Position numbers and translations under genes: made by a program
In this document: in pieces, positions 1 to 64,000 of the stretch
Numbering within the stretch: the first letter of the stretch is position 1
Layout: every line of letters begins with the position of its first letter
Source of the DNA: Pseudotamlana agarivorans
GTDB lineage: Bacteria > Bacteroidota > Bacteroidia > Flavobacteriales > Flavobacteriaceae
Length of the DNA: 64,000 bases
Reading direction: 5' to 3'
NCBI RefSeq assembly: GCF_018860245.1
Contig: NZ_JAHKPD010000008.1
Location: forward strand, 191,821-255,820
The notes under the pieces: model-generated
Told to the model about the DNA's origin: nothing
Databases searched by the model: none
The model's input: the letters and a program-made list of their open reading frames with translations, nothing else

Positions 1-84
1 TATTTTAATAAACCTAAATAATTATACTAACCGAGTAAATTTGGAGGGCTATCAACACCTTTAAGTTTGCTGAATAACTTAACC

Positions 85-834
85 ATGATGAAAACTTTAC
101 TAAAAACATTATTAATTTTTTGCGTGATTGTATCATGTAAAACAAACGGATCGGAAACAAAAGTAGCAAGTGATTGTGATTTATTTCAAATAGGTCATTA
201 TAAGTTTTATAACCCTAGGGTTTATGAGCATCCGGTGATTTTTGAAAAAGGAAATCATAACTTATTAAACAAGGATTTTAAACCTGTTTGGTATGATGGG
301 TATTGTGCAGAAAACTTGCCTTCTCATTTCGCAACAAAAGATGAGTATTTAAAATACATTCCAACTGCAAGGATCAATAAAGAAGGACGTGCGCCATTCG
401 ATTCATTTTATGAAGTAAATAAAAAAAGTGTAAAAGGAAAGCCGGGAATTTATCATGATGATTACCATTTATTATTTAGAGGTACTGTAAGTGTGAAAAA
501 CCTAAAGTCTGACAAGCAATATCTTTTAGTAGCTGGTAAAAACTACATTTTAAAAGAAGAAGATTTTGATAAAAATACTGAGTTTTATGAGCCTAGTGTA
601 AAAAATATGTTTGCTTATTTACTGGAAGATGGTGTGTATAAGGCGGTAGATATTGATGAGGTATTAGGAGCCTTTAGTAAAGCACAACATGAAAAAGTGT
701 TTGAAGTATTAAACGTAAAAAAGCTGGTAAATTCGGTATGTGTTGAAAGCGTTAATACACAAGGTAAACCTAATTTTGATAGTGCATCATTACCAAAATG
801 GGTTTATAACAAATCTCAAGTAAGTAATATGTAA
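85..834 (+). CDS. putative lipoprotein of unknown function
   Basis: About 249 aa. The open frame reaches a TTG at 67, but I choose the ATG at 85 (or 88) because the protein then opens directly with a lipoprotein signal peptide: MMKTLLKT, a hydrophobic stretch, and the lipobox IVSC with Cys about 19 residues in. The mature part is polar, with aromatic residues and several Cys, and has no motif I recognise. It is therefore probably anchored in the inner or outer membrane, facing the periplasm or surface. A rho-independent terminator follows at 870-905, so it ends its transcription unit. The 84 bases before it show no gene. Confidence 0.6.
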   Translation: MMKTLLKTLLIFCVIVSCKTNGSETKVASDCDLFQIGHYKFYNPRVYEHPVIFEKGNHNLLNKDFKPVWYDGYCAENLPSHFATKDEYLKYIPTARINKEGRAPFDSFYEVNKKSVKGKPGIYHDDYHLLFRGTVSVKNLKSDKQYLLVAGKNYILKEEDFDKNTEFYEPSVKNMFAYLLEDGVYKAVDIDEVLGAFSKAQHEKVFEVLNVKKLVNSVCVESVNTQGKPNFDSASLPKWVYNKSQVSNM

Positions 835-869
835 AAAATTTTATATTCCAAACCAAAACTAACCAACCA

Positions 870-905
870 AAAGAGCTCCATTTTATATAAGTGGAGCTTT
901 TTTTT
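870..905 (+). terminator. rho-independent terminator after the lipoprotein gene
   Basis: Inverted repeat AGAGCTCCA ... TGGAGCTTT with an 11-nt AT-rich loop, followed by a run of eight or more T. It lies 36 nt after the stop codon at 834. Confidence 0.8.
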
Positions 906-958
906 GCTTTCTAGTTGTCCACTTTACTTATTTTAAGCGCTATTAAATTTATGTATTG

Positions 959-966
959 TATTTTTG
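959..966 (+). promoter_or_regulatory. candidate -7 element of the hemH promoter
   Basis: TATTTTTG matches the Bacteroidetes TAnnTTTG -7 consensus and ends 18 nt before the hemH ATG. No good TTTG -33 element is seen at the expected spacing, so the call rests on the -7 box and position. Confidence 0.4.
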
Positions 967-984
967 TAGCAACTAAGAAGATCG

Positions 985-2010
985 ATGAAAAAAGGTATAC
1001 TACTTGTGAATTTGGGTTCTCCTGAAAGCCCAGAACCCAAAGATGTAAAGAAATATTTAGGTGAGTTTTTAATGGATGAGCGTGTTATAGATATTCCGCT
1101 TGTGGCAAGAGCTGCCCTTGTTAAAGGTATTATTTTAAAAACACGTCCGAAAGCATCAGCCGCAGCATATAAAAAAATATGGTGGGATGAAGGTTCTCCT
1201 TTAATTGTAATTTCTGAAAGATTACAGCGAGGTATTCAAAATAAAGTTGAAGTTCCTGTAGCTTTGGCTATGCGTTATGGGAGTATGACCATTAAAAAAG
1301 GACTTCAAGAATTAGTGGATAAAGGTGTTGAAGAGGTTTTGTTATTTCCACTATACCCACAATTTGCAATGGCCACTACCGAGACCATTACGGTTTTAGC
1401 CGAAGAATTGCGTCAAGCGTTTTTTCCGAATATAAAAATAGAATCGGTGCCTGCTTTTTATAATAAACCAGATTATATTGAGGTGCTTTCAAATTCTGTA
1501 AAACGGCATTTAGAAGGTAAGCAAATTGATCATTTGTTATTTTCTTACCATGGGGTTCCAGAACGTCATATAAGGAAAAGCGACGTTACTAAATCACATT
1601 GTAAAATTGATGGTAGTTGTTGCGCAACGCCAAGTAATGCGCATGAGTTTTGCTACAGACACCAATGTTTAGAGGTAACTAAATTAGTTGCCGAAAAACT
1701 TAAACTTAAAACAGGTTCGTACTCTACATCCTTTCAATCACGTTTAGGGTTTGATCCTTGGTTATTACCTTATACAGACCGAACTATTGAGCGTTTAGGG
1801 AAAAATGGTGTTAAAAATATGGCCATTGTAACACCCGCATTTGTTAGTGACTGTTTAGAAACGCTTGAAGAAATTGCCATGGAAGGTCAAGAGATTTTCC
1901 ATGAAATGGGTGGTCATGAATTTACTACCATTCCATGTTTAAATGATGATGCGCCTTTCGTAGATTTATTATCGAACTGGATTAATACATGGGTGACTTC
2001 AAACACATAA
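985..2010 (+). CDS. hemH: ferrochelatase HemH
   Basis: 341 aa, normal length for bacterial ferrochelatase, which inserts Fe2+ into protoporphyrin IX in the last step of the protoporphyrin-dependent heme pathway. Seen in the sequence: the N-terminal GILLVNLGSPESP signature, the SYHGVPERH motif near residue 187 with the catalytic His, and the downstream SFQSRLGFDPWLLPYT signature. A Cys-rich patch (CKIDGSCCATP) lies in the middle. The ATG at 985 follows a plausible -7 element. The next gene, 43 nt downstream, is hemJ, so two consecutive enzymes of heme synthesis are paired. Confidence 0.96.
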   Translation: MKKGILLVNLGSPESPEPKDVKKYLGEFLMDERVIDIPLVARAALVKGIILKTRPKASAAAYKKIWWDEGSPLIVISERLQRGIQNKVEVPVALAMRYGSMTIKKGLQELVDKGVEEVLLFPLYPQFAMATTETITVLAEELRQAFFPNIKIESVPAFYNKPDYIEVLSNSVKRHLEGKQIDHLLFSYHGVPERHIRKSDVTKSHCKIDGSCCATPSNAHEFCYRHQCLEVTKLVAEKLKLKTGSYSTSFQSRLGFDPWLLPYTDRTIERLGKNGVKNMAIVTPAFVSDCLETLEEIAMEGQEIFHEMGGHEFTTIPCLNDDAPFVDLLSNWINTWVTSNT

Positions 2011-2053
2011 AATTAATAATTAAAAACTCTGAAGGCCGTTCAATACTTTAATT

Positions 2054-2602
2054 ATGGAATATTATAATTATATAAAATCGTTTCACCTCATTTTTGTAAT
2101 CACCTGGTTTGCGGGGTTGTTTTATATTCCGCGGTTATTTGTGTACCAAATTGAAGCTTTTCATAAGCCATCACCAGACAAGGAAATTCTAGGAAAGCAG
2201 TTAAAATTAATGGCGAAACGCCTTTGGTTTATTATCACTTGGCCATCGGCAATATTGGCGACCATTTTCGCTATTTGGTTGCTTATTTTGCAGCCTTATT
2301 GGTTGGAGCAACCATGGATGCACGTCAAACTAGCCTTTGTTTTGTTGCTTTTTATTTACCATTATATAACTCATGTTTATTATAAGCAACTGCAAATTGA
2401 TCTGGTTAAAAAATCTTCTAGTTACATGCGTATGTGGAACGAAGGCGCAACCTTTATACTGTTTGCTGTGGTGTTCTTGGTGGTTTTGAAAAATGCTATT
2501 AATTGGATTTGGGGTGTTGTGGGTATTGTGGTTTTAGGAATTTTAATTATGGTAGGATTCAAAATTTACAAGAATATTAGAACTAAAAACCCCGACGCTT
2601 AA
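2054..2602 (+). CDS. hemJ: protoporphyrinogen IX oxidase HemJ (CopD family membrane protein)
   Basis: 182 aa integral membrane protein with four or five hydrophobic segments. The N-terminus YIKSFHLIFVITWFAGLFYIPRLF is the typical HemJ/UPF0093 opening, with the conserved His and the WFAGLFYIPRLFVY block. HemJ is the oxygen-linked protoporphyrinogen oxidase of many bacteria lacking HemG and HemY, and makes the protoporphyrin that HemH metallates. Adjacency to hemH, 43 nt away on the same strand, supports this strongly. Part of the older family annotation is CopD-like; the hemH neighbour makes the heme role far more likely. Confidence 0.88.
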   Translation: MEYYNYIKSFHLIFVITWFAGLFYIPRLFVYQIEAFHKPSPDKEILGKQLKLMAKRLWFIITWPSAILATIFAIWLLILQPYWLEQPWMHVKLAFVLLLFIYHYITHVYYKQLQIDLVKKSSSYMRMWNEGATFILFAVVFLVVLKNAINWIWGVVGIVVLGILIMVGFKIYKNIRTKNPDA

Positions 2603-2697
2603 AAATTGGATGAAGCGTATTGAAGCTTGCTTTTAAACTTTCCTAAACAGCTTTGGTTTGATAATTGCTATATTTAAGCCAATCAATATAAGATGAA

Positions 2698-4167
2698 GTG
2701 TCTTTTAAAATAAAAAAACCATCGTTGCGAACTCGTATTTTTCTTGCCATGATCCTTTTGGTTTTATTAGGTTCGGTTCTAATTACAGTTGTTGCAATTA
2801 AGCAATATAAACAACAAAGTGAAGACTATCATAATGACCGCTTAGAAGCAAAGGAGCGGAGTATAAGCACGCACTTAAAACGTGTTCTTAACGGCAGGAG
2901 CAACACCTGGGAGGTTAAAACCGAAAATATCGCGGTTATATTTAAAGAGGAAATCTACAACATTGCCGATATTCATAAACTTCAAATTAATTTATACGAT
3001 TTAGATGGCACTTTATTAATTTCATCTAAGGCTGGGTTTAGAAATAATGTAGCCGATAAATGTATTGATACTGAAGTGTTAAATGCTATTTCTAATACGG
3101 CGATACATCGTTATGTTGATAAGCATATGGAAAATGGTGAAACCTTCCTGTCATCATACACCTATCTTACCGATCAGAAATCTAGAGAGTTGGTGATTTT
3201 AAATTTACCATATTTAGAGAATGATGATTTTTTAACAAACGAATTGGAAGCGTTTTTAACCCGAATGGCGTATGCCTTTTCTTTTGTGCTTTTTATGGCT
3301 ATTGGTTTGGCGTTTTTACTGTCTAAGTTTATTACTAAATCTTTAAAAACGATTAGTGATAAAATTAATGCCACACGACTTGAAAGGCTTAATGAAAAGA
3401 TTGAAATCGATGATACCAGCGAAGAGATCACCACTTTAGTGAATTCGTACAACAGTATGATTGATGAACTTGAAGAGAGTGCCGTACAGCTGGCCAAGAG
3501 CGAACGAGAACAAGCCTGGCGGGAAATGGCAAAACAGGTGGCTCATGAGATTAAAAACCCGTTAACCCCTATGCGATTAACGGTTCAAGACTTTCAGCGT
3601 AAGTTTAATCCTGAAGATGCTAATATTTACTCTAAAGTTGACGAATATACCAAAACTTTAATTCAGCAAATAGATACCATGAGCTCTATAGCATCGGCAT
3701 TTTCAAACTTTGCCAAAATGCCTGCGCAACAAAATGAAAATTTAAATGTCGTTGAAATTGTAAAATTAGCTTTAGATATTTTTAATGAAAACTACATTAG
3801 GTTTACTTCAGAAGGGGAGAATATTATTGCAAAACTAGACAGAACCCAACTCATTAGAGTGGTAACTAACTTGGTTAAAAATGCGATCCAAGCCATGTCA
3901 GAAAATCATGATCCGAAGATTCTTGTAAGTGTTTCCAATGGTGATACTAACGTGGTTATTTCAGTTTCAGATAATGGTTCGGGTATCTCAGAATCAAGTA
4001 AAGAAAAGGTGTTTGAGCCAAAATTTACAACTAAAACTAGTGGTATGGGATTGGGGTTAGCCATGGTTAAAAATATAGTTGAAACTTATAACGGTAGCAT
4101 TGCGTTTGTTTCAGAAAAAGACAAAGGGACGACTTTCACTGTAACTTTCCCAAAAGCCCATTTTTAA
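2698..4167 (+). CDS. HAMP-domain sensor histidine kinase, NtrY-like
   Basis: 489 aa, GTG start at 2698; the overlapping ATG at 2694 is in another frame and stops at once. A TM helix at about residues 14-32, a periplasmic sensor of about 155 residues and a second TM at about 190-210 precede a HAMP region. The HisKA H-box is VAHEIKNPLTPMRLT, the form used by NtrY-type kinases, followed by an HATPase domain with an N-box (NLVKNAIQAM), DNGSG, and GMGLGLAMVK. No response regulator is adjacent, so its partner and signal are unknown. Confidence 0.85.
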   Translation: MSFKIKKPSLRTRIFLAMILLVLLGSVLITVVAIKQYKQQSEDYHNDRLEAKERSISTHLKRVLNGRSNTWEVKTENIAVIFKEEIYNIADIHKLQINLYDLDGTLLISSKAGFRNNVADKCIDTEVLNAISNTAIHRYVDKHMENGETFLSSYTYLTDQKSRELVILNLPYLENDDFLTNELEAFLTRMAYAFSFVLFMAIGLAFLLSKFITKSLKTISDKINATRLERLNEKIEIDDTSEEITTLVNSYNSMIDELEESAVQLAKSEREQAWREMAKQVAHEIKNPLTPMRLTVQDFQRKFNPEDANIYSKVDEYTKTLIQQIDTMSSIASAFSNFAKMPAQQNENLNVVEIVKLALDIFNENYIRFTSEGENIIAKLDRTQLIRVVTNLVKNAIQAMSENHDPKILVSVSNGDTNVVISVSDNGSGISESSKEKVFEPKFTTKTSGMGLGLAMVKNIVETYNGSIAFVSEKDKGTTFTVTFPKAHF

Positions 4168-4328
4168 TTTCCCTGAAACAGGCTGTTTAACTTTGTTTCA
4201 GGATTGTCTATGCTCTTAACTTTTATGCTGAATAAAATTTAGTAAATTTAAGTGGTTAAAATAGAACCATATGGCGTCTAATAAGCTGGTTTTAAAGTGC
4301 GCTTAACAAAAAAAAACACCATTTAATT

Positions 4329-5111
4329 ATGAGTTATAATACAATTATATTAAGTAGAACAGGAGCTTTAAGCACGATTACTATAAATCGTCCCAAAAAA
4401 TTAAATGCCCTTAATCAAGAAACTATTGCCGAATTGCATGACGCATTTAAGGTGGCTGATGCGGATAAGGAAACAAAAGTTATTATCGTTACCGGAAGTG
4501 GTGAAAAAGCGTTTGTTGCTGGTGCCGATATTAGCGAGTTTTCAGATTTTAGTGCTTCCGAAGGAAAGGCCTTAGCTGCTAGTGGGCATGAACAGTTATT
4601 TGATTTTGTTGAAAATTTATCGACACCCGTTATTGCAGCTGTAAATGGTTTTGCCTTAGGGGGAGGTTTAGAGCTTGCTATGGCTTGTCATTTTAGAGTA
4701 GCAAGTAATAATGCTAAATTAGGGCTTCCAGAGGTTTCTCTTGGTGTTATTCCTGGTTATGGCGGTACACAACGATTGCCGCAATTAGTAGGCAAGGGGC
4801 GTGCCTTAGAGATGATTATGACCGCTGGGATGATTGATGCTAATCAAGCACTAAATTATGGTTTGGTAAATCACGTAGTCGCTCAAGAGGCCTTAATAAC
4901 TTTCTGTACAGGTATGGCTTCAAAAATTTCAAATAATTCTACCGTTGCTATAGGTATGGCCATAAAGGCAGTAAACGCAAACTATAAAAGTGGCGTAAAT
5001 GGCTTTGAAGTTGAAATTGAAGGTTTTGGGGCTAGTTTTGGTACCGAAGATTTTAAGGAGGGTACAACAGCATTTCTTGAAAAACGTAAAGCAAATTTTC
5101 CTGGTAAATAA
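4329..5111 (+). CDS. enoyl-CoA hydratase/isomerase (crotonase superfamily)
   Basis: 260 aa, full length for a crotonase. It starts MSYNTIILSRTGALSTITINRPKKLNALN, the usual N-terminal strand pair. The oxyanion-hole segments are seen at AFVAGADISEF and NGFALGGGLELAMACHFRVAS. The catalytic-glutamate region LPEVSLGVIPGYGGTQRLPQLVG is present, with both Glu positions of hydratases occupied or nearly so. Hydration of 2-enoyl-CoA in beta-oxidation or short-chain acyl-CoA degradation is the best guess; the exact substrate cannot be read from sequence. A MITE-like palindrome just downstream (5137-5224) may act as terminator. Confidence 0.9.
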   Translation: MSYNTIILSRTGALSTITINRPKKLNALNQETIAELHDAFKVADADKETKVIIVTGSGEKAFVAGADISEFSDFSASEGKALAASGHEQLFDFVENLSTPVIAAVNGFALGGGLELAMACHFRVASNNAKLGLPEVSLGVIPGYGGTQRLPQLVGKGRALEMIMTAGMIDANQALNYGLVNHVVAQEALITFCTGMASKISNNSTVAIGMAIKAVNANYKSGVNGFEVEIEGFGASFGTEDFKEGTTAFLEKRKANFPGK

Positions 5112-5136
5112 TAAATTTAAATTCAGTACATAAATT

Positions 5137-5224
5137 AAAAGAGGCAGTCTAAAAAGTAAAGTTTTCGTCAACCTGAGTTTATTTCAGAAAGACGTTCTTT
5201 AAAACTTTTTGTACAGCCTCTTTT
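5137..5224 (-). repeat. MITE-like palindromic repeat, copy 1
   Basis: An 88-bp element bounded by AAAAGAGGC and GCCTCTTTT. In reverse complement it aligns almost end to end with 56714-56822: both share GAGGCTGTACAAAAAGT at one end and TTGACGAAAACTTTACTTTT towards the other. Two copies 51 kb apart, both directly downstream of a gene, with terminal inverted repeats, indicate a non-autonomous mobile element. The stem plus T-run could serve as a bidirectional terminator between the crotonase gene and the paralogue array. Confidence 0.75.
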
Positions 5225-5250
5225 GGTTGAAAAAGTGGTTCTTGAGTATT

Positions 5251-5850
5251 TTAAATGTGCTTTACGTATTCACGGCCTTCCGAGTGAAAAACTATTTTAT
5301 GACTTCCACTTGATAAACCTTTTAATCTGTAAACTCTTTGAATGCTTGTTGTGTTTTCAATAGTTTCAGAAAATAACAACCCCTCACTGCCTGGTGTGGT
5401 CGAGTAGATATGTATTTTAAGAGGTTCGCCATCTAAAGCCAGTTTGTTAATGTAAACCACACTGCCTTCAACACGAGTGTGCGGTTTATAAAAAATTGCT
5501 TCTTTTTCTTTGTTAAATAAAACTAATCCAGATTTAACCGAAAATGGGATCACACTAATTTCAAGGCCTTTGTCTACTTCAAACATATAAGCACCATTAG
5601 GTAACATGGTAAGATCGAAACCGGTAGAAAAAACATCTGTTGTCTGTATAACTTCCTTATGCAGGATGACTCCATTACTATCCTTAATTGATAATAGATT
5701 CCCTGGGCTTACATAGTTGAAAGGCAGAGAGGTTCTGTTTGTTTCATTTTCAATATTGAAAATTGAAACTTCATTTGCGAAACTTAACAGGGTAGTCATC
5801 ATGATTACCATTAAGATTCCTTTTCTTGAATGTTTAAGTACGTTTTTCAT
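5251..5850 (-). CDS. small secreted protein, array paralogue 1 (most distal)
   Basis: 199 aa with a Sec signal peptide (MKNVLKHSRKGILMVIMMTTLLSFA, cleaved after Ala). The mature part looks all-beta in two halves. One is a strand-rich N-domain with SLPFNYVSPGNLLSIKDSNG, FDLTMLPNGAYMFEVDKGL and a fixed IPFSVKSG segment. The other is a C-domain with YKPHTRVEG, INKLALDGEPLKIHIY, YRLKGLSSG and a final KHI tail. The same blocks recur in the five genes upstream of it. No catalytic motif is visible. Fibronectin/Ig-like periplasmic or surface proteins, perhaps binding something through the conserved YKPxxR segment, are possible, but the function is unknown to me. Confidence 0.85.
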   Translation of the reverse strand: MKNVLKHSRKGILMVIMMTTLLSFANEVSIFNIENETNRTSLPFNYVSPGNLLSIKDSNGVILHKEVIQTTDVFSTGFDLTMLPNGAYMFEVDKGLEISVIPFSVKSGLVLFNKEKEAIFYKPHTRVEGSVVYINKLALDGEPLKIHIYSTTPGSEGLLFSETIENTTSIQRVYRLKGLSSGSHKIVFHSEGREYVKHI

Positions 5851-5878
5851 AATAATGTGTTTTTAACGTTCAACATAT

Positions 5879-5947
5879 CAAATGTAGTATATAATAACAA
5901 TTCATAAAACACTGATATTGACTGCTTTATGTGGTATTTTATCTGTT
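5879..5947 (-). promoter_or_regulatory. promoter with phased 22-bp box, array gene 1
   Basis: Read on the minus strand: -7 element TACATTTG (5879-5886), exactly 18 nt spacer, TTTA -33 element (5905-5908), then after 17 nt a 22-bp box (5926-5947, + strand TTTATGTGGTATTTTATC + TGTT). The same box at the same distance precedes the other four close paralogues. Confidence 0.7.
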
Positions 5948-6029
5948 ATTTTTGTGTTGCCACTGGGTTAGGTTAAAATGAATAAACAGGACTGTTTTTA
6001 AGAAATTGTTATGACATAACATTATAAAA

Positions 6030-6063
6030 AAAAGGTGAGCTTTTTTAAAAGCTCACCTTTTTT
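6030..6063 (-). terminator. terminator of array gene 2
   Basis: Perfect inverted repeat AAAGGTGAGC ... GCTCACCTTT around a short T/A loop, with A and T runs on the two sides. It lies 36 nt past the stop of the minus-strand gene ending at 6099. Confidence 0.85.
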
Positions 6064-6098
6064 AGTACAAACTAAATTAGATATTAGTTCAATTTTAT

Positions 6099-6704
6099 CT
6101 AGATTGTTTTTTCGTATGTTCTATTGGCAGAATAAAGGACCACTTTGTAGTTTCCTAAGTTTAGGCCTTTTAGTTTGTAAGTTCTTTCAATTTTAGAGGC
6201 GTCACTAGCGACTTCAGAAAGAATTAATTCTTCGTATTTATTTTCTTTGTTAATGAAATAGATGTTAATTTCTAATGGTTCGCCGTCAATAGCCAATTTG
6301 TTAATGTAAACGTAATCTCCAACAGCTCTAATAAAGGGCTTGTATACTATTTTTTCTTTGTCTTTGTTTATAAAAGCATTTCCAGCGTTTATTCTGAAAG
6401 GAATTTCTTGGATTGCAAGATCTTTATCAACTTCAAATGTGTATTTTCCGTTTGGTAAGAATGATAAATCGAATGCTCTTGAATATTTTCCTGTGACTTT
6501 AATTATTTCAGAGTAAAGCACAGTACCGCGGTTATCTTTAATAGATAAAGCGCTTCCTTCTTTAACGCTATTTAAAGTTAAGGTTGTTTTTACAGCTGCT
6601 ACTTCAACAGTATAAAATGGATTTTCGTTTGCGAAACTTAGCATAGTAACAAATAAAGTTACTAATAAGAATCCTTTTTTTGAGTGTGTAAATATGTTAT
6701 TCAT
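6099..6704 (-). CDS. small secreted protein, array paralogue 2
   Basis: 201 aa with signal peptide MNNIFTHSKKGFLLVTLFVTMLSFA. Same two-part layout as its neighbours: VKEGSALSIKDNRGTVLYSE, FDLSFLPNGKYTFEVDKDL, IPFRINAG, YKPFIRAVGDYVYINKLAIDGEPLEINIY, then YKLKGLNLGNYKVVLYSANR. It keeps every family block and looks intact. It has its own promoter and terminator, so each array gene appears to be a separate transcription unit despite the head-to-tail order. Function unknown. Confidence 0.88.
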   Translation of the reverse strand: MNNIFTHSKKGFLLVTLFVTMLSFANENPFYTVEVAAVKTTLTLNSVKEGSALSIKDNRGTVLYSEIIKVTGKYSRAFDLSFLPNGKYTFEVDKDLAIQEIPFRINAGNAFINKDKEKIVYKPFIRAVGDYVYINKLAIDGEPLEINIYFINKENKYEELILSEVASDASKIERTYKLKGLNLGNYKVVLYSANRTYEKTI

Positions 6705-6731
6705 AATCTTTTATTTTATCTTTTGACAGTA

Positions 6732-6800
6732 CAAAGATATGGTGGATGTAGTTCATGTAAAACATTGGTATTGACTATTTTATGTGTTATTTTACCTGTC
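6732..6800 (-). promoter_or_regulatory. promoter with phased 22-bp box, array gene 2
   Basis: Minus strand: TATCTTTG (6732-6739), 18 nt, TTTA (6758-6761), then the 22-bp box at 6779-6800 with the core TATGTGTTATTTTACCTG. Box-to--33 distance is the same as for the other array genes. Confidence 0.7.
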
Positions 6801-6945
6801 AGATTAGCGATATATTAGGTTAAGATAATAGAGTATATAACTGAGGTAATTTAGTGGTTTATTCAAAAGAGGATGCTCTTGCAATAACAATTCTATTTAA
6901 GTTTATTGATGCATGCACTTATGAATACTTCAAAAAGTTTTACGC

Positions 6946-6983
6946 AAAAAAAAAGATGTTCTTTTTTTAAGAACACCTTTTTT
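6946..6983 (-). terminator. terminator of array gene 3
   Basis: AAAAGATGTTCTT ... AAGAACACCTTTTTT hairpin with one weak pair, A-run on one side and T-run on the other, 23 nt past the stop of the gene ending at 7006. Confidence 0.8.
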
Positions 6984-7005
6984 CTAACTAAACTAAACTA
7001 AGATC

Positions 7006-7611
7006 TTAGATGTTTTTTTCAAATTTTCTGTGAGCAGTGTAAACTATAACTTGATAGTTTCCTTCTTTAAGTCCACTTAATTGATAAACTTTTTCGATTT
7101 TTTCTGCATCAGTTAATTTTTCTGAAACAACAACGTAAGAGTTGAAACTGTTTTTTCTTGTGTAAAGAATTTCTATATCTAATGGCTCACCATCTAAAGC
7201 TAATTTGCTAATGTAAAGCATGTCGTTAGAAACTCTAATAAAAGGTTTGTAAACTGTTCTTTCTTTATACTTGTTAAAACTAGCAACACCAGATTTTATA
7301 GAGAAAGGAATTTCTTTAATTTCTAAATCTTTATCAACTTCAAACATATAGTTTCCGTTAGTTAAGAAAGCCAAATTAAATTCTCTCGTGTATTTACCTG
7401 TTGTTTTGATTGTTTCAGAACAAATAACTTTACCAGCTGCATTTTTAAGAGATAATAAACTACCTTCTTTAGCATGGGCTAAAGTTAGAGTGGTTTTGTT
7501 TGCTTCAACATTAATACTAAAAAATGCGTTTTCGTTTGCGAAACTTAACATGGTAGCAAATAAAGTTACCATCAAGAATCCTTTTTTTGTGTTTGTGAAT
7601 ATGTTTTTCAT
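7006..7611 (-). CDS. small secreted protein, array paralogue 3
   Basis: 201 aa with signal peptide MKNIFTNTKKGFLMVTLFATMLSFA. Family blocks present: AKEGSLLSLKNAAGKVICSE, FNLAFLTNGNYMFEVDKDL, EIPFSIKSG, YKPFIRVSNDMLYISKLALDGEPLDIEILY, YQLSGLKEGNYQVIVYTAHRKFEKNI. It is closest to paralogue 4 by eye, including the ENAFF/ENAFY mature start. A Cys in VICSE is peculiar to this copy. Function unknown. Confidence 0.88.
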   Translation of the reverse strand: MKNIFTNTKKGFLMVTLFATMLSFANENAFFSINVEANKTTLTLAHAKEGSLLSLKNAAGKVICSETIKTTGKYTREFNLAFLTNGNYMFEVDKDLEIKEIPFSIKSGVASFNKYKERTVYKPFIRVSNDMLYISKLALDGEPLDIEILYTRKNSFNSYVVVSEKLTDAEKIEKVYQLSGLKEGNYQVIVYTAHRKFEKNI

Positions 7612-7639
7612 AATATAGAGTTTTTCTTATTTGATACTA

Positions 7640-7708
7640 CAAAGGTATAAGGCTTCTAGGTAGTACAAAACATGGGGATTGGCAGGTTTGTATGCTAGAT
7701 TATCTGTT
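7640..7708 (-). promoter_or_regulatory. promoter with phased 22-bp box, array gene 3
   Basis: Minus strand: TACCTTTG (7640-7647), 18 nt, TTTG (7666-7669), then the box at 7687-7708 with core TATGCTAGATTATCTG. This and copies 4 and 6 have the full TTTG -33 element. Confidence 0.75.
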
Positions 7709-7851
7709 ATATATATGTTGTATTTTTGTTAAGGTAATTTAGTATATAATAGAGTTAATTGTGATACGAATTCGGTATAGAGGCGTTATTCTAATTTTAA
7801 AAAATATGGGAATTACACATTAATTTTTTTGGAAGCGGTATTTATAAAATC

Positions 7852-7885
7852 AAAAAAGGTGACCGTTTTAGGGTCACCTTTTTTA
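7852..7885 (-). terminator. terminator of array gene 4
   Basis: AAAAAGGTGACC ... GGTCACCTTTTTT perfect hairpin with a short loop, 19 nt past the stop of the gene ending at 7904. Confidence 0.85.
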
Positions 7886-7903
7886 ATTGTACTAAATTAA
7901 AAT

Positions 7904-8509
7904 TTAGATATTTTTTTCAAATGTTCTGCCAGCTGAATTCAATACAATATGAAATTTACCCTTTGCAATACTTTCTAATTTGTAAATCTTTTCAATTTTT
8001 TCCTTATTTTGAATCTTTTCAGAAACAATAAGTTGAGAATCAAAGCTGTTATTTTTAGTAAAATAGATTTTTACATCTAAAGGTTCATCGTCTAGACTTA
8101 GTTTGCTAATGTAAACTAAATCACCAGATACTCTAATAAAAGGCTTGTAAACTACTTTTTCTTTGTTCTTGTTAAATACAGCAACGCCAGATTTTAATGA
8201 AAAAGGAATTTCTTTAATTTCAAGATCTTTATCAACTTCAAACTTATAGTCTCCGTTTGGTAAAAAAGATAAATCAAATTCTCTTTTATACCTTCCGGTA
8301 GCTTTAATAGTTTCAGAGTAAAGTACAGATCCATTTAAATCTTTAATAGATAAAGCACTACCTTCTTTAGCGTAATTTAAAGTTAAAGTGGTTTTGTTGG
8401 CTTCTACATTAATGTTATAAAATGCGTTTTCGTTTGCGAAACTTATCATAGTAACTAATAATGTTACTATTAAGAATCCTTTTTTTGTGTTTGTAAATAT
8501 GTTATTCAT
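7904..8509 (-). CDS. small secreted protein, array paralogue 4
   Basis: 201 aa. The frame is open 19 codons further upstream, but the ATG at 8509 (MNNIFTNTKKGFLIVTLLVTMISFA) aligns with the starts and signal peptides of all paralogues, and the extension would run into the promoter. Blocks: AKEGSALSIKDLNGSVLYSE, FDLSFLPNGDYKFEVDKDL, EIPFSLKSG, YKPFIRVSGDLVYISKLSLDDEPLDVKIYF, YKLESIAKGKFHIVLNSAGR. GEP is DEP here. Intact and probably expressed. Function unknown. Confidence 0.87.
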   Translation of the reverse strand: MNNIFTNTKKGFLIVTLLVTMISFANENAFYNINVEANKTTLTLNYAKEGSALSIKDLNGSVLYSETIKATGRYKREFDLSFLPNGDYKFEVDKDLEIKEIPFSLKSGVAVFNKNKEKVVYKPFIRVSGDLVYISKLSLDDEPLDVKIYFTKNNSFDSQLIVSEKIQNKEKIEKIYKLESIAKGKFHIVLNSAGRTFEKNI

Positions 8510-8537
8510 AATATATAAATTTTCTCGTTTTATACTA

Positions 8538-8606
8538 CAAAGGTATGGGAGTAATAGGTCTTGCAAAACATTGAAATTGATGGATTTATATGTTAGATTA
8601 CCTGTT
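8538..8606 (-). promoter_or_regulatory. promoter with phased 22-bp box, array gene 4
   Basis: Minus strand: TACCTTTG (8538-8545), 18 nt, TTTG (8564-8567), box at 8585-8606 with core TATGTTAGATTACCTG. Same phasing as the other copies. Confidence 0.75.
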
Positions 8607-8729
8607 ATTTTTAGATGAAATAAAGGTTAAGTTAATATAGTATAACAATGAGGTAATTGAGTATGTTTTATGGCGTTTGAGTGGTGTTAAATTGATTCTG
8701 TCTATGTTATAAATCAATTTATAGGAAGC

Positions 8730-8764
8730 AAAACGGCACACTTATTTAAGTGTGCCGTTTTTAT
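8730..8764 (-). terminator. terminator of array gene 5
   Basis: AAAACGGCACACTT ... AAGTGTGCCGTTTTT perfect hairpin, 20 nt past the stop of the gene ending at 8784. Confidence 0.85.
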
Positions 8765-8783
8765 ATGTTGTAAATGGAAGCGC

Positions 8784-9242
8784 TTAGAATTTGCGTAAGA
8801 GGTTATGCTTAAATTTTCTTTCCTCATGAAACAAAACCGTACGGCTTTTAGTTGGGTATATGTTTTTTATATGACAAATATTATGCTCTGGGTTTTTGGC
8901 AAATGCTGATTTTATTTTTTTGAAAAAAACCATATCTGAAGCTATTCTAAAGGGTAGTCTTGATATTTTTGTGTTTTCTATTTCAAAATAATATGAGCCA
9001 TTATCTAAAAATGATAAATCTATTCCTTTTGAATGGCATCCTGCTTTTTCATATACAGTATGACCTTCGGTGTCTTTTATGTAGATAATGCTACCTCTAG
9101 GAATGTCATTTAATGTGACTATCGATTTTTTTACGGCATTAGTAACATTGTAATAGGAAGCTTTCTTTGCGAACCCAGATATACTGTAAAGTAAAACGCC
9201 TGCTAAGAAGATAGTTTGTGAGAGACTAGCTATGTTTTTCAA
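8784..9242 (-). CDS. divergent, shortened secreted protein, array paralogue 5
   Basis: 152 aa. It starts at TTG (9242) where its siblings have ATG; the following [25 protein letters not shown] is still a good signal peptide. The N-domain is recognisable ([47 protein letters not shown]), but after it the sequence diverges. The YKPF, INKLALDGEP and terminal blocks are replaced by a short basic tail rich in His, Lys and Arg, about 50 residues shorter than the family length. It may be a decaying copy or one specialised for a one-domain product. It keeps a terminator and a degenerate promoter box. Confidence 0.7.
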
Positions 9243-9260
9243 AATGAAGGATTTAAGTTG

Positions 9261-9329
9261 TAAATTTAGTTTAGAAGCGCACTAGTGAAAACAACTAAAT
9301 TGGTGTAATTGTATGGTATATTAACAACG
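9261..9329 (-). promoter_or_regulatory. degenerate phased-box promoter, array gene 5
   Basis: At the positions predicted from the other copies, the minus strand shows TAAATTTA (9261-9268) as -7 and TTTC (9287-9290) as -33. A weakened 22-bp box at 9308-9329 keeps the core TATGGTATNTTA but loses the flanks. I count about 14 of 22 box positions matching. The remaining intergenic sequence up to 9520 shows nothing else. Confidence 0.45.
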
Positions 9330-9524
9330 CTATATCCCTGGCTGTTATTCTTTAAATTAATATAACATAGGTTTTACATTTAATTTAATCAAGTGTTTTA
9401 TGTGGTGATTCGTATACTAATCTACTTAGGTTTTGTAATATGAGCAGATGGTGTTCACGTCTTTTATTTGAATTGCGGTCAAGGGGTATTGTATTGGTGT
9501 AGATAAAGAAAATATAAGGCAAAA

Positions 9525-9553
9525 AAAAAGTGGGCCACCACAGCCCACTTTAC
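9525..9553 (-). terminator. terminator of array gene 6
   Basis: AAAGTGGGC ... GCCCACTTT with a 7-nt loop and an A-run on its left (a T-run on the minus strand), 31 nt past the stop of the gene ending at 9584. Confidence 0.85.
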
Positions 9554-9583
9554 CAACTAAACTAAACTAAATAAGACATTAAA

Positions 9584-10183
9584 CTAATTATTAATGAATT
9601 TCGTGTACTCCTTATTATTAGAGTGTATTGTAATTTTATAATTTCCTGTATTCAATTTGTAAACCTTTTCGATTACTAACGCATCCTCTATTAATTCAGA
9701 GTGGATCATTTCGTATTCGCCCGCTGCAACCTCTGTAAAAATATTAATGATGGCAGCTTCATTTTCAGAACAAAGTTTCGTTACATATAGTAAACCAGCT
9801 TCGTGCTTAGTATGTGGTTTATAATATGTTGATTCTTCAGCTTCATCAAATTCTATGTTAGTAGTATTTACAGTAAAAGGTATCGTGTTAACTTCTAAAT
9901 CTTTACTAATTTCAAAAACATAATCTCCGTTTTCTAGACCTGTTAAATCAAATCCTTTTTTATAAGTTCCAGTAGCTTCAACCGATTCTTTAAAAATGAT
10001 GATGCCTTGGTTATCTTTAATCGAGACTAAATCGCCCTGCTTTACATCTTCTAATGTTATAGACGTTTTTTTAGCGTCTCTCTTTACGATTACCTTATCA
10101 TCTGCATTAGCGAAACCTAAAACCGTTGCTAGCATAGCTACCATCAAGATTCCTTTTTTTGTTAATGTAAGTACGTTTTTCAT
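9584..10183 (-). CDS. small secreted protein, array paralogue 6 (array head)
   Basis: 199 aa. The ATG at 10183 (MKNVLTLTKKGILMVAMLATVLGFA) matches the paralogue starts; a longer open frame to 10240 would overlap the promoter. Family blocks: VKQGDLVSIKDNQG, FDLTGLENGDYVFEISKDL, NTIPFTVNT, YYKPHTKHEAGLLYVTKLCSENEAAINIF, YKLNTGNYKITIHSNNKEYTKFI. It is the most acidic member and, with paralogue 1, carries YKPH rather than YKPF, so the two ends of the array resemble each other more than the middle. Divergent from the AraC gene at 10388. Function unknown. Confidence 0.87.
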   Translation of the reverse strand: MKNVLTLTKKGILMVAMLATVLGFANADDKVIVKRDAKKTSITLEDVKQGDLVSIKDNQGIIIFKESVEATGTYKKGFDLTGLENGDYVFEISKDLEVNTIPFTVNTTNIEFDEAEESTYYKPHTKHEAGLLYVTKLCSENEAAIINIFTEVAAGEYEMIHSELIEDALVIEKVYKLNTGNYKITIHSNNKEYTKFINN

Positions 10184-10211
10184 AATGAGTCGTTTATAAC
10201 GTTCAACGGTA

Positions 10212-10280
10212 CAAAGATATGTGAGATGTAGAAGGTGCAAAACATCAATTTTGGCTTATTTATATGCTATTTTATCTGTT
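10212..10280 (-). promoter_or_regulatory. promoter with phased 22-bp box, array gene 6
   Basis: Minus strand: TATCTTTG (10212-10219), 18 nt, TTTG (10238-10241), box at 10259-10280 with core TATGCTATTTTATCTG. The box lies 107 bp upstream of the divergent AraC-family gene. A separate perfect palindrome TGTTAATTTAACA (10303-10315) sits between the two. Confidence 0.75.
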
Positions 10281-10387
10281 AAGTATTTGTTAATAGATTG
10301 TGATGTTAATTTAACATATATTTGAGGTAAATAAATATACAATGTGTGCATAATAAGTATTAATTTTGCTACTAAAACCACTCAATT

Positions 10388-11263
10388 ATGATTGCTAAGA
10401 AACCCACATTAAAGAAGCTGAGCCCAAGTTTTGGTAGCTCTATCTTGGTTAAACAGCATGTAGAACAGGTAGATAGAAACGAAGCCTTCTGGCATTTTCA
10501 CCCAGAGTTGGAACTTATATATATAAATAAAGGACAAGGAAAAACACACATTGGTAGTCATTTGTCCTATTTTAACAATAGTCAGTTAATTTTAATAGGT
10601 TCTAACTTACCACACAATGGTTTTACAGATCGTTTAACTGCTAATGGAACGGAAACAACTATACAATTCAAAGCTAACTTTTTAGGAGACGATTTTCTAA
10701 CCGTGCCTGAAACCGCTAATATTGCAGCGCTTTTTGATAGAGCTAAAAAAGGCATTCGTTTTAAAGTTGAAACAAAAAAGAAGTTAGGACCGAAAATTGA
10801 AAAATTATTTGAATATAAAGGTTTAAAGCGGGTTATCAAGTTTTTAGAGATTTTACATTATTTGTCTAAAACAGATGATTACAATTTATTAAACGCCGAT
10901 GGTTTGGCTTTTGAAGCCGAAGCGCAAGACAGTGCTAAAATTGGTGTGATTTTTAAGTATGTGAATAAAAACTTTACACACCATATTGCCTTAGATGAAA
11001 TTGCAGATAAAGTGAGTATGACGGTTCCTGCATTTTGTAGATATTTTAAGAAAGCAACGGGTAAAACATTTACTCAAATTGTAAATGAATACCGTGTAGT
11101 ACATGCTACGAAATTATTATCTGAGGAATTAGAAATGAGTATCGCTGATGTTTGTTTTGAATGCGGATTTAATAACTTCTCGCATTTTAATAAAACCTTT
11201 AATGATATTACCGGTAAGAGTGCTTCTAAATTCCGTAAAGAGATCAAGAAGATTATAGGTTAG
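10388..11263 (+). CDS. AraC-family transcriptional regulator
   Basis: 291 aa. N-terminal cupin-like sensing domain (residues about 20-110: WHFHPELELIYINKGQGKTHIGSH, LILIGSNLPHNG) and a C-terminal AraC DNA-binding domain of two helix-turn-helices (about 190-291: IALDEIADKVSMTVPAFCRYFKKATGKTF and SIADVCFECGFNNFSHFNKTFNDITGKSASKFR). The FxxxCGFNNFSHFNKTF signature is clear. It is divergently transcribed from the array head and shares its 204-bp intergenic region, which makes it the obvious candidate regulator of the six-gene array through the phased box. Ligand unknown; cupin-type AraC proteins usually sense sugars or similar small molecules. Confidence 0.9.
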   Translation: MIAKKPTLKKLSPSFGSSILVKQHVEQVDRNEAFWHFHPELELIYINKGQGKTHIGSHLSYFNNSQLILIGSNLPHNGFTDRLTANGTETTIQFKANFLGDDFLTVPETANIAALFDRAKKGIRFKVETKKKLGPKIEKLFEYKGLKRVIKFLEILHYLSKTDDYNLLNADGLAFEAEAQDSAKIGVIFKYVNKNFTHHIALDEIADKVSMTVPAFCRYFKKATGKTFTQIVNEYRVVHATKLLSEELEMSIADVCFECGFNNFSHFNKTFNDITGKSASKFRKEIKKIIG

Positions 11264-11267
11264 GCGT

Positions 11268-11924
11268 TTATTTGTTGCCTTCCCATTCATTATAAAACTG
11301 CTCTAGAAAGCCTAACATATAGTTATGGCGTTCTAGGGCAATTTTTTTGCCTGTTTCTGTGTTCATGCGATCTTTTAGTAGAAGAAGCTTTTCATAAAAA
11401 TGATTTATGGTAGGCGCAGTTGAGTTTTTGTAGGCTTCCTTAGTCATATTAAGATTAGGTTTAATCTCAGGATTATAAAGGGCTCTATTTTTAAAACCAC
11501 CATAATTAAAACACCTAGCAATACCTATAGCTCCAATAGCATCTAAACGGTCGGCGTCCTGTACAATATCTAATTCAACCGATTTAAATTTCTGCTCCTC
11601 ATTACCTCCTTTAAAAGAAATGTGCTTAATAATGTTACAAACATGTTCGATAACCGAAGTTTCAATATGAAGTTGGGTTAAGAAAGCTGCTGCTTTTTTA
11701 GGACCTACGGTTTCATCACCATTATGGAACTTACTATCGGCAATATCATGAAGTAAAGCACCTAAGGCAATAATAAAACCATCGGTTTTCTCGGTTTTAG
11801 CAATAAGTAAGGCGTTTTTGTAAACACGTTCTATATGAAACCAGTCGTGACCGCCTTCAGCGTCAGCTAAAGTATTTTTTACAAAAGTGATGGTTTTTTT
11901 AATAATGGCTTCGGAAGTATACAT
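11268..11924 (-). CDS. HD-domain phosphohydrolase
   Basis: 218 aa. It has the HD-superfamily metal ligands: HDWFHIERV near residue 26, LLHDIAD at 59-60, then HISFKGG and QDADRLDAIGAIGIAR, the order seen in the YedJ/YpgQ-like group of small HD hydrolases. Such proteins cleave phosphoester bonds of nucleotides; the substrate here is not readable. It is convergent with the AraC gene, with only 4 bp between the stop codons. Confidence 0.87.
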   Translation of the reverse strand: MYTSEAIIKKTITFVKNTLADAEGGHDWFHIERVYKNALLIAKTEKTDGFIIALGALLHDIADSKFHNGDETVGPKKAAAFLTQLHIETSVIEHVCNIIKHISFKGGNEEQKFKSVELDIVQDADRLDAIGAIGIARCFNYGGFKNRALYNPEIKPNLNMTKEAYKNSTAPTINHFYEKLLLLKDRMNTETGKKIALERHNYMLGFLEQFYNEWEGNK

Positions 11925-11933
11925 AAGCTGAAA

Positions 11934-11968
11934 TAAAAAATTCCTTTCAGAATAAACTGGAAGGAATT
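11934..11968 (-). terminator. terminator downstream of the desaturase operon
   Basis: On the minus strand AATTCCTTCCAG, a 6-nt loop, CTGAAAGGAATT, then TTTTTATT. It lies between the desaturase gene and the HD gene, only about 10 nt before the HD start, so it could also act as an attenuator-like element. Confidence 0.5.
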
Positions 11969-11988
11969 AATTGATATTTTTTATTGAT

Positions 11989-12107
11989 TTTGTCATTCAG
12001 AAGGAGGTACGACTGAAGAATCTTTTAATAATTGTTGAGATTTCTCGATTCCTCGGAATGACAAAACTGTTATTATTCATGATGAGAACCTGAATCAAGT
12101 TCAGGTT
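11989..12107. repeat. REP-like palindromic repeats, two hairpins
   Basis: First hairpin 11989-12063: GTCATTCAGAAGGAGG ... CCTCGGAATGAC with inner GAATCT / GAGATTTCTCGATTC segments, the common flavobacterial dispersed palindrome. Second hairpin 12088-12107: ACCTGAATCAAGTTCAGGT followed by TGACG. A half-copy of the first type (GTCATTCTGAGGAATTTAGG) occurs at 26289. They occupy most of the 277-bp gap between the desaturase and HD genes. Confidence 0.65.
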
Positions 12108-12201
12108 GACGCACGTTTTTACTTAATTTGACTTGTGAAATTTAATTGAAAAATATTCAAATAAACGATTAAACAAATCTACGATTCAACATTTTAAAAA
12201 T

Positions 12202-13203
12202 TTACTTAATAATAGCCGGCTCTACCCATTTAAATTGGAATGAGTTTTCAGGAACCTTCATACGGTCTGATAAACGATACATTCTAGAAGGTAATTTCAT
12301 TAAATAATCTCTGGCTTTTTCAGCTTCATCATTTAATCCTGTGATTTTATCAATTTCCCAACGGTCAATTAATTTCTGAAGGATATCTACATAATCGGTA
12401 GCAGTATAAACGCCAATACGTTGTGCTGTATTTGAAAACTCTTCGAAAGCAGAACTAATTTTACCACCCGATTCTCTTAAAAAGTGAGCAGGCATGGTAA
12501 TTTTTTGTTTCATCATATAATGAAAAGCCATCATCATTTGGCTTGGATCTACTTTAAAAATACGATCTACAAAATCTGAATAGGCATGGTGGTGGCGCAT
12601 TTCATCGCCAGAAATGATTTTACACATTTTAGACAAACGCTTATTACCCATGTCTTTAGCTATTTTAGCCACACGATTATGAGAAATGTAGGTTGCTAAT
12701 TCTTGAAAACTGGTGTAAACAAAGTTTTTATAAGGATCTCTATCGGTCCCGATATCAAAACCATCGGCAATTAAATGCTGTGTTGTAATTTCAATTTGCT
12801 TCATATTTACCCTACCAGAAAGGTAAAGGTATTTGTTAAGCACATCGCCATGGCGGTTTTCTTCGGCAGTCCATTGGCGTACCCATTTACCCCAACCGTT
12901 TTCCTTACCGTCCATTTGGTCTACACCTTCAACATCCATTAACCAAGATTCGTAGGTAGGTAAAGCTTCTTCAGTAATCATATCACCTACTAAAACAACC
13001 CAAAAGTCATATGGTAATTCTTTAGCAAGCTCTCTAATTTCTTTAACTTCTTCGAAAAATTTCTCATCTGTCGTTTCAGAATTCGGTAAAAAATCTGTTG
13101 GTTGCCAAATGGAATCTATAGGAATTAAATACTTTTCCATTAGGGCGTCAACGTCTTTTTCCAAAAACTTCATGACTTCTAATCTTTTATTTTTCAATGA
13201 CAT
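12202..13203 (-). CDS. acyl-ACP desaturase (soluble di-iron, FA_desaturase_2)
   Basis: 333 aa, the plant stearoyl-ACP desaturase type. The di-iron ligand motifs are visible as EENRHGD (residues 114-120) and DEMRHHH (200-206), with the conserved FQELATYISH between them. It introduces a cis double bond into acyl chains on ACP, using ferredoxin and O2, and so controls membrane fluidity. The next upstream gene in the same direction is a PlsC-type acyltransferase, 11 bp away, which would put the fatty acids into phospholipid. Regiospecificity cannot be told. Confidence 0.92.
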   Translation of the reverse strand: MSLKNKRLEVMKFLEKDVDALMEKYLIPIDSIWQPTDFLPNSETTDEKFFEEVKEIRELAKELPYDFWVVLVGDMITEEALPTYESWLMDVEGVDQMDGKENGWGKWVRQWTAEENRHGDVLNKYLYLSGRVNMKQIEITTQHLIADGFDIGTDRDPYKNFVYTSFQELATYISHNRVAKIAKDMGNKRLSKMCKIISGDEMRHHHAYSDFVDRIFKVDPSQMMMAFHYMMKQKITMPAHFLRESGGKISSAFEEFSNTAQRIGVYTATDYVDILQKLIDRWEIDKITGLNDEAEKARDYLMKLPSRMYRLSDRMKVPENSFQFKWVEPAIIK

Positions 13204-13214
13204 GTGTTGTAATG

Positions 13215-13952
13215 TTATGGTTCGATACTATTTGTGATCGTTTGTTCTATACGATCAATAAGGTCTTGTTTGTTTACAAAGGTACTAACTTTTAAAGGCT
13301 TATGCACAGTAAAAGTGATATGTGTACCTAAACCCATTGGGAAATTGCCGTATTTTAACATTTTCCATGAATTATTTATAGTAATAGGTACAACCGTGGC
13401 CGATGGTATTTTTTTAAATAAAATCTCTAAACCTCTCGTTTGAAATGGTTTTGGCTCCCCGTTTTTACTCCGTGTACCTTCTGGAAATATAACCGCTGCT
13501 CGTTTGGTGTTTTCTATATATTCGCCAAATTTCATTAATGCCGGAAGCGATTGTCTAGGGTTTTTACGATCGATTAAAGCGCCTCCACCATGACGTAAAT
13601 TGTAAGATACGCTTGGTATGCCATGACCTAGTTCTATTTTGCTTATAAACTTAGGGTGGTGTTTACGCATGTACCAGGTAATGGGGTAGATGTCGTGTAA
13701 ACTTTGGTGGTTTGATACAATGATTAGGGGTTGATTGCTGTCTATATTATAAGGATTGCTAAAGGTAAAACGTGTGCCCAAAAGTTTTGCGCAACAGATT
13801 AATGAAAACTGTAGCCCATCAACCACTTTTTTGTGCACGTTGTAACCAAAAATATTAAAGCTTAACCACTGTAATACGTGAAATACGCATAGTGTAAGAA
13901 AGAATACTATAACATAAATGACGCTTAGCGGATATGATAGAATTTTTTGCAT
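13215..13952 (-). CDS. plsC: 1-acyl-sn-glycerol-3-phosphate acyltransferase (PlsC family)
   Basis: 245 aa, with an N-terminal membrane helix at about residues 10-30. The acyltransferase motifs are NHQSLHD (81-87, the catalytic HX4D), a GGGALIDR block near 122, FPEGTRS (156-162), and VVPITINNS. It transfers an acyl chain to lysophosphatidate in phosphatidate synthesis at the inner membrane. It is the first gene of a probable two-gene operon with the acyl-ACP desaturase. Several PlsC-like enzymes usually coexist, so acceptor preference is uncertain. Confidence 0.88.
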   Translation of the reverse strand: MQKILSYPLSVIYVIVFFLTLCVFHVLQWLSFNIFGYNVHKKVVDGLQFSLICCAKLLGTRFTFSNPYNIDSNQPLIIVSNHQSLHDIYPITWYMRKHHPKFISKIELGHGIPSVSYNLRHGGGALIDRKNPRQSLPALMKFGEYIENTKRAAVIFPEGTRSKNGEPKPFQTRGLEILFKKIPSATVVPITINNSWKMLKYGNFPMGLGTHITFTVHKPLKVSTFVNKQDLIDRIEQTITNSIEP

Positions 13953-14051
13953 GGTTCAAAAATAAGTAAATCTTAGCTCTGTTTAAATGAAGCATTATGT
14001 TTTTTCTTTTTAATGAAGTGAATGGCTTTTAATTTATAGGAAAGAAACAAA

Positions 14052-14085
14052 AAAACCACGATCGTTTGAAGTATCGTGGTTCTTA
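14052..14085 (-). terminator. terminator of the bacilliredoxin gene
   Basis: AACCACGAT ... ATCGTGGTT perfect hairpin with an A-run on its left (a T-run on the minus strand), about 70 nt past the stop at 14153. Confidence 0.75.
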
Positions 14086-14152
14086 TTGTGCTTTTTTTCA
14101 ATTGAAAGGCTATCCCTTTAGAAGCCTATGTCAAACAATGAAAAAAAATTTT

Positions 14153-14563
14153 CTAGCAATGCTCGTTATAAGCATCTTTTAAGTTTTCTGCAATTAATTC
14201 AGCAGGACGTCCTTCAATATGGTGGCGTTCTAAAACGTGAACCAATTCACCATCTTTAAATAATGCCATACTAGGAGAACTTGGAGGGAACGGTACCATA
14301 TAACCACGAGCTGCATCAACAGCTTCTTTATCGACACCTGCAAAAACAGTAACGATGTTGCTTGGTTTTTTAGCATTGTCTAAACTCATTCTTGCTCCTG
14401 GACGCGCATTAGCCGCTGCACAACCACAAACTGAATTTACAACCACTAGAGTAGTGCCTTCTTTCGCTAAAGCAGCATCAACCTCTTGGGCTGTATGTAA
14501 TTCTTCAAAACCAACTTTCGTTAAATCTTCACGCATTGGTTTTACTAATTCTGCTGGATACAT
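14153..14563 (-). CDS. bacilliredoxin (BrxA/BrxB, YphP/YqiW family)
   Basis: 136 aa, the usual family length. Thioredoxin-like fold with the hallmark CGC active site (VNSVCGCAAANARPG, Cys46 and Cys48) in place of CXXC, plus VTVFAGVDKEAVDAARGY and FPPSSPSMALFKDGELVHVLERHHIEGR. In Firmicutes these proteins remove bacillithiol from oxidised protein thiols; many Bacteroidetes carry them too, consistent with bacillithiol or a related thiol in this organism. It stands alone between two terminator-bounded units. Confidence 0.93.
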   Translation of the reverse strand: MYPAELVKPMREDLTKVGFEELHTAQEVDAALAKEGTTLVVVNSVCGCAAANARPGARMSLDNAKKPSNIVTVFAGVDKEAVDAARGYMVPFPPSSPSMALFKDGELVHVLERHHIEGRPAELIAENLKDAYNEHC

Positions 14564-14771
14564 ATTTTTAAATTTTAATAATTAACAATTTTGACTGCAA
14601 AGATACCAATTGTGTAACAATTCCGTAAAGCAATCCACTAACAAATATTATATTTACGTTCTTAAATTATTTTTTAATAAAACAAGAGCGTGAACTTTAT
14701 AAAATACGGAGCTTCAAAATAATAAGGCCTGTATTTATAGTAGTTTGACGTTTAACAAAATAGATACTTAC

Positions 14772-15527
14772 ATGAGTTATTCAAAATGGATTGGTGGCGC
14801 GATTGGTTGGTCGTTGGGAGGTCCTATAGGTGCTATAATTGGCATAGCCATTGGAAGTTTAATAGATTCGATGTCTCAAAGTGATGGCGGGCCGTTTTCT
14901 GCTGAAAGAGAGACTTATAATCAAGGAAGCACGCCGTATCAACGCACCCAATCTGGCGATTTTGAAGTGAGTTTACTAATTCTAGCCTCATCTGTTATTA
15001 AGGCTGATGGAAAATTGGATCAGCGCGAATTGGACTTTGTGCGTCAGCAATTTGTTGGTATGTACGGAAAAGAGCGCGCGAATCATGCCTTTAAGCTGTT
15101 TAAAAATATTAATAAGCAAGAAGTGTCTATTCGTCCGGTGTGTTTACAAATTCGTCAAATGATGGAACATGCTTCACGTTTGCAACTCATGCATTTTTTA
15201 TTCGGAATCGCTAAGGCCGATGGACATGTAACCGAAAACGAAGTTAATCAAATACATAAGATAGCTTCTTACCTTGGTATTTCTTCTCGAGATTACGAAA
15301 GTATTAAAGCGATGTTTTATAATGATGGTGATGCGGCCTATAAAGTTTTAGAAATTGACAAAAGTGCCTCGGTAGATACTATTAAAAAAGCGTACCGAAA
15401 AATGGCTAAAAAATACCACCCCGATAAGGTAATTCATTTAGGGCCAGCGCATCAAAAAGGTGCCGAAGAAAAGTTTCGACAAGTGCAAGCTGCTTACGAG
15501 CAAATTCAGAAGGAACGCGGTTTTTAA
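14772..15527 (+). CDS. TerB-like plus DnaJ-domain protein (DjlA-like)
   Basis: About 251 aa from the ATG at 14772 ([20 protein letters not shown]). The longer TTG frame from 14745 adds nine residues without support. The N-terminus is a glycine-rich hydrophobic hairpin that could insert in the membrane. A TerB-like helical domain covers residues about 60-170 ([13 protein letters not shown] and [13 protein letters not shown] repeats), and a C-terminal J domain ends with the HPD motif in [12 protein letters not shown]. This is the DjlA layout, a membrane-linked co-chaperone stimulating DnaK. No dnaK lies nearby. Confidence 0.85.
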
Positions 15528-15542
15528 GTGCTTTTTTCCGAA

Positions 15543-16559
15543 TTATTCAAATACAATAGATGAGGAATCTTTGGTCACTTTTAGAGTAATGTGATCTCCA
15601 AAAATCAAAGCGCGATTATCTTTCGCGTGTCCCGCATGCATGTTAAAGGCTACAGGAAAATCATAATCGGCCAAAACATCTAAAATAAGTTGTTCTATCG
15701 AGCTGCCCCAAGGTGTGGTGTTTTTCTTGATTTTGGTCATATCACCAATAATAACCCCAGCACAATCATCAAAATAACCAGCACGTTTCAAGCTTTGAAG
15801 TAAACGATCAATATGGTACTTGTATTCCCCAATTTCTTCAATAAATAGAATTTTACCTTTGGTGTCTAAGCTCGATTTAGAACCTAACATAGTTTGTAAA
15901 ATGCTAAGGTTTCCACCGGCTAATTCCCCTGAAACCAATCCTGGTTTATTATAAGTTGATCCTTTTAGAGTATAAGTAAGTGGACTTCCAAAAAGCGCAT
16001 CTTTAAAAGTAGAAATGGTTTCTTTTATGGTTTCGGGAGCATCTTGTAAACTCGTACACATCATGGCGTGTAAAGACTGGTACCCTAAATTATGTACATC
16101 GCTATGTAGGGCTGTTATATCGGAATAGCCGATAACCCATTTCGGACTTTCTTTAAACTTCGTCCAATTCAATTTATCTAAAATACGCACCGCGCCATAA
16201 CCGCCACGCGCACACCAAATGGCTTTAATATTTGGGTTGTCTAAAGCTTTTTGAAAATCTTCACAACGTTCGTTATCGGTTCCGGCGAAGTGGTTATTTT
16301 GGTTAAAAACCGCTTTTCCAACTACCGAATGTAGTCCCCAACTTTCTAATAAGGCCTGGGCTTTTCTAATCTCCCCAACACGGTTTTTTAAAATTCCTGA
16401 AGGTGCTACAATAGCAACCGTATCTCCTGCTTTTAAATATGGTGGTTGTATCAAGCTGCTTTGTGGTGTTTTATAAGTTGAAGATTGCGCTACTATAGTT
16501 TGCATTCCGAAGAAAAAAACAGCACAAAATAGACTTATTGTTAATAGGTTTTTTGCCAT
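15543..16559 (-). CDS. LD-carboxypeptidase, S66 family
   Basis: 338 aa from the ATG at 16559, which gives signal peptide MAKNLLTISLFCAVFFFGMQTIVA; an upstream ATG at 16574 adds five residues only. S66 signatures: APSG near the start of the mature enzyme, ARGGYGAVRIL, the nucleophile motif GYSDITALH, the Glu motif LFIEEIGEYKYHIDRLL, and the His motif FNMHAGHAKDNRAL. These enzymes cut the L,D bond of tetrapeptides in murein recycling; a signal peptide puts this one in the periplasm rather than the cytoplasm as in E. coli LdcA. Divergent from metG. Confidence 0.9.
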   Translation of the reverse strand: MAKNLLTISLFCAVFFFGMQTIVAQSSTYKTPQSSLIQPPYLKAGDTVAIVAPSGILKNRVGEIRKAQALLESWGLHSVVGKAVFNQNNHFAGTDNERCEDFQKALDNPNIKAIWCARGGYGAVRILDKLNWTKFKESPKWVIGYSDITALHSDVHNLGYQSLHAMMCTSLQDAPETIKETISTFKDALFGSPLTYTLKGSTYNKPGLVSGELAGGNLSILQTMLGSKSSLDTKGKILFIEEIGEYKYHIDRLLQSLKRAGYFDDCAGVIIGDMTKIKKNTTPWGSSIEQLILDVLADYDFPVAFNMHAGHAKDNRALIFGDHITLKVTKDSSSIVFE

Positions 16560-16602
16560 AATGTAAAAGTACATTTTTTTTCTAAATGGCTTCTTAAATG
16601 CT

Positions 16603-16610
16603 TACTTTTG
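16603..16610 (+). promoter_or_regulatory. candidate -7 element of the metG promoter
   Basis: TACTTTTG fits TAnnTTTG, 60 nt before the metG ATG, in the short gap shared with the divergent carboxypeptidase gene. No clear -33 element. Confidence 0.35.
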
Positions 16611-16670
16611 TGGCTTTATTAAGACCCTGTCATTGCTTTAAAAATGACCTAATAATATATTTTACATTAG

Positions 16671-18728
16671 ATGAATACACCAAAACGATATACCGTTACC
16701 ACAGCTTTACCTTATACAAACGGCCCAATTCATATCGGGCATCTAGCAGGCGTTTACGTTCCTGCCGATATTTATGTGCGTTATTTGCGCTTAACAGGTA
16801 ACGATGTTGCTTTTATTGGTGGTAGTGATGAGCATGGTGTGCCTATTACAATTAAGGCGAAAAATGAAGGGGTATCACCTCAAGATATCGTCGATAAATA
16901 CCATGCGATTATTAAAAAATCCTTTGAAGATTTCGGAATTACTTACGATAATTATTCACGTACTTCTGCGCCAATTCATCATGAAACGGCTTCAGAGTTT
17001 TTCAAAACATTATACGATAAAGGGGAGTTTATTGAAGAAACCACCGAGCAGTTGTACGACGAGCAAGCCAATCAGTTTTTAGCCGATCGCTTTGTGGTTG
17101 GTACTTGCCCAAAATGTGGTAACGAAGAAAGTTATGGCGATCAATGTGAAAATTGTGGTACCAGCCATAATGCAACCGATTTAATTAATCCTAAATCAGC
17201 ATTAACCGGTAATGTGCCTACTTTAAAACAAACAAAACACTGGTTTTTACCTTTAGATAAGCACGAAGCCTTTTTAAAAGAATGGATTTTAGAAGGTCAT
17301 AAAAAAGATTGGAAGCCTAATGTTTACGGCCAAGTAAAATCATGGATTGATGATGGTTTACGCCCTAGAGCGGTAACCAGAGATTTAGATTGGGGAATTC
17401 CAGTGCCTGTTGAAGGTGGCGAAGGCAAGGTGCTTTACGTGTGGTTTGATGCGCCTATAGGTTATATTTCATCTACCAAGGAGTGGGCCGCTCGCGAAGG
17501 AAAAGACTGGGAGCCTTACTGGAAAGACAAAGACACCAAATTGGTGCATTTTATAGGGAAAGATAATATTGTATTTCACTGCATTATTTTCCCAGCGATG
17601 TTAAAAGCCGAAGGCAGCTATATTATGCCAGATAACGTACCAGCCAACGAGTTTTTAAACTTAGAGGGTAATAAATTATCAACGTCTAAAAACTGGGCCG
17701 TTTGGTTACCAGAATATTTAGAAGAGTTTCCTGGGCAGCAAGATGTGTTACGTTATGTGTTAACAGCAAATGCTCCTGAAACCAAGGATAATGATTTCAC
17801 CTGGAAAGATTTTCAAGCCAGAAACAACAACGAATTAGTAGCCATTTTTGGTAACTTTATCAATAGAGTGGTGGTTTTAACTAATAAATATTACGAAGGT
17901 GAAGTGCCAGCACCAGCCAATTTTGAGGCGGTAGATGAAGAAACTTTAGCTGCTGTAAAAGCTTATCCAGCTGTGATTTCAAGTTCAATTGAGCGCTACC
18001 GTTTTAGAGAAGCCGGTCAAGAACTTATGAATTTAGCCCGTTTAGGAAATAAATATTTAGCTGACGCTGAACCGTGGAAAGTTATTAAAGTGGATGAAGA
18101 GCGTACGAGAACTATCATGTATGTCGCGCTCCAAATAGCTTCAGCTTTAGCGACTTTAAGTGAGCCATTTTTACCATTTACTTCAGAAAAATTAAAAGGC
18201 ATATTGAATCTTGAGGAAGCTTCTCAATGGAATGAAGTTACAACTAAGGAGGTGCTGCTTTCCGCAAGTCATAAAATTGGTAAAGCTGAATTGTTATTCT
18301 CTAAAATTGAAGATGAAACCATTCAGAAACAACTAGATAAGTTAGAAGCGAGCAAAAAAGCCAACGAAGCTGCCAATAAAGTGGTAGAGCCTCAAAAGGA
18401 TACCATCACGTTCGATGATTTTACGAAATTAGATTTACGTGTTGGGACGATTATTGAAGCTGAAAAAATGCCAAAGGCTAAAAAATTACTAGTGCTAAAG
18501 GTCGATACAGGCATTGACGTGCGCACGATCGTTTCTGGTATTGCTGAAAGCTTTAAACCAGAAGAAATCGTTGGAAAACAAGTAACGGTTTTAGTCAACT
18601 TAGCACCAAGAGCTTTACGTGGCGTTGAAAGTGAAGGTATGATTTTAATGACCGAAAACGCCGAAGGTAAATTGGTGTTTGTAAACCCAGATGAAGCTAA
18701 TATTCCAAATGGTTTACAAATAAGTTAA
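16671..18728 (+). CDS. metG: methionyl-tRNA synthetase MetG
   Basis: 685 aa, the long dimeric form. Catalytic domain with HIGH (residues 21-24), a zinc-knuckle insert [18 protein letters not shown], and the KMSKS loop as KLSTSKNW around residue 334. An anticodon-binding helical domain follows. At the C-terminus (from about residue 580) there is a Trbp111/EMAP-like tRNA-binding domain: [15 protein letters not shown] ... [17 protein letters not shown]. It charges tRNA-Met for both initiation and elongation. A 491-aa secreted protein follows after 9 nt, possibly co-transcribed. Confidence 0.97.
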
Positions 18729-18737
18729 GACCATTTT

Positions 18738-20213
18738 ATGAAAGCGTTTATCGGAGTTTTTACCTGCTTTTTGTTTTGTGTTTTTCAAGTGTCTAGCCAA
18801 GAAGTTGTTTTAGATTTTGAATTTGCGCAAAAATCAAAAATGTTAACTAAAGAGGTGTTTTCTATTTCTAATCAAGTCACTAAAGATTGGGCGCTTTTTA
18901 TAAAGGAAAAGAAAGCCATTCAAGCTTATTTGTTTGATACCAATTTTAAGCAGAAAGTCCATTTTAGCTTTGATTCTGAAAAAAGAAAGAAGTACAACGA
19001 AGCCGTAGGTACCAAGATTTCAGGCGATCAATATAGTTTGGTGTTTTCTACTGCTAATCGTAATAAATTTTGTGTTTTCACTGTTGATTTTGCAACAAAA
19101 ACCCAGCTTGTGCGCGAGTTTAAGGTTGACTTGCCTAAAGAAGCCCCTATTAAAACAATTAATTATCAGAATAAAATTTACTTTTTATCTTCTAATTCAG
19201 ATGATGAACTTATTATTCGTGAGTTGACCGATAATGACGAATTAAAGTTGATAAAAAGGCATGCTTTAGATTTACAAAAAGGGCAACAGATTAATGATTT
19301 AGATAAATTTGGCTTGGATGATTGGGCCAGTAAAGGAGAAAATTTTATTACAGAAATTGCCAATACGGTTCCAAATAGTATTGAATTGGCCTCTGAAAGA
19401 ACAAAGGTTTATCGTGAAGACGATCAGTTATTCTTTACTTTTGATTCTAGGAAAAGCGAAGCGACTGGTATGTTGGTTATTAATTTGACTGATTTTAGCA
19501 TCCAAGAAAAAGCCTTTGCTTACCCTAAGGGCAAGGTTAGTAATTTCAAAAGAAAGAATTCGTATTATGTTGATGGTACATTGTTTCAAATAGCCAGTTC
19601 CAATCTAGAAATGTGCTTGACAATAAAATCAATGAACGATAGTGTGCTACAAACGTTTCGATACCATAAAAACCACCCTATCGCCATTAGAAACTCTATA
19701 ATTACCCAAGAAGGATTAACAGCTGTACCTTGGGTAACCACTAGAACTTTCGATGAAACTTCTAAGTTTTTGCGTAAAATATCTTCTGCGAATGTAGGAG
19801 TCAGTGCTTATAAGATTGGTGGCTTGTTTCATTTAACCGTTGGAGGCTCTAAAGAAATTAGCCAAAGTATGCCCATGATGGTAGGTGGAGTTGGTAGTGT
19901 AGGTGGAGTTGGTGGTGTGGGCGGAGTCCCTATGGTTGTAGGTACTCTTGGTAGTGTTGCAATAACTCTAAATCCAGTTGGTGCCAGTTACACGGCATAT
20001 TCTAGTTCAAAATCTACTTATTTTAGAACAAGTTTAGATGCTAATTATGAACATGTGGCAGAGGCCAGTGGTAACAATATTTTTGAAAAAATAAAAGCTT
20101 ACGGCAAATTGAAAAAATACTGCACTAATGAAGATGTATTTTATCATAACGAGAATTTGCTTTATGGGTATTTGAACATGAAAGAAGGTCATTATAAGCT
20201 CGTTAAATTTTAA
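18738..20213 (+). CDS. secreted protein of unknown function with Gly/Val-rich segment
   Basis: 491 aa with signal peptide MKAFIGVFTCFLFCVFQVSSQ. Most of the protein alternates short beta-like strands with turns (for example QYSLVFSTANRNKFCVFTVDF, NQKIYFLSSN-type blocks), as in propeller-like secreted proteins of Bacteroidetes. I find no enzyme motif and no C-terminal T9SS sorting signature. At about residues 375-400 a low-complexity segment (GGVGSVGGVGGVGGV) interrupts the fold and could be a flexible or membrane-interacting loop. It follows metG at 9 nt. Function unknown. Confidence 0.75.
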   Translation: MKAFIGVFTCFLFCVFQVSSQEVVLDFEFAQKSKMLTKEVFSISNQVTKDWALFIKEKKAIQAYLFDTNFKQKVHFSFDSEKRKKYNEAVGTKISGDQYSLVFSTANRNKFCVFTVDFATKTQLVREFKVDLPKEAPIKTINYQNKIYFLSSNSDDELIIRELTDNDELKLIKRHALDLQKGQQINDLDKFGLDDWASKGENFITEIANTVPNSIELASERTKVYREDDQLFFTFDSRKSEATGMLVINLTDFSIQEKAFAYPKGKVSNFKRKNSYYVDGTLFQIASSNLEMCLTIKSMNDSVLQTFRYHKNHPIAIRNSIITQEGLTAVPWVTTRTFDETSKFLRKISSANVGVSAYKIGGLFHLTVGGSKEISQSMPMMVGGVGSVGGVGGVGGVPMVVGTLGSVAITLNPVGASYTAYSSSKSTYFRTSLDANYEHVAEASGNNIFEKIKAYGKLKKYCTNEDVFYHNENLLYGYLNMKEGHYKLVKF

Positions 20214-20353
20214 TTTTAACGCTATTGCTTTTTGGTACGGCTCTGTATTTAAATTACCGTAAATTATAGTATATTTATATGTTGTAAACAAATAAGTTTA
20301 AATTGAGAATGCTTCATTAATGGTGTTTTCTATAACTTATAAAATCTTAATCC

Positions 20354-20824
20354 ATGAAAAAAATAGTACTCGTATTAATGACTTTAAGCCTTCTTGTGGC
20401 TTGTAATTCAACTCAAACAGCTGCTAGTCCAAGTCCAGCTAAGAAAAAAGTAATTAAAGGTAATTGGACCCTTAACACTATTACCTATAGTGAGGATGCT
20501 GAATTTAATGTGACCCTTTTAAATGAAGCCACTAAGGAATGTTTTGAAGGTAGTGCTTGGAATTTTATTCCTAACAACAATACCGGAAGCTATTCTATTG
20601 AAGGAGATGCAGAGTGTCATAATGGAATTCGTAATTTTATTTTCACGGTAGATGGGCAAAATTTCTTATTAAAGCCTACTGATGCTCGTGGAAAATCTTT
20701 AACCAATAGCGGTTTTCGTTTTAACTTAGTATCTATGTCAGAAACTTCATTGACCCTAGCACAAACTGTTAATGTCGAAGAAGAGGAAAATTCACTTACA
20801 ATTACTTGGCAATTTTCAAGATAA
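20354..20824 (+). CDS. lipocalin-like lipoprotein
   Basis: 156 aa. Lipoprotein signal MKKIVLVLMTLSLLVAC with Cys17. The mature part (VIKGNWTLNTITYSEDAEFNVTLLNEATKECFEGSAWNFIPNNNTGSY ... ISWQF-like ending ITWQFSR) matches the lipocalin-like DUF4923/lipocalin_5 layout common in flavobacteria, with a GxW motif (GNW) near its start. Probably an outer-membrane lipoprotein that binds a small ligand or shields the surface. It precedes an OmpA-type lipoprotein by 62 nt, and the two may be co-expressed as envelope proteins. Confidence 0.75.
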   Translation: MKKIVLVLMTLSLLVACNSTQTAASPSPAKKKVIKGNWTLNTITYSEDAEFNVTLLNEATKECFEGSAWNFIPNNNTGSYSIEGDAECHNGIRNFIFTVDGQNFLLKPTDARGKSLTNSGFRFNLVSMSETSLTLAQTVNVEEEENSLTITWQFSR

Positions 20825-20886
20825 TTGATCACATTAAATAACATGTTATACATTTTAATCTAATTAATCTTTCAACAAAAAATAAT

Positions 20887-21588
20887 ATGAAAAAATATAT
20901 TCAAAAAACATCCATTGTATTGTTAGCAGTACTAACGCTAGTATCATTTGTGAACTGTAAAGCAGTAGATAATGCAAATAACAAACAAAAAGCTGCGGCC
21001 ATTGGTGCTGTAGGTGGAGCTTTATTAGGAGCTATTATTGGAAACAATGTAGGTCATGGTAACAGTGAATTAGGAGCAGCCATCGGTGCGGCCATTGGTG
21101 GTGGTGCTGGTGTTATTATTGGAAACAAAATGGACAAACAAGCCCAACAAATTGAGCAAGAAGTCCCAGGCGCACAAGTAGAGCGTGTTGAGCAAGGTAT
21201 TGTTGTGACTTTCGAGGATGGAAGTGGTGTGTATTTTGCTACTAATAAATACAATATCAATTCAGAATCTCAAGAAACATTAAATAAATTAGTAGGAATC
21301 TTTCAAGATCACCCAGATACTAACTTATTGGTTGTAGGACATACCGATAGTCAAGGGGACGCGAATTACAATATGACTTTATCAAAAAATAGAGCCAATG
21401 CGGTAACTGGATTTTTAAAACAAAATGGTGTGAGTTCAAACAGATTAACAACACACTGGTTTGGTGAAGAGCAACCAATTGCAGATAACAATACAGCTGA
21501 AGGTCGTGCAGAAAACAGACGTGTGAACATTGTTATTTTGCCAAATGATGACATGATTAAAGATGCTAAGCAAGAAGCTGGAAATTAA
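20887..21588 (+). CDS. OmpA-family peptidoglycan-binding lipoprotein with glycine zipper
   Basis: 233 aa. Lipoprotein signal ending VNC (Cys25), then a glycine-zipper region (AAIGAVGGALLGAIIGNNVG and AAIGAAIGGGAGVIIG, residues about 37-80) and a C-terminal OmpA domain (about 110-225: YFATNKYNINSESQETLNKLVGIF, GHTDSQGDANYNMTLSKNRANAV, TTHWFGEEQPIADNNTAEGRAENRRVNI) with the Asp and Arg residues that hold diaminopimelate. It resembles E. coli YiaD: lipid-anchored in the outer membrane and gripping the wall. A terminator follows. Confidence 0.93.
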   Translation: MKKYIQKTSIVLLAVLTLVSFVNCKAVDNANNKQKAAAIGAVGGALLGAIIGNNVGHGNSELGAAIGAAIGGGAGVIIGNKMDKQAQQIEQEVPGAQVERVEQGIVVTFEDGSGVYFATNKYNINSESQETLNKLVGIFQDHPDTNLLVVGHTDSQGDANYNMTLSKNRANAVTGFLKQNGVSSNRLTTHWFGEEQPIADNNTAEGRAENRRVNIVILPNDDMIKDAKQEAGN

Positions 21589-21613
21589 GAAAACCAGACT
21601 TTATAAAAAAATT

Positions 21614-21656
21614 AAGGAAGTCCACTAAAATGTATTTTTTAGTGGATTTCTTTTTG
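21614..21656 (+). terminator. terminator after the OmpA lipoprotein gene
   Basis: AAGTCCACTAAAA ... TTTTAGTGGATTTC hairpin followed by TTTTT, about 30 nt after the stop at 21588. Confidence 0.85.
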
Positions 21657-21756
21657 CAACAACTTTAATTAAGACTTATTATAATTTATTAATTAAGTAA
21701 TTTCTCATTCCATATTAAATGAAGAAATTTTTAACTTTACATAAAAACGAACCATT

Positions 21757-22278
21757 ATGTTATCAAAAAAGATAGAAAACGCATTAAACTCACAAATACG
21801 AATAGAAGCAGAGTCATCTCAAATATATTTAGCTATGGCATGTTGGGCCGAAGTTAAAGGTCTTGAAGGTATTTCCAATTTTATGTATGCACAATCTGAT
21901 GAAGAGCGTGAGCATATGCTCAAGCTTGTAAAGTTTGTGAACGAGCGTGGGGGGCATGCAAAAATCTCAGAATTAAATGCACCTAATGTTACCTTCGCGT
22001 CTATTAAGGAAATGTTCGAAAAATTATTCGAACATGAAGTTTTTGTATCCGAAAGCATCAACGAATTGGTGCATATTAGTTTACAAGAAAAAGATTATGC
22101 TACCCATAACTTCTTACAATGGTATGTAGCCGAACAAATAGAAGAAGAAGCTGTTGCGCGTACCATCCTAGATAAAATTAATATGATTGGCGATGATAAA
22201 GGTGGTTTATACTTATTCGATAGAGATATTGAAAACCTAACGGTAACAACTGCGGCTGCTTCTGGGCCTCAAATTTAA
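21757..22278 (+). CDS. ftnA: bacterial non-heme ferritin
   Basis: 173 aa. All ferroxidase-centre residues of FtnA-type ferritins are at their canonical numbers: Glu17, Glu50, His53, Glu94, Gln127 and Glu130. It stores iron as a 24-mer ferric core in the cytoplasm. The C-terminus (TTAAASGPQI) is short and polar. It sits 79 nt before a small Cys/Lys-rich ORF, and the window also carries two Feo loci, so iron handling is well represented. No haem-binding Met of bacterioferritin is expected in this type. Confidence 0.96.
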   Translation: MLSKKIENALNSQIRIEAESSQIYLAMACWAEVKGLEGISNFMYAQSDEEREHMLKLVKFVNERGGHAKISELNAPNVTFASIKEMFEKLFEHEVFVSESINELVHISLQEKDYATHNFLQWYVAEQIEEEAVARTILDKINMIGDDKGGLYLFDRDIENLTVTTAAASGPQI

Positions 22279-22356
22279 ATTTTAACATTTAACCTTATTT
22301 AGATTTAATTAAAATAACATATATTTGTCCGCGATAACGAACCGTGTTACAGTATT

Positions 22357-22518
22357 GTGGGTAAGAAAAAGCAAAAAAAAGCAGAAAAAAAATTACGCAA
22401 ATTAGGAGTTGAACTTCCTGAAAAAGTAAAAAGTAGCTGTTGTAAAAAATTTAAAAAAGGCGAAAACAAGCGTTGTAAAAAATGCCCTTGTTTCGATTTA
22501 ATAAAGAAAGTGGCGTAA
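22357..22518 (+). CDS. 53-aa Lys/Cys-rich small protein
   Basis: GTG start at 22357 and TAA at 22516-22518. The product starts MGKKKQKKAEKKLRKLG, passes through VELPEKVKSS and ends in a Cys cluster: CCKKFKKGENKRCKKCPCFDL, with five Cys in all (SCC, RCKKCPC). The spacing suggests metal or nucleic-acid binding; basic proteins of this kind could bind zinc and RNA. I recall similar short CCKK...CKKCPCFDL proteins in other flavobacteria as hypotheticals, but cannot check. It is followed by a hairpin terminator, supporting that it is a real unit. Its last two codons fall in the tandem repeat. Confidence 0.6.
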   Translation: MGKKKQKKAEKKLRKLGVELPEKVKSSCCKKFKKGENKRCKKCPCFDLIKKVA

Positions 22519-23069
22519 ATAGCTTTGCTTATTTATACCGTGTAAATTAAAGACCTGTTAGCGGTTAAAACTGCTAACAGGTTTTATGTTTTAAGGTATA
22601 AAAGAAAGCCTCTTCAGGTTTTTAAAACCACCGCTACCGCCAGTTTGCAACTGTTGGCCATTAAGTTAAGCGATAGCAAAAAAACCTAGAGTTTTACTTT
22701 GTTGCTAATCTAAACTAAGCTGGAATGTTGCCGTTTTAAATATGCTAGATTAAAAATTTTGAAGCCACTAGTCACAGACGTAGCGGCAGCGGGGCGTAAA
22801 TAGCTTTGCTTATTTATACCGTGTAAATTAAAAACCTGTTAGCGGTTAAAACTGCTAACAGGTTTTATGTTTTAAGGTATAAAAGAAAGCCTCTTCAGGT
22901 TTTTAAAACCACCGTTACCGCCAGTTTGCAACTGTTGGCCATTAAGTTAAGCGATAGCAAAAAAAACTAGAGCTTTACTTTGTTGCTAATCTAAACTGGA
23001 ATGTTGCTGTTTTAAATATGCTAGATTAAAAATTTTGAAGCCACTAGTCACAGACGTAGCGGCAGCGGG
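22512..23069. repeat. two tandem copies of a 281-bp non-coding unit
   Basis: Copy A is 22512-22792 and copy B starts at 22793, both beginning GGCGTAAATAGCTTTGC. They are almost identical, with a 5-bp deletion in B (AAGCT missing near 22998) and a few substitutions. Each contains a hairpin ACCTGTTAGCGG ... CTGCTAACAGGTTTT and a second hairpin CCAGTTTGCAACTG. Copy A starts inside the last codons of the small Cys-rich gene, so the duplication captured its stop codon and terminator. No open frame of note. Confidence 0.85.
22551..22585 (+). terminator. terminator of the small Cys-rich gene (copied at 22832-22866)
   Basis: ACCTGTTAGCGGTT ... CTGCTAACAGGTTTT, perfect over about ten pairs, 33 nt past the stop at 22518. 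The second copy is carried by repeat unit B and terminates nothing visible. Confidence 0.7.
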
Positions 23070-23149
23070 CAGCGAGGTGGCCTGTTTAATGAAAGTTTTT
23101 TTAAGCTAATTCAAGTTTGTGATTCGGAGATGGTTAGCACGACTTGCTC

Positions 23150-23282
23150 CGCTACAGCAAGTTTATACTCCGTTACCGCCAGTTTGCAACTGGTGGCCAT
23201 TAAGTTAAGCGATAGTATAAAAAAATACTAGAGCTTTACTTTGCTGCTAATCAAAACTAAGCTGGAATCTCACCCATTTTAA
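23150..23282. repeat. partial third copy of the 281-bp unit
   Basis: From about 23165 (CCGTTACCGCCAGTTTGC) to AAGCTGGAATCTC the sequence matches the middle third of the tandem unit with moderate divergence, so it is older than the A/B duplication. Just before it is a separate palindrome ACTTGCTCCGCTACAGCAAGT (23143-23163). The rest of 23070-23361 shows no gene. Confidence 0.7.
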
Positions 23283-23361
23283 CGATTCAAGAGCTCATAT
23301 TATAATTAACGACAGACTTTATATCTTTACATATCTAGTTTTCAGCTTCAAAATTCAATAA

Positions 23362-23964
23362 ATGGACTTGTTTAATAATGATCTTGTATCGAATATTTTA
23401 CCCTATGATGGTGTGGTGAATTATTATGGTAAGGTTATCGCAGAAAAAAATATTTCTAATTATTATAACCAATTGCTAAAAGAAATTTCATGGAACCACG
23501 ACGAAGCTATCATTTTTGGAAAACTAATCATCACCAAAAGGAAAGTGGCTTGGTATGGCGATGAACCCTTTGAATACACCTACTCAAAAACAACCAAACG
23601 TGCCTTACCGTGGAATAAAGTCCTTTTAGAACTTAAAAGGCTGGTTGAACATAAAACTGGAGAAACCTATAATTCTTGTTTACTAAACTTATATCATAGC
23701 GGCGATGAAGGTATGGCTTGGCACAGCGATGCTGAAAAAGACTTGAAAAAACTCGGATCTATTGGGTCGTTAAGCTTTGGGGCAGAACGCAAATTTTCCT
23801 TTAAACATAAAACCACAAACCAAAAGGTTGATTTGGTTTTAGAAAGAGGGAGTTTGCTAGAAATGAAAGGTAAAACTCAAACCCATTGGTTACACCGATT
23901 ACCGCCTACTAAAAAAGTAAAAACACCACGAATAAACCTTACATTTCGAACGATCGAACGTTAA
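23362..23964 (+). CDS. alkB: AlkB-like 2-oxoglutarate/Fe(II) dioxygenase
   Basis: 200 aa, short AlkB type as common in Bacteroidetes. The double-stranded beta-helix carries NLYHSGDEGMAWHSDAEKDL with the Fe ligands His121 and Asp123, LSFGAERKFSFKHK, a third ligand in THWLHRLPPTKK (His178 likely), and the 2-oxoglutarate-binding Arg in PRINLTFR (Arg190). AlkB proteins reverse 1-methyladenine and 3-methylcytosine damage in DNA and RNA by oxidative demethylation. It stands alone; no ada gene is adjacent. Confidence 0.92.
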   Translation: MDLFNNDLVSNILPYDGVVNYYGKVIAEKNISNYYNQLLKEISWNHDEAIIFGKLIITKRKVAWYGDEPFEYTYSKTTKRALPWNKVLLELKRLVEHKTGETYNSCLLNLYHSGDEGMAWHSDAEKDLKKLGSIGSLSFGAERKFSFKHKTTNQKVDLVLERGSLLEMKGKTQTHWLHRLPPTKKVKTPRINLTFRTIER

Positions 23965-24074
23965 TTGGTTTGTAAATAAATTGGGTAAGCGTTTTAAATC
24001 TCAGTTGGAGATATTTCATTGCGATTTAAAATTAAAATTCTTTAGTTTAGCCTTCAATTAGTTCGTTAATATTC

Positions 24075-26192
24075 ATGATAAAATATATAGTTCAACACAC
24101 TCAAATTCAGGAATCATCGGTTGAAAATACGGTAGATCTTTTAAATCAAGATTGCACCATTCCGTTTATTTCCCGCTATCGTAAAGAAGTTACGGGTAAT
24201 TTAGATGAGGTTCAAATTGGTGACATCGTTAAATACAAAGAACAATTTGAAGCCCTAGAAAAACGAAAAAAGGCCATTTTAAAAGCCTTAGAAGAACAGG
24301 AGGTTTTAACTCAAGAGTTGAAGCTGAAAATTGCAGCGACCAACGATTTAACCACCCTTGAAGATTTATACCTGCCTTTTAAAAAGAGCCGAAAAACCAA
24401 AGCTGAAAAAGCCAGACAAAACGGATTAGAGCCTTTAGCTAAAATCATCATGAGTCAGAATGCTAATGATATTGAATCGATTGCCTACAAGTATGTGAAA
24501 GGTGATATTGATTCTGCTGAAACCGCTTTAGAAGGGGCGCGGCATATTATTTCTGAGTGGGTTAATGAGCGTAGTGATATTCGGAATAATATACGTTACC
24601 AGCTGGAGCGTTTCGCTATGATTTCCACGAAAGTGATAAAAACTAAGGTCGATGATGAAAATGCGCAGAAATTTAGAGATTATTTCGATTGGGAAGAAAA
24701 TCTAAGTCGGATGCCATCACATCGTTTCTTAGCGATTTCTAGAGCTGAAAAAGAAGGTTTTATTCGTGTTAAAGTAACTATTGATGATGATCGTGCCTTG
24801 GATAAAATAGAGCAGCGTATCGTAAGGTCTCATAACGCTTGCGCGGAACAAATAGTACTGGCCATTAAAGATGCTTATAAACGATTATTGTTACCGTCGC
24901 TTGTTAATGAAGCGCTTCAAACAGCGAAAGATAAAGCCGATGCATCTGCCATTTCTGTATTTGCTAAAAACTTAAAGCAATTGTTGCTAGGGTCGCCTTT
25001 GGGAGAAAAACGTGTTATGGGTATCGATCCAGGATTTCGATCGGGATGTAAAGTGGTATGTTTAGATGCGCAAGGCCAGTTAAAATATAACGAAACCATT
25101 TATCCGCACCCGCCTAAAAGTGATAGTATGGGGGCCATGAAGAAGATAAGTTCATTAGCCGATGCTTATAAAATTGAAGCTATTGCTATTGGAAACGGAA
25201 CGGCTTCACGGGAAACAGAAGCTTTAATTCGTAAGGTACATTTTAAAAATGATGTACAGGTATTTGTGGTTAGTGAAGCGGGAGCGAGTATTTATTCAGC
25301 CTCAAAAATAGCGCGAGAAGAATTCCCTAATTACGATGTGACCGTACGTGGTTCGGTGTCCATAGGTAGGCGTTTGCAAGACCCTTTAGCCGAATTGGTA
25401 AAGATTGATGCTAAATCTATTGGTGTCGGGCAGTATCAGCATGATGTGGATCAAACCAAGCTTCAAAAAGAACTGGATGTCGTTGTAGAAAACTGCGTGA
25501 ATGCGGTTGGCGTAAATATCAATACGGCCAGTAAATCACTACTGAGCTACGTATCGGGCATTGGTTCTAAATTAGCAGAAAATATTTTTAATTACCGACA
25601 AGAAAACGGGGTGTTCACCTCAAGAAATGAAATTAAAAAAGTACCACGCTTAGGCGGAAAAGCTTTTGAGCAAGGTGCCGCCTTCTTAAGAATTAAAGAT
25701 GCTAAAAACCCGTTGGATGACTCGGCAGTGCACCCCGAGAGTTATACCATTGTAACTAAAATGGCGCGGGATTTAGGGCAGTCGGTTCAAGATTTGATCG
25801 GGAATGCTGTGGCACTTAAAAAAATCAATATAAAACAGTATTGTACAGAAACGGTTGGTTTATTGACCTTAGAAGATATTATTAAAGAGCTGGAAAAACC
25901 TGGGTTGGATATTCGTGAACAGGCTAAAGTGTTTACCTTCAATCAGAATATAAAAACGATTAACGATTTACGCGAAGGACAATTATTGCCGGGTATTGTA
26001 AATAATATTACCAATTTTGGTTGTTTTGTAGATGTTGGTATAAAAGAAAGCGGTTTGATTCACGTGTCTAATTTAGCAGATAGTTTCGTGAAAGATGTTA
26101 ATGAACACGTGAGTTTACATCAGCAAATTATTGTAAAAGTGCTTGAGGTTGATGTTCCGCGAAAGCGTATTCAATTAAAATTACATAAATAA
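24075..26192 (+). CDS. tex: Tex-family transcription accessory/RNA-binding protein
   Basis: 705 aa. Domain order of Tex: N-terminal helical part with FISRYRKEVTGNLDE, a YqgF/RNaseH-like domain (VMGIDPGFRSGCKVVCLD, IGNGTASRETEAL), helix-hairpin-helix region (NVNTASKSLLSYVSGIGSKLAENI-type and FTSRNEIKKVPRLGGKAFEQ), and a C-terminal S1 RNA-binding domain (LLPGIVNNITNFGCFVDVGIKESGLIHVSNLAD). Tex is a conserved nucleic-acid binding protein related to eukaryotic Spt6, with roles in transcription and RNA turnover. A strong bidirectional terminator follows. Confidence 0.95.
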   Translation: MIKYIVQHTQIQESSVENTVDLLNQDCTIPFISRYRKEVTGNLDEVQIGDIVKYKEQFEALEKRKKAILKALEEQEVLTQELKLKIAATNDLTTLEDLYLPFKKSRKTKAEKARQNGLEPLAKIIMSQNANDIESIAYKYVKGDIDSAETALEGARHIISEWVNERSDIRNNIRYQLERFAMISTKVIKTKVDDENAQKFRDYFDWEENLSRMPSHRFLAISRAEKEGFIRVKVTIDDDRALDKIEQRIVRSHNACAEQIVLAIKDAYKRLLLPSLVNEALQTAKDKADASAISVFAKNLKQLLLGSPLGEKRVMGIDPGFRSGCKVVCLDAQGQLKYNETIYPHPPKSDSMGAMKKISSLADAYKIEAIAIGNGTASRETEALIRKVHFKNDVQVFVVSEAGASIYSASKIAREEFPNYDVTVRGSVSIGRRLQDPLAELVKIDAKSIGVGQYQHDVDQTKLQKELDVVVENCVNAVGVNINTASKSLLSYVSGIGSKLAENIFNYRQENGVFTSRNEIKKVPRLGGKAFEQGAAFLRIKDAKNPLDDSAVHPESYTIVTKMARDLGQSVQDLIGNAVALKKINIKQYCTETVGLLTLEDIIKELEKPGLDIREQAKVFTFNQNIKTINDLREGQLLPGIVNNITNFGCFVDVGIKESGLIHVSNLADSFVKDVNEHVSLHQQIIVKVLEVDVPRKRIQLKLHK

Positions 26193-26234
26193 AAAATGGC
26201 TGTCGAAATCAAATTATAGACAGCCATTTTTTTA
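26189..26234. terminator. bidirectional terminator after tex
   Basis: AAAAATGGCTGTC ... GACAGCCATTTTTTT perfect hairpin, starting within the tex stop region and facing the convergent TerB-like gene. Confidence 0.85.
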
Positions 26235-26375
26235 AATTTAAGCTAGAAATGATATTTGCATATCTGTAATTATAGCTCATGAGTTTTTTGTCATTCTGAG
26301 GAATTTAGGAATCTCACAAATCACAGAAAGATGCTTCTTTCATACTTTTTTCGGGTTAACCAAATAAAAAGAATC

Positions 26376-26807
26376 TTATTGATTCATATTTTTTATTTGA
26401 TCGATAAAAGTTTCTAAATCGACACCATTTTGAACCAAGGTTAAGGCCTTATCTACAATGTATTTCACGTTTACAGCATGAAAGCCAAGACCAACACCTA
26501 TTTTATGTAAAATACGGTGTTCGGGGTCGCCTTTAATTTGATCGACATGTACCATACGCGCCAAATCGTATAAACGCTCTAAACGTTTTTCGTAAGATGT
26601 TGGTGGGTTTATAGGGTGCGATTTATAGTCTTTTAAAATCGTAATATATTTTTCCTTGTGAATATTTAAATTGTGCGCTAAGCGGTCTAAAAAAGCTTGT
26701 TCTTCTGCTGTAATTATACCGTCGTCCATGGCTACACGAACTATAGAAGCAAAATGGTTCTCATTGCGCTGTTTGAAACCACTATCAAATAATTTTGAAA
26801 TTGACAT
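26376..26807 (-). CDS. TerB-family protein
   Basis: 143 aa, all-helical, with the TerB/DjlA N-domain pattern: VRVAMDDGIITAEEQAFLDRLAHNLNI and a second half ending FIDQIKNMNQ. The acidic DDGIITAEE resembles the metal-binding helix hairpin of TerB proteins. TerB-like domains are tied to tellurite resistance and membrane-linked stress complexes in some bacteria, but no other ter gene is present, so the role is open. Encoded alone, between tex and the histidine-kinase operon. Confidence 0.75.
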   Translation of the reverse strand: MSISKLFDSGFKQRNENHFASIVRVAMDDGIITAEEQAFLDRLAHNLNIHKEKYITILKDYKSHPINPPTSYEKRLERLYDLARMVHVDQIKGDPEHRILHKIGVGLGFHAVNVKYIVDKALTLVQNGVDLETFIDQIKNMNQ

Positions 26808-26897
26808 TTTTTATCAGTTTAGTTTAAAAACAAATATAATTAAAGTTCGCTGCTTTTTTTGTTAATAGAAAGTAAATTTATAACGCAATTAAATTTC

Positions 26898-28694
26898 TTA
26901 TTTCGGAATCGTGAAGAAAAAAGTAGTGCCTTGATTTATAGTAGATTCAAACCAAATTTGCCCACCAAGGGTCTCCACAATTTTTTTACAAAAAGCCAAT
27001 CCAATCCCTGTACCTTCATAGGTTTCTCTGGAATGAAGCCGCTGAAAAATTGCAAATATTTTATCCTTGTGCTTGTTTTTAATTCCAATGCCGTTATCGG
27101 TGATTTCAAACTGCCAAAATACCTGTGTTTGAAGTTCGGGAATCGTGGTTTTACATGAGATATTTATAATAGGATCAACGTCTGCTTTTTTAAATTTGAT
27201 GGCGTTGTTTATTAAATTTTGAAACAGTACAACCAGTTCTATTTGACTGGCTCTTAACGTTGGTAAATCTTGATATTGAATAGTGGCTTTATTGCGGTGG
27301 ATGGCGTTATCCAAATCACTAATAATATCAGCAACTAACGTGTTGCAGTTTATTTCCGATTTTTCCTTAGCTTTTCCAAGCCTAGAATAATTCAATAAGG
27401 CGTCAATAAGGTTCCTCATTCGATTACTTGACTTGCTTATAAAGTTCATGCTAATAATAGCATCTTCATCAAGTTTGTCTTTATAATCGTCCTGAAGCAA
27501 ATCTATTAGTCCAGAAATGGTTGTTAATGGTTCTTTAAGATCGTGACTTGTGATGTATGCAAACTCCTCGAGTTCTTTATTTTTTGAAGCAATTTCTAAT
27601 GACTTATTAAAAATATCGTTGTTTTTTTCCTGTAAATCTTTGTTTAGAAATTTAATCGAAGCATAATTTCTATAGAGTAAAATGGCTGCTATAAGGAATA
27701 GAATTAGTAGCGCAAGAAGCAAGTAATTAACTGTTTTTTGGGTGTTTAAATTGGTGTTTATATTGTTAATTTTTTCTGCTTTAGAATCTATTTCTTGTTT
27801 TTGGTTTTTTAAAATTTTCGCTTGTGAAGCAATGGTATTATTGGTAAGATCTATAAAGGCTTGTTTTTCTTTTAAAGAATCGATTTGTTTTAAAATACGA
27901 GCTTCTAACTCTTTTTCGATGGTTAATTTTTCAGAGTATTTCTTTTTTTGAAATTCCGATAAGGATAGTAATTCATTAATCTCAGATTTTTGGTTGTTTA
28001 AAACGTTCTTTTGCTTATTTATTTGAGAGTTAATGGTGTTTATCGTTTTCTTCTGGACGGTAATATCTTCATCCTTATGTTTAATGTCATCTTTGGCAAT
28101 TTCTAGAGCTTCTTGGGTTTCTTCTAGTTTTTCTTCGGTGTCTTGAAAGAGTTGTTTCCATTTTTCAATAGTAGAAATGGCATTTTGCTTTAAAGAGAGT
28201 AAAGGGGTTAGGTTGTTTTTTGCCAGGAGGTCTTCATTGATTTCATACTGAAAATCTTCACCAATATTTACAATGTTAACCATCGACGAATTAAAAGGAA
28301 AATCTTCTGTGATGAGTAAGGTATTGTTGCCTGAGATTTTATGAAGTATATAATCTATACCGAAGTTTTTATTAGAATTTACATAAACCACATCAACATC
28401 GGTGATATCCTTAATGCTCGCAAAGTTTATAATTCTAACGGATTTATTTTTAATTTGGCGTTTTTGAGCCAATCCTTTCAAATCAATACTGGTGCGGTCC
28501 TTTCCAAGAACACCAATAATGAAATCGGGGCTTGTGTTTGTATCGTTAAATTGAATTTGTTCAGATATATTGAAAATAAAAAGCGCGCGCTTAACCCGTT
28601 TTATTTGTACGTTTAAAGTGGATTGAGAAGTTGCTTGATGCACCCAAGAAAGGAAGAATAAAATAAAAAAATATTTTAATGTATGAATCCTCAT
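26898..28694 (-). CDS. histidine kinase with YfiR-like periplasmic domain and coiled coil
   Basis: 598 aa. Signal sequence (MRIHTLKYFFILFFLSWVHQATS), then a YfiR/DUF4154-like domain (residues about 28-165: FSINIS-type blocks FIIGVLGKDR, VRIINFASIKDITDVDVVYV, TLLITEDFPFNSSMVNIVNI), a coiled coil of about 130 residues, one TM helix near 320-340, then HisKA (ITSHDLKEPLTTISGLIDLLQ) and HATPase (NLINNAIKFK, DNGIGI, GTGIGLAFCKKIVE). The kinase half is of the phytochrome-like type. It lies 4 nt after a TonB-dependent receptor gene and completes an operon with a single-domain response regulator. Signal unknown. Confidence 0.9.
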   Translation of the reverse strand: MRIHTLKYFFILFFLSWVHQATSQSTLNVQIKRVKRALFIFNISEQIQFNDTNTSPDFIIGVLGKDRTSIDLKGLAQKRQIKNKSVRIINFASIKDITDVDVVYVNSNKNFGIDYILHKISGNNTLLITEDFPFNSSMVNIVNIGEDFQYEINEDLLAKNNLTPLLSLKQNAISTIEKWKQLFQDTEEKLEETQEALEIAKDDIKHKDEDITVQKKTINTINSQINKQKNVLNNQKSEINELLSLSEFQKKKYSEKLTIEKELEARILKQIDSLKEKQAFIDLTNNTIASQAKILKNQKQEIDSKAEKINNINTNLNTQKTVNYLLLALLILFLIAAILLYRNYASIKFLNKDLQEKNNDIFNKSLEIASKNKELEEFAYITSHDLKEPLTTISGLIDLLQDDYKDKLDEDAIISMNFISKSSNRMRNLIDALLNYSRLGKAKEKSEINCNTLVADIISDLDNAIHRNKATIQYQDLPTLRASQIELVVLFQNLINNAIKFKKADVDPIINISCKTTIPELQTQVFWQFEITDNGIGIKNKHKDKIFAIFQRLHSRETYEGTGIGLAFCKKIVETLGGQIWFESTINQGTTFFFTIPK

Positions 28695-28698
28695 TAAT

Positions 28699-31404
28699 TT
28701 ATAAACGTAATAAGAGTTTTAAAAAATAGTTAGCGCCATTCACTCCGAATTGTTGAACGCGGCGGCTGTAAGTGAAACTTCCCTCATTGGTGTTACTCGA
28801 ATGCGTGTGTTTATCTGGGTACACGTTAAAAATATTATTACAACCTACGGTGGCTTCTAAAAAATCTGCCACTCGGTAAGCGATATATAAATCGGTGACA
28901 AATTTCGGACTAAAAGTTTGATCTCTAGTCTCAATATTTCCTGTATACATATTGCTTTGCCAATTAATTGGGTCGCCATCGTCTGGGTGAAGGTAGTCTA
29001 CACTTCCAAAACAGGTGCCTACCAGATTAAATTTAAAACTTTTTATTTCATATTGAAAGTATGAGTTTATTTTAAAATTAGGCTGTGCCGATTCAATTCT
29101 AGAGCGTTCCTCTCGGTTAAACAAGGTCTCTAAATCCCCGTTTTCAACACTATTTTTATTTACATAGGTCACCTTGGTTTTCATCAGGTTGGCAGAAATA
29201 TTTCCGTTAAATAATCCACTTCCTAATTTATCTTGATATGAAAATGAGGTTTCAAAACCATAAGTTTTGGAATCGATAGCGTTTACAAAAAACTGGGCAG
29301 TAGTAACATTGTATGGTGCTAGTTTTGATAGGTATCCTGCACCAAAACCTCCAGATAAAATAATACGGTCTTTAATACTAATGTTGTAGTAGTCTGCGGT
29401 AAAGGTGAATTTGTTATTAAACTTAGAACTCCAACCTAAACTAAAATGTTTAGACAATTCTGGGGTTAATTGGTTAACCTTAAAGACATCGGTAATTAAT
29501 GAACTTTCATGATTAAATGTGCCCACTTGACTAATGTCTCCATCAAAATATTGCGTGCTTATTTTTTGAAAATAAACTTGGTGTAATGATGGTGCCCTGA
29601 AACCTGTTGAATAACTCGAACGGAAAGAGATATTTTTGTTTAGTAAATAACGTCCTGAAAGTTTCCAAACTGAATTTTCTCCAAAATCGTTATTAGATTC
29701 AAATCGATATGCTGCTTTTAATAAAAGGGGCTCAAAAGGTTTTAATTCTAAATCGGCATAGACCGAGGCATTAGATCTTATACGAATCAACTCGTCGGAA
29801 GGTTGAATGCCAGGAAAAACTTGAGCGCCAATGAGTCTTGGTCTTTCAATGTCGTTTTCATCAAAAAACGTATCGCCACCATCAATATAAGAATCCTCTT
29901 CACCGCTAATAATTTCATAACCTTCTACTCGAATTTCACCTCCAAACGCTACACTTAAGCCTTTTAGGTAATCGAACTCTTTATCGATATCTATGTTCGT
30001 AGTATTGAGTTTGTAGAAATACCCTCCCGATTTAAAAACTTTAGGGGAGCGCACCCCTAAGGAGGCATTGTTTGAATGGCTTACTGTAAAATCAATATTA
30101 TTGTTTCCTATTGAATGACTAAAATCCAAATTCCACGCATTTTTTTCACCTTTAAGACCTATAGTAAGCGCATTATCTTGAATGTTCGTGATAATTCTTG
30201 GAGAAAATCCATCAGGAAAAAGTTCTTCGATCACTCGATCCGGTTCGTTTGGAAATCGATAAAACCCTCCCGAGGTTCCTTCTCTGGAGTTTCGACCACC
30301 AAAGAAATAAAGGTTTGCTTTTTTGAAAATAGAAAGTTCACCATTGAAAGAAACTGCCGAATTTCGTACTGCAGCACTTCCTATTTCCATGACCTGCCTA
30401 TCGTTATAGCCTGTTTTTCCGAAGAAATTATTTTGTTCTATTAATTGTTCGTCTATAGCATCATCAGAATCGTAAACATTTCCTGTGTAGTTACCTGCTC
30501 TATTTGTGGCTTTGCGATCTCTAAATTCACCTGTGATATTGATATAGCCAGTATTGCCAATTTTGAATCCGAAATTAGCACCAAAATAGCTCGTTACACC
30601 GTCTCCTTCAACATTAGATTTTATTCTAGAATCGATATTAATAATGTCTGTTTGTTTTTTAAGCACAATATTAATTACGCCCGCAATAGCATCAGAACCA
30701 TATTGTGAGGTTGCACCATCTCTTAAAATTTCTATATGATCGATGGACGATACCGGAATGGCATTAAAATCGGTACCTACAGTCCCTCGTCCAATTGTTC
30801 CATTAACATTTAACATGGAACTGGTGTGGCGCCGTTTTCCGTTAATTAAAACCAAAACCTGATCAGGACCTAAGCCTCGTAATGTAGCAGGATCGATGTG
30901 ATCTGTACCATCTGAAATGGTTTGGTTTGTAGAATGAAAAGACGGAGATAAATAGTGTAGTATTTCTGTTAATTCGAAATGGGAAGAGCCGCTAATTTCT
31001 TCAGGTGTTATGATTTCTATGGGTACTGTGGTTTCTAAAGCCGATTGTGGCCTGGAACGTGTTCCTAAAGAAACAGGTTCATCGGCCGAAAATCCCGTTT
31101 CTAGAATAAAATTTGTAACCAGGGCATCCCCTACATTGACTTCAATTGCGACACTTTTAGATTGGTACATGATAAAGGATGCAGTAACCACATAATGGCC
31201 TTCTTCTAGATTTAAAGTGTAATTGCCTTGAATATTAGTGGTAGTTTGTATGGTTGTGCCTTCAATGGTTATAAGTGCTCCAGGAAGTTTGCCAAATTCA
31301 TCGGATACATTTCCAGATAAAGTAGCTCGGTCTTGAGCACTTAAAATTTGCCCCGATAGTAAACTTAGTAAGGTTATTAAGTATAGACAAATTTTTATGC
31401 GCAT
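28699..31404 (-). CDS. TonB-dependent receptor with carboxypeptidase-like N-domain
   Basis: 901 aa. Signal peptide ending LSAQ, CarboxypepD_reg-like domain (about 28-100: ATLSGNVSDEFGKLPGALITIEGT), a plug domain (about 115-235: FNAIPVSSIDHIEILRDGATSQYGSDAIAGVINIVLKK) and a large beta-barrel ending in a terminal aromatic/Leu (YFLKLLLRL). It moves a substrate across the outer membrane with energy from TonB. No SusD-like partner is present, so a glycan utilisation locus is unlikely. It sits between a response regulator and a histidine kinase, which suggests a sensory or regulated receptor. Confidence 0.93.
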   Translation of the reverse strand: MRIKICLYLITLLSLLSGQILSAQDRATLSGNVSDEFGKLPGALITIEGTTIQTTTNIQGNYTLNLEEGHYVVTASFIMYQSKSVAIEVNVGDALVTNFILETGFSADEPVSLGTRSRPQSALETTVPIEIITPEEISGSSHFELTEILHYLSPSFHSTNQTISDGTDHIDPATLRGLGPDQVLVLINGKRRHTSSMLNVNGTIGRGTVGTDFNAIPVSSIDHIEILRDGATSQYGSDAIAGVINIVLKKQTDIINIDSRIKSNVEGDGVTSYFGANFGFKIGNTGYINITGEFRDRKATNRAGNYTGNVYDSDDAIDEQLIEQNNFFGKTGYNDRQVMEIGSAAVRNSAVSFNGELSIFKKANLYFFGGRNSREGTSGGFYRFPNEPDRVIEELFPDGFSPRIITNIQDNALTIGLKGEKNAWNLDFSHSIGNNNIDFTVSHSNNASLGVRSPKVFKSGGYFYKLNTTNIDIDKEFDYLKGLSVAFGGEIRVEGYEIISGEEDSYIDGGDTFFDENDIERPRLIGAQVFPGIQPSDELIRIRSNASVYADLELKPFEPLLLKAAYRFESNNDFGENSVWKLSGRYLLNKNISFRSSYSTGFRAPSLHQVYFQKISTQYFDGDISQVGTFNHESSLITDVFKVNQLTPELSKHFSLGWSSKFNNKFTFTADYYNISIKDRIILSGGFGAGYLSKLAPYNVTTAQFFVNAIDSKTYGFETSFSYQDKLGSGLFNGNISANLMKTKVTYVNKNSVENGDLETLFNREERSRIESAQPNFKINSYFQYEIKSFKFNLVGTCFGSVDYLHPDDGDPINWQSNMYTGNIETRDQTFSPKFVTDLYIAYRVADFLEATVGCNNIFNVYPDKHTHSSNTNEGSFTYSRRVQQFGVNGANYFLKLLLRL

Positions 31405-31477
31405 GCGGTAGTTTAGTTTGTCCTGTAGAACAACATAAAAATCTTCAAGAGGTAATAACTAGGGTAGTGAATCTTTT

Positions 31478-31894
31478 TTATGAGGTTTTACAGGGTATTA
31501 AATCTTCAATAATGTTATCTAATATGGCGAGGGAAAGTGGTTTGTTAATGTAATCTGTTATTTCATTTAGGGTTTGCGATCGTTCTTTATCCTTTGGATT
31601 AGAGGAGGTTGTTAACATGATAATTTTAATGTCATCTGTAAATTTGGTATCCAATTCTTTATAAGCTTCAATAAACTCCCAACCATTCATCGCGGGCATA
31701 TTAATGTCTAGAAAAATTACGTCGGGCTTTAATGCTTTTCCAGCAATGGCTTCTTCTAAATATTCTAAAGCTGATTTGGCACTATTTAACGAGATGATTT
31801 CGCCAAATTTATTGTGCTTTTTTACAATCTTTTCATTGTAAAAACTTGTGAATTTATCGTCGTCTATTAGTAATGTTGATGTTACAGATTTCAT
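31478..31894 (-). CDS. single-domain response regulator
   Basis: 138 aa, receiver domain only: acidic pair Asp11-Asp12 in LLIDDDKF, phospho-acceptor Asp63 in VIFLDINMPAMNGWEF, a Thr in IMLTTSS, and the Lys in DYINKPLSL. No output domain. It resembles the CheY/Rcp1-like regulators often paired with phytochrome-like kinases, matching the kinase two genes downstream in the same direction. It precedes the TonB receptor by 73 nt. Phosphorelay to another protein is likely. Confidence 0.92.
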   Translation of the reverse strand: MKSVTSTLLIDDDKFTSFYNEKIVKKHNKFGEIISLNSAKSALEYLEEAIAGKALKPDVIFLDINMPAMNGWEFIEAYKELDTKFTDDIKIIMLTTSSNPKDKERSQTLNEITDYINKPLSLAILDNIIEDLIPCKTS

Positions 31895-32103
31895 TAGAGG
31901 GATTAATTGTTATACAAGGATAATACCTTTTTTTTAAACTTTTAACATAATGTTGGGAAGGGTAAGCATTTTTTTTGATTTAATCGACCAAATTGATTAA
32001 AAAAGCTATTAAGGTTAAATTTTTACTCGATAAAAAGCATAAAATTTATATTAAATAATTAATAACTTAGGTTTTCTAAATTTCAGAATAACAATATGCT
32101 ACT

Positions 32104-32111
32104 TATATTTG
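32104..32111 (+). promoter_or_regulatory. candidate -7 element of the mfd promoter
   Basis: TATATTTG fits TAnnTTTG, and TTTC at 32081-32084 sits 19 nt upstream as a weak -33 element. About 60 nt before the GTG of mfd. The 280-bp gap 31895-32174 holds nothing else I can identify. Confidence 0.45.
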
Positions 32112-32174
32112 CAGTACCAATTTTAATCGTTTTATAAGATATTATTGGTATAATTCAAAATGAAAATATTTTAA

Positions 32175-35100
32175 GTGAGTAAATCTACCCTCTCTAAATC
32201 TTATGCCCAGGCTTTGCAAACTCAAAATCTGCAAAATGCTATTGCCCAATCTATAAGTAAGACACATTTAAAAGGCCTTGTTGGTTCTGCTTTATCTTTT
32301 GTTATATCAAGTGTTTTTAAGGATGCTAAAAAGCCTTTTTTATTAATATTCAATGATAAGGAAGAAGCCGCACATTATTTAAACGACCTGGAGCAACTTT
32401 GTGGAGACAAAGACGTGTTATTTTATCCAGGAAGCTACAGAAGACCCTACGATATTGAAGAAACCGATAATGCCAATGTGCTTTTACGAGCAGAGGTGCT
32501 AAATCGTATAAACTCACAAAAAAAACCTGCCATCATTGTCACCTATCCCGATGCGCTTTTTGAGCAGGTAGTGACACGCAAGGAACTGGAACGAAACACC
32601 TTAAAAGTTGGAGTTAATGATAATTTATCAATCGATTTTGTTAATGAGGTTTTGTTCGAGTATAAGTTTAAACGTGTCGATTTTGTAACCGAACCTGGGG
32701 AGTTTTCGGTACGAGGTGGTATTGTGGATGTCTTTTCATTTTCCCATGATGAACCCTACCGTATCGAATTTTTTGGCGATGAGGTTGATAGTATCAGAAC
32801 TTTCGATGTAGAAACTCAACTTTCCATAGAGCAGATTAAAAAAATTAATATTATTCCGAATGTCGCGAATAAGTTAATGCAAGAAAGCAGACAAAGTTTC
32901 TTGAAATATATGGCTCAAAAAACCGTGGTAGGTATAAAAAATGCCGATTTATTATTTTCTAGGATAGATGATTTTTATGGAAAAGCTGAAGAGGCCTTCA
33001 AGACCCTTTCCGAAGATATAAAACACGCCAAACCAGAAGCCTTATTTTGCGACTCGAAATTACTAAAACGTCAACTTTTAGATTTTTCTATTATTGAATT
33101 TGGTAATTCCTTTGTCATGTCAAGCAATTCGAAGCCGTATACGACCATCGATTTTGAAACGACGCCTCAACCATCTTTTAATAAACAATTCAATTTGTTG
33201 ATTGAAGATTTAAATAGCAAACATGATAAAGGTTACACCAATTATATTGCTTGTGTAAGCGAACAACAAGCCAGACGTTTTCATGATATTTTTGATGACG
33301 CTGAAGAGGAAGTAGCCTATCAAACTACTGTATTGTCCTTGCACCAAGGGTTTATTGATCATGATAACAAAATAGTTTGTTATACCGATCATCAAATTTT
33401 TGAACGTTATCATAAATTTCAGCTTAAAAACGGCTATGCTAAAAAGCAGGCGATTACTTTAAAAGAGCTCACTAATCTTGATATTGGTGATTATGTCACG
33501 CATATCGATCATGGTATTGGGCGTTTTGGCGGACTTCAAAAAATAGATGTTGAAGGCAAAAAACAGGAAGCGATTAAGTTGGTTTATGGCGAGCGCGATG
33601 TACTATATTTAAGCATTCATTCTTTACATAAAATCACAAAATTTAACGGAAAAGATGGTAAAGCGCCTAAGATTTATAAATTAGGAAGTACCGCTTGGAA
33701 GACCTTAAAACAGAAAACTAAAGCCCGTGTAAAACATGTTGCTTTTAACTTAATAAAACTTTACGCCAAACGTAAAACCGAAAAAGGCTATCAATATAAA
33801 CCTGATAGTTCCATGCAGCACGAGCTGGAAGCTTCTTTTATTTATGAGGATACGCCAGACCAAAGTACAGCAACGGCCGATATTAAATTGGACATGGAAA
33901 GCGAACGTCCTATGGATCGCTTAGTTTGTGGCGATGTGGGGTTTGGTAAAACCGAAGTGGCCATTCGTGCAGCCTTTAAAGCGGTAGATAATGGCAAACA
34001 AGTGGCTGTGCTAGTGCCAACAACCATTTTGGCTTATCAACATTCACGAACGTTTAAACAACGTTTACGGGATTTTCCTGTTACAGTCGATTATGTGAAC
34101 CGATTTAGAACGGCTAAAGAAAAGCGTGAAACCCTTGAAAACCTTGAGAAAGGAAAAGTCGATATCATTATTGGAACCCATCAATTGGTAAACAAAAATG
34201 TAAAGTTTAAAGATTTAGGATTGCTTATTGTTGATGAAGAGCAGAAGTTTGGCGTTGCTGTAAAAGAGAAATTAAAAACCCTAAAAGATAACGTTGATGT
34301 GTTAACACTAACGGCAACTCCTATACCTAGAACGCTTCAGTTTAGTCTTATGGCCGCACGAGATTTGTCGGTTATAACCACACCACCACCAAATAGATAC
34401 CCCATAGAAAGTCACGTAATTCGTTTTGCCGAAGAAACCATTAGAGATGCCGTGAGTTATGAAATAGAGCGTGGCGGACAAATATTCTTCATTCATAATC
34501 GTATTGAAAATATTAAAGAAGTCGCTGGTATGATTCAGCGTTTGGTGCCCGATGCGAAAATTGCTGTGGGTCATGGCCAAATGGATGGTAAAAAATTAGA
34601 GTCACTCATGTTAGCCTTTATGGATGGTGCTTTCGATGTTTTGGTAAGTACTACTATTATTGAAAGTGGATTGGATGTGCCTAATGCCAATACCATTTTT
34701 ATAAACAATGCCAATAATTTTGGGCTAAGTGATTTACACCAAATGCGTGGTCGTGTAGGGCGTAGTAATAAAAAAGCCTTTTGTTATTTTATAACTCCAG
34801 AATATTCGGCAATGACCGATGACGCTCGTAAACGTATCACAGCCTTAGAGCAATTTACAGAATTGGGTAGCGGCTTTAATATTGCTATGAAGGATCTTGA
34901 AATTCGTGGTGCTGGTGATTTGTTGGGTGGCGAGCAAAGTGGGTTTATGAATGATATTGGTTTCGATACCTATCAGAAAATTCTAAATGAAGCCATCGAA
35001 GAACTTAAAGAAAATGAATTTAAGGATTTATATGATGAGCCGGAAGCAGATAAAATTTATGTAAAAGATGTCACGATCGATACCGATTTTTCGCTACTTT

Positions 35101-35525
35101 TTCCAGATGATTATGTGAATAATATTGCTGAAAGATTAAATTTATACACGCAGCTAAATAATTTAAAATCAGAGGATGAATTGCATATCTTTGAGAAGGA
35201 TTTAATTGATCGATTTGGTGAGTTACCAACGCAGGTTGTCGATCTATTAAACAGTGTTAAAATAAAATGGTTGGCGACTAAAATTGGCTTTGAAAAAGTC
35301 ATTATGAAACAAGGGAAGCTAATCGGTTATTTTATCAACGATCAACAAAGTCGATTTTATCAGAGTTCGAGTTTTACTAAAGTTCTCATGTTCGTGCAAA
35401 CACATCCGAATGCTTGTAAAATGAAGGAAAAACAAACCCGAAATGGTTTGAGATTAATGATAACTTTCGATAAAATTAAAACGGTAAAACAGGCCTTAGA
35501 AGCATTAAAACCTATTATGCATTAA
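32175..35525 (+). CDS. mfd: transcription-repair coupling factor Mfd
   Basis: 1116 aa, GTG start (MSKSTLSKSYAQALQ). Domain order of Mfd: UvrB-like N-part (VTYPDALFEQVV, FKRVDFVTEPGEFSVRGGIVDVF), RNA-polymerase-interacting domain (DIGDYVTHIDHGIGRFGGL), SF2 translocase with Walker A GDVGFGKTEVAIRAA, DEEQ box (LLIVDEEQKFGV), motif III TATPIPRTLQFSL, motif VI QMRGRVGRS, and the C-terminal TRCF domain. It removes stalled RNA polymerase and recruits UvrA to transcribed-strand lesions. Length and motifs are complete. Confidence 0.98.
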   Translation: MSKSTLSKSYAQALQTQNLQNAIAQSISKTHLKGLVGSALSFVISSVFKDAKKPFLLIFNDKEEAAHYLNDLEQLCGDKDVLFYPGSYRRPYDIEETDNANVLLRAEVLNRINSQKKPAIIVTYPDALFEQVVTRKELERNTLKVGVNDNLSIDFVNEVLFEYKFKRVDFVTEPGEFSVRGGIVDVFSFSHDEPYRIEFFGDEVDSIRTFDVETQLSIEQIKKINIIPNVANKLMQESRQSFLKYMAQKTVVGIKNADLLFSRIDDFYGKAEEAFKTLSEDIKHAKPEALFCDSKLLKRQLLDFSIIEFGNSFVMSSNSKPYTTIDFETTPQPSFNKQFNLLIEDLNSKHDKGYTNYIACVSEQQARRFHDIFDDAEEEVAYQTTVLSLHQGFIDHDNKIVCYTDHQIFERYHKFQLKNGYAKKQAITLKELTNLDIGDYVTHIDHGIGRFGGLQKIDVEGKKQEAIKLVYGERDVLYLSIHSLHKITKFNGKDGKAPKIYKLGSTAWKTLKQKTKARVKHVAFNLIKLYAKRKTEKGYQYKPDSSMQHELEASFIYEDTPDQSTATADIKLDMESERPMDRLVCGDVGFGKTEVAIRAAFKAVDNGKQVAVLVPTTILAYQHSRTFKQRLRDFPVTVDYVNRFRTAKEKRETLENLEKGKVDIIIGTHQLVNKNVKFKDLGLLIVDEEQKFGVAVKEKLKTLKDNVDVLTLTATPIPRTLQFSLMAARDLSVITTPPPNRYPIESHVIRFAEETIRDAVSYEIERGGQIFFIHNRIENIKEVAGMIQRLVPDAKIAVGHGQMDGKKLESLMLAFMDGAFDVLVSTTIIESGLDVPNANTIFINNANNFGLSDLHQMRGRVGRSNKKAFCYFITPEYSAMTDDARKRITALEQFTELGSGFNIAMKDLEIRGAGDLLGGEQSGFMNDIGFDTYQKILNEAIEELKENEFKDLYDEPEADKIYVKDVTIDTDFSLLFPDDYVNNIAERLNLYTQLNNLKSEDELHIFEKDLIDRFGELPTQVVDLLNSVKIKWLATKIGFEKVIMKQGKLIGYFINDQQSRFYQSSSFTKVLMFVQTHPNACKMKEKQTRNGLRLMITFDKIKTVKQALEALKPIMH

Positions 35526-35640
35526 TAGATTTATTGTGTTAGTCGTCCGTTTGCTGGTTTAAAGACGTAAATGAATTGTTGAAGATCAAAAAATATTACT
35601 CCCATAAAAAAGGAGAAACCAAAATAAAAAGACTATCACT

Positions 35641-36969
35641 TTGAAATCATTACTTTTATTAGCCCTCTTAATTCCATCGATACTTCTAGGTCAGCATACC
35701 ATAAAAGGTGTTTTTGCTCCAGCAGCCGATTATAATATCGCCTTATTATATAAGGTAAAACCATCGATTTCTGAATATGTAACTAGCCAAGAAATTCAAA
35801 AAGATGGAAGTTTCACGTTTCAGTTAGATTCTACTGCTACCAAAGGGATGTATCGTTTGGTGTATGCAGTACCTCAAGAGGATTTTAATTTCGATATCAT
35901 TTACAATAATAAAGAAGATATTGAACTTAAATTTAATTCGGAAACGGGTGTGAAATTCCTGAAATCTAACGAAAATAAATTACTTGCTTCCTACCATAAT
36001 AGTATGGCTATGGTTATCCAAAGTATTACAAATTTTTACACCAGTAAATCTAAGGATACCACGGCGTTAAATGCCATTTTTAAAACGCAAAAAGAGACCC
36101 AATTGAGTTTTGAAAAGGCTGCTAAAAACACCATAGCGCTGCATTTCATAAAAGCTAATAAGCCAATTGTGCCCACTAAGGCACTAACAGCAACAAATTA
36201 TATTGCTAAACTAAAAGCACATTATTTTGATTATGTAGATTTTAAAAACCCAATATTACAGAGTTCTAGTTTTCTGGAAGAGAAAATGTTGAGTTATGTT
36301 TTTGGAATTACTTCTAAGGATTTAGATGAGGTTGAAAACTACAAAGCAAATATTGATGTTTTATGTGAGGCGATGCTTGATGCACCTAATGAAATTAAGC
36401 GCTTGCTTTTATTCGATTTGTGGCAGGAAATGGTCGATTTAAAACAAGAGGCTGTAGCCAATTATATTTCTGAAACGTATTTAGTAGCGATAGCAACGGT
36501 TCTGAAAGATGAAGAATTAATTAAAGCTTTAAAATTATACAGAAACATTTCCAACGGAAATAAAGCACCAAATTTCACGATAACTAATGGTGAAAAAGAT
36601 AAAAAAATCAGCACAAAATTAAGTGAATTATCCGGTGCCGAAAATTATGTTATTGTATTCTGGAGCAGTTCGTGTTCGCATTGCTTAGATGAAATTCCGC
36701 AGTTAAAGTCTTTTACTAATCAACTAGAAAAAGGCGCTGTAAAAGTGATCGCCATTGGTTTAGAAGACGAAGCCGAAATAGAAAATTGGAAAAATGTGAT
36801 TAAGGATTACCCAAATTTTATTCATGTTTACGGAAAAGGAAAATGGGAGAACAAAATAGGAAATGCCTATGGTGTTGTTAGCACACCAACTTATTTTATT
36901 TTAGATAAAAATAAAGTGATTGTTGATAAGCCAGATCATATTGAGGATTTAGTGGCGTTTTTTGAATGA
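35641..36969 (+). CDS. TlpA-like thioredoxin-fold secreted protein
   Basis: 442 aa, TTG start giving signal peptide MKSLLLLALLIPSILLGQ. An N-terminal beta-rich domain of the DUF4369 type (VFAPAADYNIALLYKVK) and a helical middle precede a C-terminal TlpA/AhpC-like domain (from about residue 310: APNFTITNG). Its active site is WSSSCSHCLDEIPQL (CXXC as CSHC near 344) and its cis-Pro strand is YGVVSTPTYFILD. Such proteins reduce disulfides or shuttle electrons in the periplasm of Bacteroidetes. It lies alone downstream of mfd. Confidence 0.87.
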   Translation: MKSLLLLALLIPSILLGQHTIKGVFAPAADYNIALLYKVKPSISEYVTSQEIQKDGSFTFQLDSTATKGMYRLVYAVPQEDFNFDIIYNNKEDIELKFNSETGVKFLKSNENKLLASYHNSMAMVIQSITNFYTSKSKDTTALNAIFKTQKETQLSFEKAAKNTIALHFIKANKPIVPTKALTATNYIAKLKAHYFDYVDFKNPILQSSSFLEEKMLSYVFGITSKDLDEVENYKANIDVLCEAMLDAPNEIKRLLLFDLWQEMVDLKQEAVANYISETYLVAIATVLKDEELIKALKLYRNISNGNKAPNFTITNGEKDKKISTKLSELSGAENYVIVFWSSSCSHCLDEIPQLKSFTNQLEKGAVKVIAIGLEDEAEIENWKNVIKDYPNFIHVYGKGKWENKIGNAYGVVSTPTYFILDKNKVIVDKPDHIEDLVAFFE

Positions 36970-37136
36970 TGCTTTCGCGTTGAAGTATTTAACCGATACC
37001 TAATGGAACTTTAATATTTGCTTATACTACAGGTTTTTAACTTCTAATAATGTCAATTTTTCACTTTACATTATTAAGTAAAATTTCGGCATGACAACTT
37101 GAAATTTTAAACCTAAAACCTGAAACTCAAAATCTT

Positions 37137-37496
37137 TCAAAAATGATAAAAGGCATCTTCTAAATGCTCAATTTGGAAGGTTTTACCTGTTCTCACAATG
37201 GCAATGATATCAAATCGAACGTCAACATCTAAATCGTTTTTGGTCACATAATGATTAATGGCGTAAACCATGCGCTGAATTTGTTTCGGCTTTACAAAAT
37301 CTTGAGGGTTTCCAAATTCGACTGTAGAGCGTGTTTTAACTTCCACGACAGCCAGCGTATCTTTTATTTTGGCGATAATATCAATTTCAGATTTACCAAA
37401 GCGGTAATTGCGTTCAATAATCTCATAGTTGTTTTTTAAGAGGTAATCGACAGCAAGTTGTTCGCCTTTCTCTCCAAGTTTATTATGTTCTGCCAT
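37137..37496 (-). CDS. YraN family protein (UPF0102)
   Basis: 119 aa, typical size. Restriction-endonuclease-like fold with GEQLAVDYLLKNNYEIIERNYRFGKSEIDIIAKIKDTLAVVEVKTRS: the Glu, Asp and EVK residues form the PD-(D/E)XK-type metal site. The family is widespread and linked to Holliday-junction or DNA-repair processing by homology, without settled function. Divergent from the metal-regulator operon, so the 154-bp gap between them carries that operon's control region. Confidence 0.9.
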   Translation of the reverse strand: MAEHNKLGEKGEQLAVDYLLKNNYEIIERNYRFGKSEIDIIAKIKDTLAVVEVKTRSTVEFGNPQDFVKPKQIQRMVYAINHYVTKNDLDVDVRFDIIAIVRTGKTFQIEHLEDAFYHF

Positions 37497-37580
37497 GTTA
37501 TAAATGTAGGAAAATTATTCTAAATAAATCTTCAGAGGGTTATTTGATTGGGGGGAGGGAGTAAGTACTATTGATTTCGG

Positions 37581-37600
37581 TTTTTAGTCTTATCTAAAAA
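37581..37600 (+). promoter_or_regulatory. putative DtxR/MntR operator of the metal operon
   Basis: TTTTTAGTCTTATCTAAAAA, an inverted repeat (TTTTAG, 6 nt, CTAAAA). The first 18 bases occur again, in reverse complement, at 43814-43831 in front of the TonB receptor gene. It lies just upstream of the -33 position of the operon promoter and resembles the TTAG...CTAA arms of DtxR-family operators. Confidence 0.7.
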
Positions 37601-37626
37601 TATTTTTAACACCTATTGAAATTTCG

Positions 37627-37634
37627 TATATTTG
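37627..37634 (+). promoter_or_regulatory. candidate -7 element of the DtxR/FeoA/FeoB operon
   Basis: TATATTTG fits TAnnTTTG and ends 16 nt before the ATG at 37651. A T-rich -33 position (37604-37607) directly follows the operator. Confidence 0.5.
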
Positions 37635-37650
37635 ACTGAATTTTAATGTT

Positions 37651-38304
37651 ATGGTTACACTTTCAGAAGAAAATTATTTAAAGGCAATTTACCATTTAGG
37701 GAAACAAGGTACTGTGGCTGTTAGTACGAATGCCATTGCTGAAAAAATCGATTCTAAAGCATCCTCGGTTACCGATATGATTAAGAAATTGGCCGAGAAA
37801 CACTTGGCTAATTACATAAAATATCAAGGCGTAACATTAACAGAATCTGGGCAATTAGCTGCGGCTCTAGTTATTAGAAAACACCGTTTATGGGAAGTGT
37901 TTTTAGTTGAAAAATTAAACTTCTCTTGGGATGAGGTTCACGATGTGGCCGAACAGTTGGAGCACATAAAATCTCTTAAATTAGTAAATGAATTGGATGC
38001 CTTATTAGGTTTTCCAACTCATGACCCGCATGGTGATCCCATTCCTGATAAAGATGGGAATTATTCGCCAGTGAAAAGCGTGAATATTTTAGAGGTAAAA
38101 CCTGGAAATGAAGGTGTTTTAGCGCAGGTTAAAGATTCGTCGGATGTGTTTTTAAGATACTTAAACAAGAATAATTTAGCTTTGGGAGATACAATTAAGG
38201 TTGTAGATTTTGAACCTTTTGATAATTCTCTAACCATAGAAATCGCATCGCAAAAAATGATTATTTCTAGCGATGTTGCTAAAAACTTATACATAAGCTT
38301 ATAA
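37651..38304 (+). CDS. DtxR/MntR-family metal-dependent transcriptional regulator
   Basis: 217 aa. N-terminal winged helix (residues 1-60: LSEENYLKAIYHLGKQG, NAIAEKIDSKASSVTDMIKKLAEKHL). A dimerisation and metal domain (about 65-140) carries the ligand helix RKHRLWEVFLVEKL and DEVHDVAEQLEH. A C-terminal SH3-like FeoA-type domain follows. GFPTHDPHGDPIP is the conserved family segment. With Mn2+ or Fe2+ bound it should repress uptake genes. It is the first gene of a four-gene operon with FeoA/FeoB-type proteins, and the operator 51 nt upstream suggests autoregulation. Whether it senses Mn or Fe is not decided by sequence. Confidence 0.9.
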   Translation: MVTLSEENYLKAIYHLGKQGTVAVSTNAIAEKIDSKASSVTDMIKKLAEKHLANYIKYQGVTLTESGQLAAALVIRKHRLWEVFLVEKLNFSWDEVHDVAEQLEHIKSLKLVNELDALLGFPTHDPHGDPIPDKDGNYSPVKSVNILEVKPGNEGVLAQVKDSSDVFLRYLNKNNLALGDTIKVVDFEPFDNSLTIEIASQKMIISSDVAKNLYISL

Positions 38305-38305
38305 T

Positions 38306-39328
38306 ATGAATCACTATAATCCCATATCGGCACTAGTCATTTTCTTTATTATTGTGGGTTTACTTTATGTTTTTTTTAGACCAGTTAAAGGCTGGTTTTG
38401 GTTGCTGAAAAAGAATTTTAGAAGTAACGAGAAAGTGATTATTGAAGATGTTCTGAAACAGCTTTATCATTTTGAGAATTCAGATAATAAAGTGGATATG
38501 AAAACATTGGTTCAGGTGCTCGATTTTAATAATGGCCGTATTGTTGAAGCCATTAAAAAAATGACCATCAACGATTTAATTTACTTTGAATCTGATATTT
38601 TAAAACTTACCGAAAAAGGTAGAGATTACGCACTACGCATTGTTCGTGTGCACCGTCTTTGGGAGCGTTATTTAGCTGATAAAACAGGCTTCAATAAATT
38701 AGAATGGCACGATCGAGCGGAATCTATGGAGCATAAGTTATCCCACGATGATGCCGAGGCACTATCTGTACAATTGGGTAACCCTAAGTTTGATCCCCAT
38801 GGCGACCCGATTCCAACAAGAACTGGGAAAATGGCACAAGTTAACGGTGTAGAATTGCCAAAATTACCTGTTGGTGCTGTGGGTAGAATTACACATATTG
38901 AAGATGAACCTGATATTATTTATAAGCAAATTTTAGCCGAAAACATTCATATGGGATCCATGCTAAAAGTCATTGAAAATAATTCCACTAGAATTGTTTT
39001 TAGGTCGGAAGGTGAGGAGTTTAAGTTGGCGCCTATTGTAGCGGCTAATTTAACAGTAGCTCGAATTGAAAAAGAAGTTATTGTAGAAGATAATATTGCT
39101 AGATTATCGAGTTTAGCAGAACATGAAACCGCTAAAATTATTGGAATTTCAAGAGAAAGTAGAGGCGAAAGTAGAAGAAGGCTGTTGGATCTTGGTTTCG
39201 TGAAAGGGTCTACCGTTGGTATCGATTTGGTGAACCCGCTGGGGCAGCCAAACGCTTACTTAATTAAAGGGACTTCTATTGCTTTACGGAATGATCAAGC
39301 CGCAAAAATCCTAATTAAAAAAGATTAA
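38306..39328 (+). CDS. membrane-anchored DtxR-like/FeoA fusion protein
   Basis: 340 aa, starting 1 nt after the previous stop. A hydrophobic helix (residues about 9-27: ALVIFFIIVGLLYVFF) opens the protein. Then come a winged-helix-like region (VIIEDVLKQLYHF, VEAIKKMTINDLIYFESDILKLTEKG) and a DtxR-type dimer/metal domain (RVHRLWERYLADKTG, HDRAESMEHKLS, FDPHGDPIPTRTG). An SH3-like segment follows, and a separate C-terminal FeoA domain (about 265-340: SLAEHETAKIIG, RRRLLDLGFVKGSTVGI). It is thus a second regulator-like protein tethered to the membrane and carrying the FeoA partner of the following FeoB. A sensor that gates the permease is plausible. Confidence 0.82.
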   Translation: MNHYNPISALVIFFIIVGLLYVFFRPVKGWFWLLKKNFRSNEKVIIEDVLKQLYHFENSDNKVDMKTLVQVLDFNNGRIVEAIKKMTINDLIYFESDILKLTEKGRDYALRIVRVHRLWERYLADKTGFNKLEWHDRAESMEHKLSHDDAEALSVQLGNPKFDPHGDPIPTRTGKMAQVNGVELPKLPVGAVGRITHIEDEPDIIYKQILAENIHMGSMLKVIENNSTRIVFRSEGEEFKLAPIVAANLTVARIEKEVIVEDNIARLSSLAEHETAKIIGISRESRGESRRRLLDLGFVKGSTVGIDLVNPLGQPNAYLIKGTSIALRNDQAAKILIKKD

Positions 39329-39331
39329 ACT

Positions 39332-40096
39332 ATGGAAACGAAAGTAAATACAGCTTGCGAAACCTGTTCTCATTTTAATAAAGAGGGTTTAAAGAAATTA
39401 GGGATTCAAACCGACAACTTTGATTTTGTTGTGGCTTTGGCAGGAAATCCCAATACAGGAAAAAGTACTGTTTTCAATGCTTTAACTGGTTTAAGACAAC
39501 ATACTGGAAACTGGCCAGGGAAAACCGTGATGCGCGCTGAAGGTGGATTTGAATACAATACCCAAAAGTACAAGTTGGTCGATCTTCCGGGAACGTATTC
39601 ACTGCTATCAACTTCAGAAGATGAAGCGACAGCACGTGATTTTATTCTCTTCGGAAAACCTGATGTGACCATTATAGTGGTTGATGCTAATAGATTGGAG
39701 CGTAACTTAAATCTCGTGCTTCAAATTTTAGAAATTACCGATAAAGCCGTTCTGTGTTTAAACTTAATGGACGAAGCCAAACGAAATAAAGTTGAAATTG
39801 ATGTGCGTACGCTTTCCAAAGATTTAGGAATTCCTGTCGTGCCTGCCAGTGCGCGATTCAACCAAGGGATTCCAGAGTTGATTCAAACGGTGAGTGAAAT
39901 TGCAAGCGGACAAATAGTGTGCAAGCCGCATCGAATTAAGAATGTGCCGGAAAACATTGAAAAAGCCGTTAAAACCTTAACTGCCGAAATTGAAAAGGAA
40001 TTCCCAAACATTCCAAACAGCCGCTGGATTGCTTTTCGCTTGTTAGAAGGCGATAAAGAAATTATTAAAGCTTTAAAATCGGGAGAATTTGTTTAA
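39332..40096 (+). CDS. FeoB-type GTPase subunit (split FeoB, N-part)
   Basis: 254 aa. A short N-terminal extension with a Cys pair (CETC, Cys9 and Cys12) precedes a complete G domain: G1 GNPNTGKST (38-46), switch region [10 protein letters not shown]3 DLPGTYS (84-90), G4 NLMDE, G5 PASAR, then the helical GDI part ending [18 protein letters not shown]. In ordinary FeoB this continues into the membrane domain. Here a TAA stops it, and the permease ORF starts 12 nt later in the same frame. The gene lies 3 nt after the FeoA fusion gene. Confidence 0.88.
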
Positions 40097-40108
40097 TGCC
40101 GCAAGCTT

Positions 40109-41527
40109 ATGAAAGAGAATAACATTGAAAATATAATAGAGTTATCAAACGAATTACGTTGGCAAATTGGCGACGAATTTCATGATAACCTTACCGAAGG
40201 TATCTATGCAGACGCCGCCGATATTGTTAAAGACACCGTTAAAACAAGTGATTCTGATAAACGATTTCGATTAGATACCAAAATCGATAAAATTGTAACG
40301 AGTAAATATTTTGGGTTTCCCATCATGTTTTTGATACTAGGGACGGTGCTTTGGCTAACCATTATTGGTGCTAATTACCCGTCTTCCATGTTGGCTACCT
40401 TATTTCTAGATACCATTCACCCTTTATTACAAAGTGGCGCCGAAAACATTAATATGCCTTGGTGGCTTGCAGGTTTTCTAATTGATGGTGTTTACCTTGC
40501 TGTGGCATGGGTAATTGCCGTGATGTTGCCGCCAATGGCTATATTTTTCCCCCTGTTTACGCTTTTAGAAGATTTTGGTTATCTACCACGTGTGGCTTTT
40601 AATTTAGATGCCTTATTTAATAAATCTGGAGCGCATGGTAAGCAGGCTTTAACCATGAGTATGGGTTTTGGTTGCAATGCAGCAGGTGTTGTAGCTACAC
40701 GTATTATTGATAGCCCTAGAGAGCGATTAATTGCGATTATAACTAATAACTTTTCTTTGTGCAACGGGCGCTGGCCTACACAAATTTTAATAGCCACTAT
40801 TTTTATTGGTGCTGTAGTTCCAGAATCGATGTCTAGTTTTGCCTCTTTATTGGCCGTAATTGGTATTGCTGTTTTAGGTATGGCCTTTATGTTTGGCGTA
40901 TCGTGGGCCTTGTCTAAAACGGTTCTAAAAGGTGAAGTATCCACCTTTAATTTAGAATTACCGCCGTACAGACCGCCACGTTTTTGGAAAACCATATACA
41001 CCTCTTTAATTGATAGAACCTTAATCGTTTTATGGCGTGCCATTGTTTTTGCGGCACCAGCAGGTGCTGTTATTTGGTTAATTTCTAACCTTCATATCGG
41101 TGATGAAACCATTGCGGCTTGGTTGATTCATAGCATGGATGGCTTCGGATTTCTTTTAGGACTTAATGGTGTTATTTTACTAGCCTATATCGTAGCGATT
41201 CCAGCCAACGAAATAGTAATTCCAACCATTTTAATGTTAACGGTTATGGTAACAGGTATTGGTGGCGGTGCAGGAGCAGGTGTGATGTTTGAGTTAGATT
41301 CTATAAATGCAACGGGTGATATTTTGAAAGCTGGAGGGTGGACACTCCTAACGGCGATTAACTTGATGCTTTTTAGTTTACTACACAACCCATGTAGTAC
41401 CACAATTTATACCATTTACAAAGAAACTAATAGTGCCAAATGGACTGCTGTGGCTTCTATTATGCCAATTATTTTAGGATTTGTAGTGTGCTTTTTAGTG
41501 GCTCAAATTTGGAGACTTATGTTTTAG
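40109..41527 (+). CDS. FeoB-type permease subunit (split FeoB, C-part)
   Basis: 472 aa. A soluble stretch of about 70 residues is followed by eight or more TM helices in two Gate/nucleoside-recognition repeats. The metal-path motifs differ from the ordinary FeoB at 44678: [13 protein letters not shown] (there TACAIPAVMATR), LCNGRWPTQ (there TCSARLPVY), and [14 protein letters not shown] near the end. Divergent pore residues beside a DtxR/MntR regulator suggest a metal other than ferrous iron, with Mn2+ as first guess by analogy with FeoB2 of Porphyromonas gingivalis. ATG 40109 chosen; the frame is continuous with the upstream GTPase gene except for one TAA. Convergent with the receptor gene, 11 bp apart. 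Confidence 0.87.
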
Positions 41528-41538
41528 AAGTAGCGTAG

Positions 41539-43782
41539 TTACTTCAAGTTATATCTCAATCCTAAAAATAAACGTCTCCCTTGGTTTGGCCCATAAACAT
41601 AACCCGGATCGAAGGTTAAGCCATAAGGGTTGTCTGGTGTGACCACCGCATTTCCGTCATTATCAAAAATAACATCTTTATCAAAAGGGTCGTGAGCACG
41701 AGCGATTATGAAAGGATTGCCTTTATTTGGGGTCCAGTTTAATAGGTTTTTTATACCTCCGTAAATTTCAAAGTTGTTTAAACCATAAAAAGTGAATTGA
41801 ATATTTTGAATACTCCAAACAGGCGATTCTGGAAGTCTCGGGTCGGTATCGCTAATGAGCGGTAAACGCATTGGGCCGTAGAGGTTTCCAGTGTAATCTA
41901 TCGAGGTGTTATACTTGTAGTTTTTATAAGTCACGCCCCAAGTGGCTGTAAAGCTTTCAGTGAGCATTTGTTGCTGTTTTACACCGTCTTCTGTTTGAGA
42001 AACATCTTGTAAAGTGGCTCCTGCCATGATTTTAATGCCATTTGATAACATGGTGTCAATGTTCAAACTTATTCCTTTACTTACTGCTTTTCCGTTTAAA
42101 TTATCATATATAATTTGATTCGGATTGGTGTCATAATCGGGAGCAATTAAATTACTAAAATAGGTATACCACGCCGAAGCATCTAGCGTAAACATGTGTC
42201 CTTTTTTAGTGTACAGTTTGGTTAAATAATTGAGGTTAACATTAATGGATTGCTCTGGTTGTAATTCTTCAGCAATAATAACATCTCTTGAACCGGTAAG
42301 TGCGGCGTGTTCTTCAGTAAAAAGATTTACTACACGAAAGCCTGTTCCTGCATTCAGTCTTAAAATATTATGTTCAGAAGGTTTAAATCGGTAAGCGATA
42401 CGTGGTGTGAAAATATTACCGTGACGTTTGTCATAATCGTAACGCGCACCTAATAACACATTGTTTTTAGCATTCAGTTTAATTTCATCTTGAACGAATA
42501 ATGACGGAATAACGATTTCATCAGCCGTTGAAGTGGCAGGCGTGCTATCATCATAATAATTATATCTGGCTGCCATACCGAATAGTAAATCATGGTTTTT
42601 TATCTGTTTATCCCAAGTAAGTTGTGTGAAACCAATACGTTGTGTGGCTAAATATGGGGTGTCTCCGTAAACGGAATTTTGGTTATGATCGGTGTACGAA
42701 AACTGAAGCATCATGCTTTCATCAACAGGTAATTGGTAATTTCCGAGTAATTCATAACGTGTGGTGTAAATGCTTTCGCCGTAAATTTCGTCGCCACCAC
42801 GGTAAGCGGGGTTCCATTGCATTTCGCCACCCCAGCGGTCTTCATAGAAAAAACGTCCTGCTACAGAGAAAACGCGGTTTTCTTTTCGTTTAAAATTCCA
42901 CTTTTGAAATATGGAAACGCGATCTTGAAGGGTTAAATCGGTGAAATTATCGTTGTTGTTGTCAATGGGGTTACTGTAATTAAAATAGTTGATGCCTGTA
43001 AGTACATCAGCTGTATGGCCTATTCTGGCTTTAAATCCTGCATCTAAATTCCATTCGCCCCAACCAGAAACAAAAGTGTCGGCAAAAGCTATGGGGGCAT
43101 TTTCAGGGAGTTTGGTAATGATGTTAATGAGGCCACCAACAGCTTCACTCCCGTAAAGGGATGAAGCAGGGCCTTTAATAATTTCCACTTGTTCTATTAG
43201 GGAATTTGGGATTCCTGATAATCCATAAACCGTAGATAAACCACTCACGATAGGCATACCGTCAATTAAAACGAGGGTGTACGGACCTTCAAGTCCGTTA
43301 ATATGAATATCACCTGTATTACAAACACTGCAGTTTATTTGGGGACGTACCCCGTTTACATTTTGCAGGGCTTCAAAAATACTCGGGGTTGGATTTTTCT
43401 TTAAGAAAGTGGGCGTGTAAACTTCAACAGGTACCGGGCTTTCAAGTCTAGAAACGGCTTTTAAAGTACCGGTAACAACCACTTCATCTAGCATAGCAGA
43501 ATCTTGCAAATTGAAATTTAGAACCACATCTTCATTAGAAATATTGATGTTTTTTGTTTGTGGTTCAAAACCAGTGTAGGATGCTATGATGTTATAATTT
43601 CCAGAGGTTATATTTTTTAGGGTGTAGTTGCCGTCTTCGTTAGTTGTAGTGCCTTTAGAAGAGCCTTTAATATAAACATTGGCGTAGGCTAAAGGCATAC
43701 CGTCGAATAAAACGTGCCCTGTAATGTCCTGGGCGCTTAGGGTAATTGAAGTGAGGCTTAAAAATATTATTAGATATTTCAT
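41539..43782 (-). CDS. TonB-dependent receptor, probable metal receptor
   Basis: 747 aa. Signal peptide MKYLIIFLSLTSITLSA, carboxypeptidase-like N-domain (about 20-95), TonB-box region, plug domain with an unusual CXXC (Cys151 and Cys154 in PQINCSVCNTGDIHINGL), LIDGMPIVSGLSTVYGLSGIP, QVEIIKGPASSLYGSEAVGGLINIITK, then the barrel ending RRLFLGLRYNLK. It lies tail to tail with the split-FeoB operon and carries the same 18-bp operator in its promoter. It is therefore likely the outer-membrane entry for the metal that this FeoB moves across the inner membrane. A siderophore-type ligand cannot be excluded. Confidence 0.92.
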   Translation of the reverse strand: MKYLIIFLSLTSITLSAQDITGHVLFDGMPLAYANVYIKGSSKGTTTNEDGNYTLKNITSGNYNIIASYTGFEPQTKNINISNEDVVLNFNLQDSAMLDEVVVTGTLKAVSRLESPVPVEVYTPTFLKKNPTPSIFEALQNVNGVRPQINCSVCNTGDIHINGLEGPYTLVLIDGMPIVSGLSTVYGLSGIPNSLIEQVEIIKGPASSLYGSEAVGGLINIITKLPENAPIAFADTFVSGWGEWNLDAGFKARIGHTADVLTGINYFNYSNPIDNNNDNFTDLTLQDRVSIFQKWNFKRKENRVFSVAGRFFYEDRWGGEMQWNPAYRGGDEIYGESIYTTRYELLGNYQLPVDESMMLQFSYTDHNQNSVYGDTPYLATQRIGFTQLTWDKQIKNHDLLFGMAARYNYYDDSTPATSTADEIVIPSLFVQDEIKLNAKNNVLLGARYDYDKRHGNIFTPRIAYRFKPSEHNILRLNAGTGFRVVNLFTEEHAALTGSRDVIIAEELQPEQSINVNLNYLTKLYTKKGHMFTLDASAWYTYFSNLIAPDYDTNPNQIIYDNLNGKAVSKGISLNIDTMLSNGIKIMAGATLQDVSQTEDGVKQQQMLTESFTATWGVTYKNYKYNTSIDYTGNLYGPMRLPLISDTDPRLPESPVWSIQNIQFTFYGLNNFEIYGGIKNLLNWTPNKGNPFIIARAHDPFDKDVIFDNDGNAVVTPDNPYGLTFDPGYVYGPNQGRRLFLGLRYNLK

Positions 43783-43797
43783 TAAAAAAAATTTATG

Positions 43798-43831
43798 TAA
43801 ATATAAATAATAATTTAGATAAGACTAAAAA
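43798..43831 (-). promoter_or_regulatory. promoter and DtxR/MntR operator of the TonB receptor
   Basis: On the minus strand the 18-bp operator TTTTTAGTCTTATCTAAA (43831 to 43814) is identical to 37581-37598. A weak -7 element TATATTTA (43805 to 43798) follows, and the -33 position (TTTA) falls inside the operator, so bound regulator would block RNA polymerase. The ATG is at 43782. Confidence 0.68.
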
Positions 43832-44088
43832 TGGTGATACTAAATTAAATGTATTGATTGTGTGTGTTTTGAATATTAAACCTGAAGGGGTTTCAATATA
43901 TTTCAATTGGGTAAAATTCCAGAAATTGAGGGCCAAAAATTTAGCGAACTCAATTTTTAGTCTTTGTGAAAAACTCAGTGAATCTTATATCATTTCTGTT
44001 TTTTTTTACCATAAATTAAAAGTAGAAAAGGTATTAGTATCATGGTTAAAATTTAGTAAATCACATGTGGCTTTTTCATATAAAAACC

Positions 44089-44123
44089 GAAAACCCTGTG
44101 AAAAATAAATTTCCACAGGGTTT
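44089..44123. terminator. hairpin terminator downstream of the feoAB operon
   Basis: AAAACCCTGTG ... CCACAGGGTTTT with a 12-nt AT loop. With the next hairpin it fills part of the 586-bp gap 43783-44368. Apart from the receptor promoter and the two hairpins I see no gene in that gap. Confidence 0.6.
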
Positions 44124-44175
44124 TACTATATATAATGATCTACTTGGGCGTGTTTGGATTTTCATAAGATGTTTA

Positions 44176-44233
44176 GAAAAAGATTAACCGCTGTAGGTAA
44201 CCACACCTACAGCAGCTCTATTAATCTTTTAAA
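44176..44233 (-). terminator. terminator of the feoA-feoB-Cys-rich operon
   Basis: Long hairpin: AAAAGATTAA ... TTAATCTTTT outer arms and CTGTAGGT AACCAC ACCTACAG inner stem, about 140 nt past the stop of the minus-strand gene at 44369. Confidence 0.7.
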
Positions 44234-44368
44234 AACCAAACTAAACTAACTTTATGAAAAAATGTAATCTGTTATAATTACACTACAAATTTACGTTAGG
44301 TTTAGAGGTTTTATGGCGACATGCCATGTCGTAAAGTGTTTTTGATTTCGGAAAACGAGGTGTTTTAA

Positions 44369-44506
44369 CTAATGACAGCCACAGCCATCATCGCCACCAC
44401 ATGATTTTTTAGATTTCTTTTTTTTCCAGATGAATTTTCTAACTAAAAAAGCAATAGCGAATACAACCGCGGTAAAAACGAGTATGTTTTGGATGATGGT
44501 ATTCAT
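44369..44506 (-). CDS. FeoB-associated Cys-rich membrane protein
   Basis: 45 aa, too short for most gene callers. MNTIIQNILVFTAVVFAIAFLVRKF forms one TM helix, followed by a basic stretch (KKKKSKKS) and a Cys-rich tail CGGDDGCGCH ending the protein. This is the typical plan of the FeoB-associated Cys-rich (FeoC-like) family encoded downstream of feoB. It lies 171 nt after feoB on the same strand. The tail probably binds metal or assists the FeoB complex; the exact role is unsettled for the family. Confidence 0.85.
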   Translation of the reverse strand: MNTIIQNILVFTAVVFAIAFLVRKFIWKKKKSKKSCGGDDGCGCH

Positions 44507-44536
44507 TTTTTTTAGTGTAAATTTTTAAATCGGTAA

Positions 44537-44597
44537 GTCAGGTTGAGCGGAGTCGAAACCGAGTGTTTGATACCTTCTCGACTGCGCTCGAACTGAC
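44537..44597. repeat. REP-like palindrome
   Basis: Arms GTCAGGTTGAGCGGAGTCGA and TCGACTGCGCTCGAACTGAC pair with a few mismatches around a 20-nt loop. This is the widespread flavobacterial intergenic palindrome. It sits between feoB and the Cys-rich gene without breaking either. Confidence 0.75.
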
Positions 44598-44677
44598 AAT
44601 CGTACTACATTAATATACTCATTTTTATGTTAATAATGAGGCTGGATTATAAGTGTTTCCTTTTGAGTTCTATCTTT

Positions 44678-46777
44678 TTATTTCAAAAATTGAAATGCCA
44701 GTAGGGCAACAATATAAGCAAAAACAGACATGATAACCAATTGTAAAAGAGGCCATTTCCAGCTGTTTGTTTCACGTTTAACAATGGCTAAGGTGCTCAT
44801 GCACTGCATGGCAAATGCATAAAATAATAACAATGAAATTCCTGATGCAAAGGTGAATAAGGGTCCGCCAAGAATGGGGTTCACTTCGCCAGCCATTCTG
44901 TTTTTAATGGTTTCTTCATCGTCGTTACCAACGCTATAAATGGTTGCTAAAGTTCCCACAAACACTTCACGTGCTGCGAAAGAACTTAAAATAGCAATGC
45001 CTATTTTCCAATCGTAACCTAAAGGTCTTATGGCGGGTTCGATGGCACGACCTGCGATACCTATATAAGAATGCTCTAGTTTATATTGGGCTATTTTATG
45101 ATCTAAATCGTCTTCAGCAAGGTTTTCTGAAGCATATTCTTTAGTGAGAATTTCCTCAGCGCTATTAAAGTTTTCTCCAGGTCCATAGGATGCTAAAAAC
45201 CATAGTACAATAGAAATTGCTAAAATAATTTTTCCGGCACCAAAAATGAAGGCTTTTGTTTTTTCAACAACCGTATAAAATACATTTTTAAACAATGGGA
45301 GTTTGTAGTTGGGCATTTCAACCACAAAAAATGATTTGCTTTTTATTTTTAGAATTCTATTAAGGATGTAAGCCGATATAACGGCAGTTCCAAAACCTAA
45401 TAAGTACAACAGCATTAAGGTTAGCGCTTGATAGCTTAAGCCTATAAAATGACCATCGGGAATGACCAAGGCAATAATAATGAGGTATACTGGAAGCCTG
45501 GCAGAACAGGTTGTAAAAGGTGTCACTAAAATAGTAATTAAACGCTCCTTCCAGCTTTCAATATTTCTAGTAGCCATAACTGCAGGAATGGCACAGGCAG
45601 TTCCTGATATAAGGGGCACAACACTTTTACCGCTTAATCCAAAACGGCGCATCACACGATCCATTAAAAAGACCACACGACTCATGTACCCACTTTCTTC
45701 TAAAATAGCGATAAATAGAAATAGAAAAGCAATTTGCGGAATAAAAATAACGATACCGCCAAGTCCTGGTATAATCCCTTCGGAAAGTAAATTTGTAAAA
45801 GCACCAGAGGGTAGGTTATCTTTAGTCCACTCACTTAAAAAGGCAAAAGAGCTGTCAATCATATCCATTGGTACGGTTGCCCAATCGTAAATAGCTTGAA
45901 ATAATGCAATTAATATGATGAAGAAAATAACATAACCCCAAACCTTATGTGTTAAAACACGATCTAATTTAGAACGTAAATCTTTAGCTTGGGAGGCATC
46001 AATAGTTTGTCCTTTTTTGAGCACATTATTGATGAACTGATAACGTTTTATAGTTTCTTTTTGCTGAAGTCGTTTTAAGTCGGCTTTACTTTTAGTTTTA
46101 AAATCTTCAACAGCATCGAATTCTTTTCTATCTGTTTTTCCGAAGTTAACATCCTGTGTAATAACCAACCAAAGCTTGTATAAAAGCTGATTAGGAAAGG
46201 CTTTACGTAAATTCCCAAAATAAGCATCATCAATTTTAGAAATATCGATGCAAGGTTCAGAAGAAACATCTTTGTAATTTGTAATAAGTTCTTTCAGCTT
46301 ATCAATACCAATTTTTTTCCTTGTACTGGTTAAAGCGATTTTTGTTTGAAGCTGTTCTTCTAAATAATCAATATCTAAAGAAATCCCTTTGTAAGTCATT
46401 CTATCTGCCATGTTAATGACTAATAGTGTTGGGATTTTTAAGTCTTTAATTTGTGTAAATATCAGTAAATTACGTTTCAAATTTTCAACATCGGTCACTA
46501 CAACGGCAATGTCTGGAAAATCTTTATCGTTCTGGTTTAAAAGCAATTCAATAACCACACTTTCATCAAGCGATGAGGCGTTTAAGCTGTATGTTCCTGG
46601 TAAATCGATAATATGTGCTTTAACACCGCGCGGTAACTTGCAAACACCTTCTTTTTTTTCGACAGTAATACCAGGGTAGTTTCCAACTTTTTGGTTTAAG
46701 CCTGTTAAAGCATTAAAAACAGAGGTTTTTCCGGTATTCGGATTACCAATTAAAGCAACATTAATTTGTTTACTCAT
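44678..46777 (-). CDS. feoB: ferrous iron transport protein B (full-length FeoB)
   Basis: 699 aa, normal full length. G domain: GNPNTGKTS (11-19), [35 protein letters not shown] FeoB-associated helical domain follows, then two Gate repeats with TACAIPAVMATRNIESWKERL, TCSARLPVY, FAAREVFVGTL, and FAMQCMSTLAIVKRETNSWKWP with the conserved Cys. It takes up Fe2+ across the inner membrane, dependent on GTP hydrolysis. feoA overlaps its start by 8 nt and a Cys-rich FeoC-like gene follows, so this is the conventional Feo operon of the genome. Confidence 0.96.
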   Translation of the reverse strand: MSKQINVALIGNPNTGKTSVFNALTGLNQKVGNYPGITVEKKEGVCKLPRGVKAHIIDLPGTYSLNASSLDESVVIELLLNQNDKDFPDIAVVVTDVENLKRNLLIFTQIKDLKIPTLLVINMADRMTYKGISLDIDYLEEQLQTKIALTSTRKKIGIDKLKELITNYKDVSSEPCIDISKIDDAYFGNLRKAFPNQLLYKLWLVITQDVNFGKTDRKEFDAVEDFKTKSKADLKRLQQKETIKRYQFINNVLKKGQTIDASQAKDLRSKLDRVLTHKVWGYVIFFIILIALFQAIYDWATVPMDMIDSSFAFLSEWTKDNLPSGAFTNLLSEGIIPGLGGIVIFIPQIAFLFLFIAILEESGYMSRVVFLMDRVMRRFGLSGKSVVPLISGTACAIPAVMATRNIESWKERLITILVTPFTTCSARLPVYLIIIALVIPDGHFIGLSYQALTLMLLYLLGFGTAVISAYILNRILKIKSKSFFVVEMPNYKLPLFKNVFYTVVEKTKAFIFGAGKIILAISIVLWFLASYGPGENFNSAEEILTKEYASENLAEDDLDHKIAQYKLEHSYIGIAGRAIEPAIRPLGYDWKIGIAILSSFAAREVFVGTLATIYSVGNDDEETIKNRMAGEVNPILGGPLFTFASGISLLLFYAFAMQCMSTLAIVKRETNSWKWPLLQLVIMSVFAYIVALLAFQFLK

Positions 46778-47006
46778 GCGTTACTTTTTCAATTAATATA
46801 TGTGCAGCAGTTTCTTTTCTAATAGCAAGATGCGATCCGTTAATGTTTAAATACATTGGATCATGAAATGGTGCTAACTGAACTAGTTTTACGCTATTGC
46901 CAGGCAGGCATCCCATTTCTAAAAGTTTTAGTGGAATATGTATCGAGGAAACATCGGTAATAATGGCGCTTTCCCCACGTTCTAATTGTGCTAAAGTATC
47001 TTGCAA
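46770..47006 (-). CDS. feoA: ferrous iron transport protein A
   Basis: 78 aa, TTG start (MQDTLAQLERGESAIITDV), SH3-like FeoA fold with LLEMGCLPGNSVKLVQLAPFHDPMYLNINGSHLAIRKETAAHILIEKV. FeoA is a small cytoplasmic partner needed for FeoB activity. Its stop overlaps the feoB start (8 nt), so the two are translationally coupled. No ATG is available in frame upstream. Unlike the other Feo locus in this window, FeoA here is a free protein. Confidence 0.93.
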   Translation of the reverse strand: MQDTLAQLERGESAIITDVSSIHIPLKLLEMGCLPGNSVKLVQLAPFHDPMYLNINGSHLAIRKETAAHILIEKVTHE

Positions 47007-47077
47007 TATTATTTAGATTGATTTTAAAGAAGCAAAAATAGGATAAATAAATAGGCTAAAAAAATTGTGCCTAAAAA

Positions 47078-47752
47078 CTATTGTAAGTATTCTTCCTTTA
47101 GTATGGCGATATCGTTAAGAAGATTTTCGATTTCCTCTGGATTGGTACCATCATAAAAGCCCCTAATTTGACGTTTTTTATCTATAAGCATAAAGTTTTC
47201 GGTGTGCACCATGTCAAAGGGTCCGCCATCGCCGTCATCTTTAACCGCTAAATAACTTTTTCTGGCCAGGGCGTAAATCTGTTTTTTGTCGCCTGTGACT
47301 AAATTCCACTTCTTGTCGTTAACTCCTTTTTTTAGGGCATAGCGTTTCAGTTGTGCTACGGTATCTGTTTTTGGCGTTACTGAATGCGATAGTAACATAA
47401 CTTCATCATCGTTTAAAATTTCTTTTTGAACACGAGCCATGTTTTTAGTCATAATCGGACAAATAGTAGGGCAGGTGGTGAAAAAGAAATCGGCCACATA
47501 AATTTTGTCTTTGTAATCGTTTTGGGTGATGGTTTGTCCGTTTTGATTCGTGAGACTGAAATCGGCAATTTTATGATATTTTTTTTTGTACTGAAGCGTG
47601 CTATCCACAAGTTCGGTGCTTACCATACTAGGTTGATAAATAGGTAGGGGCCGATAGGTATTAAGCGTGTTGTAAATAATGGTCACGATTATTATTGAAA
47701 TAACACCGAAAACAATAGCGAAAATTTTATAATCCTTAAAAATCGATGACAT
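47078..47752 (-). CDS. SCO1/SenC/PrrC-family copper chaperone
   Basis: 224 aa, one N-terminal membrane anchor (residues about 8-28), then a thioredoxin-like fold with the copper-binding CPTIC motif (FFTTCPTICPIMTKNM), HSVTPKTDTVAQLKRYA, and the third ligand His in DMVHTENFMLID. SCO proteins deliver copper to the CuA site of cytochrome oxidase or act as periplasmic thiol-disulfide reductases. Located beside feoAB but probably transcribed separately, since the start of feoA is 71 nt downstream. Confidence 0.93.
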   Translation of the reverse strand: MSSIFKDYKIFAIVFGVISIIIVTIIYNTLNTYRPLPIYQPSMVSTELVDSTLQYKKKYHKIADFSLTNQNGQTITQNDYKDKIYVADFFFTTCPTICPIMTKNMARVQKEILNDDEVMLLSHSVTPKTDTVAQLKRYALKKGVNDKKWNLVTGDKKQIYALARKSYLAVKDDGDGGPFDMVHTENFMLIDKKRQIRGFYDGTNPEEIENLLNDIAILKEEYLQ

Positions 47753-47917
47753 ATGGAATTTTATAAAAATTAAAATGATGGCAAAAATACAATGAATCTA
47801 CTATGTCTGAAAATTTAATGGTAAAAGAAATGCCTTATTATATTGAAGTTCAAGCTTAAAATACTGTTAAATCCATGGCCTTTGTTTAATTGTTTTCCCA
47901 AAGTTGGTTTAAAACCT

Positions 47918-47925
47918 TACTTTTG
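47918..47925 (+). promoter_or_regulatory. candidate -7 element of the rseP promoter
   Basis: TACTTTTG fits TAnnTTTG, 29 nt before the ATG at 47955. No well-placed TTTG; TTG at 47904 is too close. Confidence 0.35.
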
Positions 47926-47954
47926 CACGATTATAAAAATTGTTAAGCTATTTT

Positions 47955-49301
47955 ATGGAGTTTGTTATAAAGATTTCTCAGTTTCTACTAAGCCTTTCGT
48001 TACTGATTATTTTGCATGAATTAGGGCATTTTATCCCTGCAAAATTGTTTAAAACACGTGTAGAAAAATTCTATTTGTTTTTTGATGTGAAGTTTTCATT
48101 ATTCAAAAAGAAAATTGGAGAAACCGTTTACGGAATTGGATGGTTGCCATTGGGTGGTTATGTGAAAATATCGGGGATGATCGATGAAAGTATGGATACC
48201 GAGCAAATGGCTAAAGACCCTGAGCCTTGGGAATTCCGTTCTAAACCAGCTTGGCAGCGATTAATTATTATGCTTGGTGGGGTAACAGTGAATTTTTTAT
48301 TGGCCATTTTTATTTACATAGGGATGAGCTATTTTTATGGCGATACTTTTTTGCCAAATGAAAACATAAAAGATGGTCTTAATATTGAGAGTACAGTAGC
48401 TAATAAAGCAGGCCTGCACACGGGTGATAAAATTATAGCCGTAGATGGTGATAAGATTGAGAAATTCTCAGACATTCCTGAGAAAGTACTTTTTGGAAAA
48501 CAAATTGAAATAGAAAGAAATGGTGCGCGTTCTACTGTAGATATGCCACAAGATTTCTTGTCGCAATTAATGGATGCTAAAGAACACGGTTTTATTAGTT
48601 TAAGACAACCTTTTGTGGTGGTTCAGGTTCCAGATACCTCATATAATAAGGCTAGCGGTTTGCAAAAAGGTGACGTAATTGTTGCTATGAACGATTACAA
48701 TACCAAATATGTTGATCAAGTTACAAGGGCTCTTAATTCTTTAAAGGGTCAAGAGGTGACTGCTACAGTTAAAAGAGATAATGCTGAAGTTAATTTACCA
48801 CTAAAAATAAATGAAGATGGCAAATTAGGTATTGTTTATGCGCCTGTTTCAACATCTAAAACTTTAGAAGCATTAGGTTATTATCAATACGACGTCATTG
48901 ATTATGGGTTTTTTGAATCTTTTCCTGTTGGTGTTAAAAAGGCTAAAGATCGTATTGTGTCCTATTGGGATCAATTAGGCGCTATATTTTCACCAAGCAC
49001 AGGTGCTTATAAAGGTGTAGGGGGCTTTAAAGCGATTTACGACATTTTTCCAAGCACGTGGAGCTGGCAAGTTTTCTGGAGTATTACAGCCTTTCTATCG
49101 ATTATGTTAGGGGTTTTAAACTTATTACCTATTCCCGCCCTTGATGGTGGACACGTGATGTTTTTGTTATATGAAATGATATCTGGAAGAAAGCCTGGAG
49201 ATAAATTTATGGAGTATGCTCAAATGGTTGGATTCTTCCTTTTAATAGCATTAGTGCTCTTTGCAAACGGGAATGATATCTATAAAGCGATTTTTAATTA
49301 A
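47955..49301 (+). CDS. rseP: RIP metalloprotease RseP (site-2 protease)
   Basis: About 448 aa from the ATG at 47955 (MEFVIKISQFLLSLSLL); a TTG at 47940 would add five residues. Zinc motif HELGH (21-25) in the first TM helix, PLGGYVKISGM after it, two PDZ domains (about 130-300, with GLHTGDKIIAVDGD and GLQKGDVIVAMND), and the third metal ligand in PIPALDGGHVMF near the C-terminal TM helices. It cuts transmembrane anti-sigma factors and remnant signal peptides within the membrane. Confidence 0.95.
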   Translation: MEFVIKISQFLLSLSLLIILHELGHFIPAKLFKTRVEKFYLFFDVKFSLFKKKIGETVYGIGWLPLGGYVKISGMIDESMDTEQMAKDPEPWEFRSKPAWQRLIIMLGGVTVNFLLAIFIYIGMSYFYGDTFLPNENIKDGLNIESTVANKAGLHTGDKIIAVDGDKIEKFSDIPEKVLFGKQIEIERNGARSTVDMPQDFLSQLMDAKEHGFISLRQPFVVVQVPDTSYNKASGLQKGDVIVAMNDYNTKYVDQVTRALNSLKGQEVTATVKRDNAEVNLPLKINEDGKLGIVYAPVSTSKTLEALGYYQYDVIDYGFFESFPVGVKKAKDRIVSYWDQLGAIFSPSTGAYKGVGGFKAIYDIFPSTWSWQVFWSITAFLSIMLGVLNLLPIPALDGGHVMFLLYEMISGRKPGDKFMEYAQMVGFFLLIALVLFANGNDIYKAIFN

Positions 49302-49317
49302 TTTTTTTTAAAAATTG

Positions 49318-49348
49318 TTTGCAGAAACTAAAAAACCTTTTATATTTG
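49318..49348 (+). promoter_or_regulatory. promoter of the tRNA-Asn locus
   Basis: TTTG (49318-49321), 19 nt, TATATTTG (49341-49348): a perfect Bacteroidetes promoter. It is followed 25 nt later by the displaced 5' copy of the tRNA (49374), so it is evidently the original tRNA-Asn promoter, now driving a GIY-YIG gene plus the tRNA. Confidence 0.85.
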
Positions 49349-49387
49349 CACTCGCTAAGCAAAACAGCAACACTCCTTCTTAGCTCA

Positions 49388-49405
49388 TCCCGATAGCTAT
49401 CGGGA
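49388..49405. repeat. perfect 18-bp palindrome in the GIY-YIG element
   Basis: TCCCGATAGCTATCGGGA reads the same on both strands and directly abuts the orphan tRNA 5' copy. The same kind of palindrome is common in Bacteroidetes intergenic DNA. As RNA it would form a hairpin between the tRNA fragment and the GIY-YIG start. Confidence 0.8.
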
Positions 49406-49440
49406 GGTTAGATTAGGAAAAAGTTCTTTAAAATAATAAA

Positions 49441-49725
49441 ATGAATTTTGTTTACATATTGTATTCTATTTCAATTGACAAGTATTATGTTGGTGAAACT
49501 TTAGATATACAAGAAAGGATTAAACAACATAATTCAGGTTTTTATGATTCTGCTTATACAAAGCAAACATCCGATTGGGTTTTGTATTATTCAATTTCCT
49601 GTGAGGATAGAGTACTAGCAAGAAAGATTGAAACACATATAAAAAAAATGAAAAGCAAAACGTATATTCAGAACCTTAAAAAGTATTCTGAAATTACGGA
49701 AAAGCTTAAAAGTAAATATAATTAA
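49441..49725 (+). CDS. small GIY-YIG nuclease (URI-domain) protein
   Basis: 94 aa, a single GIY-YIG domain of the UvrC/Intron-type family: MNFVYILYS with the VYI half (residues 4-6), YYVGET with the YIG half (Tyr16-Gly18), catalytic Arg in IQERIKQHN (Arg26), and metal-binding Glu64 in ARKIETHIKKMKSK. All catalytic residues are present, so it should be active. Stand-alone proteins of this size are abundant in flavobacteria without assigned roles. Its position between a tRNA promoter and a tRNA, inside a 19-bp direct repeat, suggests a selfish, homing-type endonuclease co-transcribed with tRNA-Asn. Confidence 0.9.
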   Translation: MNFVYILYSISIDKYYVGETLDIQERIKQHNSGFYDSAYTKQTSDWVLYYSISCEDRVLARKIETHIKKMKSKTYIQNLKKYSEITEKLKSKYN

Positions 49726-49728
49726 CAC

Positions 49729-49802
49729 TCCTTCTTAGCTCAGTTGGTTAGAGCATCTGACTGTTAATCAGAGGGTCCTTGGTTCGAGCCCAAGAGAAGG
49801 AG
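49729..49802 (+). tRNA. tRNA-Asn (anticodon GTT)
   Basis: 74 nt. Acceptor TCCTTCT pairs with AGAAGGA, discriminator G, no encoded CCA. D-arm GCTCAGTTGGTTAGAGC, anticodon stem TCTGA/TCAGA with loop CTGTTAA giving anticodon GTT, variable loop GGGTC, T-arm CTTGG TTCGAGC CCAAG. All four stems pair perfectly. Its promoter now lies about 380 bp upstream across the GIY-YIG gene, so it should be cut from a longer transcript by RNase P. Confidence 0.97.
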
Positions 49803-49812
49803 CTCAGTGATA

Positions 49813-49846
49813 GAAAGCCTTTACAGAAATGTAGAGGCTTTTTTTA
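49813..49846 (+). terminator. terminator of the tRNA-Asn transcript
   Basis: AAAGCCTTTACA ... TGTAGAGGCTTTTTTT hairpin starting 11 nt after the tRNA. Confidence 0.85.
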
Positions 49847-49915
49847 TGGGCTTAACTTAGGTCTTTATTCACGTGGTATTCACGTATTATTTGGGGTCAT
49901 TCCTAAAAGTTGTGT

Positions 49916-50591
49916 TTATGCAAAAATTGTAGTTATTCTAAAAAGAAAGAATGCTACGTTTTTCACACCTCTAAATTGACTTCTGAAGGCATTAATTTTA
50001 GCATTAAAAGATTCTGCAGTCTCCATTACTAAATAGCTTTGAATTATATGTTTGACCTGTTAACCTAGCTTTTTTTATTTCTTCATTTTCTAAATCTATA
50101 GCATTCCACCTATGTTTTATTCTAATATCCTGTAAAGCCTCTAAAGCGAGTTTTTGTACATGAAATCGGTCTGTTACCTGTATGGCTTTGGGGAAACATT
50201 TTTTAGCTATGGTTTTCATTGAATTAGCCATATCTAGAGTGATTTCTTTAACCTTAGCCCTTTTCTTAGCTGATATTTTAAGAAGCTGTTCTATAATAGG
50301 TTCTACTTTTGTACCTGCAAATATGGCTACAATACTACCAGCTTTCCCCTTTGCTTTTTTATTGGTAATTATGGTGTAAAGTTCTCCTTTAGAAAGCGCT
50401 GTTTCATCAATAGAAAGATTAGGGCCGATATTCTCAGGAAAAACAAGCCATTGCTTAGCATGTGACTTTTGTTTCCAGTTTTTAAAATCACTGAGGTAGT
50501 CTTTATACTGGCGTTGTAGCTTTTTACCATCTACATTATAAAACCCAGCTATAGTGTGACAATCTGAAGTTTTAGTATCTACTAATTTCTT
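49916..50591 (-). pseudogene. ISL3-family (ISAon1) transposase ORF2, internally deleted
   Basis: The frame is open from about 50591, overlapping the end of ORF1 in another frame as usual for this family, and reads GFYNVDGKKLQRQYKDYL, LSIDETALSKGELYT (first catalytic Asp), KEITLDMANSM, and VTDRFHVQKLALEA (second catalytic Asp). After FSNGD it jumps to AESFNAKINAFRSQFRGV ... FRITTIFA with the third catalytic Glu, but in a different frame. By comparison with intact family members as I remember them, roughly 100 codons are missing. The element cannot move by itself. Confidence 0.82.
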
Positions 50592-50925
50592 TTAAAAAAG
50601 CAGCGAACTCGGTGGTCATTCGTGTTCCCTGTGCGACTAAATTCCAGTCTCTTTGTACAACTTGCTTTGTTTCTTTATCTAGCCATCTTCGACGCTTTAC
50701 ATGCAAATAGACAGTGTTTCCTCGTAAAGGAAAGTCTTGAATAGTGATTTGTTTATGAAAACCATGAGCGATAAGTGTACGCTCAGATTCTTCTTTGGGT
50801 GTCACATTGAGTTCTTCAAAATAAAGATGCATCACCTCTCCATTTTTTGTATGGTTAACTAAATCAAAATGATTAATTAAAAATTCTGGAAGAATAAGCT
50901 TGAGTAGTTCTATGTAATGATCCAA
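50572..50925 (-). CDS. ISAon1-family transposase N-terminal region protein (ORF1)
   Basis: 117 aa, TTG start (MDHYIELLKLILPEFLINHFDL). Basic C-terminal half with GNTVYLHVKRRRWLDKETKQVV and an ending FLKEISRY. It is the separate N-terminal DNA-binding ORF of ISAon1-like ISL3 elements, whose stop overlaps the transposase frame. It appears full length although ORF2 is deleted. Confidence 0.85.
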   Translation of the reverse strand: MDHYIELLKLILPEFLINHFDLVNHTKNGEVMHLYFEELNVTPKEESERTLIAHGFHKQITIQDFPLRGNTVYLHVKRRRWLDKETKQVVQRDWNLVAQGTRMTTEFAAFLKEISRY

Positions 50926-51047
50926 TGTCTTTTTTAGCGCAAAGATCTAACTATTTTTAATCTTCACACACAACTTTTGTGATTGATCCAAAATAGTTTA
51001 GAATAGATCTGTAGTTTATATGACTAGATCGTCGATTTTAAATGCAA

Positions 51048-51452
51048 TTATGCAATTTTTTTATTTAAACTTTTATTTAGCAAGCCCATAGCCACATATA
51101 ATACTGGAGATATTAGTATTTCTTGAATGGTAAGACAGAATAACTTTAATTTAGGGCTAATTTCTGCTATTAACCAATCGAATAGTCCTAAAGTGGTTAA
51201 AATGCATAAACCGGAAATATGAACTAGGTGCCAAATGAATGACATCCAAGAATCTTGAAGTTTTCCTAAATGTGATGTGCCTATTAGATAGATGGTCACA
51301 GTAGCCCCTAAGCTAATAACGTGTCTAAGTTTTCTTGGAATATCGGGGGTGTTTTTATTTTCAGCAAAATAAATGCTGTATAGAGAATAGATTAAAATAA
51401 TCATTAAAAGACCTGAGAAGAATCGAATATTATCCGTTTTGTAGATTTTCAT
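51048..51452 (-). CDS. exosortase-associated membrane protein, third gene of the operon
   Basis: 134 aa with four predicted TM helices (about 13-29, 44-62, 70-95, 105-125) and little else; starts MKIYKTDNIRFFSGLLMIIL and ends in a basic tail. I do not recognise a family with certainty. It overlaps the exosortase gene by 23 nt, so it is translationally coupled and most likely a dedicated accessory, like the small membrane partners found beside XrtF exosortases in flavobacteria. Confidence 0.7.
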   Translation of the reverse strand: MKIYKTDNIRFFSGLLMIILIYSLYSIYFAENKNTPDIPRKLRHVISLGATVTIYLIGTSHLGKLQDSWMSFIWHLVHISGLCILTTLGLFDWLIAEISPKLKLFCLTIQEILISPVLYVAMGLLNKSLNKKIA

Positions 51453-52026
51453 GATTTAAATGGATTTTTCGGGCAAAGATGTACCATAATAAAAATGTTG
51501 TCGCATAGATAACGGCTTTAAATAAATAGTGGTGTGCAAAATCAAAGTAGGTGTGGTAGTATTCACTTAAATAAATTAAACCAACACATCTAATAATATT
51601 AATAGCGTCTATAACTATCAAGCCTATTAATATGTATTTTATTTTCCGCCAAAAAAGAGAGGGCATACATACAATAAATCCAGTATATAATGCCATTAAT
51701 GTTAATCCGTTACACGCATTAGCTATTTTAAGTATTTTTTTTTCGTAATGATATATTTCAGAATAAAATTCTTCTATCAGTTCTCCAGAATAATTAGAGA
51801 TAAGACTTGTGTTAGTACAGGAGAAACCTGTCATATCTCCTAAATTATTTAATATTAATACAGAAAAATTTCCAACATGATTTGTTAGAAACTGTTGAGG
51901 GAATGGAGATTCATGAATAAATAAAGCGTAAAGGACTTCCCAAATGATGTAAAATAATAAGGCTTTTCCTAGGAAAAGCCTTATTGGTAATGGAATTTTG
52001 TTCTTAAAATCGTTAAATTTTGTCAT
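51430..52026 (-). CDS. exosortase-family transpeptidase
   Basis: 198 aa, about seven TM helices. The exosortase triad is clear: Cys105 in IANACNGLTLMALYTGF, Arg146 in IDAINIIRCVGLIYLS, and His165/His166 in YFDFAHHYLFK. These enzymes recognise short C-terminal sorting tags, cleave them in the membrane, and transfer the protein to a lipid or surface glycan. The N-terminal part is not the XrtF type I remember, so this may be another Bacteroidetes subclass. It overlaps its presumed substrate gene by 14 nt. Confidence 0.88.
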   Translation of the reverse strand: MTKFNDFKNKIPLPIRLFLGKALLFYIIWEVLYALFIHESPFPQQFLTNHVGNFSVLILNNLGDMTGFSCTNTSLISNYSGELIEEFYSEIYHYEKKILKIANACNGLTLMALYTGFIVCMPSLFWRKIKYILIGLIVIDAINIIRCVGLIYLSEYYHTYFDFAHHYLFKAVIYATTFLLWYIFARKIHLNHENLQNG

Positions 52027-52429
52027 TCTTTTCTTTTCGTAATTTTCTAATTCCGAATGCAGCTGCTCCTAATACTAAAAAGCTTAAACCACCATCTAAA
52101 GGAATTTCTTCTGGCTCATCTCCTTCATCACCACCACCACAAGTTCCATTACAACACCCTCTGCGTGTTCCATGGTCCTTTGACCTGCTAGGTCTGTCAT
52201 TGTTATAGCCCGTGCGATCCTTGACTCTGTTCGGGTAATCTCCAATAGTAGCCATGGTTGTTAGGCTAAATGGGGATAAAATAAAGCTCAAAGAGCTTAC
52301 ATTAAGGTCTGATGAAATTGCTGTACTCGCTTTCAAAGTGGCTGCGTTCAAATTAGTTGATAATGTAAATACAAGAATAATTGAAAACACCTTTAAAAAG
52401 CTGAAAACTGATTTTGTTCTGTTTTTCAT
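52013..52429 (-). CDS. PID-CTERM-like exosortase substrate, Cys/Gly-rich
   Basis: 138 aa. Signal peptide (MKNRTKSVFSFLKVFSIILVFTLSTNLNA), a short low-complexity middle, a charged stretch (YPNRVKDRTGYNNDRPSRSK), a Cys/Gly cluster RRGCCNGTCGGGDEGDEPEE, and a classic tripartite sorting tag: IPLDGGLSFLVLGAAAFG plus RKLRKEK, i.e. a PLDGG motif, a TM helix and a basic end. This resembles the PID-CTERM tags (PIDGGLS) of Bacteroidetes. As the only such gene in the window and the first gene of the exosortase operon, it is the obvious dedicated substrate. Confidence 0.82.
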   Translation of the reverse strand: MKNRTKSVFSFLKVFSIILVFTLSTNLNAATLKASTAISSDLNVSSLSFILSPFSLTTMATIGDYPNRVKDRTGYNNDRPSRSKDHGTRRGCCNGTCGGGDEGDEPEEIPLDGGLSFLVLGAAAFGIRKLRKEKNDKI

Positions 52430-52641
52430 TTTGTAAATGTTTAATTGATTAAATAATAGCGTGATTAAAAGTAGTCAGTATTTCAACTGATTTCGTTTTT
52501 TTTACATTATTTTCGATGAAGCTTAATTTTTACCCTTTAAAATGCACTTAAAAGCAAAAAACACCGATAAACGGAATGTGTTAGCAAACAGTGGGTTATG
52601 TATGGGTTAAGGTTGGTTTTTAAAATTTATGAAACAGGTAA

Positions 52642-53001
52642 TTAAGTGGTTTTTTGGAGCGCTAATTTGGTGGCTTCTATGGTTTTTTTAGAGCTACCTA
52701 TAAAAATAGAATCATTTATAATAATTACAGGTCTGCTTAAAAAAGTATAATGTTCTAAAATGTAATGTTTGAAATCGCGCTCGATTAGGTTTTTATTTTT
52801 TAAATCCTTGTCCTTGTAAAGTTTTGCGCGTTTACTAAATAAGGCTTCATAACTTCCCGAAAGTACTTTCATCTCATCTAACTGTTCTGGAGTTATCGCT
52901 TCCGATTTAATGTCTTGTAGTATAAATTCGGAAGATAAATTTAATTCCTTTATTATGCGGTTGCAGGTATTGCAAGTTTTAAGGTAAAATACTTTTTTCA
53001 T
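52642..53001 (-). CDS. ArsC/Spx-family thioredoxin-fold protein
   Basis: 119 aa from the ATG at 53001 (MKKVFYLKTCNTCNRIIKEL). The CNTC motif (Cys10 and Cys13) is the thioredoxin-like active site of ArsC/YffB/Spx proteins, followed by LDEMKVLSGSYEALFSKRAKLYKD, HYTFLSRPVIIINDSIFIG. The RPxI segment with its Arg is typical of the family. Arsenate reductase or a glutathione-linked reductase are both possible; no ars genes are near. Divergent from the DinB-like gene. Confidence 0.85.
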   Translation of the reverse strand: MKKVFYLKTCNTCNRIIKELNLSSEFILQDIKSEAITPEQLDEMKVLSGSYEALFSKRAKLYKDKDLKNKNLIERDFKHYILEHYTFLSRPVIIINDSIFIGSSKKTIEATKLALQKTT

Positions 53002-53059
53002 GTTTCTATTTGTTTTGAAAAACAAATTAAAAGTATATTTATTGAAAAATTAAATTATA

Positions 53060-53524
53060 ATGGATTTTACATTTGAGATACAAAAAAATATAAGAAAAAT
53101 ATTTTATAAGATTATTGAAACCACCTCTTTGGAGGATTTAAATAAGATTCCGCAAGGATTTAATAATAATGTGATTTGGAATATTGCGCATTGCGTAGTA
53201 ACCCAACAGTTATTGGCGTATAAACTCTCTGGTATCGATGTCTCCTTAAGCCCCAAAATGATTGAGCGTTACATGAAAGATACAAAACCAGAAGGTGATT
53301 TAGGTCAAGATGAAATCGATGAAATAAAATCGCTTTTAGTATCAACTATAGAAAAAACGAAAATAGATTTTGATCATGGGGTTTTTAAAACTTTTAATGC
53401 ATACACGGTTTCTACCACTGGAAATACTTTGGGTCATATTAATGACGCTCTAGAATTTTCTGTTGTTCATGATGGTATACATTACGGCTATGTGTTGGCG
53501 CTACTAAAAGTTATTAAAAAGTAG
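53060..53524 (+). CDS. DinB-family protein
   Basis: 154 aa four-helix protein of the DinB/YfiT type. Seen: an His in NIAHCVVTQQLLAYKL and a second in VVHDGIHYGYVLALLKVI, the usual metal-ligand positions of the fold. These proteins often bind a divalent metal and transfer thiols or act in damage response, but a specific reaction cannot be given. Its end overlaps the convergent lipoprotein gene by 21 nt. Confidence 0.85.
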   Translation: MDFTFEIQKNIRKIFYKIIETTSLEDLNKIPQGFNNNVIWNIAHCVVTQQLLAYKLSGIDVSLSPKMIERYMKDTKPEGDLGQDEIDEIKSLLVSTIEKTKIDFDHGVFKTFNAYTVSTTGNTLGHINDALEFSVVHDGIHYGYVLALLKVIKK

Positions 53525-54220
53525 GTAAGGCTTTGCTTCGTCAAAAGGTATTTTAAATTCTATAATACCTTCAGAATAAGCTGCAATTTCAAATGTATTA
53601 TATAGAAAAATAAGACCATCTTCTGTATATGCCATATTGGAAGGTAGCTTGAATTGATTTTGGTTCAAAAGGATATTTTTATCTTCAATTGATTTTTGAT
53701 AGTAGGGTTCTGCAATTGTTTTAAAGCCATCTATGTCACTAAATAATGCGGTATTGGGTATTAGTTTTCCATTCTTCGTGTTAAAATTTAAAAATGTGAT
53801 TTTTGAATTTCCATGAGCGCCACCGGTATTGGTGTATGCGGTTAAGGCAATGCTTATAAGCTCTTCAGATTGATGCAATACCTCTCCGTCTATTTGTACT
53901 TCCCAGTTTGGAGAACTTTCAGGGTAATCTAGCTTAAATGAATCGTATTCTTTAACAAAAGCGTCGATGCTTTCGCTAATCGTTTTGGGTTGAGTTTCGT
54001 TCACATCGCCGGTTCGTATCGAGGCAATGACGTTATTCGTAATACTAGAGTTAATTAAATTGACCACAGAAGACATGCCACTTGCTTTAGGAATATTAAT
54101 TTCTACTATATCATTATTTTTTGATGACATGTGAATTTCAGAAAAAGAAATCTGAAAAGCCTTTTTACAAGAGAAACTTAATAATAGTAATAAAAATAAG
54201 AGGTTCTTTAAATAGCGCAT
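53504..54220 (-). CDS. DUF3298/PdaC-like lipoprotein
   Basis: 238 aa. Lipoprotein signal MRYLKNLLFLLLLLSFSC (Cys18). The mature part shows the DUF4163/DUF3298 pattern: VEINIPKASG, a middle GGAHGNSKITFLNFNTKNGKLIPNTALF, and an ending FEIAAYSEGIIEFKIPFDEAKPYL. Proteins of this family occur at the cell envelope and as anti-sigma partners or deacetylase add-ons in Firmicutes; here it stands alone. Its 3' end overlaps the DinB-like gene. Confidence 0.85.
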   Translation of the reverse strand: MRYLKNLLFLLLLLSFSCKKAFQISFSEIHMSSKNNDIVEINIPKASGMSSVVNLINSSITNNVIASIRTGDVNETQPKTISESIDAFVKEYDSFKLDYPESSPNWEVQIDGEVLHQSEELISIALTAYTNTGGAHGNSKITFLNFNTKNGKLIPNTALFSDIDGFKTIAEPYYQKSIEDKNILLNQNQFKLPSNMAYTEDGLIFLYNTFEIAAYSEGIIEFKIPFDEAKPYLLFNNF

Positions 54221-54353
54221 ATTTGACCTTTTAATTTAGGCATAAATGTAAATATGGAAAATGATTGTATGTCAATAATTTATTGTTTTCCAATAAAAAA
54301 TGAGCACCACAATGTTTAGGAACGGAGAAATTAGACTTTAAAATAGTAGCCAA

Positions 54354-55157
54354 TTAATTGAAGAAATAAATATAACCTAAACTAAGCCAAATTAAACTAT
54401 CATTATGTTTGTTGGATTCTAGGTTGTGGTCAAGACCGTCAACATTATCGTCCATATAGAATTGCCATCTAAAATCGAGCATTAAATCGGAGACACGAGA
54501 TAGTTTGTATCTTACCCCAACGTTACTTACAATCGACCAACTACTACCATGTGAAGCATCTACCGAACCAGGAGCCCAGCCAGAATAAAAATTGCTAGGG
54601 TCGGTGACATCGCCATAGGCATTAGGGTCGGGGTTATTATAGGTCGTTTGCACTTCAGGCATATGGTAGGTATATTGCACGCCTAAACCAATAAAAGGTC
54701 CAAATTTATAGCTATAACCTTGATAGTCCCGAAGACTTAATGGGAAAAACTCCAGTTGCGTGCCAATATTAAAGTTGGTTGCAGATCCAGTGTGTGCTCG
54801 AAGTTGATCGGCTTCTGCAGAAGTTCTTGAAGGATCAACCCATTCGCCATGATGACGCAAATTTGTGGTGTTCCAAGAAACTTCATTACGTAATTTAAAA
54901 TGGTCATTAAAATACTTGTCGGCAGTATAACAGTTGCAATCTGATTGGATAGTAAAATTCATGTAATGTACTAAACCAATAGCAAATCCTGAATTTTTAA
55001 AGTTATTTGAGAAATCTTCTCGTACGCCATAGTCAGAACGCATTTCAACATATCCAGCAACAAGACCAAATTCATGAGAAAAACCTTGTTGTGCTTTTGC
55101 TGTTTGAAATATCGCAAACAAAGTAAAAGCTATGGCGACATTTTTTGGTTTAATCAT
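54354..55157 (-). CDS. outer-membrane beta-barrel-like protein (THC0290_0291-type)
   Basis: 267 aa. Signal peptide MIKPKNVAIAFTLFAIFQTAKA, mature start QQGFSHEFGLVAGYVEMRSDYG. Alternating amphipathic strands, a mid-protein aromatic-rich part and a terminal aromatic (LGYIYFFN) point to a small outer-membrane barrel. By memory it resembles the flavobacterial THC0290_0291 family of unknown role. A Cys pair (SDCNCYTADK) lies in a loop. No substrate can be assigned. Confidence 0.7.
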   Translation of the reverse strand: MIKPKNVAIAFTLFAIFQTAKAQQGFSHEFGLVAGYVEMRSDYGVREDFSNNFKNSGFAIGLVHYMNFTIQSDCNCYTADKYFNDHFKLRNEVSWNTTNLRHHGEWVDPSRTSAEADQLRAHTGSATNFNIGTQLEFFPLSLRDYQGYSYKFGPFIGLGVQYTYHMPEVQTTYNNPDPNAYGDVTDPSNFYSGWAPGSVDASHGSSWSIVSNVGVRYKLSRVSDLMLDFRWQFYMDDNVDGLDHNLESNKHNDSLIWLSLGYIYFFN

Positions 55158-55299
55158 AAATGGCTTGGTTTGATGTAGTTATTTATAACAAAGATATAAA
55201 AACAGTCTTTTAAAACAAATATTTAAAAATTGCTATAATTTAAACAATCTTAGCTATTGAAGAATATAAATTAAAAGCAATATCTTTTTAAAGATAATG

Positions 55300-55307
55300 T
55301 ATATTTG
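55300..55307 (+). promoter_or_regulatory. candidate -7 element of the gdhA promoter
   Basis: TATATTTG fits TAnnTTTG, 45 nt before the gdhA ATG; no clear -33 element. Confidence 0.4.
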
Positions 55308-55352
55308 TTTGAAAATACTAATTATTTAATAATTTCAAATATTTATTGTGCT

Positions 55353-56696
55353 ATGAAAAGTAAAGTTAAAGCTTTTTTAGATTTAGTAAAAGAAAGAAAT
55401 GGACATGAGTCAGAATTCTTACAGGCAGTAGAGGAAGTTGCAGAAACTGTAATCCCGTATATTGTTGAAAACGACATATATTATGGCAAGAATATTTTGC
55501 TTAGAATGGTCGAGCCCGAGCGTGTTATCATGTTTAGGGTTTGCTGGGTTGATGATGCTGGTGAAATTCAAGTAAATAGAGGGTATAGAATTCAAATGAA
55601 TTCGGCTATTGGGCCTTATAAAGGTGGGTTGCGATTTCACCCTACAGTTAATTTAAGTATTTTGAAATTCTTAGCCTTTGAGCAGGTGTTCAAGAACAGT
55701 TTAACGACCCTGCCAATGGGTGGTGGTAAAGGCGGTAGTGATTTCGATCCTAAAGGTAAGAGTGACAATGAGATCATGAGATTTTGCCATGCTTTTATGG
55801 GTGAATTATTTAGACATATTGGACATAATACAGATGTTCCCGCTGGTGATATTGGTGTAGGTGCTCGAGAAATTGGATTCCTTTTTGGGATGTATAAAAA
55901 AATAAGTAATGGATTTACTGGTGTATTAACCGGAAAAGGTATGTCTTGGGGAGGTTCGTTAATTAGACCTGAGGCTACCGGGTATGGCACGGTTTATTTT
56001 GCTCAAAAAATGCTCGAAACAAAAGGTCAGGATTTTGAAGGGAAATCTGTCGTTATTTCTGGTTCTGGAAATGTAGCCCAATATGCTGCTGAAAAAGTGC
56101 TTCAGCTAGGGGGCAAGGTGTTGACTTTATCTGATTCTTCAGGATATATTTACGACGCCGATGGTATAAATGCCGAAAAATTAGCACATGTTATGGAGCT
56201 TAAAAATGTGAAACGAGCACGAATCAATGCTTATTTAGATACTTATCCTAATGCTAAATTTGTAAAAGGGAAAACACCTTGGGAAATAGGCTGCGATATT
56301 GCCATGCCTTGTGCTACACAAAATGAACTTCATGAAAACGATGCAGAAGCACTCCTGAAAAATGGATGTATTTGTGTTGCCGAAGGTGCTAATATGCCAT
56401 CTACTAAAGAAGCTGTTGCAGCGTTCCATAAAGCAAAAATACTATTTGCTCCAGGTAAAGCGTCTAATGCTGGTGGTGTTGCAACATCGGGATTGGAAAT
56501 GACTCAGAATTCCCTTCGATTTAAGTGGACAAGAGATGAGGTGGACAGCAAATTAAAAGATATCATGGGAGACATTCATAAGTCTTGTATAGAATATGGT
56601 ACGGATGATGATGGCTATGTTGATTATGTACGAGGTGCTAATATCGCTGGTTTCGTAAAAGTAGCCGATGCCATGTTAGCTCAAGGGGTCGTTTAG
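55353..56696 (+). CDS. gdhA: NADP-dependent glutamate dehydrogenase
   Basis: 447 aa from the ATG at 55353 (MKSKVKAFLDLVKERNG), the length of E. coli GdhA. The upstream open frame lacks support. Motifs: GGLRFHP (91-97), catalytic LPMGGGKGGSDFDPKG with Lys126, VPAGDIGVGAREIGFLFG, Rossmann GSGNVAQYAAEKVLQLG, EGANMPST, and APGKASNAGGVATSGLEMTQNS. It makes glutamate from 2-oxoglutarate and ammonium with NADPH. A MITE-like palindrome follows. Confidence 0.96.
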   Translation: MKSKVKAFLDLVKERNGHESEFLQAVEEVAETVIPYIVENDIYYGKNILLRMVEPERVIMFRVCWVDDAGEIQVNRGYRIQMNSAIGPYKGGLRFHPTVNLSILKFLAFEQVFKNSLTTLPMGGGKGGSDFDPKGKSDNEIMRFCHAFMGELFRHIGHNTDVPAGDIGVGAREIGFLFGMYKKISNGFTGVLTGKGMSWGGSLIRPEATGYGTVYFAQKMLETKGQDFEGKSVVISGSGNVAQYAAEKVLQLGGKVLTLSDSSGYIYDADGINAEKLAHVMELKNVKRARINAYLDTYPNAKFVKGKTPWEIGCDIAMPCATQNELHENDAEALLKNGCICVAEGANMPSTKEAVAAFHKAKILFAPGKASNAGGVATSGLEMTQNSLRFKWTRDEVDSKLKDIMGDIHKSCIEYGTDDDGYVDYVRGANIAGFVKVADAMLAQGVV

Positions 56697-56713
56697 AATA
56701 TTTATTAAACGAA

Positions 56714-56822
56714 AAATAGAGGCTGTACAAAAAGTATTAAAGTACGTCATTCTGAACTTACAGACTGTGTCATAATTAAAGTTCAGGTTGACGAAAACTT
56801 TACTTTTTATGCAGCCTCTTTT
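56714..56822 (+). repeat. MITE-like palindromic repeat, copy 2
   Basis: About 109 bp, bounded by AGAGGCTGTACAAAAAGTA on the left and TACTTTTTATGCAGCCTCT on the right (near-perfect terminal inverted repeats). Homologous to 5137-5224 in reverse; the middle differs by about 20 bp. It lies between gdhA and porZ. Its end encodes MTKTLLF in the porZ reading frame, which makes an artificially long open frame there. Confidence 0.78.
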
Positions 56823-56895
56823 ATTTATGCATATTATTTTGAAGTTAAATTCGTTAGATATAAATATATTTGAACTTCAAAAAAACAACAACATA

Positions 56896-59244
56896 TTGAA
56901 AAAAGTAATTCTTCTTATTTTTAGTTTGTTCCCACTGTTACAATTTTCTCAAGATTATTCAGGGTTCTGGGAAGGTCATTTTTCATACAATAACATTAAA
57001 GCTGTTACTCAAGGGAATAATAAAACTTTTGCTGCGTCAGAAAATGCTGTTTTTTATAGTGATAATCAAACCAATCAATTGGAGGAAATAACAACTATAA
57101 ATGGGCTGTCTGGAGATACAATCTCAACTATTTTTTACAGCGAAGCTTATGAGTTGTTGATTATAGGGTATGAAAATGGCTTACTCGAAATTGTTTTTGA
57201 TGATGATTCTGAGGTTTTAACTATTGTAGATATTTTTGAGAAAACAACCATTCAACCAACTATAAAAACAATAAATCATTTCAGTAGCTTTAATAATAAT
57301 TTATATATAGCCACTAATTATGGTATTTCGGTATACAACCTAGAACGTTTAGAGTTTGGAGACACTTATTTTATAGGTGCAAATGGGACGCAGATTCCAG
57401 TGATGCAAACCACGGTGTTCGAGAATGTCATTTATGCGTCATGCTCAGATAATAATGGTCTTAAAAAAGCCGATGTATTAAGTTCTAATTTAATTGATTA
57501 TCAAAATTGGACAACTATTGCCACTGGTAGTTGGTTAGGTGTAGAAAATCAAGAAACCAAATTATACGCAACAAATGCTAATAGAAAAATGTATGAAGTG
57601 GTAAATCAATCCATTATATCTGAAGTTGCTACCTATGTAAATACGCCGTTAAATTTGCAATCGTTTGAAGATTATCTAATTGTTACAACTCAAAATGAAG
57701 TTTTTGTTTACGATTCAAATTTTAATAGTGTCGCACAAGTTGGTATCGTGCCAGAATTTAGTACACGCTATACCTCTGCGACAGTGGACCAAAATTTCAT
57801 CTATATTGGCAGTGAAAGTTTTGGAGTACTAAAAACGCCTATTGCCAGCCCGACCATATTTGAGGAAGTTCATCCTGACGGTCCATTAATAAATAAACCT
57901 TTTAGGGTGAAAGCTACTGGTGATGGTTTTTGGGTGACATTTGGAGAGTATACAGAATATTATAATCCTTACCCATTAAATAAACGTGGTTTTAGTCATT
58001 TTAAAAATGATGAATGGATAAATACACCAAGTACTGAGGTGTTAGATGCTGTGTGTTTAAATGCTATTGCGGTTAACCCATCTAATGCTAATCAGGTTTT
58101 TTTGAGTTCTTTTTATAGTGGTTTATTAGAAGTAAATGAAGAAGTGCCAACTTTTTTGTTTAATGAAACTAATAGCGGTTTAGAATCCTTGGTTCTGCCA
58201 AACGATCCAAGCTACATTGATATTAGGGTTGGAGCATCTGCATTTGATAATGACGGACTTTTATGGACAACAACAGGTTTAGTGGATCGGCCTCTTAAAT
58301 CTTATAACCCAGCTAATAATCAATGGCGATCATTTGATTTTACAAGTGTTATTGGTGATGGTTTTCTAGGGGGGAGTTCAGGATATTCCGAATTGCTTAT
58401 TGCTTCAGATGGAACAAAATGGATAGGAAGTTCTAGGTATGGCGTGATTGGTTTTCAGGAAAATGGTAATAGACCATTATTGAAAGGTGTTTACACAGAA
58501 GAAGAAAATATGCCTTTTCATTCAGTAACAGCATTGGCATTGGATCAAAGAAATCAATTGTGGATCGGGACATCTAATGGACTACGTGTTTTGTATAATA
58601 CCTCCAATTTTTTTAAGGATAATATACAGGTCGATGAGATTGTTATTGAAGAAGATGGTGTTGCTAAGGAACTGTTATTTCAGCAAAATATTACTGCGAT
58701 CGAAGTTGATGGTTCTAATAATAAATGGGTGTCTACTGCCGATGCTGGTTTGTTTTACTTTTCTCCAGATGGACAAAATACGATATTCCATTTTACTAAA
58801 ACGAATTCTCCTCTGCCATCTAACGCGGTTTTAGATCTTTCTATTGATGGTGATCGAGGTATTGTACATATTGCTACAGATAAAGGCTTAGTGTCGTTTC
58901 TGTCGGGCGGGTCTAGCCCAATAGAAAATTTAGAATCTGCATTTGCTTATCCTAACCCTGTTCGTCCTGGGTTTGATATGTTTGAAAAAAAGATAAAAAT
59001 TAAAGGTGTTTCTGAAAATATAAATATTAAAATCACCGATATAGAAGGTAATTTAGTGGCCGAAGCACAGTCTAAAACCAACCAAAGATATAGTGGTTAT
59101 CATTTAGAAATTGATGGCGGAACCGCTTATTGGAACGGAAAAAATTTAGCCAATAACACTGTAGCCTCTGGGGTGTATTTGGTGATGTTATCCGATTTAG
59201 AAACTTTTGAAACCAAAGTGATCAAATTAATGGTTGTACGCTAA
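56896..59244 (+). CDS. porZ: type IX secretion system protein PorZ-like beta-propeller
   Basis: About 782 aa from TTG 56896, which gives signal peptide MKKVILLIFSLFPLLQFSQ. The frame is open from 56788, but those 36 codons start inside the MITE-like repeat and carry no signal peptide. The mature protein starts DYSGFWEGHFSYNNIKAVTQ and consists of two WD-like propellers (KWIGSSRYGVIGF, LWIGTSNGLRVLY, KWVSTADAGLFYF), then a C-terminal gliding/T9SS-like beta domain. PorZ binds anionic LPS and feeds the T9SS attachment complex. recO overlaps its stop by 1 nt, as I expect in flavobacteria. Confidence 0.87.
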   Translation: MKKVILLIFSLFPLLQFSQDYSGFWEGHFSYNNIKAVTQGNNKTFAASENAVFYSDNQTNQLEEITTINGLSGDTISTIFYSEAYELLIIGYENGLLEIVFDDDSEVLTIVDIFEKTTIQPTIKTINHFSSFNNNLYIATNYGISVYNLERLEFGDTYFIGANGTQIPVMQTTVFENVIYASCSDNNGLKKADVLSSNLIDYQNWTTIATGSWLGVENQETKLYATNANRKMYEVVNQSIISEVATYVNTPLNLQSFEDYLIVTTQNEVFVYDSNFNSVAQVGIVPEFSTRYTSATVDQNFIYIGSESFGVLKTPIASPTIFEEVHPDGPLINKPFRVKATGDGFWVTFGEYTEYYNPYPLNKRGFSHFKNDEWINTPSTEVLDAVCLNAIAVNPSNANQVFLSSFYSGLLEVNEEVPTFLFNETNSGLESLVLPNDPSYIDIRVGASAFDNDGLLWTTTGLVDRPLKSYNPANNQWRSFDFTSVIGDGFLGGSSGYSELLIASDGTKWIGSSRYGVIGFQENGNRPLLKGVYTEEENMPFHSVTALALDQRNQLWIGTSNGLRVLYNTSNFFKDNIQVDEIVIEEDGVAKELLFQQNITAIEVDGSNNKWVSTADAGLFYFSPDGQNTIFHFTKTNSPLPSNAVLDLSIDGDRGIVHIATDKGLVSFLSGGSSPIENLESAFAYPNPVRPGFDMFEKKIKIKGVSENINIKITDIEGNLVAEAQSKTNQRYSGYHLEIDGGTAYWNGKNLANNTVASGVYLVMLSDLETFETKVIKLMVVR

Positions 59245-59963
59245 TGTTAATTACCACAAATGCCATTGTTCTATCCAAATTAAAATATAAAGATAACGAT
59301 CTTATTGTTAAGTGTTTTACTCAAGAAAAAGGCGTGGTTAGTTTTTTGTTAAGAGGCGTTTTAAAAAGTAAAAAATCACAAAATAAAGCTGCTTATTTTC
59401 AGCCCTTATCACAAGTGCAATTAGTTATAGATTATAAACCAAACCGCTCTTTGCAATCCATAAAAGAAACGAAGCTTAATGTTATTTATTCCAGCTTGCA
59501 TTCTCATGTTTTAAAGAGTGCTATTGTTTTGTTTTTATCTGAAGTGTTAACAAACACATTACATGAAGAAGAGCAGGATGAAGCGCTTTATAGCTACTTA
59601 GAAAACACGCTATTATGGTTAGATAATCAATCTGAATATGCCAATTTTCACTTATTATTTTTGCTGAAACTCACTAAGTATTTAGGGTTTTATCCGGATA
59701 CGACACATATGGATTTTCCTAATTTTAATTTAAATGAAGGTAAATTTGAATTAAAACCTATTTACAAACATGATATTTCAGGAGCCAATTTAGTGCTGCT
59801 AAAACAGCTTTTGGAAACAACTTTTCAAGCTTTACCAAATATTAAAATAAACGCAACCCAACGGCAGTCTTTCTTAACCATGATGTTACTTTATTTCGAG
59901 TTGCATTTGGGTAGTTTTAGACGCCCTAAATCATTACAAGTTTTTAACCAAGTTTTCAATTAA
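59244..59963 (+). CDS. recO: DNA repair protein RecO
   Basis: 239 aa. OB-fold N-domain (TTNAIVLSKLKYKDNDLIVKCFTQEKGVVSFLLRGV) and helical C-domain as in RecO. Bacteroidetes members lack a full zinc cluster. RecO loads RecA with RecR at gaps and anneals SSB-coated strands. The ATG overlaps the porZ stop (TAATG), so they are translationally coupled. The 200 bases after it hold no gene. Confidence 0.93.
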   Translation: MLITTNAIVLSKLKYKDNDLIVKCFTQEKGVVSFLLRGVLKSKKSQNKAAYFQPLSQVQLVIDYKPNRSLQSIKETKLNVIYSSLHSHVLKSAIVLFLSEVLTNTLHEEEQDEALYSYLENTLLWLDNQSEYANFHLLFLLKLTKYLGFYPDTTHMDFPNFNLNEGKFELKPIYKHDISGANLVLLKQLLETTFQALPNIKINATQRQSFLTMMLLYFELHLGSFRRPKSLQVFNQVFN

Positions 59964-60165
59964 TTGTTAAAAATGCAAAGTTAAAAATTTACGATATCTC
60001 CAAAGGTCAAAGGTCTTCCGTTAATTTTTTCAATTAAACATTTCAATAATTAAAAGTAAAAAATTCATACGTAATTCAAATAATCAATTCCTTGTCTCAT
60101 TCACGATTTTTCAGCAGTATAGCCCACGACTCCACCGCTAAACCAATAAACGATTTCACATGTTA

Positions 60166-61650
60166 TCAGCATATGCCTTTTTTGGTAATCACCTCACCGC
60201 TTGAAAGTTCGACCTTAGCTATGTAAATAGCGCCTAAGTTAGGTAGGTAATAAGTTTCAGAATGACTATCGCCTTCTAATTGATACAATTGTTGTCCTAA
60301 AAGATCGAATATTTTAATACTTCTTATGGTTTGGTTTTGTGCTGTATTAAATTGCAGCTGGTTTTTACCTAAACTGATAATGGTAAGCCTATTCAAGTTA
60401 AATGCATCTTGAGATACAGATAATGAACTGTCTTCGAATACAATTTCAAACCGATCATTAAATTCGCCTGTTTGTTGGGATGTGAAAATATAGTCACCAC
60501 TAGTTAAATCCCATCTGGTGGCGGGTGTATTATCTTTATCTAATAAAATGACATTATGAGTTGTAAAAAAATCACCTTCGGTTTTCGCTAGTGCTATAGT
60601 GTATATAATGCTTGGTGCTAACGTGGTTTTAAAACCTAAAGGAATAACCTCATTAATGGTTAAACTGTTCGGGTCTCTGCCTTGTATTGTAAACTTTTTA
60701 TCTACACCTGGAATTATAGAATATAGATAGGATCCTTTTAGTGGATGTGTATCTGCATCATAGGACAAGCCGTCATCAGCATCGGTAGCCCCATTAACAT
60801 AACCAATAAGTATTTGGTTCGCGGTATTGTCTGTTGATTTTAAATTAAGCCATATTTTATTAGGTTTGGTGTTTGCAGTTTTAGAATTGTTATTTTGTTT
60901 AAAGAATTCACGATTTGCAACTGGCGATTCAGTGCGCATGGCATTGTTAAATGTCACTGTTCCAGAATTTATACCGCTAGATCCACTCGCTCCATTTTCC
61001 ATAGAAACAAAAAAGCTTTGCCCAGATGGAATGGCATGACCACTTCCAGGGATAATCATTTCTGGAACTGAACCATCACCACCAGCACTTGTGGCGCCAG
61101 TATTATTTATAATCGCATAATCGCTTGTACTAAAGTTTTGCTGTTGGTTACCATTTAAAGATGAGTTAGGGGCTGCATTTTGAGACCAGAAATAAATGGC
61201 GCGTTCTAATTCGGGGTTTCCATTAAAAAAAGCATCAGAATCAAGTGCAGAAGGATAGGGGTTCCCAATCAAATTCCAGTTTTTATCAGATTTTTCATCA
61301 TCATTTCTATAGATATTTAAGCTGTAAATACCGTTATTAAATTTACCTTTAAAGGTTGCAAGAAATGTTGAGCCTTTACCCGAACCATTCGCGCTAAAAT
61401 AACCAGGTGTTGTAGTCGTTGTATAGCCTTTTCCTGGTTCCATTGTAGTATCGCCTATAAGCGTCCAGTCATCACCGTTATCATCAATGTCATCCTGGCC
61501 TGAAACGGGGTTGTTGTTGTTGTTACTTTCTTTTTCGGAATCTTTAAAATTTTGTGCATTAAAGGTGTATAGTCGATTAGGATTATAATGTGGAATAGAA
61601 GTTGAAATTTGTGGACTTTCCACAGGGGAGCTCCAGTAGGTGTACTCGTA
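60166..61650 (-). CDS. C-terminal half of a nonsense-interrupted T9SS surface protein
   Basis: The frame runs 494 codons directly after the TGA at 61651-61653, continuing the previous gene: YEYTYWSSPVES, then SISTSIPHYNPNRLY-like text, IGNPYPSALD, two beta domains, and a T9SS type A sorting domain at the end (SIKIFDLLGQQLYQLEG, YIAKVELSSGEVITKKG). The first usable start would be GTG 61623, without signal peptide, so this half cannot be exported alone. The two halves clearly form one ancestral gene of about 832 residues. Read-through, a recent mutation or a base error are the alternatives. Confidence 0.85.
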   Translation of the reverse strand, partial: YEYTYWSSPVESPQISTSIPHYNPNRLYTFNAQNFKDSEKESNNNNNPVSGQDDIDDNGDDWTLIGDTTMEPGKGYTTTTTPGYFSANGSGKGSTFLATFKGKFNNGIYSLNIYRNDDEKSDKNWNLIGNPYPSALDSDAFFNGNPELERAIYFWSQNAAPNSSLNGNQQQNFSTSDYAIINNTGATSAGGDGSVPEMIIPGSGHAIPSGQSFFVSMENGASGSSGINSGTVTFNNAMRTESPVANREFFKQNNNSKTANTKPNKIWLNLKSTDNTANQILIGYVNGATDADDGLSYDADTHPLKGSYLYSIIPGVDKKFTIQGRDPNSLTINEVIPLGFKTTLAPSIIYTIALAKTEGDFFTTHNVILLDKDNTPATRWDLTSGDYIFTSQQTGEFNDRFEIVFEDSSLSVSQDAFNLNRLTIISLGKNQLQFNTAQNQTIRSIKIFDLLGQQLYQLEGDSHSETYYLPNLGAIYIAKVELSSGEVITKKGIC

Positions 61651-62664
61651 TCAAGCATCCATAGGGGCAGTGTCTCGGTACAAAATCATCTCACCATTAT
61701 TTTCTACTAAGCCAGTATCGTTATGTTGTACTAGAGCGCTGCCTGATTCTATGATTAATTTGGCATTACTTTCAACGATAACGTCATTTTCCACAACTAC
61801 TGTACCATCATTACTTATTGTGAATGTATGGCCACTTAAAACAGTTAAGTTGCAAGCCGAAATACTGCCGCTAGGGTCGGTGTCGAAATCGCCGTTTATT
61901 ATGACGTCATTAGTTAAGTCCGGAATACCATGGCTCCAATTAGCACCATCCCATGTAGTTGTACCTCCGGTGCAAAAACCCGGTATAGGATCACCCCAAA
62001 TTTCGATGTTGTCTATAGCGATGTCTTCTTCGCTATTGTCAGTGCGAATTTCTATTGTAATAATTAATTTGTCGCCTGTTCCAGATATTTTGTTAGATGT
62101 AAAAGTTGAGAACGTTGGTGTTATTCGTGTTCCATCACCTGTCCCGTTACTATTTGTGTCGATTGCTAAATATCCTTCGCTTGAATTGGTCGCATCCCAA
62201 CGAATATCTAACAATTGTGATGTAGCATTAGTTGGAGTCGGCCCAGCTGTGCTGTAAATGTCATACTTAAAAAAAATATAGTCATCCTCCTCCCAAGAGG
62301 TGCCATTATCGTCTTCTGCTAAATCTACTTTAAATTGTAGGTTATTAAATCCTGCAATGTCAATGTCGGTAATGTTTATAGTCGCAAAGAAGTTTGTGTT
62401 AAAACCAGAAAAGTAACGAAAGTCTTGAGCTCCAAAAAAATAACCTGTTTGATTGTTGTACTGCATGTCTGAAGAAATCGTACTACCGTTGGTTCTTATA
62501 AAATAGTCTTTCTCGTCTTTACCTGTTATAATTTGTTCCATAGGGTCAGTCGTATAACCAAGAGGACTGACCGTTTCAAAGTCCAAAATATAAATCTGTT
62601 GCGACTGCCCAAAGCAAAGACTAACAGCAAAGAAAAAAAACAGGGAGAGGGTAAAGTTTTTCAT
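61651..62664 (-). CDS. N-terminal half of a nonsense-interrupted T9SS surface protein
   Basis: 337 aa with signal peptide MKNFTLSLFFFFAVSLCFGQ. The first domain is a jelly-roll-like module (YILDFETVSPLGYTTDPMEQII, ending IAIDNIEIWGDP). A repeat-like shelf with TWDGANWSHGIPDLTNDVIINGDFD and an IVESNAKLIIESGSALVQHNDTG strand block follows, frequent in flavobacterial surface proteins. It ends in YRDTAPMDA followed by TGA where the family normally has Trp (PMDAWYEYTYWSSP). Without the C-terminal sorting domain it would be secreted to the periplasm but not exported. Confidence 0.85.
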   Translation of the reverse strand: MKNFTLSLFFFFAVSLCFGQSQQIYILDFETVSPLGYTTDPMEQIITGKDEKDYFIRTNGSTISSDMQYNNQTGYFFGAQDFRYFSGFNTNFFATINITDIDIAGFNNLQFKVDLAEDDNGTSWEEDDYIFFKYDIYSTAGPTPTNATSQLLDIRWDATNSSEGYLAIDTNSNGTGDGTRITPTFSTFTSNKISGTGDKLIITIEIRTDNSEEDIAIDNIEIWGDPIPGFCTGGTTTWDGANWSHGIPDLTNDVIINGDFDTDPSGSISACNLTVLSGHTFTISNDGTVVVENDVIVESNAKLIIESGSALVQHNDTGLVENNGEMILYRDTAPMDA

Positions 62665-62957
62665 GGTTAATTATTTTAAAGGCCTTGGTGTAAATTTAAG
62701 ATTGTATAGCAAAAATAGAGAAGACTCCAAGGGCGTTGTAGATCAATGTTATTGATTTATAAAAAAATACGAAGAAAATATTTATTCTTTAGTTAGAAGT
62801 TGGTAGCTAAATTTAACAATGAAAAATGAATATTTACAGGTGAAAAATTCACACATGAACCAATTAATCATTAGTCAAAAAAATAATAAATGACCTAGTC
62901 GTGGTCATGATTTTGAGTATCACAGCCAACAATTACAGGATTAAACGAATATACCCT

Positions 62958-64000
62958 TTACCGCTTCCCTTTTTTAGTAATCACTTCCCCGCTATCTAAT
63001 TCAATTTGAGCAATAAAAATAGAGCTTAATTTGGGAAGTTTGTAGGTTTTAGATTTACCACCTCCTTGTAAATGGTATAAGTTTTGTCCTAAGATATTGA
63101 AAATGTCAATCGAGTTAATCGCGTATTGTGAGGATATAAATTGTATGGTATTATTATCTAATGCCATAATTTGTACCGTCCTTTCACTATCGATTTGTGT
63201 TGCCGAAAGTGTTTTGTCAAAAACAACTTCAAAACGCTCGTTAAATTCGCCAATTTCTGAAGTGAAAGTGTAGGCGGCATCAGATAAATTATGAATCGTG
63301 TTTAGTAAATGATCTTTTAAATAGACCTTGTTTTTAGAAAGGAAATCACCTTGAAAATGATCTAGTTCTAATTTATAAATTGTAGAAGCGTCAACATTAG
63401 TGCTATACCCCAGTTTAATGATTTCATTTTCATGAATACCATTCACGCTTTTACCTTGAATCACGTATTTTTTATTGTTTGTGTCTATTGAAGAATATAA
63501 AAAGGCACTAAAATCCTGATTAACAATTCTCGTGGCATCATAAGATAAGCCGTCGTCGTAGGAAGTTGCTCCCTCAACATAGGCTATTAAAATCTGACTA
63601 AAAATTCCTTGGTTTGTGGTGAGGTTAAGCCACAGTTTGTTTTCTAATTCATTTGCTATTTTCTTGTTCTCTAAATTTTTTAAAAATTGGGCATTACTCG
63701 ATGCATCGGCCATGCGCATCGCGTTTGTAAAAGTCACCGTGCCATTGGTTAATCCTGGTATAAAAAAGCCTTGACCCGATGGTATGTATTTGTTTGGAAT
63801 GATGCCACTTGCGCCAGCGGCTCCTCCCGAGCCTATGGTAAAGGTGGCATAATCATTTTGATGAAAATTGGACTGCTCATTCCCCGCATGTGAATCGTGA
63901 TGTGCCGTGGTATGAGACCAAAAATAAGCAGCGCCATCAATAACAGTGGCATTGGCTTGTTGGAAGGCCACAAAGTCGATTGCCGAGGGGTAGGGGTTTC
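62958..64000 (-). CDS. C-terminal part of a second T9SS surface protein, runs off the window
   Basis: Open on the minus strand to the window edge: at the edge it reads NPYPSAIDFVAFQQAN, the same GNPYPSA block as in the neighbouring gene at 60166, so the start lies beyond 64000. It ends with a T9SS type A sorting domain (SIDIFNILGQNLYHLQGGGKSKTYKLPKLSSIFIAQIELDSGEVITKKGKR). The two genes are tandem paralogues whose sorting domains share the SGEVITKKG ending. The 293-bp gap between them shows no gene. Confidence 0.88.
   Translation of the reverse strand, partial: NPYPSAIDFVAFQQANATVIDGAAYFWSHTTAHHDSHAGNEQSNFHQNDYATFTIGSGGAAGASGIIPNKYIPSGQGFFIPGLTNGTVTFTNAMRMADASSNAQFLKNLENKKIANELENKLWLNLTTNQGIFSQILIAYVEGATSYDDGLSYDATRIVNQDFSAFLYSSIDTNNKKYVIQGKSVNGIHENEIIKLGYSTNVDASTIYKLELDHFQGDFLSKNKVYLKDHLLNTIHNLSDAAYTFTSEIGEFNERFEVVFDKTLSATQIDSERTVQIMALDNNTIQFISSQYAINSIDIFNILGQNLYHLQGGGKSKTYKLPKLSSIFIAQIELDSGEVITKKGKR

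Follow-up and report, generated by a model that had tools for sequence, protein, structure and literature searches.

Large islands driven by an integrase are known to dock at tRNA genes, and in tRNA-integrating islands and ICEs a tyrosine integrase acts at tRNA 3′ ends while the target is restored by sequence carried on the element. In REP/RAYT systems, a Y1 (HUH) transposase lies beside REP palindromes. Mobile endonuclease ORFs of fungal mitochondria are described as replacing the 3′ end of a gene (Allomyces atp6; Glomus atp6, atp9, cox2 and nad3), with the element supplying a duplicated gene end, the native end left downstream and hybrid transcripts made (PMC3630166). In T-even phages, SegB is described as a free-standing GIY-YIG homing endonuclease, and break-driven recombination amplifies the tRNA together with segB (PMC13096335). 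In their accessible parts, neither of these two papers covers bacterial tRNA genes that are broken and rebuilt with a hairpin scar, which is the arrangement considered here.

Organization of the locus

The window (that is, the whole 64,000-nucleotide stretch of Pseudotamlana agarivorans DNA that we analysed) holds a small GIY-YIG gene placed between the promoter and the body of a tRNA-Asn gene. Loci with the gene upstream of the tRNA, as here, are termed type U and those with the gene downstream type D, each prefixed by the target tRNA (for example, Asn-U). The features of the locus are as follows.

47940..49301, + strand: rseP-like site-2 protease gene (ORF; Pfam Peptidase_M50, E = 1.5e-51, plus PDZ domains)
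49318..49348, + strand: putative tRNA-Asn promoter TTTG-N19-TATATTTG, which here precedes the GIY-YIG gene as well (TTTG, 49318-49321; N19; TATATTTG, 49341-49348; from the sequence)
49369..49387, + strand: left 19-bp copy AACACTCCTTCTTAGCTCA, on the native side (5 nt upstream of the tRNA plus tRNA nt 1-14)
49388..49405, strand not applicable: perfect 18-bp palindrome TCCCGATAGCTATCGGGA, the boundary between native and element DNA (from the sequence)
49406..49412, + strand: GGTTAGA, a copy of tRNA-Asn nt 18-24 directly after the palindrome
49423..49434, + strand: GTTCTTTAAAAT, part of the GIY-YIG gene leader (GTTCTT in 15/16 Asn-U loci)
49441..49725, + strand: gene for a 94-aa single-domain GIY-YIG protein (ORF; Pfam PF01541, E = 3.2e-12)
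49724..49742, + strand: right 19-bp copy AACACTCCTTCTTAGCTCA (exact repeat), the 5′ end of the working tRNA
49729..49803, + strand: intact tRNA-Asn(GTT) (ARAGORN; Rfam tRNA, 68.9 bits)
49814..49846, + strand: terminator-like hairpin with a T run, 3′ of the tRNA-Asn (read by eye)

Direct reading confirmed the promoter, the 19-bp repeat, the 18-bp palindrome, the 94-aa GIY-YIG ORF, the intact tRNA-Asn and the 355-bp insert (49742-49387, holding the palindrome and the ORF) that the original prediction had described. That prediction had noted the palindrome but missed that it belongs to a pattern (that is, a hairpin at the native/element junction) and that tRNA nt 18-24 follow it. Given that GGTTAGA stands directly after the palindrome, the palindrome lies inside a longer tRNA fragment, where it replaces nt 15-17 of the D loop; in relatives the tRNA piece behind it is longer (nt 18-27 or more in 12/18 Asn-U loci).

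We take TTTG-N19-TATATTTG to be a putative promoter of the Bacteroidetes type, and the same kind of sequence precedes the tRNA-Asn in congeners with an empty site. With the tRNA-Asn promoter on one side and the tRNA on the other, the GIY-YIG gene is probably co-transcribed with the tRNA and, judged from this position, probably expressed from the tRNA promoter; type D genes often start approximately 50 nt behind the tRNA. The GTTCTT element in the leader (49423-49434) resembles boxA antitermination signals. The conserved upstream neighbour of the tRNA-Asn is rseP, found by tblastn at 15/16 Asn-U loci. The anticodon-arm string CTGACTGTTAATCAGAG has a single exact match in the genome, at this tRNA-Asn, which is thus apparently the sole tRNA-Asn gene in an assembly of 25 contigs. 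Directly downstream of the locus lie broken pieces of an ISL3-family transposase (50004-50925, minus strand; PF01610, E = 4.3e-11; Zn_ribbon_ISL3, E = 3.7e-4, under its cut-off).

The 94-aa protein has the domain and the catalytic Tyr, Arg and Glu by which the GIY-YIG superfamily is recognized, and Y5, Y16, G18, R26 and E64 are invariant in an alignment of 15 sequences. Its AlphaFold model (mean pLDDT 93.3, pTM 0.82) places two short C-terminal helices behind the catalytic core; a separate DNA-binding domain is not evident. How such a single-domain enzyme would find one tRNA gene is hard to explain, which counts against homing. The best profile matches among solved structures are UPF0213 proteins (1zg2, E = 1.6e-12; 1ywl, 4.3e-10), with SLX1 matching from 2.1e-5; relatedness to SLX1, a structure-specific nuclease, would fit recognition of a hairpin but does not show it. 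We found no plasmid or phage relative of the protein, and a scan of viral contigs with this single protein gave no relative. Matches in defence libraries were weak and at the domain level only (PADLOC, 1.3e-5 at best), as was a match of one of three proteins to a homing endonuclease in PHROGs (8.7e-4).

Empty sites in close relatives

In all five congeners (G001-G005), a query spanning window positions 49150-49900 matches with its positions 1-238 and 575/576 onward side by side, overlapping by 18-19 bp, and both flanks are adjacent in at least 15 of the 59 other genomes searched (congeners included, among the matches listed). From such adjacent and overlapping flanks, the insert is either a precise 355-bp addition here or a precise loss elsewhere. 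Upstream of the tRNA-Asn, CAGCAACAC occurs in G001, G002, G003 and G005 as it does on the left side of the insert, and G004 has CAGCACAC instead, one base less. The original prediction had named empty sites in relatives as a check, and in the genus of the window they are present in 5/5 congeners; filled and empty alleles at one site also occur among close relatives in a second genus (g142, discussed below).

An Asn-U locus of another genome (G239:C11, around 344896; L158, 1471-1635) has no ORF; its scar, palindrome and GTTCTTT leader abut an intact tRNA-Asn, and it looks like a footprint remaining after loss of the GIY-YIG gene. This arrangement contradicts the earlier proposal that loss of the element's expression would cost the host its tRNA. 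As G239 kept the scar after the ORF had gone, a clean empty site need not mean loss; it is possible, for its part, that loss mimics empty sites and that the gene is inherited vertically and frequently lost. GIY-YIG identity correlates with rseP identity across Asn-U loci (rho 0.52), with GIY-YIG being higher in 38/66 pairs (12 loci, frameshifted rows left out), a pattern that proves neither horizontal transfer of these elements nor its absence.

The genome of the window holds a further stretch (G000:C25, approximately 12981-13236; L041, 1498-1753) in which the first 21 and the last 21 bases of the element recur with order and orientation unchanged and span 139 bp in all; a terminator-like hairpin comes after them, and no tRNA is present. 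This hairpin has 13 nt in common with the tRNA-Asn terminator and carries the palindrome in its loop, and the stretch may be a decayed or MITE-like second copy of the element.

A tRNA-linked family across Bacteroidota

We searched the window protein in 249 genomes of its family (127 with a match) and in named genomes (18 loci), and a 33-row profile against 395 genomes of the phylum, 246 of which have a match at 1e-8, a count that includes ordinary GIY-YIG genes (for example, four matches in the genome of the window). The phylum sample comprises strong matches taken from the listing and is not a random draw. Among 173 loci, 155 have a tRNA no more than 500 bp from the gene (or array of genes), always on the same strand (155/155), and an exact piece of at least 10 nt of the same tRNA stands across the gene in 123/155, compared with none when each region was shuffled once; the phylum-wide subset gives 66/70. 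The tRNA link of relatives that the original prediction had proposed to look for is therefore found. As a control we took 33 other GIY-YIG loci, 29 from relatives (high-scoring for PF01541) and four from the genome of the window; only three are near a tRNA, and one of these three, beside a tRNA-Val (L314), may itself belong to the tRNA-linked family. Target tRNAs include Asn, Val, Pro, Asp, Arg, Ala, Phe, Gly, Met and Ser, with single cases of others. Targeting of the 5′ end, as originally suggested, holds for the window but not for the family as a whole, in which 98 of the 155 tRNA-linked genes lie downstream of the tRNA (type D) and 57 upstream (type U).

No tRNA was found within 500 bp at 18/173 loci; some of these end at contig borders (for example, L048 and L122), two (L050 and L086) show only broken tRNA pieces when read by eye, one (L092) has a tRNA approximately 1.5 kb off, and one (L047) was dropped by the script, as a second weak match enclosed its tRNA. 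No partial copy of 10 nt was found at 32 of the 155 tRNA-linked loci. Duplicates (L053, L059, L234, L239 and L246) were left out of the 173, and two loci of one genome with identical cores (L135 and L136) were both kept. The hairpin-bearing scars of three Val-D loci (L103, L118 and L126) retain enough of a tRNA fold for ARAGORN to call them tRNA-SeC or tRNA-Stop, which could mislead annotation, and a few of the nearest-tRNA calls are consequently scars. The other small stand-alone GIY-YIG genes in the genome of the window (L001, L002, L003 and L007) adjoin different palindromic intergenic repeats (by eye, of the CATTGCGAG/GCAATCTC type and of the CCCTGAACTCGTTTCAGGG type) and not tRNAs.

One copy of the gene is present at 121 of the 173 loci and two to seven at 52; at least one copy is intact at 163, with only stop-bearing copies at seven and only frameshifted copies at three (counted on raw matches before merging, 55 loci had several copies and the best copy was intact at 162). 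Among the 52 arrays, exactly one tRNA of the target kind lies within 500 bp in 40; three have two (L247, L266 and L283), six have none and three are unclear. In a protein tree of 102 rows, labels for tRNA kind and layout change 30 times, compared with a mean of 74 when shuffled (0/200 as low; 17 unknown rows share one label, seven labels were assigned manually and the tree omits frameshifted rows). Protein clade thus appears to predict the target tRNA, and vertical descent would also cluster the labels.

Breakpoints and the scar hairpin

Type U loci begin with the native 5′ part of the tRNA, followed by a hairpin, a short further tRNA piece and the GIY-YIG gene, and end with another 5′ part that is continuous with the remainder of the native tRNA. 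Type D loci begin with the working tRNA and a terminator, followed by the GIY-YIG gene; behind the gene come a tRNA piece, the hairpin and then a second 3′ half with a terminator. The duplicated part is the 5′ part in type U and the 3′ half, often with its terminator, in type D. Examples of the break are nt 14/18 for Asn-U, nt 22/27 for Arg(CCT)-U, nt 35/41 for Met-D (L058, L062 and L091; others elsewhere), nt 45/51 for Asn-D (L052, L056 and L087) and nt 56/62 for Phe-D (L064); several Val-D and Pro(GGG)-U loci have the hairpin in place of the anticodon arm. These breaks are located within or next to a loop, or else a stem-loop is replaced.

A GC-rich hairpin of the form [CT]CCG...CGG[GA] is present in the scar window of 121/173 loci and absent from it in 52, as against 13 in far flanks (approximately 500 bp off, a control lacking where the locus is too short) and three in ORFs; with at least two extra inner pairs, the numbers are 94, five and one. 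There are 88 distinct hairpins, and the inner pairs are complementary in 109/121 (pair 5), 96/121 (pair 6) and 79/118 (pair 7), shares that are somewhat high because the scan favours the best-paired candidate. As the inner pairs vary in sequence yet are mostly complementary, the hairpin looks kept as a structure. Folded as RNA, the window scar reaches -17.5 kcal/mol (z -2.67; 4/200 shuffles as good) and the scar of L131, terminator included, has a z of -6.25, whereas the last scar of G150 does not rise above its shuffles (z -1.16; 25/200 as good).

The 16-bp core of the palindrome occurs at five places in the 3.73-Mb genome of the window (reversed-pattern control, 0; independent-base estimate, 8e-5 copies) and is dispersed in 70/249 genomes of the family, with at most 53 copies each, including genomes without close GIY-YIG relatives. 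The exact palindrome is found in 16/22 genomes with a strong relative (at least 66 bits) compared with 54/227 others (Fisher p = 6.5e-6), counts that were entered by hand and include copies within the elements themselves. The genome with the most palindromes (G115, 53 copies) has only a weak GIY-YIG match (E 3.6e-4); with this, and with the element copies unsubtracted, we do not claim that the nuclease spreads the palindrome or that the palindrome marks a subfamily. Outer stems around 70 palindrome sites, which include a few family scars (L158, L177 and L178), average 3.7 compared with 2.7 for permuted flanks (maximum of 100 permutations, 3.0), but as a stem of at least 6 is present at just 10/70, location in hairpin loops is a tendency only and not a general property. 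In the genome of the window, one palindrome upstream of a dnaK-like gene (named by eye; L038, 1501-1516) lies in the loop of TTTTCGT/ACGAAAA, and Rfam gave no match on seven loci of this genome. The palindrome CCCGATAGCTATCGGG also stands inside RNase P RNA genes of two genomes, twice in one of them (L186, 201-323, G231:C4; L202, 201-216, G228:C1), and these genes still score 185-188 bits in Rfam.

Origin of the tRNA halves

Of nine genomes searched in the genus of G150 (g142; tRNA-Met, type D), two are filled, five read as empty and two were not read. Among the empty relatives, four of five (G276, G277, G278 and G282) have the T stem CTTGG/CCAAG and one (G280) has CCTGG/CCAGG, and three of five (G277, G280 and G282) have a terminator like the one that follows the final scar in the array of G150. 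G150 itself carries a half and a terminator of the native type after that scar, and its working tRNA has CATGG/CCATG and a different terminator; in G279, the same split is seen with other letters (working tRNA, CGAGG/CCTCG; scar, CATGG/CCATG). Compared with the empty relatives, the working tRNA of these two genomes is best read as a hybrid, in which the 3′ half would come from the element and the native half would survive in the scar. G150 has a second Met-D stretch 7 kb downstream of its five-copy array (L091, 10445-11038), with one broken and one intact copy of the gene and lastly a native-type tRNA half.

In 21 type D loci with a readable native half, 13 show no mismatch to the working half and eight show one to three (two unclear loci, L071 and L098, were set aside and 17 in which no native half was found were left uncounted). 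A different working half as a general protection is therefore rejected; it is seen in G150 and G279. In the window, the working half equals the scar half, and across Asn-U loci nt 1-14 are the same in scar and working copy in 15/16 cases despite five acceptor-stem variants between hosts, so that the duplicated part in type U follows the host. The Asn-U duplication also extends upstream of the tRNA (mean match 3.1 nt, compared with 1.1 when permuted; 0/2000). Such a pattern would be as in target duplication, or as left after gene conversion.

Proposed model and alternative explanations

Taken together, the comparisons show an element at a fixed point inside a tRNA gene, a scar that usually bears a hairpin, an adjoining working tRNA, close relatives with an empty site and, in one genus, a hybrid tRNA. 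The breaking and rebuilding of a tRNA gene is well supported by sequence comparison as a principle of the family, and with it the original proposals that the element enters a tRNA gene, restores the tRNA and sits between the tRNA promoter and the tRNA. We consider it probable that these are minimal selfish elements of the homing-endonuclease type that break and restore tRNA genes. In this model, the approximately 90-aa GIY-YIG protein would cut an uninterrupted tRNA gene in or beside a loop, and repair would copy the element in from the filled allele. The hairpin would stop the scar from serving as a target (and might also be recognized by the nuclease), and the restored tRNA would render the insertion nearly harmless; arrays of two to seven copies would probably arise by re-cutting or by unequal recombination between scars. 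A difficulty is that the intact working tRNA ought to be cut as well, which counts against homing outside G150 and G279. Also weighing against the model are the absence of plasmid, phage or viral-contig relatives in the searches with the window protein, the correlation of GIY-YIG with rseP identity at Asn-U loci, the dispersal of the palindrome in genomes that have no close relative of the gene, and the loci with no tRNA within 500 bp (18/173), no partial copy (32/155) or no such hairpin (52/173). A bolder version, which we regard as possible but tentative, holds that elements of approximately 300-400 bp throughout the phylum encode an SLX1-like nuclease that recognizes tRNA-loop hairpins, marks the broken target with a hairpin and moves through the exchange of halves and terminators, making mosaic tRNA genes.

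Several other explanations can be envisioned. The gene may be an old, vertically inherited companion of tRNA genes that was inserted long ago at several loci, has often been lost (through recombination between short direct repeats, or internal deletion), is retained by the host because of some function and is immobile today. Asn-U members share the rseP-tRNA-Asn locus (15/16), their GIY-YIG and rseP identities correlate (rho 0.52), an intact copy is kept at 163/173 loci and an exact loss between the 19-bp repeats is plausible, all of which would be expected of such a gene. We nevertheless judge it unlikely, given the empty site in 5/5 congeners, the spread of one family over many tRNA kinds and two layouts, the tandem copies, the repeats that take in host-specific bases upstream of the tRNA, and the tRNA half and terminator of G150 and G279 that are unlike the native ones.

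It is also conceivable that the family raises the dose of a tRNA, or that its nuclease multiplies the tRNA as a counter-defence against tRNA-cutting attackers, in that SegB, likewise a GIY-YIG enzyme, is described as driving amplification of the tRNA-segB unit in phage T6 (PMC13096335). Tandem arrays occur here too, three of them (L247, L266 and L283) with two tRNAs of the target kind. However, 40 of the 52 arrays have exactly one such tRNA within 500 bp and six have none, and the unit that is multiplied is the nuclease gene with a broken tRNA piece, which leaves this explanation very improbable. Least credible of all is that a small GIY-YIG gene and a dispersed REP-like palindrome both landed at a tRNA gene by coincidence, with a simple target duplication. 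Although the palindrome core is indeed dispersed (70/249 family genomes, up to 53 copies) and its outer stems are longer than permuted flanks predict, this arrangement is repeated at Asn-U loci in many genera, where the palindrome occupies an unchanged place in the tRNA, which already contradicts a coincidence, and other scars bear other hairpins at the equivalent place.

Implications

If the favoured model is true, these elements live in tRNA genes in a manner distinct from that of integrase-driven islands and on a far smaller scale: a nuclease gene for approximately 90 aa breaks an essential tRNA gene and brings the missing part of its target with it. How a selfish gene is able to occupy a single-copy essential gene would then have an explanation that can be tested, and the model would account for the broken tRNA copies and the clustered small GIY-YIG genes of Bacteroidota. 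It would also provide a route for the exchange of tRNA halves and terminators, and a compact nuclease with an apparent preference for individual tRNA genes (a putative activity). Under the bolder hairpin-nuclease version, essential tRNA genes of Bacteroidota would be mosaics of native and element DNA. The occurrence of such genes beside many tRNA genes of the phylum suggests a kind of minimal selfish DNA that is apparently undescribed; among the open PMC matches listed (preprints and most subscription journals lie outside this set), no paper on tRNA-linked GIY-YIG genes in Bacteroidota was found.

Comparison with known systems

With tRNA-integrating islands and ICEs, the family shares the restoration of the target gene by sequence on the element, but here there is no integrase, insertion is in or near loops and both halves of the tRNA are used; the insert of the window, at 355 bp with one 94-aa GIY-YIG ORF on the 5′ side, is accordingly not an island of this class. 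Nor is it a group I or tRNA intron, as the tRNA is contiguous and Rfam finds only a tRNA in 48900-50200. As in REP/RAYT systems, a small nuclease gene stands beside palindromes that also occur dispersed; the protein, however, is a GIY-YIG enzyme and not a Y1 transposase, which excludes that class, and the gene and the palindrome are linked through tRNA scars. The best structural profile relatives are UPF0213 and SLX1, and other GIY-YIG genes of related genomes (kinds pooled) are mostly not tRNA-linked (3/33).

SegB resembles the family in having a GIY-YIG gene that adjoins tRNA genes and in forming tandem tRNA-nuclease units, a likeness at the level of the GIY-YIG domain. According to the accessible text, SegB sits beside phage tRNA genes and amplifies them, whereas here the tRNA is broken and rebuilt and it is mainly scars that are multiplied; with the intact tRNA not multiplied alongside the nuclease gene in 40/52 arrays, the family does not belong to a SegB-type amplifier class.

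The nearest printed parallel that we found, judged from the accessible parts of the paper, is the fungal mitochondrial ORF that carries a replacement gene end (PMC3630166). Both systems have an endonuclease gene in a host gene (of the GIY-YIG type in Glomus atp9) together with a duplicated gene end, and here, too, the element supplies a gene end and the native end lies on the far side (partial copies at 123/155 loci, with the origin of the halves read in g142). The supplied end is unlike the native end in G150 and G279 but not in the window, and 15/16 Asn-U scars are identical to the working copy. As far as the fungal ORFs are described there, they differ in occupying mitochondrial protein genes, whereas the present elements occupy bacterial tRNA genes, of which either half may be duplicated, and combine an enzyme of approximately 80-94 aa with a boundary hairpin and tandem arrays.
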